Part shown: positions 1 through 20,164 of the stretch, piece by piece
How the letters are laid out: every line of letters begins with the position of its first letter
Numbering within the stretch: position 1 is the first letter of the stretch
Virus record (IMG/VR): IMGVR_UViG_3300017971_000875
Coordinates: 1 to 20,164 of that record
From: a virus
Direction: 5' to 3' (one strand)
Length of the DNA stretch: 20,164 nt
Position numbers and translations under genes: made by a program
Notes under the pieces: model-generated
Databases searched by the model: none
Told to the model about the DNA's origin: nothing
Seen by the model: the letters and a program-made list of their open reading frames with translations, nothing else

Positions 1-831
1 ACGCAGGGCGTGGTGCTGCGGTCCGGAGACAAGCACGCGGGGTTTGAAACGGAGGTGTTTGAGGTTTATGGGTGCAAGATATTGGCTACACGAAAGCGAT
101 TCCGGGATTGGGCGCTGGAGTCGCGATGTCTGACGCACGAGGCAGGGGGTCCGACGCTGCGGACCGATATCCCGATCGACATGCCGTTGAGGTTTTGGGA
201 GGATGAGGTGCTGCCGATCCGCAACGCGCTGTTGCGGTTCCGGCTGGAGCAATGGAAGCCGGAGATCGAGCTGGATTATAGCCAGATGGACGTCAGTGTG
301 GAGCAACGTTTGAACCAGGTGACGGTGGCGCTGCAGACGCTGATTGATGATCCAGAGTTGCAGGGAGAGCTGCGGGGGTTTATCCGGGAGTACAACCGGC
401 AACTGATTGTGGAGCGGGGGGCGTCGCTGACGGCGCGGGTGCTGGAGGCGATGGTGGGATTGTATTATATGGACCTGGAGGATAAGCGGATCCCGCCAGA
501 TTTGGCGGTGAAACGGGTAGCACGAGCGACGAATGTGTTGATCGATGCGGAGAATGAGGATGTGGATGAGGAGGATGAGGGGGGGCCGGAGGGGAATCTG
601 CGGGTGAAGCCGAAAAAGATCGGTGAGGTGGTACGCAAACAATTGCACTTCGGCACGGAGCGGCGCAGCGACGCGGGGCGAGCGTATGTGGTGATGATCG
701 ATCACGAGCGGATGAACGCGCTGCGGAGGCGGTTTGGGATTGATGAGGCTGCGCTGAAGCACATTATCCAGGTATTACGGGAGGGAATGGGGTTGGTGGG
801 AGAGCAAAAGGAGCTATTGTTGGATGCGTAG
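1..831 (+). CDS. Replication-type ATPase/helicase, C-terminal part (partial)
   Basis: The frame is open at the left edge and ends in TAG at 829-831, so the gene starts outside the window. The visible 276 codons contain a segment reading FEVYGCKILATRKRFRDWAL followed by ESRC. This resembles the post-Walker-B region of AAA+/DUF3631-like plasmid and phage replication ATPases, where a conserved 'ATR..F.D.ALESRC' block is common. A mainly helical middle follows, then an acidic stretch (EDVDEEDEGG). The basic C-terminus ends in a probable winged helix (roughly KIGEVVRKQLHFGTERR to the end). No Walker A is visible, which fits a missing N-terminal half. A role in DNA replication or primosome loading is inferred. 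That it is coding is clear; the family is moderately sure. Confidence 0.6.
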   Translation, partial: TQGVVLRSGDKHAGFETEVFEVYGCKILATRKRFRDWALESRCLTHEAGGPTLRTDIPIDMPLRFWEDEVLPIRNALLRFRLEQWKPEIELDYSQMDVSVEQRLNQVTVALQTLIDDPELQGELRGFIREYNRQLIVERGASLTARVLEAMVGLYYMDLEDKRIPPDLAVKRVARATNVLIDAENEDVDEEDEGGPEGNLRVKPKKIGEVVRKQLHFGTERRSDAGRAYVVMIDHERMNALRRRFGIDEAALKHIIQVLREGMGLVGEQKELLLDA

Positions 832-840
832 GCGTAACTT

Positions 841-933
841 CGGAACTTCTGGAACTTTGAATCGCGTTTTTCTGCTTCTGACAAAATGTTTTTGCAAATT
901 ACGTTTTGGGGGGATTCAAGTTCCAAAGTTCCG
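841..933. repeat. Imperfect inverted repeat with GGAACTT arms
   Basis: The left arm (841-863) and right arm (913-933) are near reverse complements. Each contains two GGAACTT units and ends in gattc/gaatc, with about 50 nt between them. It is the upstream counterpart of the perfect inverted repeat at 1121-1174. Confidence 0.65.
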
Positions 934-937
934 AAAT

Positions 938-1006
938 CCCCTCCCCCAGCCCCTCCTGCTGGGAGGGGAGTCAGGAAGGCGAAGCCCTCTCGATGGGAGG
1001 GGAGTA
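938..1006. repeat. Dispersed GC-rich palindrome, copy A
   Basis: A CCCCTCCCCCAGCCCCTCC arm is followed by TGCTGGGAGGGGAG, which can fold on itself. A second GGGAGGGGAGTAG segment follows after about 20 nt. Related copies lie at 12392-12457, 13823-13871 and 15068-15103. This is a small non-autonomous interspersed repeat of REP or MITE type. No U-tract follows, so it is not a typical terminator. Confidence 0.7.
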
Positions 1007-1120
1007 GAGTTACATAGATTTGGAGGAGTGGAGTATGGAACTTTGGAGCTTGTAGAACTTACTTATATGAGGTTTGAGAGCGATTCTTTACTATGTCGGC
1101 GACTGCTATGTGTTATGTCA

Positions 1121-1174
1121 TGGAACTTTGGAACTTTATTTTACACGGTTTTCGGGTCAAGTTCCAAAGTTCCA
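1121..1174. repeat. Perfect 16-bp inverted repeat (operator-like)
   Basis: The arms 1121-1136 (TGGAACTTTGGAACTT) and 1159-1174 are exact reverse complements, with a 22-nt loop. The right arm falls between the -35 position and the extended -10 of the candidate promoter at 1178-1186, a good place for a repressor or an autoregulating partition protein to bind. Confidence 0.75.
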
Positions 1175-1186
1175 AAATGGTACAAT
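1158..1186 (+). promoter_or_regulatory. Candidate extended -10 promoter for the parA operon
   Basis: TGG followed by TACAAT (1178-1186) matches an extended -10 element (TGnTATAAT) with one mismatch. No good -35 hexamer lies 17 bp upstream; that region is occupied by the inverted-repeat arm. Transcription would start near 1193, giving a very short leader before the ATG at 1206. This is inference from motif only. Confidence 0.4.
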
Positions 1187-1205
1187 TTTAGAATGGAGGG
1201 ATAAC

Positions 1206-1451
1206 ATGTACCACGATAATGGTAAATCGGATGATGAGTTGATGGGGGAGTTCTTGCAATTCCTGTCGGTGGGGACGGCTTTGGCTCGGAATGCGTTGGA
1301 GAATCATTTGGGGCCTCGGAGCCCGATGGTTGGTTTTTTGAGCCAGACGGCGCCGGTGCTGGCGCTGCACAGCGGGGCGCGAGCGGTGTTTCAGGGACTG
1401 GAGCTGGATGAGGAAGTGAGGGAGCAGATCGGGCGATTGGTTTCACATTGA
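1206..1451 (+). CDS. Small protein of unknown function (81 aa) preceding parA
   Basis: I chose the ATG at 1206 because a GGAGGG ribosome-binding site (1195-1200) sits five bases upstream. A longer open frame reaching further left is made of repeat sequence. The product starts MYHDNGKSDDELMGEFL, is mostly helical and soluble, has no cysteine and shows no motif I recognise. Its C-terminal half (GLELDEEVREQIGRLVSH) could form an amphipathic helix. It is the first gene after the candidate promoter and lies 50 bp before parA, so it may be co-transcribed with the partition genes. Function unknown. Confidence 0.65.
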   Translation: MYHDNGKSDDELMGEFLQFLSVGTALARNALENHLGPRSPMVGFLSQTAPVLALHSGARAVFQGLELDEEVREQIGRLVSH

Positions 1452-1453
1452 TC

Positions 1454-1484
1454 AACGGTAGACGGTAGAGGGTAAACAGTAGAC
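1454..1484. repeat. Short degenerate repeats of GGTAGAC
   Basis: The gap between the 81-aa gene and parA holds degenerate copies of a 7-bp unit (ACGGTAGACGGTAGAGGGTA, then AACAGTAGACA). It is a small intergenic tandem repeat with no evident function. Confidence 0.5.
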
Positions 1485-1501
1485 AGGGAAGGGGGTGCGT
1501 G

Positions 1502-2266
1502 ATGGAAACATTGGCAGTGGTGAATCAGAAGGGGGGAGTGGGGAAGACAACGACGGCGGTGACGTGTGCGCACGGGCTGGCGTTGGCTGGGCTGCAAGTC
1601 TTGGTGGTAGATCTGGACGCGCAGGGGAATGTGGCGGATAGCCTGGGGCTGGAGAAATGGGGCGGGTTGTACCGGATGTTGATGGGGGATAACACGTGTA
1701 TTATCGAGAGCGGGCGGGATGGGTTGGATTGCCTGCTCGGGGATAAACGGACGGTAGAGGCGAAGCAGATCCTGGCGGGGCGGGATTTTCGGGAGTACGC
1801 GCTGAAGGAAGCGTTGGCGCAGATGCCGTATACGTATGACGTGGTGATCCTGGACGTGGCGCCGGGTGTGGATCTGCTCCAGGTTAACGCGCTGGTGGCG
1901 TGCACGATGTTTATAATCCCAGTTTCACTATCACATCTGGCGCTGGTGGGGGCAGGAGACGCGCTGGCCAGCGCGGCGGCGTTGCGGCAGGGGGCGATGG
2001 GGGGGCAATTTTTGGGGATCCTGCCGATCATGTGGGAGCGGCAGACGAATGAGAGCCACGAGCAGCTCCAGACGCTGGCCAGGCAGTATGGAAAGTGGGT
2101 TTGGCCGCCGATCCCGGTGGATGTGAAGGCGCGGGAGTGCACGGCGTATGGGAAGACGCTATGGGAATATGCGCCAGGGTGCAGGGCGTTGGAGGGGGTG
2201 GAGATCCGGGGAGAGATGGTGGGGGGATATCGCAAGGTGGTGGAGAGATTGAGGGGGGAATTATGA
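1502..2266 (+). CDS. parA: ParA-type partition ATPase
   Basis: A 254-aa P-loop ATPase of the ParA/MinD (SIMIBI) class. The deviant Walker A KGGVGKTT is at residues 10-17, with both signature lysines; Walker A' DLDAQGN is at 37-43; the Walker B strand VVILDVAPG surrounds D118. The length is typical of small (type Ib-like or Soj-like) ParA proteins with no N-terminal HTH. The ATG at 1502 is chosen because it is well spaced from the purine-rich site AGGGAAGGGGG (about 1485-1495); a GTG one codon earlier is possible. Its stop overlaps the next start as ATGA, so it is translationally coupled to the ribbon-helix-helix gene. In plasmids such pairs segregate replicons over the nucleoid; in this phage context it suggests plasmid-like prophage maintenance. 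The family call is firm; the biological role is inferred. Confidence 0.9.
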   Translation: METLAVVNQKGGVGKTTTAVTCAHGLALAGLQVLVVDLDAQGNVADSLGLEKWGGLYRMLMGDNTCIIESGRDGLDCLLGDKRTVEAKQILAGRDFREYALKEALAQMPYTYDVVILDVAPGVDLLQVNALVACTMFIIPVSLSHLALVGAGDALASAAALRQGAMGGQFLGILPIMWERQTNESHEQLQTLARQYGKWVWPPIPVDVKARECTAYGKTLWEYAPGCRALEGVEIRGEMVGGYRKVVERLRGEL

Positions 2267-2628
2267 GTGAGCGACGTGAGGCGGGGGTGGATCCGGCTGT
2301 GCTCTCGATTTTGGGGGATGGGGAGCGACGTTCGCGATTGAGAACAAAGAGTCCGGGAGAACGACGGAAGGCACGGCGGGATGAGGAGCGGAGCAAGGCA
2401 ACGTACGATATCCCCGATTGGCTGCAGGGACGGGTGGCGGATCTGGCGGCGGAGGAGCGGTGCTCGATCTCTTCGGTGGTGTGTTTTTTGCTGGTGAGGG
2501 CACTGGAGGCATACGAGCGAGGGGAGATCGATTTTGAGGGGTATTATCGAGCGGTGAGGCATTTGAGGTTTGATTTTGTGTTGGAGACTCCGTTTATTGA
2601 CGCGTATAACGAGGAAAACCACGATTGA
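2263..2628 (+). CDS. Ribbon-helix-helix DNA-binding protein, likely ParA partner
   Basis: A 121-aa basic protein. The ATG at 2263 follows GAGGGGGGAA and overlaps the parA stop. The N-terminus (residues 21-45) is rich in Arg/Lys and Glu and probably disordered. Residues 45-83 fit a ribbon-helix-helix (MetJ/Arc/CopG class): a beta strand KATYDIP, helix DWLQGRVADLAAEE, turn CSIS, then a hydrophobic helix SVVCFLLVRALEAYERG. The C-terminal 35 residues are aromatic and acidic. Immediate coupling to parA is the arrangement of ParA-ParG/Omega-like cassettes, where the RHH protein binds short direct repeats (centromere/operator) and stimulates the ATPase. It could instead be a transcriptional regulator only. 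Confidence 0.7.
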   Translation: MSERREAGVDPAVLSILGDGERRSRLRTKSPGERRKARRDEERSKATYDIPDWLQGRVADLAAEERCSISSVVCFLLVRALEAYERGEIDFEGYYRAVRHLRFDFVLETPFIDAYNEENHD

Positions 2629-2629
2629 C

Positions 2630-2701
2630 GCTGGCGGTTATGCTGGCGTGCGGGCTGGCGGTTATGCTGGCGTGTGGGCTGGCGGTTATGCTGGCGTAGG
2701 G
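2630..2701. repeat. Three 24-bp tandem repeats (iteron-like)
   Basis: Units at 2630-2653, 2654-2677 and 2678-2701 are identical over the first 20 bases (GCTGGCGGTTATGCTGGCGT) and differ only in the last four. Each unit contains GCTGGCG twice. They lie directly behind the RHH gene and before the zinc-ribbon gene. Candidate binding array for the RHH/ParA system or a replication initiator; alternatively a slippage-generated repeat. An open frame (AGGYAGV repeated) runs through, but the strong ribosome-binding site lies downstream at 2731. Confidence 0.85.
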
Positions 2702-2743
2702 GCCAGCGTATGGATTGCGAGAGAGGGGTCAGGAGGCGCTAAA

Positions 2744-3157
2744 ATGGCGAATGAGGACAATGGGACGAATGGAAGGGTGAAGAGCGCAGGGGGCGAATTA
2801 GGGTGCTCTGAGGGGGGGAAGTTCTGGCGGTATTGCAAGGGATGCAAGCGGACGCTGCGGGCGGATGAATTCCAGGATGGGGAGAAGGAATACAGGCAAT
2901 GTAACAAATGCCGGGCGTCGCGGCGGCAATGGGCAGCGCAGAGGAAGCTGGAGCGGCAGGCGCGGGGTGAGGTGGCGAGCGGGCACCATAGGGAGGTCGG
3001 GGATCCGGATACGCTGGCGGCGGTGGAACGATTGGAGGCGGAGGGGTGGGCGCCAGCGGATTGGACGGAGCTGGCGGGGTTGCCGGGGGGGTTCCAGGTG
3101 ATACCAGCGAGGCGGCGGCCGGGGGATAATGGGACGGTGTGGGTTCAATTGCTTTAG
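2744..3157 (+). CDS. Zinc-ribbon protein (137 aa), phage accessory
   Basis: The start ATG at 2744 follows a perfect AGGAGG (2731-2736) with a 7-base gap; the open frame continues upstream through the 24-bp repeats but lacks a comparable start. Residues 26-60 form a four-cysteine zinc ribbon, C31-x2-C34 and C53-x2-C56 (YCKGCKRTL ... QCNKCRASR). This pattern is common at the front of HNH-type and other small phage DNA-binding proteins. A basic helix (RRQWAAQRKLERQAR) follows, then a C-terminal part with no catalytic HNH histidines. A nucleic-acid-binding role is likely; nuclease activity is not supported. Confidence 0.75.
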   Translation: MANEDNGTNGRVKSAGGELGCSEGGKFWRYCKGCKRTLRADEFQDGEKEYRQCNKCRASRRQWAAQRKLERQARGEVASGHHREVGDPDTLAAVERLEAEGWAPADWTELAGLPGGFQVIPARRRPGDNGTVWVQLL

Positions 3158-3175
3158 TGTAGGGCAATATTTAAC

Positions 3176-3201
3176 AAGGATGGACAGGATCAACAGGATG
3201 A
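3176..3201. repeat. ACAGGAT short direct repeat in intergenic leader
   Basis: The gap before the next gene contains GGACAGGATCAACAGGATGA, in which ACAGGAT occurs twice. Similar runs turn up between genes in several bacterial phyla. No function can be assigned. Confidence 0.45.
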
Positions 3202-3214
3202 ATTAGGGGGGGAG

Positions 3215-3697
3215 ATGATTGAGGGGATGAGTTGGGAGGAGGCGCGGGGGATTTGTGAGGAGCACGCGGATGATCTGGTGGGCACACACTGGCCGGAGCT
3301 GGTTTGTCCGCGGTGTGTGACAATTTGGGTGCGAGGGTATGAGTTTAGTGAGGGACAGGTGGCGGTGTTTGTGAAGGGGGCATGGCGGCGGCAGAGGGAG
3401 GGAGAGCGGCCATTTTCGCGGGGGTATTGGCTGGAGCGGGCGCCGTTTTATGGGAGCAGGGGGCGGTATGACGCATTGGTGGCGCTTCTGGGGGAGATCG
3501 GGGCGGTGCAGGATCGGAAGGGGAGGAGCTCAGGGCGGTTGATGTTCCCGCCGAAGACGGTGGTGAGGCAGATTAAGCGCTGGTATGCGCCTGGGCCGCC
3601 TGGGCAGAGTGGGCAGTCTGGGGAGGTTGGGAGTCGCGAATCGGTGGGGGGGGCGAATGGGAGGGGGGAGCGCGATCAAAAAATCGGGAGGGATTGA
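3215..3697 (+). CDS. Hypothetical protein with CPRC motif (160 aa)
   Basis: The start ATG at 3215 lies after AGGGGGGG; an alternative ATG at 3227 would remove four residues. Cysteines are C14, C31 and C34 (LVCPRCVTIW), which might bind a metal together with H17 or H25. The middle is rich in aromatic and basic residues (GAWRRQREGERPFSRGYWL). Residues 127-160 are a low-complexity Gly/Ser/Arg tail. I do not recognise the family. It is the last gene before the promoter/terminator region, so it probably ends the early block. Its stop codon overlaps the TTGACA box at 3694-3699. Confidence 0.65.
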   Translation: MIEGMSWEEARGICEEHADDLVGTHWPELVCPRCVTIWVRGYEFSEGQVAVFVKGAWRRQREGERPFSRGYWLERAPFYGSRGRYDALVALLGEIGAVQDRKGRSSGRLMFPPKTVVRQIKRWYAPGPPGQSGQSGEVGSRESVGGANGRGERDQKIGRD

Positions 3698-3722
3698 CAT
3701 TTTACTATAAATTTGGTTAACT
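3694..3722 (+). promoter_or_regulatory. Candidate promoter: consensus -35 with extended -10
   Basis: TTGACA at 3694-3699 is a perfect -35 box. After a 17-bp spacer, TGG then TTAACT (3714-3722) gives an extended -10 with a weak hexamer (three of six consensus bases). Transcription would start near 3729 and meet the terminator at 3775-3811. Motif-based inference. Confidence 0.45.
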
Positions 3723-3728
3723 GGTGAG

Positions 3729-3742
3729 GACGCGGGGGCGTC
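3729..3742 (+). other. Small hairpin in the leader
   Basis: GACGC (3729-3733) and GCGTC (3738-3742) pair around a GGGG loop. It would form at the very 5' end of a transcript from the candidate promoter at 3694-3722. Confidence 0.4.
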
Positions 3743-3774
3743 GACGCGGTACGTTAAGAAGGTTTGGTTATAAG

Positions 3775-3811
3775 GAGGGGCACACACGGGGTGTGGTGTC
3801 CCTCTTTTTTT
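3775..3811 (+). terminator. Intrinsic terminator before the late operon
   Basis: GAGGGGCACACAC (3775-3787) pairs imperfectly with GTGTGGTGTCCCTC (3791-3804), with one bulged base and a short G-rich loop, and is followed directly by seven T residues (3805-3811). This is a classical Rho-independent terminator. It either ends the early transcript or attenuates transcription into the holin and packaging genes. Confidence 0.8.
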
Positions 3812-3833
3812 ATGATAACGAGGGAGGATAACG

Positions 3834-4142
3834 ATGCAGGTGGAGTATAGCGTGGCGGATTTGCTGACGGTAGGCGGCGTGGGGGCGGTGACGCTGATCC
3901 TGATGCAGTTGGTGCTAAAGCCGTTGTTGGAGGGCCTTGAATCTCCGGAGAAGTGGCGGGGGCTGATCATCAACGGGACGGCGCTGGTGCTGGCGATCGC
4001 GCTGGCAATGGTGGCGGCGGCGGTGTGGATGGGGCTGAATCATTATGGCGTGCTGCAGGCGTTTTTGACCGGGCTGGGAGGCGCGGTGGTGGCGACCTCG
4101 GGGTATGAGGTGGCTAAAAATGCGGTGCGTTTGTTTCATTAA
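3834..4142 (+). CDS. Holin-like small membrane protein
   Basis: A 102-aa protein starting at an ATG with GGGAGG (3822-3827) six bases upstream. Three hydrophobic segments are visible: about residues 10-30, 44-68 (LIINGTALVLAIALAMVAAA) and 72-93. A short basic/acidic loop (EGLESPEKWRG) separates the first two, and the tail is short and charged. Size and topology fit a three-segment (class I-like) holin, which makes holes in the inner membrane at the end of infection. The terminal GYEVAKNAVR is reminiscent of phage holins. The placement ahead of the terminase is unusual and no endolysin is seen in the window. The membrane call is firm; the holin function is inferred. Confidence 0.65.
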   Translation: MQVEYSVADLLTVGGVGAVTLILMQLVLKPLLEGLESPEKWRGLIINGTALVLAIALAMVAAAVWMGLNHYGVLQAFLTGLGGAVVATSGYEVAKNAVRLFH

Positions 4143-4148
4143 CAATGT

Positions 4149-4577
4149 ATGGATGTGCTAAATGGGGTGGAGCTGAATTCACTGCCGGTTTGGGTGATCG
4201 CGGTGGTGATTGCGCTCCGACTGTTGCCTGCGACGGTTAAAGAGCTGGGCGTATTTGTGCCTTCATTGGGGCAATGGGTGGAGGTGCGACAGGCAAAGGT
4301 CCATCACGAGCTAAACTCACACGCAGCGGAGCAGGCGCATGATGTGCTGATTGACACCAAATTACTGACGCTACTGGAAGAGTCACTAAAACAGAGCTGG
4401 CACGCGCAGGAGGAATTAGAAACGCGGATGCGGCAAGTGGTGCAGGAGGTGCAGCGGACAAACGCGCTGGTGTCGGTGCTGAATATCACGATTACGAAGA
4501 TGTGTGACAAAAATATCGAGCTGTTGGGGTATCTAAAGGAGCGAAATTCGGATGACGCGGGATCCGAAAATGCCTAG
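4149..4577 (+). CDS. Membrane-anchored coiled-coil protein
   Basis: 142 aa; it starts seven bases after the holin-like gene. One transmembrane helix lies near the N-terminus (about residues 11-29, SLPVWVIAVVIALRLLPA), followed by a long heptad-rich region (about 60-130) likely to form a coiled coil. Such architecture occurs in phage lysis accessory proteins (antiholin or spanin-like) and in membrane-tethered virion proteins. There is no lipobox or signal-peptidase site. Its end overlaps the next gene by 26 bp. Exact function unknown. Confidence 0.6.
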   Translation: MDVLNGVELNSLPVWVIAVVIALRLLPATVKELGVFVPSLGQWVEVRQAKVHHELNSHAAEQAHDVLIDTKLLTLLEESLKQSWHAQEELETRMRQVVQEVQRTNALVSVLNITITKMCDKNIELLGYLKERNSDDAGSENA

Positions 4578-4908
4578 GATGAACGGGGTAGAATGCCGAT
4601 TAGAATACATACAGGAGGAGATCGAGCGGGCGGTCCTGGAGATCAGGGACGTCGTGGGCAGCGTGCGTATGGATATCGGCAAGCGGTTGATGGTGGTGGG
4701 GAATGATTTGTCACGGCTGATGGATAGGGTGGCGGATGCGAGGCAACTGGCGCAGCCGGAATGCTGGCGGTTAATGATGAGCGTGGACACGGCGCTGGCC
4801 AAAGAGTTTATTCGGGTGATCGAGCCGGAGGTGCTGGCGGAGGCGGTGGCAGAGAGCGAGGAGGGCGACCTGGTGAAGTTTGTTGAGGCGATTGAGGCAA
4901 GGTGGTAG
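4552..4908 (+). CDS. Small helical protein, unknown function
   Basis: 118 aa, overlapping the previous gene by 26 bp in another frame. The start ATG at 4552 is preceded by AAGGAGCGAAATTCGG, a good ribosome-binding site. The protein is predicted helical throughout, with a heptad-like region at about 15-65 (CRLEYIQEEIERAVLEIRDV) and an acidic C-terminal helix pair. It has no transmembrane segment. The overlap suggests co-translation with the membrane-anchored coiled-coil protein, and the two may bind each other through their coiled coils. No family recognised. Confidence 0.6.
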   Translation: MTRDPKMPRMNGVECRLEYIQEEIERAVLEIRDVVGSVRMDIGKRLMVVGNDLSRLMDRVADARQLAQPECWRLMMSVDTALAKEFIRVIEPEVLAEAVAESEEGDLVKFVEAIEARW

Positions 4909-4914
4909 GGGGTT

Positions 4915-5022
4915 TCTCGCGTTTTTAGATCTGGGGTGGAGTTGAGATCCCATTCCGAGCCGGACCCCTCTAGGTGAGGAATTCCCCCAACTTAGCTCCA
5001 CTTCAGATCTAAGGATGCGAGA
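4915..5022 (+). ncRNA. Long structured RNA hairpin upstream of terS (candidate)
   Basis: Arms 4915-4946 and 4991-5022 pair base for base over 32 positions with no bulge or mismatch: 25 Watson-Crick pairs and seven G-U wobbles (at 4921, 4923, 4924, 4934, 4935, 4942 and 4944). All seven are G-U in the + strand RNA; the other strand would show A-C clashes. The 44-nt loop can form a small CCTC/GAGG hairpin (4967-4979) or an ATTCC/GGAAT pairing (4952-4956 with 4978-4982). It lies 11 bases ahead of the terS ATG. It could be a 5' UTR control element, a separate small RNA, or a DNA-level packaging signal. No family recognised. Confidence 0.6.
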
Positions 5023-5033
5023 CAGGTAAGCGT

Positions 5034-5660
5034 ATGCATGAGATTCAGAGTTTACCGGGGATGGAGGGCGCGTTGAATCCTCGGGATGAAGCACAGATGA
5101 GAAGCGACCGAGCGCGGGCGATTTTTGAGGCGGCGGATGAGGTGAGCCCGTGGATGGATGATTATTGGGCGCTGATCGGGGAGGGCTGGCCATGGAGACA
5201 GGCGATTTACATGGTGTGGTCTAGTTTGCCGAAGGATCAGCGGGTGCCACGGACGCAGTATGATTTGGCGCGGGAGGTGCTGGGGTTGACGTCGGACCGG
5301 CAGATACGCGAGTGGCGGGATAAAAACCCAGCCATGGATGCGCGGATTGCGAAGCTGGCGGCGAGCGCGCTGGGGAAGGCGCGGGCGGAGATCTATGAAG
5401 CGCTGATACAATCGGCGAGCAAGGCGGATCCGCGAGCACATTCGGACCGGAAGCTGGCGCTGGAGATGCTGGGGGATTATGTGCCGAAGCAGGTTATGAG
5501 TGTGGGGCCGGTGGTGGCGGAGGATCTGGAGGAGATGGAGACGGAGGATCTGGTGGCGCTGGCACAGGTTCCGGGCGGAGAACCAGAGCAGGGGGAGGAT
5601 GAGGGATATAGCGAAGCGGGAGCTGGCGCGGCGGGAGCTGGCGCGGCGGTCGCTGATTGA
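5034..5660 (+). CDS. terS: Phage terminase small subunit
   Basis: 208 aa. TerS proteins recognise the viral DNA end or pac site and feed it to the large subunit. Here residues 51-97 (GWPWRQAIYMVW ... QYDLAREVLGLTSDRQIREW) fit the helix-turn-helix of TerS. They are followed by the typical helical oligomerisation stretch, including ARIAKLAASALGKARAEIYE. The acidic/Gly-Ala-rich tail (161-208) covers the part that overlaps terL. The ATG at 5034 has only a weak AGGTAA upstream; the ATG at 5061 is an alternative. The position directly before terL supports the call. The tail contains AGAGAAGAGAA, encoded by a 15-bp tandem repeat shared with terL in another frame. Confidence 0.8.
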   Translation: MHEIQSLPGMEGALNPRDEAQMRSDRARAIFEAADEVSPWMDDYWALIGEGWPWRQAIYMVWSSLPKDQRVPRTQYDLAREVLGLTSDRQIREWRDKNPAMDARIAKLAASALGKARAEIYEALIQSASKADPRAHSDRKLALEMLGDYVPKQVMSVGPVVAEDLEEMETEDLVALAQVPGGEPEQGEDEGYSEAGAGAAGAGAAVAD

Positions 5661-7146
5661 CTTTGCGTGGTATACGTTCCGCCAATACGAGCGGGCGCGG
5701 GTGCATGGGGCATTGGCGGCGAAGCTAGAGCAGGTTGAGCGGTATATCGCGACGGGGGGAAGAGAGGGGATCGGGCGGTTGATGGTATTTATGCCGCCGA
5801 GACACGGGAAGAGCGAGCTGGTGAGCGTGCGATTCCCGGCGTGGTTTCTGGGGCGCAATCCGGATTGTCAGGTGATTTTGACGTCGTGCACAGCGGATTT
5901 GGCGGTCAGTTTCGCGAGACGGGTGCGGAATATCGTGATGGATGGTCCGTTTCAAAATGTTTTTGGGGCAAGGAGCGGACGGCCGGTGAATAAGGCAGTG
6001 ATGGTGGCGGAGGACAGCCGGGCGGCGAATGCATGGACGCTGGCCAGGCAACGGGGCGGATTGGTTGCTGCCGGTGTCGGCGGCGCGATTATCGGCCGGG
6101 GGGCGCATCTGGCGGTGATTGACGATCCGTTTCGGGATCGGAAGGACGCGGAGAGCGAGAGCGTGCGAGATGGGGTGGACGATTGGTATAGATCGACGCT
6201 GTACACACGCTTGGAGAAGGGGGGGGCGGTGGTGTTGATGCACCAGCGGTGGCACAGCGATGATTTGGCGGGGCGGCTTTTGCGACGGATGGTAGAGACA
6301 AATCAGCAAACAGGCGGGCAGGTTGACAGGTGGGAGGTGTTGTGTCTGCCTGCGGTGGCGGAGGATTGGGCGGATGAGGTTGAGGCGGAGGATGTTATCA
6401 GGGCGCTGGAGGATGGATGGTGGCAAGGCGTGGATGCGCTGGTGCGGCAGCCGGGGGAGGCGTTGTGGCCGGGGAAGTACGGCCTGGAGCGGTTGAGCGC
6501 GATTGAACGGAATATCGGCGGATATGAGTGGGACGCGCTATACCAGCAACGACCGCGGCGGTTGGAAGGGGCGCTGATCAAGGCATACGATATTATTCAA
6601 ATTATGGAACGAGATTTACCGGAGAGGATGCAGGAATGCCGGTATTGGGATCTGGCAGTGAGCGGGAGAGAGGGCGCGGATTTTATCGCCGGGGCCCGGG
6701 TGGGACGAAGCCGGGACGGGCGGTTGTATATTTTGGACGTGGCGAAGATGCCGGGTCCGTGGGCGGATGCGAAGGGGCGAATGATCCAGGTGATGCAGGA
6801 CGATCCGCCAGAGGTGACCCAAGGGATTGAGGTGGCGGGTCAGCAGGCGGGATATTTTCAGGAATTGCAACGCGATGCGCGGCTGCAGGGGCGGGTGATC
6901 CAGGGGGTTAACCCGACGCGGTACGGGAATAAGGAAGTGCGAGCGAACGTCTGGGCGAGCAGGATCCCGGATCGCCTGGTGTACCTGGTGCGCGGCGGGG
7001 AGTGGGTGGATGGATTTTTGAGCGAGGCGCTGGCGTTTCCGCGGGGTGCGCACGACGATCAGGTGGACGCAGTGAGCGGGGCGGTGGCGATGATGTGGCG
7101 GCCGGGGGTGCTGGAGTATGAGGGGGAGAACCCGTTTTATGACTAG
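5599..7146 (+). CDS. terL: Phage terminase large subunit
   Basis: 515-aa DNA-packaging motor and nuclease. Walker A MPPRHGKSE is at residues 65-73; Walker B LAVIDDPF is at 171-178. The RNase-H-like nuclease domain has YWDLAVSG around D351 and HDDQVDAVSGA at 485-495. The spacing and motifs match the TIGR01630/Terminase_6 (psiM2 ORF9-like) group. The start ATG at 5599 is inside the terS tail (62-bp overlap), with AGGGGGAGG just before it; the frame stays open further upstream, but that part is an Arg/Trp-rich read of the terS sequence. The N-terminus KRELARRELARRS is encoded by the 15-bp tandem repeat. It powers genome entry into the portal encoded next. Confidence 0.95.
   Translation: MRDIAKRELARRELARRSLIDFAWYTFRQYERARVHGALAAKLEQVERYIATGGREGIGRLMVFMPPRHGKSELVSVRFPAWFLGRNPDCQVILTSCTADLAVSFARRVRNIVMDGPFQNVFGARSGRPVNKAVMVAEDSRAANAWTLARQRGGLVAAGVGGAIIGRGAHLAVIDDPFRDRKDAESESVRDGVDDWYRSTLYTRLEKGGAVVLMHQRWHSDDLAGRLLRRMVETNQQTGGQVDRWEVLCLPAVAEDWADEVEAEDVIRALEDGWWQGVDALVRQPGEALWPGKYGLERLSAIERNIGGYEWDALYQQRPRRLEGALIKAYDIIQIMERDLPERMQECRYWDLAVSGREGADFIAGARVGRSRDGRLYILDVAKMPGPWADAKGRMIQVMQDDPPEVTQGIEVAGQQAGYFQELQRDARLQGRVIQGVNPTRYGNKEVRANVWASRIPDRLVYLVRGGEWVDGFLSEALAFPRGAHDDQVDAVSGAVAMMWRPGVLEYEGENPFYD
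5616..5645. repeat. 15-bp tandem repeat in the terS/terL overlap
   Basis: GCGGGAGCTGGCGCG occurs twice exactly (5616-5630 and 5631-5645), with a decayed third start at 5646. It is read in two frames: as AGAGA in TerS and as RELAR in TerL. Confidence 0.9.
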
Positions 7147-7176
7147 CGTTGTAATGTCTTAGCGAAGGATAGGACT

Positions 7177-8598
7177 ATGCCGGAAGCAGTGGGATATGTG
7201 AGGAGCGACACGCGGAGCCGGGAGGGGGATGCGATTGAGGAGGCTTTTGCGGATGAGCATAATGCGCGGGTGAAGGCGATTGAGCGGGGATGGCGATATT
7301 ACGCGGGCGATCACGATCGTCCGCTGAAGGTGCAGAGCGACGGATACGATGATAACGTGATCGTGAATCACGTGGAGGCGCTGGCGGACCGGGTGACGGC
7401 GTTTGTGATCGGGCAGGGTATCAGGTTTGATGCGGGTTCCGACGATGCTGAGAGTGAAGCGGATGAGGTGATTGAGGCGCTGTGGGAGGCCAGCCGAGGG
7501 GAGATCCTGAAGGAAGGTTTGGTTCTGGGGGGGGCTGTGGAGGGGCACGTGGCGGTGCGGATATCGCCTGAACAGGTTGAGGGTGCCTATCCTCGGCTGA
7601 TCCGTATTAAGCAGACGCACTTTACGGCATTTTGGGACGCATTTGATATGAGCCGGGTATTATGGTACCGGCTGCAGCATGAGGCAGGGGGGCGTGGAAA
7701 GCGAATTGATTACGTCAAAGGGAGAGGGGACGGGGCTGCGACGGATTCAGGATGGGATCATGACGCAGAGGTTTGGACGGAGGTGGTATATCAGGCGCGG
7801 GAGGTGGGGGATGTGCCAGGGAGCTCACCTCGTTGGACGTTTGTGAGCGCGCAGGAGTGGCCATACGCATGGGCGCCGATTGTAGACTGGCAGAACCTGC
7901 CGAATAACAACGGGTATTATGGACGGGATGACTTGCAGGGGGCGATCGGGCTGAATGACGCGCTGAATTTTATATTGAGCAACGCGCAGCGGATCGTGAA
8001 GCATCACGCGGATCCGAAGACGGTGGGCACGGGTTTTACGGCGCAGGAATTGGTTCACACGGCGGTGGGTGGGTTCTATACGGTGGCTAATCCGGACGCA
8101 AAGATCTATAACCTGGAGATGGAGAGCGACGGGGCGATGGTGCGGTGGCTGACGGAGCTGATCCAGGCGGGGCTGTGGCAGAGCGGGGGAATGATCGATC
8201 AGAGCTCAGTGAAGGACATGGTGGGGGATCTGACGAATTTTGGATTGCGGGTGCTGTTTGCGAACGCGATCAGGCGGACGGAGAAGAAGCGATTGCTTTA
8301 TGGGGAGGGGTTTGAGAAGATTATACGGCAGGCGCTGGAGTTGATGGGGCGGAGTGGGAGTGAGAGGATAGATACGGTGTGGAGCGACGCGCTTCCGGAG
8401 GATGATCGGTTGGTGGCGGAGACATTGCTCAGGGAGATGGAGGCGGGGATTATCAGCAAGCGGACGTACCGGCAGATCCGGGGATATGATGAGGAGATGG
8501 AGCTGGATCGGCTGGAGGAGGAGACGCAGACGGGGGACGTGGGAGCGAGCATATTGGGCCTGCTGACGCAGAATCGGGGGTTTAATAGGGGTGTATGA
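7177..8598 (+). CDS. Phage portal protein (SPP1 Gp6-like)
   Basis: 473 aa, the usual size for siphovirus portals. Residues 40-80 read RYYAGDHDRPLKV ... DDNVIVNHVEALADRVTAF, the hallmark N-terminal block of the SPP1 Gp6/Phage_prot_Gp6 family. Other typical parts are the DDLQGAIGLNDALNFILSNA segment, the long helix near GMIDQSSVKDMVGDLTNFGL and a helical C-terminus rich in Glu and Arg. The portal is the dodecameric ring through which TerL pumps DNA. It lies 30 bp after terL. The start ATG at 7177 follows AAGGATAGGACT. Its stop overlaps the next gene as ATGA. Confidence 0.92.
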   Translation: MPEAVGYVRSDTRSREGDAIEEAFADEHNARVKAIERGWRYYAGDHDRPLKVQSDGYDDNVIVNHVEALADRVTAFVIGQGIRFDAGSDDAESEADEVIEALWEASRGEILKEGLVLGGAVEGHVAVRISPEQVEGAYPRLIRIKQTHFTAFWDAFDMSRVLWYRLQHEAGGRGKRIDYVKGRGDGAATDSGWDHDAEVWTEVVYQAREVGDVPGSSPRWTFVSAQEWPYAWAPIVDWQNLPNNNGYYGRDDLQGAIGLNDALNFILSNAQRIVKHHADPKTVGTGFTAQELVHTAVGGFYTVANPDAKIYNLEMESDGAMVRWLTELIQAGLWQSGGMIDQSSVKDMVGDLTNFGLRVLFANAIRRTEKKRLLYGEGFEKIIRQALELMGRSGSERIDTVWSDALPEDDRLVAETLLREMEAGIISKRTYRQIRGYDEEMELDRLEEETQTGDVGASILGLLTQNRGFNRGV

Positions 8599-9344
8599 GT
8601 ATGGATCCGTATGAGATCAAGGTGTATGACACAAGACCAAACGGGCATCATTCGCTGAGTGTTCTGGAGCGGCTCGGGGTGGGGGATATCGAGCGGCTGC
8701 GGGCATTTTATAAATTTGAGGTGTTGTTTACGCACGGATATGAGCGGGCGCAGGCGGGGCAGTTGTGGTGGGGGCTGGCGGGGTTTGAGCTAAAAGCAGG
8801 TCCAGCCGTGTTACAACCGCAGGTGTGGGGGCAAGATGGGGTGATGTTGACGGGCGAGGGTCACGATATTTGGTTGATATTGTCGTGGCCAGATGCATCG
8901 GAGCTGCATCCAGACTTTGATCCACGATATGCGGAGACGGGAGAGATTGGGCGGACGGCGGGACGTGGAAGTGTGGGCTGGGGGTTTGGGCAGGAAAGCC
9001 ACATTGGGCCAGAGGGCGGACCGTTTATGGTATGGGCAACGTCGGATCCGAAGGATTGGGCCCCGGAAATTCGGAGGATGGGCAGCGACGCAGTGGGGCG
9101 GCTGGGTTGGTGGGATGAGCATATTGTACCTAATCCGATTTTTCAGGTGATGCGCAAAGGCGGAGATCTTCCTGTACCGATACCTGAAGGGACGAAGTAT
9201 CTGGCGAATGTGGATAAAACGGGACGGATCACAGATCATATTTCATTTAGGCCAGGGATGCCATCATTGGGGGATGCGGGATTGGTGCTGATGGAGGATG
9301 GGAAGGTGACACATTGGATTGCGTGGGAGCCTCGGGCGGTTTGA
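8595..9344 (+). CDS. Unknown 249-aa protein in the head module
   Basis: The ATG at 8595 overlaps the portal stop. The product is rich in Gly and Trp, without transmembrane helices or a signal peptide, and looks like a beta-rich domain (SVGWGFGQESHIGPEGGPFM, then GRLGWWDEHIVPNPIFQVM). Combinations of a GP-hydrophobic strand with a following SDAV-GLG/H block occur in carbohydrate-binding-like modules of Chloroflexota and phage proteins, but I cannot name a family. The final 40 residues (TDHISFRPGMPSLGDAGLVL) may be a separate small beta domain. The position between portal and MuF head protein argues for a virion or accessory role. Confidence 0.7.
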   Translation: MSMDPYEIKVYDTRPNGHHSLSVLERLGVGDIERLRAFYKFEVLFTHGYERAQAGQLWWGLAGFELKAGPAVLQPQVWGQDGVMLTGEGHDIWLILSWPDASELHPDFDPRYAETGEIGRTAGRGSVGWGFGQESHIGPEGGPFMVWATSDPKDWAPEIRRMGSDAVGRLGWWDEHIVPNPIFQVMRKGGDLPVPIPEGTKYLANVDKTGRITDHISFRPGMPSLGDAGLVLMEDGKVTHWIAWEPRAV

Positions 9345-9347
9345 TTT

Positions 9348-9689
9348 GTGAATGGCGTGGGGACGGATCAGGGGTTTTTGGATTGGGAGCTGCGGGGGCA
9401 CGGGACGGCGGAGATCACGAATGTCGTGGTGAAAAGCGAGCATCGCAGGCAGGGTGTGGGGACGGGGTTGGTGTTGAAGGCGCTGAATGCGATGCGAAGC
9501 GCTCGGGTGCGGTATGTGTATCTGTTTACGGAATTATCGAATGTAGGGGCGCAGTTGTTTTATGAGGCGCAGGGTTTTAAGAGGTTGCGGGTGATCGAGG
9601 GTTTGTATGAGCGGGGGGACGGGGTGCTGTACGGGATGGTGATTAGGGAAGAAGGAGGGCAACCACGGGGGGTTGCCCGTACGCGATAG
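9348..9689 (+). CDS. Short GNAT-family N-acetyltransferase
   Basis: 113 aa, starting at a GTG (9348) three bases after the previous stop. Motif A is present: VVVKSEHRRQGVGTGLVLKAL, with the RRQGVG acetyl-CoA pyrophosphate loop at about residues 33-38. The later strand/helix with NVGAQLFYEAQGFKRL is motif B. The domain is shorter than the usual 140-170 aa and lacks the first strand-helix pair, so the substrate side is incomplete or the protein works as a dimer. Its last ten or so codons are encoded by the hairpin at 9657-9678 (GGQPRGVARTR). An acetyltransferase inside a head operon is unusual. It might modify a virion protein or a host target; unknown. Confidence 0.75.
   Translation: MNGVGTDQGFLDWELRGHGTAEITNVVVKSEHRRQGVGTGLVLKALNAMRSARVRYVYLFTELSNVGAQLFYEAQGFKRLRVIEGLYERGDGVLYGMVIREEGGQPRGVARTR
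9657..9678. repeat. Perfect 8-bp hairpin (GGGCAACC/GGTTGCCC) at the GNAT 3' end
   Basis: GGGCAACC (9657-9664) and GGTTGCCC (9671-9678) enclose ACGGGG, followed by GTACG. It looks like a small interspersed palindrome of the GGGCGACC...GGTCGCCC type found in many genomes. It lies inside the reading frame and supplies the end of the protein. No T-run follows. Confidence 0.7.
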
Positions 9690-11528
9690 ATGCCGCGGCC
9701 AGGGGCGATTGAGGCGGCGCGGAAGTTCCGGGAGAAGCTTGCGGCGCGGGAGGCGGAGGCGGCGGCGCGGATGGGCCGGATTTATGCCAGGATTTATGTC
9801 GACATGGAAGGGGATATAGGGGCGCTGGCGGAGCGTCTGGCGGGGATGGAGGAGATCAAGATCGGGCAGGCGTGGGAATTGGCGCGGGGACGGGCGATAT
9901 TAGCGCAGGTGGCGGAAGAGGCGGAGAAGTTTGGAGTGATTGTGCAGGGCGAAGTGGCGACGATCCAGGGGGAGGCGATTGAGCAGGGGGTGGATGATGC
10001 GCTGCGGTTGATGGAGGCGAGTTTGCCAGAGATCGGCGAGGGTGGGCGGCGGCGGATCGTAAGCTCGTTTACGCGGTTGCATTCGGACGCGGTGGAGAGC
10101 GTGGCAGGTTTGCTGGGGGCGGAGAGTCCACTGGCGACGCGGCTGCAGGAGGCGTATGGGGAATTTGTTGCGGAGAGCGTGAAGCGACATTTGCTGACGG
10201 GGGTGGCGGCGGGTCTGAATCCGCGGGAGATTGCGCGCAAAATGATGGGCAATTTGCGGGAGGGGATGGGGCCGGGGTTGAGCTCGGCGCTAACGACGGT
10301 GAGGACGGCGCAGATCAAGTCGTATCAATTGGCTAATCAGTCGACGTATTTGGCAAACCCGAATATTGTGCCTATGTGGATCTGGCACAGCGCGCTGGAC
10401 GGTAGGACGTGTATGAGTTGTGTGAATCTGCACGGGAGCGAACATCCAGCGACGGAGACGATGCGGGATCATCATAACGGGCGGTGCGCGCCATTGCCGA
10501 AAACGATTAGCTATCGGGATTTGGGAATTCCGATTGATGAGATTACATCAGAGATCGAGCGGGGTGAGGATTGGTTTAACAGGCAAGCGGAGAGCGTGCA
10601 GCGGGAGATGATGGGGCCGGGGATGTACCAGGCGTGGAAAGAGGGGAAGTTTGAGTTTGGGGATTTGACGAAGAGTTATGAGGATGATGTGTATGGGGAG
10701 CTGTTGCGGGAGAATAGTCTGAAGGATTTGTTGGGGGGGAATGGGAAGGGCAGGAGCGGCGTACCATCGGGTCCACCACCACGGCCACGAAGTGATTTTG
10801 AGCTTGAGTCGGGGGAGGAGATTCAGCAAGTGCAGCAAGCCTATCAGGCGGCACTGGCTAGCGGGAACGCGGGCGAGGCGGAAGGGCTGAAGGGATATCT
10901 GGATACGCTGCAGGAGATGCACAAGGAAGAGCGAGATTTGAATGAGGCAGTGTGGACTTATTTGCAGAAGATGCCGAACGATTTGAGCCGGGTTGAATGG
11001 GAATATATGGCGAATAATCTGCGGGATGAGGGATATGAGCTGTACAAGAAATACAGCAAAGAGGGGATTAATTTGAAAGTGCAGGAGATGAGGGGGGCGA
11101 AATTTGACGGGTACGCGGACGTGGGGGGGAAGGTGGTACAAGTGCAGCGGGGGCAATTCAGTGTACGGGAGGCAGCGCGGATCCGGGGCCAGATGTGGGA
11201 CAGGGCGCAGGATGAGCTGAGTGAGGCGTATGGGGAGCTGTTGCAACGGGTAGGCTTTACGGCAGAGGATATCCAGCACGCGACGTTTGGGGAGCGGCGG
11301 CGGGTGGTGAGGGAGATAGGGCGAAAAGAGCCGTACAGGAAGGCACGGGGGGATTTACAATCAATTGACCAGGTGCCAAGTAAGACGCGGCGGATTTTGG
11401 CGGAGACGGTGGATTATGATCTGGCGGCGGTTTGCGATCTGGCGGCGCAGGATCCGCTGAATGTGCCGACGATCGATGCCTATCGGAAGATGCAATTGGC
11501 GGATATTATTGAAAGTACGAGGTTCTAA
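9690..11528 (+). CDS. MuF/SPP1 gp7-like head morphogenesis protein with long C-terminal extension
   Basis: 612 aa; the ATG directly abuts the GNAT stop. The N-terminal half (about 1-230) is helical. The MuF signature follows: TTVRTAQIKSYQLANQST, then WHSALDGRTCMSCVNLHG with C241 and C244, and DHHNGRCAPLP with H261/H262 and C266, a probable zinc site. In SPP1-type phages this minor head protein rides in the capsid near the portal. Usual members end soon after this block. Here a Gly/Pro linker (about 351-368, SGPPPRPRSDF) leads to a further 240 residues, mostly charged helices plus one beta-rich patch (KFDGYADVGGKVVQVQRG). MuF proteins can carry C-terminal effector domains, so this part may be an injected enzyme or toxin. 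No active site was recognised. Confidence 0.85.
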   Translation: MPRPGAIEAARKFREKLAAREAEAAARMGRIYARIYVDMEGDIGALAERLAGMEEIKIGQAWELARGRAILAQVAEEAEKFGVIVQGEVATIQGEAIEQGVDDALRLMEASLPEIGEGGRRRIVSSFTRLHSDAVESVAGLLGAESPLATRLQEAYGEFVAESVKRHLLTGVAAGLNPREIARKMMGNLREGMGPGLSSALTTVRTAQIKSYQLANQSTYLANPNIVPMWIWHSALDGRTCMSCVNLHGSEHPATETMRDHHNGRCAPLPKTISYRDLGIPIDEITSEIERGEDWFNRQAESVQREMMGPGMYQAWKEGKFEFGDLTKSYEDDVYGELLRENSLKDLLGGNGKGRSGVPSGPPPRPRSDFELESGEEIQQVQQAYQAALASGNAGEAEGLKGYLDTLQEMHKEERDLNEAVWTYLQKMPNDLSRVEWEYMANNLRDEGYELYKKYSKEGINLKVQEMRGAKFDGYADVGGKVVQVQRGQFSVREAARIRGQMWDRAQDELSEAYGELLQRVGFTAEDIQHATFGERRRVVREIGRKEPYRKARGDLQSIDQVPSKTRRILAETVDYDLAAVCDLAAQDPLNVPTIDAYRKMQLADIIESTRF

Positions 11529-11671
11529 TGGCCGCAAAGACTCCGGAAGAGGTGACGGCGCAGGTTGTGAAGTTGCTGTACGATGAGAAGGCGAATGAGT
11601 GGTCAATCCAGAATAAGGGCGTGTTGATGGCAGCGATCAAGCTACAGTTGGCAGAAAAAGAGCGAAAGTAA
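11528..11671 (+). CDS. Small protein, 47 aa
   Basis: The start ATG shares its A with the previous TAA stop (TAATG), a typical re-initiation junction. The product (MAAKTPEEVTAQVVKLL ...) is a charged helical peptide with a possible amphipathic helix at both ends and no cysteine. Codon use (many G-ending codons) matches the neighbours, which supports it being real. Function unknown; perhaps a small head accessory. Confidence 0.6.
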   Translation: MAAKTPEEVTAQVVKLLYDEKANEWSIQNKGVLMAAIKLQLAEKERK

Positions 11672-11701
11672 TTGACGTGACTCCTACGGGAAAGGTGGAG
11701 G

Positions 11702-12385
11702 ATGATGGCAGAGAAAGATGAGAAGGTTGAACAGCAGGGCGACGGCGGCCAGGATCCGGGCGCAGGTTCGGAGCAAATGCCGGAGAAGCAGACTCCTACA
11801 AGGGAGGAAACGCCAAAGCAGAAGCTATTTACGCAGGCAGATATGGAATATGAGATCGGCCAACGGCTGAAGCGGGAGCGGGAGAAGTATGCGGATTATA
11901 AGGATCTGCAGGCAGCGGCGGCGAAGTTGAAAGAGATTGAGGAAACTCAATTGTCTGAAACAGAACGGCTGCAGAAAAAACTGGCGGAGTTGGAGCAGGC
12001 TAAGGGGCAGGCTGAGACGCTGGCCAGGGATACGGCGGTGCGATCGGCAGTGATCGCGGCGGCGGCGAAGCTAAATTTCAACGATCCGAATGATGCGTTT
12101 GCGCTGATCGATGTATCACAAATACAGTTTGACGATGAGGGTCAGGTGAAAAACGCAGAGGCGCTAGTTGAAAAGCTGGCGAAGGATCGGGATTATCTGT
12201 TGAAACGGGGCGCGGGCTCTTTGGAGCCGTTTGCGCCGGGCTCGGAAGGCAGCCCGGTGCGCGAGACGGCGGCGCAGATGCGCCAGAGGATCTACGGCGG
12301 CGGCGGTATCTGGGATATGGAAAACCCAGAGTCGCAGGGCGGCGGGGTTTTTTGGCCGAAGGGTTTGCCAGACGAGAGAGGGTGA
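11702..12385 (+). CDS. Scaffold-like capsid assembly protein
   Basis: 227 aa, immediately before the capsid gene, where scaffolds are found. The acidic, Gln/Gly-rich N-terminus (1-40) is disordered. Residues 42-115 form a charged coiled coil (MEYEIGQRLKREREKYADYK, then LQKKLAELEQAKGQAETLA). After it comes LNFNDPNDAFALIDVSQIQF, which resembles the C-terminal block of GP20/DUF4355-type scaffolds. The C-terminus is Gly-rich. Two ATGs in a row (11702, 11705) follow GGTGGAGG; the second has the better spacing. Scaffolds shape the prohead and leave before DNA entry. Confidence 0.8.
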   Translation: MMAEKDEKVEQQGDGGQDPGAGSEQMPEKQTPTREETPKQKLFTQADMEYEIGQRLKREREKYADYKDLQAAAAKLKEIEETQLSETERLQKKLAELEQAKGQAETLARDTAVRSAVIAAAAKLNFNDPNDAFALIDVSQIQFDDEGQVKNAEALVEKLAKDRDYLLKRGAGSLEPFAPGSEGSPVRETAAQMRQRIYGGGGIWDMENPESQGGGVFWPKGLPDERG

Positions 12386-12391
12386 GGGTTT

Positions 12392-12457
12392 CTCCCTCCC
12401 CCAGCCCCTCCCAGCGGGAGGGGAGTAGGAAGCAGCTCCTCCCGCTGGGAGGGGAGC
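12392..12457. repeat. Dispersed GC-rich palindrome, copy B
   Basis: CTCCCTCCCCCAGCCCCTCC, then CAGCGGGAGGGGAG, is followed by a second near-palindrome (12435-12457, GCTCCTCCCGCTGGGAGGGG). It fills most of the gap between scaffold and capsid genes. Same family as copies A, C and D. Confidence 0.8.
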
Positions 12458-12480
12458 TAAGACTAATAGGAGTGTGAAAA

Positions 12481-13335
12481 ATGGCAGCAACGAATCCAAG
12501 CACAGATATCAGTACCTATATCCAGACGATTTACAACGATGCGTGGTTTATCGCCCGGGACAACGCGATTATGCCGCGGTTGGTGACCACGTTTAACGAC
12601 GCGACCGGGACTCGGGATCGAACCAGCACGCGCTATAGTGAAGCGACAATCGCGACGCTGGGCGAGTTGGACGATCTCCAGAGCCAGGCGTTTACCCCAA
12701 GCGATATCGCAACGCTGACTCCGGCAGAGAAGGGGGCGCAATTCTTCCTGCCTGACACCAGGATCGAGTCGGATCCCATGGGTGTGCGCAGCGACGCGGC
12801 GATGGAGCTGGGGTACGCGATCGCGGAGAAGATCAACACGGACATCCTGGGGAACTTCTCCAGTCTGACGGCGGGTACGATCGGCGCCGCGGGCACTACG
12901 ATTACGTGGGGGCACTTCTTCGCGGCACTGAGCGCGCTGCGCAATGCGAAGGCGCCGATGCCGTACCGATGCGTGCTGCACGTTTACCAGTGGCATCAGT
13001 TGGCAAAGGCGGCCAGCATCGCGACCACGACCCAAGCGAACGCGCCAGAGTTCCAGGACGAAGTGACGCGGCAGTGGTTTGTAGGCCGCGTGGGTAATGT
13101 AGATGTGTTTATTACCTCGGACGTCACTGTGGACGCTACGGACGATGCAAATGGGGCGATGTTCAGCCCGCTGGCGCTGGCGTTGGATACCAGGCGGGCG
13201 CCGCGGCTGGAGCCGGAACGGGATGCGAGTCGGCGCGGTTGGGAACTGAATATGACGGCGATGTACGCGCATGGCGTCTGGCGACCGGAGTGGGGCGTGT
13301 GTATGACGTTTGACGCGGCGGCACCGACGTCTTAG
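12481..13335 (+). CDS. Probable major capsid protein (HK97-like)
   Basis: 284 aa; the ATG follows AGGAG (12468-12472). The position right after the scaffold, the length and the pattern fit a small major capsid protein of the siphovirus type. It has an N-terminal helix (IYNDAWFIARDNAIMPRLVT), a loop with charged residues, a long central helix pair, and a strand-rich C-terminal region ending in WRPEWGVCMTFDAA. SSLTAGTIGAAGTTITWGHF, then FAALSALRNAKAPMPYRCVL, looks like the A-domain entry. Codons end in C more often than in neighbouring genes (ATC, GAC, AAC), as expected for a highly expressed product. The exact fold is inferred. Confidence 0.8.
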   Translation: MAATNPSTDISTYIQTIYNDAWFIARDNAIMPRLVTTFNDATGTRDRTSTRYSEATIATLGELDDLQSQAFTPSDIATLTPAEKGAQFFLPDTRIESDPMGVRSDAAMELGYAIAEKINTDILGNFSSLTAGTIGAAGTTITWGHFFAALSALRNAKAPMPYRCVLHVYQWHQLAKAASIATTTQANAPEFQDEVTRQWFVGRVGNVDVFITSDVTVDATDDANGAMFSPLALALDTRRAPRLEPERDASRRGWELNMTAMYAHGVWRPEWGVCMTFDAAAPTS

Positions 13336-13368
13336 CGACTTAGCGACTAGCGTCTTAGTGGCTTAGCG
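13328..13368. repeat. Degenerate CTTAGCGA tandem repeat after the capsid gene
   Basis: GTCTTAGCGACTTAGCGACT, then AGCGTCTTAGTGGCTTAGCG, gives four or five copies of an 8-9 bp unit overlapping the capsid stop. One isolated copy (GTCTTAGCGA) lies in the gap before the portal gene near 7156-7165. Slippage repeat; function unknown. Confidence 0.7.
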
Positions 13369-13387
13369 AAACGATAAGGAGAAAACG

Positions 13388-13792
13388 ATGGGTCAGGGAA
13401 GCAAGTTTTTGGTAGTGGCGCCGGACACGATGCCGGGTGATGGCGATCTGTGCTATCTGGCAAAAGCGAGTTCGACGTATGGCGGGTTTACGGTGATCGC
13501 TGCGCACGCGGTGACGGGCGTGGCGGGTACGCTGGATTTCGTGCTGCAGAACTATGGTTCGGGCGGCACGGTGGCGGGCGGTACCGTGGCGTCGATGGCC
13601 AGCGGGACGGCGACCGTGTGGGCGGCAGATACGCCGCAGTCGCTGACGGTGACAACCACGGCGGCAAACGCCTATATCGATAGCGGTGAGTGGTTGGTGC
13701 TGAAGAAGGTGGAGGCGGCTGCCGGAAACGATCTGACGGCGGACGCGACCGTGATCGTGGAGTACGTGGAAGGGATCACTACGGCGGGGTAG
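13388..13792 (+). CDS. Probable capsid decoration protein
   Basis: 134 aa, starting after a strong AAGGAG (13376-13381). It is small, beta-rich, full of Gly, Ala, Thr and Val (for example GGTVAGGTVASMASGTATV), without transmembrane segments or a signal peptide. A small beta protein directly behind the major capsid gene is commonly a decoration (cement) or head-completion protein. I cannot place it in a family. Its exposure on the virion would make it a possible target for the glycan enzymes encoded next. Confidence 0.6.
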   Translation: MGQGSKFLVVAPDTMPGDGDLCYLAKASSTYGGFTVIAAHAVTGVAGTLDFVLQNYGSGGTVAGGTVASMASGTATVWAADTPQSLTVTTTAANAYIDSGEWLVLKKVEAAAGNDLTADATVIVEYVEGITTAG

Positions 13793-13817
13793 GTAGGTAA
13801 TGGGGTAGGTAGGTAAT
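13786..13817. repeat. Two perfect 16-bp tandem repeats
   Basis: GGGGTAGGTAGGTAAT occurs at 13786-13801 and 13802-13817; the first copy includes the stop codon of the preceding gene. Confidence 0.9.
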
Positions 13818-13822
13818 GAGGA

Positions 13823-13871
13823 TCTCCCTCCCCCAACCCCTCCCAGTGGGAGGGGGGATGGGGAGGGGGAT
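13823..13871. repeat. Dispersed GC-rich palindrome, copy C
   Basis: CTCCCTCCCCCAACCCCTCC, then CAGTGGGAGGGG and GATGGGGAGGGGGATC. It lies ahead of the GT-B gene; reading it as protein gives ISLPQPLPVGGG, which is not part of the enzyme. Confidence 0.75.
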
Positions 13872-13890
13872 CCTGGAAAAGGGGGAGGTT

Positions 13891-15114
13891 GTGAGGATAT
13901 ATTGGCATAGTACGGCACCATGGAGCCCGAGCAGTTATTCGGTGTTGACGATGCGGGCGGTTCCGCCGATTGTACGGGCGGGGTATGAGGTGGTGCTGGG
14001 GACGTGGTACGGTTTGCAGGGTCAACCTATGCCGTGGACGATCCAGGCGAACGGGAAGAAAGCGACGTCTGTACGGGTGTTGCCGCATCACCAGGTGGGG
14101 GGGAATACGTACGGCGAGGCGATCATGGTGGAGAATTACCGCCGCAATGAGTGTGACGTGATGATGACGGTGTGTGACGTGTTTGTGTTTCCGCCAGAGG
14201 AGACAAGCAAAACGAATTTCGCTCCGTGGCTGCCAATCGATACGAGCCCGGTGGCTGGGGGTATCGTGCGGGCGTTGGGTCCGGCGATTTATCCGATGTG
14301 CTATAGCCAGTTTGGAGTGGATGAGCTGGCGAAGGCGGGTATTAATGCGAAATATGTGCCGTGTGGGGCTCCGATGGATGTGTTTACGCCGGGAGACAAG
14401 GCGGAGGCGCGGACGCGGTTCGACCTGGGACGGGAGTTTGATTTCCTGGTGAGTATGATAGCGGCGAACAAAGACGCGAACGATCGCAAAGGGTTCGCTG
14501 TGGCGCTGCAGGGGTTTGCGCAGTTCGTGGAGCGACGGCCAGAGGCACAGGCGGTGCTGTACGTGCACACGGATTGGGGCGGGCCGATAAAGGTGGGGGA
14601 GATCGCGAAGTCGCTGGGAGTGGGCGAGCACGTGGTGCAGCCGGATCAGTACGGGTACATTATGGGGATGCTGGGCGAGCAATATATGGTGGATGTGTAC
14701 CGGGCGTCGGATGTGCTGCTAAATCCGGCTAAATCGGAGGGGTTTGGCTTGCCGCTGGTGGAAGCGCAGATGTGCGGATGTCCGGTGATCGCGACGGATT
14801 TTGCAAACACGGATGAGCTGCTGAGCGCGGGATGGAAGGTGGGGGGACACCGGGCATGGTATCCGGGGGCGGAGGCGTGGCGGATGGAGGTGGAGCCGGG
14901 CCAGATCGCGGATGCCATGGAAGAGGCATGGCAGGAGCGGGATAATCCGAAGTTGAGGGAGAAGGCGCGGAAGGGCGTGGCCAAATACGATCAGGAGGCG
15001 GTTTTTGAGAAGTATTGGCGGCCTGCATTGCGGGATATCAAGAAGTTGGTGGATGCGGGGAAGAGTTTCTCCCTCCCCGAGCCCCTCCCGCTGGGAGGGG
15101 AGCAAGCGGAATGA
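13891..15114 (+). CDS. GT-B fold glycosyltransferase (GT4-like)
   Basis: 407 aa. I chose the GTG at 13891 because the frame then begins (V/M)RIYWHSTAPWSPSSY, the first beta strand and loop of GT-B enzymes, and GGGGGAGG (13881-13888) precedes it. The longer frame starts inside the palindromic repeat. The donor-binding C-terminal domain has the E-x7-E motif: E283-GFGLPLV-E291, in NPAKSEGFGLPLVEAQMCGC. The enzyme moves a sugar from a nucleotide donor, probably with retention as in GT4. The last 16 residues (about GKSFSLPEPLPLGGEQAE) are encoded by palindrome copy D and are likely a recent extension. Its stop overlaps the formyltransferase start (ATGA). Substrate unknown. Confidence 0.88.
   Translation: MRIYWHSTAPWSPSSYSVLTMRAVPPIVRAGYEVVLGTWYGLQGQPMPWTIQANGKKATSVRVLPHHQVGGNTYGEAIMVENYRRNECDVMMTVCDVFVFPPEETSKTNFAPWLPIDTSPVAGGIVRALGPAIYPMCYSQFGVDELAKAGINAKYVPCGAPMDVFTPGDKAEARTRFDLGREFDFLVSMIAANKDANDRKGFAVALQGFAQFVERRPEAQAVLYVHTDWGGPIKVGEIAKSLGVGEHVVQPDQYGYIMGMLGEQYMVDVYRASDVLLNPAKSEGFGLPLVEAQMCGCPVIATDFANTDELLSAGWKVGGHRAWYPGAEAWRMEVEPGQIADAMEEAWQERDNPKLREKARKGVAKYDQEAVFEKYWRPALRDIKKLVDAGKSFSLPEPLPLGGEQAE
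15068..15103. repeat. Dispersed GC-rich palindrome, copy D, within the GT coding end
   Basis: CTCCCTCCCCGAGCCCCTCC, then CGCTGGGAGGGGAG. It is in frame with the glycosyltransferase and encodes SLPEPLPLGGE. Confidence 0.85.
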
Positions 15115-15908
15115 AGCTGTTTTTGTGCGGTTTTGGGGTGGCAGGGGAGAGCGTGCTGCGGCGTGTGGTGAAGCGGCCAGATATTAATGAGGTGGCGGTT
15201 TTTACGCACGAGGCGGGAGTGCTGGGTCAGAGCTTGATGGGTGCGGCCGGGGAGCTGGGGGTGTGGTGCACGACGGGCAGCGTTAATCAGATGGGCCTAT
15301 GGCCGTTTGAGCCCGACGTGATTTCGAGTGTGTATTACCGGACGATCGTTAAGCCGCACGTGATCGATGCGGTAGGGGGGCGGATTTTCAACGCGCATTC
15401 GTCGCTGTTGCCACGGCACAGGGGAAGGTCGCCGGTGGCGTGGGCGATTGTGGAGGGGGATTTTACTACGGGTGTGACGTTTCATTATATAGATGAAGGG
15501 ATCGACACGGGCAAGGTGATTTTGCAGGTACCGATCCGGGTGGCGCCAGATGAGACGCAGGCGAGTCTATTTTCTAAGGTCGACGATGCGACGGTGGAAT
15601 ACTGGTCTACGGCGCTAACGATGGTGAAGTGGGGGTTGACGGGCTGGGAGCAAACGGCGGGGCTAACAAGCAATATGAGCTATCACAGCGCGGGTCCGCC
15701 GTATGGGGGGCGGATCGATCCGAATTGGCCGGAGGATCAGGTGGAGCGGTTTATTCGGGCTATGACGTATCCGCCGTTGCCGTACGCGACGGTGTATGGA
15801 GAGGAAGTCAGGAATCTGGATGAGTACAGAACGGTTTTACAACGTCACCATAGAGACGCCGTTTCGGAACAACGAGCGGCACATCGATCAATACATACAG
15901 CAAGCTGA
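15111..15908 (+). CDS. Formyltransferase (sugar N-formyltransferase-like)
   Basis: 265 aa, with the start ATG overlapping the previous TGA. The N10-formyl-tetrahydrofolate transferase core is clear: FNAHSSLLPRHRGRSPVAWA with N94 and H96, and the downstream HYIDEGIDTGKVILQ with D132. The H-to-D distance of 36 residues equals that of methionyl-tRNA formyltransferase (H108, D144), so the catalytic triad is intact. The protein lacks the tRNA-binding C-terminal domain of Fmt. Together with the glycosyltransferases around it, this points to N-formylation of an amino sugar, as for the formylated 3- and 4-amino sugars of surface glycans. No amino-sugar synthesis genes are seen, so the substrate may come from the host. 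The C-terminus overlaps the next gene by 89 bp. Confidence 0.88.
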   Translation: MKLFLCGFGVAGESVLRRVVKRPDINEVAVFTHEAGVLGQSLMGAAGELGVWCTTGSVNQMGLWPFEPDVISSVYYRTIVKPHVIDAVGGRIFNAHSSLLPRHRGRSPVAWAIVEGDFTTGVTFHYIDEGIDTGKVILQVPIRVAPDETQASLFSKVDDATVEYWSTALTMVKWGLTGWEQTAGLTSNMSYHSAGPPYGGRIDPNWPEDQVERFIRAMTYPPLPYATVYGEEVRNLDEYRTVLQRHHRDAVSEQRAAHRSIHTAS

Positions 15909-16548
15909 GGCGATCGACTATCCTCCCGAGCGGCTGCGCTGGGTCCTCGTGGAAGGGGACTCGGAGGATAACACGCTGGCGATGCTGGATGCGTGGGCGC
16001 ATGGCGATCGGCGACGGAAGATCACGAAGTGCGACACGGGGAAGCCACATTATGGGAGCATCGTGCATCCAGAGCGGTTTGCGACGCTGGCCAGGGTGTT
16101 TAATCACGGGCTGGAGGTGGCGATCGAGGATGATTGGGCTGATTACGTGTGGTTTATTCCCAGCGATGTGATCTATAAGCCGGATACGCTGCGGCGGTTG
16201 CTGAGCTGGGAGAAGGACGTGATCAGCCCTATGTTCTGGATTGGGGATCACCAGGGGGATCCGGTGCAGAACGCGAACGGGATGCGATTTTACGACGTGT
16301 GGGGTTTCATCCGGGAGGGGAGGCCGTTTCCGCCGTACGGTCCGGCGTGGTACGCGGCGCATTATCCGCAGGGGGCGATTGAGATGGAGACGACGGGGGG
16401 GATGATGTTGATGCGGGCGGATGTGCCACGGGCGGGATGTCGGCACACGGCGGAGGATGTGGATCACGGGTTGTGCGTGATGGCTCGGGAGGCGGGTTTT
16501 GAGGTGTGGTGTGATACGAGCACGCACATTGTGCATGGGGAGCGGTGA
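15820..16548 (+). CDS. Second glycosyltransferase (GT-A, GT2/GT62-like)
   Basis: 242 aa. The ATG at 15820 is preferred because AGGA (15810-15813) is six bases upstream and the protein then begins at the first strand (MSTERFYNVTIETPFRNNER). The segment EAIDYPPERLRWVLVEGDSE, then DNTLAML, is typical of GT-A enzymes. FIPSDVIYKPDTLRRLL holds the usual metal-binding position, here SDV (115-117) instead of a plain DxD. The rest matches Anp1/GT62-like and GT2-like proteins, including GGMMLMRADVPR and a late H/D-rich part. The gene overlaps both neighbours (89 bp with the formyltransferase, 14 bp with the next). Acceptor and donor are unknown. Confidence 0.75.
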   Translation: MSTERFYNVTIETPFRNNERHIDQYIQQAEAIDYPPERLRWVLVEGDSEDNTLAMLDAWAHGDRRRKITKCDTGKPHYGSIVHPERFATLARVFNHGLEVAIEDDWADYVWFIPSDVIYKPDTLRRLLSWEKDVISPMFWIGDHQGDPVQNANGMRFYDVWGFIREGRPFPPYGPAWYAAHYPQGAIEMETTGGMMLMRADVPRAGCRHTAEDVDHGLCVMAREAGFEVWCDTSTHIVHGER

Positions 16549-17140
16549 GTTTTACAGGGATGGACAGGTGACTGGCAGGGCGTTTATGATTTACGGTCCG
16601 GAGAGCAGCGGGAATCGACTTTTGCGGAGGATCCTGATCGATGGGGCGGGATGCGCGGGGGATCGAGATCTGGAGCAGAGGTTTGATCAGAGGCTGCCAT
16701 TGGCGGAGGATGAGCCGCTGATCGTGTGGGGTCGGAGTGTGCCGGGGATGGTTCCTCGGGGGAATTGGCCGCGATTTTACGATCGGGATGTGGGACAGGC
16801 GCGGAAGCACGGCTATGAGGTGTTTGGGTTGGTGCTGGTGCGTGATTGGTGTTGTATGGTGCAGAGCCAGGTGGACACGGAGTACAAGGCGGGGGCTAAT
16901 TACGGCTTGAATAGCCAGGCGGCGATGGATGTGTACACGAGAATATTCGATGCGTTTGAGCGGCTGGCGGTGTCGTATATGATCGTTTCGTATGAGGCGC
17001 TGGTGATGCGGCCGGAGAGGTTTGTGAGGCGGTTGTTTCGGGACTTGGGTCTTGACCAGGTAGGGGAGATCGAGGCGGTCTACGACGGGAACGCGAAGTA
17101 TTATGAGCGCTGGGCAAATCCGAATGTGAGGGATGCATGA
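16535..17140 (+). CDS. Sulfotransferase-like protein
   Basis: 201 aa if begun at the ATG at 16535, which overlaps the GT stop; a GTG at 16568 with AGGGA upstream and an ATG at 16586 are reasonable alternatives. The P-loop-like 5'-phosphosulfate-binding motif is IYGPESSGNRLLRRIL (GPESSGNR at 21-28). LVRDWCCMVQSQV, with R103 and S111, fits the 3'-phosphate loop. The C-terminus has VSYEALVMRPERFVRRLFRD plus LGL, matching the RYEDL block of PAPS sulfotransferases. It would add sulfate from PAPS to a sugar hydroxyl. It is somewhat small (family usually 250-300 aa). A nucleotide kinase is a less likely alternative. Its stop overlaps the beta-helix start (ATGA). Confidence 0.7.
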   Translation: MGSGEFYRDGQVTGRAFMIYGPESSGNRLLRRILIDGAGCAGDRDLEQRFDQRLPLAEDEPLIVWGRSVPGMVPRGNWPRFYDRDVGQARKHGYEVFGLVLVRDWCCMVQSQVDTEYKAGANYGLNSQAAMDVYTRIFDAFERLAVSYMIVSYEALVMRPERFVRRLFRDLGLDQVGEIEAVYDGNAKYYERWANPNVRDA

Positions 17141-18621
17141 CGTCGTATTACGTGGATCAGGATGGGGGGAGCGATAGCAATAGCGGGACGGCCTCGGGGC
17201 AGGCGTGGAAGACGCTGGATAAGGTTGATGATAACTTTTATGCTGGCACGTTCGGGGCGGGCGATTCAATTAATTTCCAGGGCGGCGATACATGGACGCA
17301 TACTGATGCGGACGACGTGTTGTTTATCCGCGATTGCTCGGGGTCTTCTGGGAATGAATTCGTAATTCAGGCATATGGGACGGGGCGCCCGGTGATCGAT
17401 GGCAATGGGGTGAACAGTTGGGCGTTGCATCGTTCGGTGAGCTGGCCCAGCGCTGATCATATGAAGATCAGGGTTTTGGAATTGACGGGCAGCGGGGTGA
17501 ATTGCATACAAGTGCAAGAATTGGAGTATCTGGAAATTGACGATGTTTATGTTCATGACGCGGAGCGCGGTATCCAAATAAGAGACGGCAATCATATTTT
17601 AGTCCAGAATTGCACAGTGGATACCATGAGCGAGGAGGGGATCTATTTCGGTAATGCTGCAAGTTACACATTAGAGCTAAATTATGGAACGATATCGAAT
17701 TGCACTGTTTCAAATACGAGATCAAACGGGATTGATATGAAGCAGGGCTGTTATGATTGTCTCATTGAGGATTGCGTGATAACAGACTGTGGCGATTGGG
17801 AACCTGCGGCGCTGATGCTGGGCGGGGCGCGGAATATAGTGCAGCGGGTATATGTTACGGGATCGGGTACAATCGCGAACAGGGCGTTTCAAAACGGGGC
17901 CTATATGGCCGGGCACGATCCCAGTCTGAACTATACGGGGCATGTTGTTAGGGAGTGCACGTCTGTCGGAATGACGGCTGACGAAGGCGGAATGTTTATG
18001 TACGGCGATGCCAATCAGACGTTGAATTGTGCGTTCATCGATGGCAGCTATGGCATCGGGTATTTGAACAGTGCAGGTTTGGGAACGTCGACCAAACAAA
18101 AGTTGCGGGGGAATTATTTTAGCGGAAACAGTGATGACGACATTTGCACTGAAACGACGTCAATGCTGGATAGCGACTATAATTGCTATGCGGACGCGGG
18201 GAGCTGGGAGGTGAGCAGCACATCGAGATCGCTGTCATATGTGCGAGCTGTTTGGGGTTTCGAGGAGAACAGTCGATCAGATATCAGCATCGATGCTGGC
18301 ACGAGTGTGTACGTGAACGATATCGAGAACGTGACGTCGGGAGGGGGGATGATTTACGTGGATGTCACGTACCGGATCGGGGGCGAGGACCAGCACAGAA
18401 CATCACATATGATGCGGCTGAATAACTCGGCGGAGTGGGTGCATGAATTGCTGATGAATCTCAAATTGTATATCTCTGAGGATTCTGATTTTAGCGGGCG
18501 CGGCGCTGATGAACGGGATACGAATATTAGCACGGACAGCGACGATCCGGAGGGAATTCTGGCAGATAGTGCTGTGGCGGCGCTAGTCGGCGCGGAGACG
18601 TGGTTGTACTACAATGCCTAG
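17137..18621 (+). CDS. Parallel beta-helix surface protein (tailspike-like)
   Basis: 494 aa. Residues 1-60 start with YYVDQDGGSDSNSGTASGQA, the 'GSDSNSGTs..pwkTl' opener common to pectate-lyase-like right-handed beta-helix proteins. Short repeated coils follow to about residue 340 (LEYLEIDDVYVHDAERGIQI; ILVQNCTVDTMSEEGIYFGN; CLIEDCVITDCGDWEPAALM), the repeat style of beta-helix domains. A beta-rich C-terminal domain (about 345-494) follows. No signal peptide is present. Such proteins are phage tailspikes or depolymerases binding polysaccharide. No catalytic residues can be assigned. The coding sequence has more A/T and less G bias than its neighbours. ATGA overlap with the sulfotransferase gene; 8-bp overlap with the next. 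Confidence 0.85.
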   Translation: MTSYYVDQDGGSDSNSGTASGQAWKTLDKVDDNFYAGTFGAGDSINFQGGDTWTHTDADDVLFIRDCSGSSGNEFVIQAYGTGRPVIDGNGVNSWALHRSVSWPSADHMKIRVLELTGSGVNCIQVQELEYLEIDDVYVHDAERGIQIRDGNHILVQNCTVDTMSEEGIYFGNAASYTLELNYGTISNCTVSNTRSNGIDMKQGCYDCLIEDCVITDCGDWEPAALMLGGARNIVQRVYVTGSGTIANRAFQNGAYMAGHDPSLNYTGHVVRECTSVGMTADEGGMFMYGDANQTLNCAFIDGSYGIGYLNSAGLGTSTKQKLRGNYFSGNSDDDICTETTSMLDSDYNCYADAGSWEVSSTSRSLSYVRAVWGFEENSRSDISIDAGTSVYVNDIENVTSGGGMIYVDVTYRIGGEDQHRTSHMMRLNNSAEWVHELLMNLKLYISEDSDFSGRGADERDTNISTDSDDPEGILADSAVAALVGAETWLYYNA

Positions 18622-19807
18622 TGTCATATTGCAGGTAAACGCATCGTCTGACGATGCAAACCAGACAAGCGGAACTCAGGTATTAACGTCGGATTCCAGC
18701 CCGACGATAGTGCAAGCTGGTGCGTGGTTGGGAGCGCGGTTCACGACCGTGCCGTTGGGGGGCAGTTATACAATTACGTCCGCATATCTGGAGATGTATG
18801 CTCACGATAGCGCCAATGACGAAATTCATTTTGTGATCTATGGAGAGGATGAGGACGACGCGGCGACGTTTGCGGCGACGGCCAGCAATATATCCAATCG
18901 GACAACGACCTCCGGATCAGTGAGCTGGGACAGCGCCAGCGTGGGCGTGGGCTGGCAGGCGAGTCCGGACATCACAACGATCATTCAGGAAATCATCGAC
19001 CGGGGAGGGTGGAGCCAGTACAACGCGCTGGCTGTGCTATTGAATAGCACGAGTGGGGTGGATTTTGAGCCGCGAATGTACGATTATACCGGCAACTCGT
19101 ACGGAGCGCGGCTGATAATTGAGTATACGGTGGGGACGCTAGCGGCGGCTACTACACTGAGCGTGACAGTGAGCGTGGTGGCGCCGACGGTGAGCGGGGA
19201 CAGCGGGGTTACGGTCAGCACGCTGAGCGTGACGGTCAGCACGGTATCGCCCGCGGCCGTGACCGGGGTGCTGGCGGCGGTTAACGCGCTGGCGGTGACG
19301 GTCAGCACGGTATCGCCTACGGTGTCGCTGGGCACTAACCAGAGTATCAGTCTAAGCGCGCTGGCGGTGACGGTCAGCACGGTATCGCCCACGGCCATGG
19401 CCGGTGCGCTGGCGGCGGTCAATACGCAGACGCTGACGACGAGCCTGGTGGATCGGGCGGTAACTACCAATTCAAACGCGGTTGCGCTGACGGTTCCGGT
19501 GGTGTTGACTGCCAGTGTGCTATCTCTGATGGTCAGTGGGGATTGCGCGGTGACGGTCAGCACGCTGACGGCGACGGTCAGCGCGGTATCGCCCACGGCC
19601 ATGGCCGGTGCGCTGGCGGCGGTGGGGGAGCAGTCGCTGATGGCAAGCGTGGTGGATCCAACGATCAGCGGGGACGCGGTGGCGGTGGCCAGCACGCAGG
19701 CGGTGACGGTGGCCGCGATTGTGGTGACGGTATCGACGGTGCGGAATATCATCACGCTGACGCTGAACGATCGATCGACGGGATTGACGCTGAATGATGT
19801 GTTATAG
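18614..19807 (+). CDS. Surface protein with jelly-roll-like head and repetitive beta stalk
   Basis: 397 aa, ATG at 18614 inside the previous gene's end. Residues 1-173 look like a jelly-roll or carbohydrate-binding module (ITSAYLEMYAHDSANDEIHF, later NALAVLLNSTSGVDFEPRMY), similar to the beta-sandwich domains often seen in Chloroflexota surface proteins. From about residue 175 the chain becomes tandem short repeats of the type (S/A)LAVTVSTVSPTxxxG, poor in charge and rich in Val, Thr, Ala and Ser. It ends in TLTLNDRSTGLTLNDVL. The repeats are also exact at DNA level (see the repeat entry), so copy number may vary. Likely a fibre or stalk on the virion or cell surface. No signal peptide. Confidence 0.7.
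   Translation: MPSVILQVNASSDDANQTSGTQVLTSDSSPTIVQAGAWLGARFTTVPLGGSYTITSAYLEMYAHDSANDEIHFVIYGEDEDDAATFAATASNISNRTTTSGSVSWDSASVGVGWQASPDITTIIQEIIDRGGWSQYNALAVLLNSTSGVDFEPRMYDYTGNSYGARLIIEYTVGTLAAATTLSVTVSVVAPTVSGDSGVTVSTLSVTVSTVSPAAVTGVLAAVNALAVTVSTVSPTVSLGTNQSISLSALAVTVSTVSPTAMAGALAAVNTQTLTTSLVDRAVTTNSNAVALTVPVVLTASVLSLMVSGDCAVTVSTLTATVSAVSPTAMAGALAAVGEQSLMASVVDPTISGDAVAVASTQAVTVAAIVVTVSTVRNIITLTLNDRSTGLTLNDVL
19286..19623. repeat. Long direct repeats inside the stalk gene
   Basis: A 32-bp unit (begins GCGCTGGCGGTGACGGTCAG) is identical at 19286-19317 and 19358-19389. A 40-bp unit (begins CGGTATCGCCCACGGCCATG) is identical at 19380-19419 and 19584-19623. Both are in frame, so recombination between them would change the number of protein repeats without a frameshift. 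Confidence 0.85.
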
Positions 19808-19817
19808 GAGGAGAGGG

Positions 19818-20164
19818 ATGAAACGCGCATTATTGCTGTTGGTTCTGCTGACGGTTCTGTGGCCGGTTACGGTTCAAGCGCAGGAGGAAATTGTGGGACG
19901 TTTTTATCTGGTACCAGTGGAGACGGTGGGGAACGCACGAGGGCCGGAGTATTTTAAGTGGCGTTTCAACCCGTCCGGTATTGATTGTCGATGGTCGGCG
20001 ATGGATTATGGTTTTGTGCCGACGATGCTGGTGTTGGCTCACGACATCGAGCAGGCAGATCACGATGCACTGGTTTTGAATGCGGACGTTTACGCATTCC
20101 CGGAGGACGTGGATCAACCAGTCAGTGATCCGACTATCGATGTGTTTTTTGAGACGCTGCATAT
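19818..20164 (+). CDS. Secreted protein, 3' end cut by window
   Basis: The frame starts at an ATG after AGGAGG (19806-19811) and stays open to the edge (115 complete codons). A Sec signal peptide is clear: MKRALLLLVLLTVLWPVTVQ then AQEE, with a likely cleavage after VQA or QAQ (about residues 21-22). The mature part begins EEIVGRFYLVPVETVGNARG and has no recognisable domain yet (DFVPTM-like beta strands, one cysteine). Signal peptides are uncommon in virion proteins, so this might be an envelope-modifying or secreted accessory protein. Function unknown. Confidence 0.75.
   Translation, partial: MKRALLLLVLLTVLWPVTVQAQEEIVGRFYLVPVETVGNARGPEYFKWRFNPSGIDCRWSAMDYGFVPTMLVLAHDIEQADHDALVLNADVYAFPEDVDQPVSDPTIDVFFETLH

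Follow-up and report, generated by a model that had tools for sequence, protein, structure and literature searches.

Does the long hairpin lying just upstream of the small terminase gene (terS) of this phage act as RNA or as DNA, and what would it do at the boundary between lysis and packaging genes? In the window, i.e., the whole stretch of 20,164 nucleotides that was analysed, the initial annotation had described a 32-bp stem in which all seven non-Watson-Crick pairs are G-U, and had proposed selection on an RNA transcribed in the + direction. Re-pairing of both arms (4915-4946 and 4991-5022) confirms the stem: 32 consecutive pairs without gap, with 7 G-U and no A-C on the + strand. The + strand RNA fold of the 108-base hairpin has an MFE of −60.7 kcal/mol (z −8.6; none of 200 dinucleotide shuffles equals it). 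With 10-18 flanking bases, z is −5.2 for the + strand vs. −2.5 for the − strand. The only other inverted repeat of the window reaching 32 nt is 917-948/1021-1052, which is 81% complementary; it is part of a small repeat family, i.e., inverted copies of AAGTTCCAAAGTTCC with four arms in 260 bases (917-1174). The features of the locus are collected in Table 1.

Table 1. Hairpin and surrounding features, in positions of the window (W: hairpin or locus of this window; L-numbers, in the text: loci of relatives).
Feature	Position	Strand	Basis or remark
Whole RNA hairpin element	4915-5022	+	Pairing and fold; model R1 score 55.7 bits (W is a training member)
P1 left arm, 11 nt	4915-4925	+	Pairs with 5012-5022; alignment A3, columns 3-13
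T opposite A5011	4926	+	Paired in W; G·G mismatch in many relatives
P2 left arm, 14 nt, AGATCTGGGGTGGA	4927-4940	+	Pairs with 4997-5010; A3 columns 17-30
Apical domain, 56 nt	4941-4996	+	C 34%, G 23% vs. C 19%, G 40% in the window
P2 right arm	4997-5010	+	Alignment A3
P1 right arm	5012-5022	+	Alignment A3
Upstream ORF, 118 aa, no assigned function	4552-4908	+	Stop codon 6 nt 5' of the hairpin
terS, 208 aa	5034-5660	+	ATG 11 nt 3' of the hairpin; Shine-Dalgarno-like AGG outside the stem
terL core (Terminase_6N)	5599-7146	+	Domain match
Small membrane-protein-like ORF, holin position of the lysis region	3834-4142	+	Inferred from synteny; no family match
Intrinsic terminator ahead of the lysis region	3772-3809	+	Terminator scan

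The hairpin occupies the gap that separates the upstream stop codon (4906-4908) from the ATG at 5034. Its initial placement just before terS holds, the downstream gene being terS by position, homology and a weak fold match: the gene adjoins that of TerL and its product is homologous to other TerL-linked proteins (77 distinct loci). TerS is unrecognised by Pfam and PHROGs. Its predicted fold (mean pLDDT 66) comprises an HTH-like helical domain and a long helical hairpin, and its best PDB match, a weak one (E 0.09, probability 0.96), is phBC6A51, which is listed as a small terminase (PMC10370121). The late-region genes of the window comprise TerL with Terminase_6N, an SPP1-type portal, a Mu-F-like protein and the capsid. 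Judged by eye, a run of ORFs in the late region (13816-17140) resembles glycosyltransferases, a formyltransferase and a sulfotransferase. A palindromic CCCTCCCAGCGGGAGG-like repeat is present in and between genes (12405-12454, 13819-13874 and ~15060-15110), with peptides such as SLP.PLP.GGE.

Searches with TerS and TerL led to 77 distinct TerS loci, and the 31 closest were folded in the region 5' of terS. Strong hairpins of similar size are found there in about two thirds of these 31 loci; the homologous hairpins share their location, with the lysis genes on one side and terS-terL on the other, and about one third of the close relatives have no detectable copy. When 2.6 kb on each side are scanned for folding energy, the most strongly folded segment lies within 180 bases 5' of the TerS LPG codon in 12 of the 31 closest loci vs. 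2 of 41 more distant ones, one of these two (L153) being a hit of the covariance model described below. The element has a two-part stem, i.e., P1 (~11 bp), often a G·G mismatch, and P2 (~14 bp), with a variable C-rich apex (overall 80-110 nt). Recurring letters in 11 aligned hairpins are a basal UCG, CUGGG..GGA on the left, and UCC..CCAG and GAGG on the right. The G·G mismatch between P1 and P2, at the position equivalent to 4926, is found in many hairpins (e.g., L002, L018, L124, L019, L135, L140, L144, L024), and a pair takes its place in W, L125 and L136.

In the training alignment (n=11, 25 stem pairs), 93.8% of the cells are paired and two-sided changes occur at 18 of the 25 pairs; the covariation is 0.556 vs. 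0.280 (sd 0.026) for shuffles and no more than 0.126 with the arms slid. The covariance search suggested in the initial annotation was run with model R1, built from these 11 hairpins (its E-values are rough), and led to ten untrained members (L024, L011, L155, L122, L022, L154, L131, L013, L153 and L132), all on the + strand and 5' of terS or terL. Two-sided changes are present in them at 23 of the 25 pairs, with a covariation of 0.80 vs. 0.28 (sd 0.03) for shuffles. Over the members, 92-94% of the stem cells are paired, a value that is inflated for the untrained set, since its alignment was made by fitting to the model; comparison with the shuffled and slid controls gives the fairer measure. 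The family thus counts 21 member loci, known from metagenomic contigs. Relatives that keep the DNA and lose the pairing had been named as contrary to an RNA; the opposite is seen, i.e., the sequence changes and the pairing stays.

The ratio of G-U to A-C in stem cells is 39:2 in the training set and 35:6 in the untrained set; the hairpins were gathered by + strand RNA folding, which somewhat favours G-U, and W, with 7:0, came from a strand-neutral repeat search. Compared with the expectation from arm composition (0.67 and 0.63), the G-U share gives p values of 2e-5 and 3e-3, in which cells are treated as independent although related sequences are not. The + strand of the window is G-rich (skew 0.3-0.5 over most of its length). 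The general strand bias against which the initial annotation had cautioned accounts for part of the wobble asymmetry; the G-U excess nevertheless survives the correction for arm composition. In most members the + strand folds much better than the − strand, each with reference to its own shuffles; the folding energies of L013 and L141 have no + strand preference. Covariation above shuffled and slid controls in both sets, together with the corrected G-U excess, supports the proposed selection on a + direction RNA, and these comparisons make it almost certain that the hairpin is a selected RNA structure of the + strand.

Chance, a strand-composition artefact or a mobile palindromic repeat has by comparison a negligible probability. 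The G-rich + strand does favour G-U, but the z of −8.6 is relative to shuffles of that same strand, and the compensatory changes in two sets already refute such an artefact. Against a mobile repeat stand the single copy and the one genomic place: the element is at one place per searched record, second matches being the opposite strand of the palindrome or at chance level, and model R1 matches nothing in 0.63 Mb of sequence from more distant terminase loci. Nothing points to the transposon-derived inverted repeat considered at the outset, with one copy per record and no transposase noticed nearby.

Rfam includes a phage pRNA family. The search of the whole window with Rfam 15 gives no match at the gathering cut-off and, in permissive mode, two matches of chance level (E 3.7 and 9.2), so that the comparison with phi29 pRNA made initially is unsupported as far as relatedness is concerned. 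Compensatory changes above the controls and the finding of untrained members lead to the assignment that, on alignment and model evidence, the hairpin is a member of a previously uncatalogued structured-RNA family, without Rfam match. A likeness of the loop (GATCCCATTCCGAGC) to 5S rRNA was fleeting and is not backed by Rfam. An intrinsic terminator was also rejected: no U-tract is present 3' of the stem (the sequence after 5022 is CAGGTAAGCG) and the hairpin is absent from the terminator scan.

In viral contigs, a degenerate stem pattern gives 79 loci, among which the sole strong model match besides L018 is again the L124 contig, the rest being chance, and an exact loop search gives no match. 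Only short chance matches are obtained by blastn with phage records, and nothing relevant was found in the open literature on terminase-linked hairpin RNA or on phages of Chloroflexi. The one genomic relative of TerL that is as close as 65% identity is in a Chloroflexi MAG, itself without the element; from this relative, the hosts of these phages are probably Chloroflexota. In 400 genomes of the phylum of this MAG, model R1 has two matches of chance level (E ~0.005), neither with a terminase in the 3 kb of sequence covered. About five gains or losses of the element are counted on the TerS tree vs. a shuffled mean of 13.9, i.e., the distribution is clustered but patchy.

The C-rich loop noted initially in W is a family-wide feature: apical domains are C-rich in all 21 members (34-61%), in loci poor in C (17-26%). 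The sequence ACCC(C)GCCC is shared by L018, L020, L132, L135, L140 and L144, with a T-first version in L125, and could be a binding motif.

In 18 of the 21 loci, a strong intrinsic terminator precedes the lysis region, 0.36-2.6 kb 5' of the element. In the window (3690-3833) it reads GAGGGGCACACACGGGGTGTGGTGTCCCTC followed by seven T, directly 5' of the holin-position gene. The three exceptions are L125 and L018, with little upstream sequence, and L024, with a terminator just 3' of the element. The order terminator, lysis genes, hairpin, terS, terL is lambda-like and suggests a lambda-like late control by antitermination; since the terminator lies upstream, before the lysis genes, the element falls within the late transcription unit rather than at its end. 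A motif GGCGTTAGCGTAA, absent from this window, stands directly 5' of late terminators elsewhere (L004:1477-1539, twice in L004; L137:2057; L138:1640; L319:4909) and is a possible late-promoter or antitermination site.

The gene preceding the element varies by phage (Amidase_2, peptidase M23, coiled-coil or orphan proteins). Its stop lies within a few bases of the stem in about half of the loci, the element starting at −12 to +7 nt from it in W, L124, L125, L002, L140, L135, L155, L144, L122, L022 and L132; the next start codon is at most 13 nt 3' of the element in many loci. In most cases terS follows; L011 and L122 have a different small gene there, and L022 has terL. In the record of L022 and L128, the element is 33 nt 5' of terL and terS is 25 kb away near tail genes. 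Since following genes vary and terS is relocated in L022, the element is tied more closely to the junction of lysis and terminase genes than to terS. With L128/L303 (6022-6549) and L304, one record shows terS 25 kb away from terL and adjacent to a tape-measure-like gene, i.e., a split terminase pair.

Some placements depart from this arrangement. The best-scoring copy of L024 stands before the terminator and the holin, 1.2 kb from terS; in the same record a second strong hairpin (L024:3093-3198) is 5' of terS, perhaps a second or older copy. In L013, L132, L153 and L154, and in hairpins of related position in L004/L005, L006, L015 and L141 (missed or barely scored by the model), the stem is in a frame continuous with terS; these in-frame members may have the same role or a different one. 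The hairpins of L004 (3311-3449), L015, L006 and L141 are large and lie where the terS frame is extended at its N-terminus. VSQSVP is common to L004 and L015, between which a C-G pair is exchanged for T-A without loss of pairing; protein sequence and stem thus seem to be maintained jointly there. In L009, a U-tracted terminator is at the spot of the element, which can thus serve as a transcript boundary. In this locus (3150-3290 and 6868-6972) the terminator and CCCCCCACGCGTGGGGGG replace the element, and near copies of the palindrome are present elsewhere.

The possible functions can now be weighed. P1 might hold or crowd the ribosome site of terS or of the next gene, a ribosome at the upstream stop opening P1 and coupling translation. 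This would fit L018, L020 and L124, in which the P1 right arm has GAGG and terS starts at the end of the arm, and L002, L125 and L124, in which the upstream stop codon is at the left foot. Such control is nevertheless rather unlikely: the Shine-Dalgarno-like sequence is outside the stem in W, L002, L125, L140 and L144, L024, L019, L122, L011 and L155 have the next start codon at a distance of tens to hundreds of nt or a different gene at that place, the next gene is terL in L022, and several stems are inside a coding frame. Shine-Dalgarno masking, shown by some members only, was rejected as a general function, and translational coupling is attractive for L018, L020 and L124, not in general. 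An element acting on RNA polymerase (an HK022 put-type antiterminator, an attenuator or a pause site) would agree with an RNA inside a late unit that begins with a strong intrinsic terminator, and in L024 the element does precede that terminator; its probability is low, however, as 18 of the 21 loci carry the element downstream of the terminator that needs to be overcome. Moreover, put RNAs (~70 nt) have two stem-loops and are localized after early promoters (PMC9378689). The element is one long hairpin, not two stem-loops, and identity with put RNA was rejected.

The same low level of belief is given to a pac or cos site, i.e., a packaging recognition site in DNA at the lambda-type cos place between lysis genes and terS. 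The gene order terminator-lysis-element-terS-terL and the single copy agree with it; coding and noncoding placement are both tolerated, and pac sites inside terS genes are known. HK97 TerS binds next to cos (PMC10370121). But a duplex-DNA site or a cruciform should accept A-C as readily as G-T, contrary to the ratios of 39:2 and 35:6; the stem sequence varies widely while the pairing stays, and in G012 the element did not follow terS. Finally, an RNA freed from the late transcript could act in trans with the terminase or portal, or be virion-associated, functionally like phi29 pRNA, and would then add a second type of packaging RNA to that of phi29, for phages whose terminase is T4-type. The element is terminase-linked in 21 of 21 loci, it stays with terL when terS leaves, and processing of a long hairpin could free an RNA. 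This role is very improbable all the same, given that there is no Rfam match, that about one third of the close relatives are without detectable copy and that T4-type terminases (Terminase_6N) are not known to need RNA.

The tentatively preferred reading, drawn from sequence and gene order, is a cis-acting element for processing or insulation of the late mRNA, between its lysis and packaging parts. It is preferred because the element is intercistronic, indifferent to the identity of its neighbours and downstream of the late terminator. Polymerase would proceed from the lysis genes to terS-terL and the head genes, giving a polycistronic late mRNA; a long duplex would form behind a ribosome stopping at the foot of the hairpin and become a processing or insulation point, in the simplest case an RNase III-type cut or a stable end; the lysis mRNA would be separated from the packaging/head mRNA, with independent translation and decay. 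Intergenic RNase III hairpins of this kind are present in T7 early RNA and comparable phage transcripts. When no more than one mismatch is allowed, the longest helix measures 11-33 bp (median 21; RNase III: roughly two helical turns), and some members therefore fall short of an ideal RNase III substrate. Also against processing, a cut in the members in the terS frame (L013, L132, L153, L154, etc.) would sever the terS message, and the L024 copy stands outside the lysis/terS junction described for the others, before the holin. Conservation of stem letters, like the C-richness of the apex, hints at some specific partner, for which a plain RNase III site has no need.

A strongly covarying RNA family without Rfam match is thus fixed at the lysis/packaging boundary in a lineage of uncultured phages. 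It offers a testable handle on the way in which the late operon apportions expression to its lysis and head genes; should the RNA turn out to work with the terminase, the question of a part for RNA in packaging outside the phi29 group would be reopened. The covariance model and the coordinates of the 21 members make the family searchable.

Compared with known systems, the element resembles: (i) RNase III hairpins (T7 early RNA) in that a long duplex separates two cistrons of a single phage transcript, but here the apex is C-rich, stem letters are partly conserved, some members are inside the terS frame and cleavage is only putative; (ii) the lambda/HK97 cos region by the same genomic place (lysis genes, site, terS, terL), whereas cos acts as DNA, and here the pairing and the G-U bias point to RNA; (iii) HK022 put RNA in being a structured RNA encoded in cis within a terminator-containing phage transcription unit, but it is a single hairpin of 80-110 nt that belongs to the late region and mostly follows the late terminator; (iv) phi29 packaging RNA as a phage RNA beside packaging functions, with a different terminase type and, here, one plain hairpin outside the Rfam families.

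Follow-up and report, generated by a model that had tools for sequence, protein, structure and literature searches.

In Corndog-type mycobacteriophages the virion operon includes genes for an O-methyltransferase, two glycosyltransferases, and a GlcNAc-transferase, a cassette for which capsid modification was suggested in 2015 (PMC4351075). Work cited in PMC12363180 showed that Che8, Corndog, and Myrna virions bear glycans; in mycobacteriophages these are reported on the capsid and tail tube, where they lower antibody binding. Across the literature surveyed, proven phage virion glycosylation is limited to a few mycobacteriophages.

We analyzed a complete linear IMG/VR entry of 20,164 bases (the window), which stops short of the remaining late operon. 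Its head module is followed by a glycan cassette of four overlapping genes (Table 1). The Cluster O Corndog cassette (gp35-gp38) is alike in placing several glycan genes, a methyltransferase included, within the structural operon. The Corndog genes sit between portal and protease, whereas those described here follow the decoration gene; moreover, the Cluster O paper (PMC4351075) mentions no formyltransferase or sulfotransferase, whereas this phage has a formyltransferase and possibly a sulfotransferase. At the level of relation that BLAST can detect, tblastn with the GT-B and GT-A proteins returned no mycobacteriophage match and did not find the Corndog glycosyltransferases.

Pontimonas phage phiPsal1 and the isolate Microcystis phage Mae-JY09 have related GT-Bs (28-33% identity) directly after the capsid gene; in phiPsal1 the capsid is annotated differently and the layout is equal. 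Before the neck genes are reached, the GT-B is followed in phiPsal1 by a methyltransferase and a GT2, and in Mae-JY09 by an epimerase; neither phage has a formyltransferase or sulfotransferase.

A sequence-only reading of this DNA knew of no description of a coupled glycan set in a structural operon; that such sets are undescribed is not borne out, given the Corndog cassette (PMC4351075) and the mycobacteriophage virion glycans cited in PMC12363180. What appears to be new is amino-sugar formylation, the formyl/acetyl swap among relatives, and possible sulfation; the coupled cassette as such was already known. The literature searched, which takes in few subscription journals, held no paper combining a phage glycosyltransferase, a formyltransferase, and the capsid.

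Organization of the late operon

The head module comprises terminase, portal, a Mu-F-like protein, a 227-aa protein in the scaffold position, the capsid, and a small beta protein. Pfam and PHROGs confirmed the identities of the portal, Mu-F, capsid, and terminase neighbors. The four cassette genes come next, followed by a beta-helix protein and a Ser/Thr-rich repeat protein. All four open reading frames are open (13891-17140, plus strand) and flanked by the capsid/decoration genes and the beta-helix gene, so that the virion operon holds two glycosyltransferase genes, a GT-B and a GT-A, between decoration and beta-helix genes. The overlaps measure 4 nt (ATGA) between GT-B and formyltransferase, 89 nt between formyltransferase and GT-A, 14 nt between GT-A and the sulfotransferase-like gene, and again 4 nt (ATGA) between the latter and the beta-helix gene. 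With its frames open and overlapping and its neighbors confirmed, the coupled four-gene cassette that the earlier reading saw in the late operon is real. Third-position base bias of the cassette genes is near that of the portal, Mu-F-like, and scaffold genes, and composition gives no sign of recent foreign insertion.

Table 1. Features of the head operon and glycan cassette (window coordinates)
Feature	Position	Strand	Basis or remark
Major capsid protein	12481..13335	+	Phage_capsid_4 E 6e-9; phrog_267 major head protein E 1e-12; scan anchor
Putative decoration (cement) protein	13388..13792	+	Kept after capsid gene in relatives; all-beta model
GC-rich interrupted palindrome	13824..13855	+	Between decoration gene and GT-B
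GT-B (GT4-like) glycosyltransferase, 407 aa	13891..15114	+	GTG start after AGGGGGAGG
Further copy of GC-rich palindrome	15069..15100	+	Within 3' end of GT-B gene
WbkC-type nucleotide-amino-sugar N-formyltransferase, 265 aa	15111..15908	+	Formyl_trans_N, WbkC match
GT-A (GT2/Anp1-like) glycosyltransferase, 242 aa	15820..16548	+	Pfam
Sulfotransferase-like P-loop protein (tentative), 201 aa	16535..17140	+	Sub-cut-off Pfam, motifs
Right-handed beta-helix protein	17137..18621	+	Beta_helix E 2e-15; phrog_2234 tail spike E 0.003; ATGA-coupled to cassette

Enzymes of the cassette

Three of the four enzymes named in the sequence-only reading are firmly identified; the sulfotransferase is weak, falling below both Pfam cut-offs. 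The GT-B protein exceeds the curated Pfam cut-offs for Glyco_trans_1_4 (E 4e-12) and Glycos_transf_1 (E 2e-11), matches phrog_2170 glycosyltransferase (E 1e-26), and has the E-x7-E motif, with E283 and E291 invariant across 7 aligned sequences. A bacterial genome scan with two short patterns, which could miss distant relatives, found none for this protein. The GT-A protein likewise exceeds the curated cut-offs for Glycos_transf_2 (E 3e-8) and Anp1 (E 3e-7). In its alignment with relatives from five contigs (L005, L011, L014, L029, and L038), EGDSxDxT is invariant and the Asp at 115 is conserved.

The formyltransferase exceeds the curated Pfam cut-off for Formyl_trans_N (E 8e-26). Its N-H-D triad, reported as intact by the earlier reading, is indeed so: N94, H96, and D132 are invariant across four aligned sequences. 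In a sequence search of the PDB, the best match was 5vys (E 7e-33, residues 3-242), which we take to be WbkC, the entry itself giving only the activity, formylation of GDP-4-amino-4,6-dideoxymannose. ArnA (E 2e-20) and Fmt, the methionyl-tRNA formyltransferase (E 7e-17), ranked lower, and bit scores followed suit at 117 for WbkC vs 76 for ArnA, 65 for Fmt, and 58 for PurN. Brucella WbkC (GDP-4-amino-4,6-dideoxy-D-mannose N-formyltransferase, PDB 5vyr-5vyu) resembles the phage enzyme over its full length, including the C-terminal region, and in the triad. WbkC acts for the lipopolysaccharide O-chain, whereas the phage enzyme sits in a head operon without an adjoining aminotransferase. The nearest bacterial relative in the genome scan belongs to a Planctomycetota MAG, where it directly follows a DegT sugar aminotransferase and is itself followed by GT-B and Methyltransf_24 genes. 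Because of the WbkC match and this DegT neighbor, the substrate class is, by fair inference, an amino-deoxy sugar nucleotide; naming the exact sugar would go beyond that. No gene for nucleotide-amino-sugar synthesis, and no DegT, lies within the 20,164-base record, so the donor sugar must come from elsewhere.

These same kinships could place the cassette at the bacterial surface: the enzymes might change host surface polysaccharide in infection, as in serotype conversion or superinfection exclusion. WbkC, ArnA, and NeuD-type enzymes normally serve surface-glycan pathways, the closest bacterial formyltransferase lies within a glycan operon, and a ParA gene in the record suggests a possible extrachromosomal prophage state. 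The cassette nevertheless lies inside the head operon, coupled to a structural-type gene, and the head-operon location is found in many related phages. The scanned neighbors are structural or unassigned, with no Gtr-type flippase or integrase seen among them, and late expression would leave little time before lysis. We regard host-envelope modification as unlikely. A bacterial surface-glycan operon of these genes without phage neighbors, which the earlier reading had set against its own proposal, was not found; the cassette site recurs in related phages.

The fourth protein is a weak sulfotransferase candidate. Its scores against Stf0 (E 0.001, 19.1 of 22 bits) and Sulfotransfer_3 (E 0.0034, 18.1 of 27 bits) do not reach the Pfam cut-offs. 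In the translation, RDWCCMVQS fits the 3'-phosphate-binding motif (Arg, with Ser eight residues on) and SYEALVMRPE..RDLGL fits the usual C-terminal motif. The candidate PAPS (5'-phosphosulfate) loop, GPESSGNRLL, is loop-like but atypical, having Glu where Lys/Arg is expected (Lys/Arg-Ser/Thr-Gly-Thr). A single-sequence structure model reached pLDDT 39 and is unusable for the fold. Viral, phage, and plasmid searches gave no relatives, and among 53 phage records PF13469 matched this one and none of the other 52.

A fixed site with exchangeable genes

We scanned for relatives with the capsid protein as anchor and no glycan gene used for that purpose. The scan returned 51 contigs, of which we counted the 29 non-seed contigs that extend at least 1.8 kb beyond the capsid gene; the seeds carry GT-Bs themselves, which tilts the sampled group toward seed kin. 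In 25 of these 29, a gene of the GT-B family begins no more than 1.2 kb past the capsid gene (23 of 26 distinct contigs once three near-identical copies are removed). One of the exceptions has its GT-B some 5 kb farther along, and the other two have the most distant capsids (30-31%). No glycosyltransferase is annotated at that site in Pelagibacter and lake phages that share the capsid family but are more distant still, and in contig L098 the site is empty, with capsid, decoration, and connector genes adjoining. The scan shows that a GT-B next to the capsid gene is a general layout in related phages.

The genes that follow the GT-B vary from phage to phage. In the relatives, genes were called by a simple script that may miss small ones. 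For the 77 proteins encoded after the GT-B and ahead of the head-tail genes, family matches (one protein can match several) were to Glycos_transf_2 (15), Methyltransf_24 (8), Epimerase (5), Radical_SAM (3), Formyl_trans_N (2), and PglD_N (2); the interval thus holds largely glycan enzymes. GT-A occurs with a formyltransferase in this phage and L005, and in L012 a formyltransferase follows the GT-B immediately before the contig end. L011 and L014 combine GT-A with a NeuD-type acetyltransferase and Methyltransf_24. L016 has a radical SAM protein and an epimerase, and L060 a radical SAM protein with no epimerase seen. Mae-JY09, L069, L081, and L086 have a glycosyltransferase with an epimerase, and L018, L021, and L093 a GT2 with a methyltransferase. 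Two relatives have sugar-biosynthesis genes in the head operon, encoding a DegT enzyme together with an epimerase or epimerase-like protein; in one of them a thiamine-dependent enzyme lies alongside. N-formyl and N-acetyl transfer are alternative caps for an amino sugar, and the formyl/acetyl swap therefore suggests that relatives share an amino-sugar core whose cap varies.

The sequence-only reading proposed a search of phage genomes for the same gene order. The GT-B site does recur; the exact four-gene set is found only here, and a formyltransferase in two related phages. We therefore rejected the idea that all four genes are conserved together, the GT-B alone being constant. Strict vertical co-inheritance of GT-B with the capsid was also dropped: across 33 phages the two sets of distances are uncorrelated (Mantel rho 0.04, with 721 of 2000 permutations as high). 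This result fits GT-B exchange and gives no support to a tight, fixed enzyme-substrate partnership of GT-B and capsid; the conservation of position stands.

The enzymes could modify the tail or fibers, that is, the beta-helix protein or the Ser/Thr-rich repeat protein rather than the capsid. The ATGA coupling of the beta-helix gene to the cassette favors this, as do the protein encoded at 18614-19807, which is repetitive and Ser/Thr-rich (27.5% Ser+Thr, in repeats), and a similar low-complexity protein downstream in L005. Yet most relatives keep the GT-B after the capsid/decoration genes while the cassette is followed by head-tail connector genes in place of a beta-helix gene, and we consider a tail or fiber target rather unlikely. 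PHROGs gave no match for these presumed connectors, which are so named by position and recurrence.

A probable virion-glycosylation cassette

On balance, we favor a late-expressed virion-glycosylation cassette in which the first transferase is conserved and the tailoring enzymes can be exchanged, and consider it reasonably probable. Virion-surface modification is preferred because of late co-expression, the set of enzymes for making and transferring sugars, and the conserved position adjacent to the shell genes. The Corndog cassette and the mycobacteriophage virion glycans offer a precedent. The GT-B, co-expressed with the capsid and decoration genes, would place the first sugar on a protein of the virion surface, the decoration or capsid protein being the likeliest. 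The formyltransferase would N-formylate a nucleotide-linked 4-amino-4,6-dideoxy sugar (GDP-perosamine-like, a class suggested by WbkC), with the amino-sugar donor supplied by the host or by the unsequenced part of the phage. The GT-A might then add the N-formyl sugar or another sugar, and the product may be sulfated by the fourth protein. The tailoring step would be exchanged among sister phages, N-acetyl for N-formyl and methyl for the possible sulfate, and the coat glycan could thereby diversify while the GT-B keeps its site.

One candidate acceptor is the decoration protein, which is Ser/Thr-rich (Ser+Thr 19.4%) and, should it be a cement protein, would be exposed. Its AlphaFold2 model is all-beta (pLDDT 82) and gives weak fold matches (TM 0.42-0.49) to the phage cement proteins 7eel_H and 7dou_4 (Pam1, KHP40). 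It has no family match, PHROGs included. The capsid, beta-helix, and repeat proteins are alternative candidates.

Some phage glycosyltransferases are known to act on DNA (work cited in PMC12619734), and the cassette might similarly glycosylate hypermodified phage DNA. Base-modification enzymes are not among the genes scanned, and such a role sits poorly with a sugar-nucleotide N-formyltransferase and with a position beside the capsid gene; we consider it very improbable.

More broadly, though we hold this tentatively and with some doubt, the site may be a standing capsid-coat glycan locus in a large, mostly uncultured phage group. A fixed first transferase and exchangeable N-acyl (formyl or acetyl), methyl, and sulfate enzymes would give each phage a distinct virion surface, and the virion glycan here would be the first that is both N-formylated and sulfated. 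Dozens of environmental phages have such a fixed capsid-adjacent site, where the glycosyltransferase is kept and the tailoring enzymes are swapped, which suggests that coat glycans are common and diversified by selection. Their purpose, whether in relation to defense receptors, grazing, adhesion, or stability, becomes testable by comparison, and the cassettes may be a source of sugar-tailoring enzymes.

The GC-rich palindrome that flanks the GT-B occurs in 4 copies in the whole window vs none expected. A plasmid search with this repeat led to Sphingomonas and cyanobacteria, which is not decisive for the host. The copy within the GT-B gene positions GGGAGGGGAG immediately ahead of the formyltransferase start.

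Sugar genes in other viruses

Relatives of the window's sugar formyltransferase occur in other viruses. One lies among a long series of same-strand genes on L057, a viral contig of 458 kb that also carries a gene of the DegT sugar aminotransferase family; none of the 4 neighbours scanned gave a Pfam match. Genes annotated as phosphoribosylglycinamide formyltransferases in the P-SSM7 and S-SKS1 phage records match the window's enzyme over partial length; some of these may belong to sugar metabolism and not to purine metabolism. In two further viral contigs, L072 and L068, sugar-biosynthesis genes directly precede the scaffold gene, in what looks like a second glycan site within the head operon.

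Features of the window and of other viral contigs
Feature	Contig	Position	Remarks
Formyltransferase	L057	10001-10741	47% identity to the window's formyltransferase
DegT gene	L057	339492-340517	
Sugar-biosynthesis genes	L072	1649-4959	thiamine-dependent enzyme in two pieces, DegT enzyme, epimerase-like piece
Sugar-biosynthesis genes	L068	334-2140	DegT, epimerase
GC-rich interrupted palindrome (CTCCCTCCCC..GGGAGGGG)	window	937-968, 12392-12423, 13824-13855, 15069-15100	all in the same orientation
Ser/Thr-rich protein	window	18614-19807	27.5% Ser/Thr; long internal repeats (AVTVSTVSPT...)
GNAT acetyltransferase gene	window	9348-9689	immediately upstream of the Mu-F-like gene
ParA-type partition ATPase gene	window	1499-2266	

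Repeats and other genes of the window

The palindrome is present in 4 copies where none is expected by chance. Two of these flank the GT-B gene, one within its 3' end; the copies could aid recombination of the cassette or mirror repeats of the host itself. The Ser/Thr-rich product is a possible tail protein and candidate glycan acceptor. L012, another formyltransferase-carrying contig, has a relative of the GNAT acetyltransferase (37%), likewise between the portal and Mu-F genes. The ParA-type gene, being in a phage contig, suggests a phage-plasmid life style.
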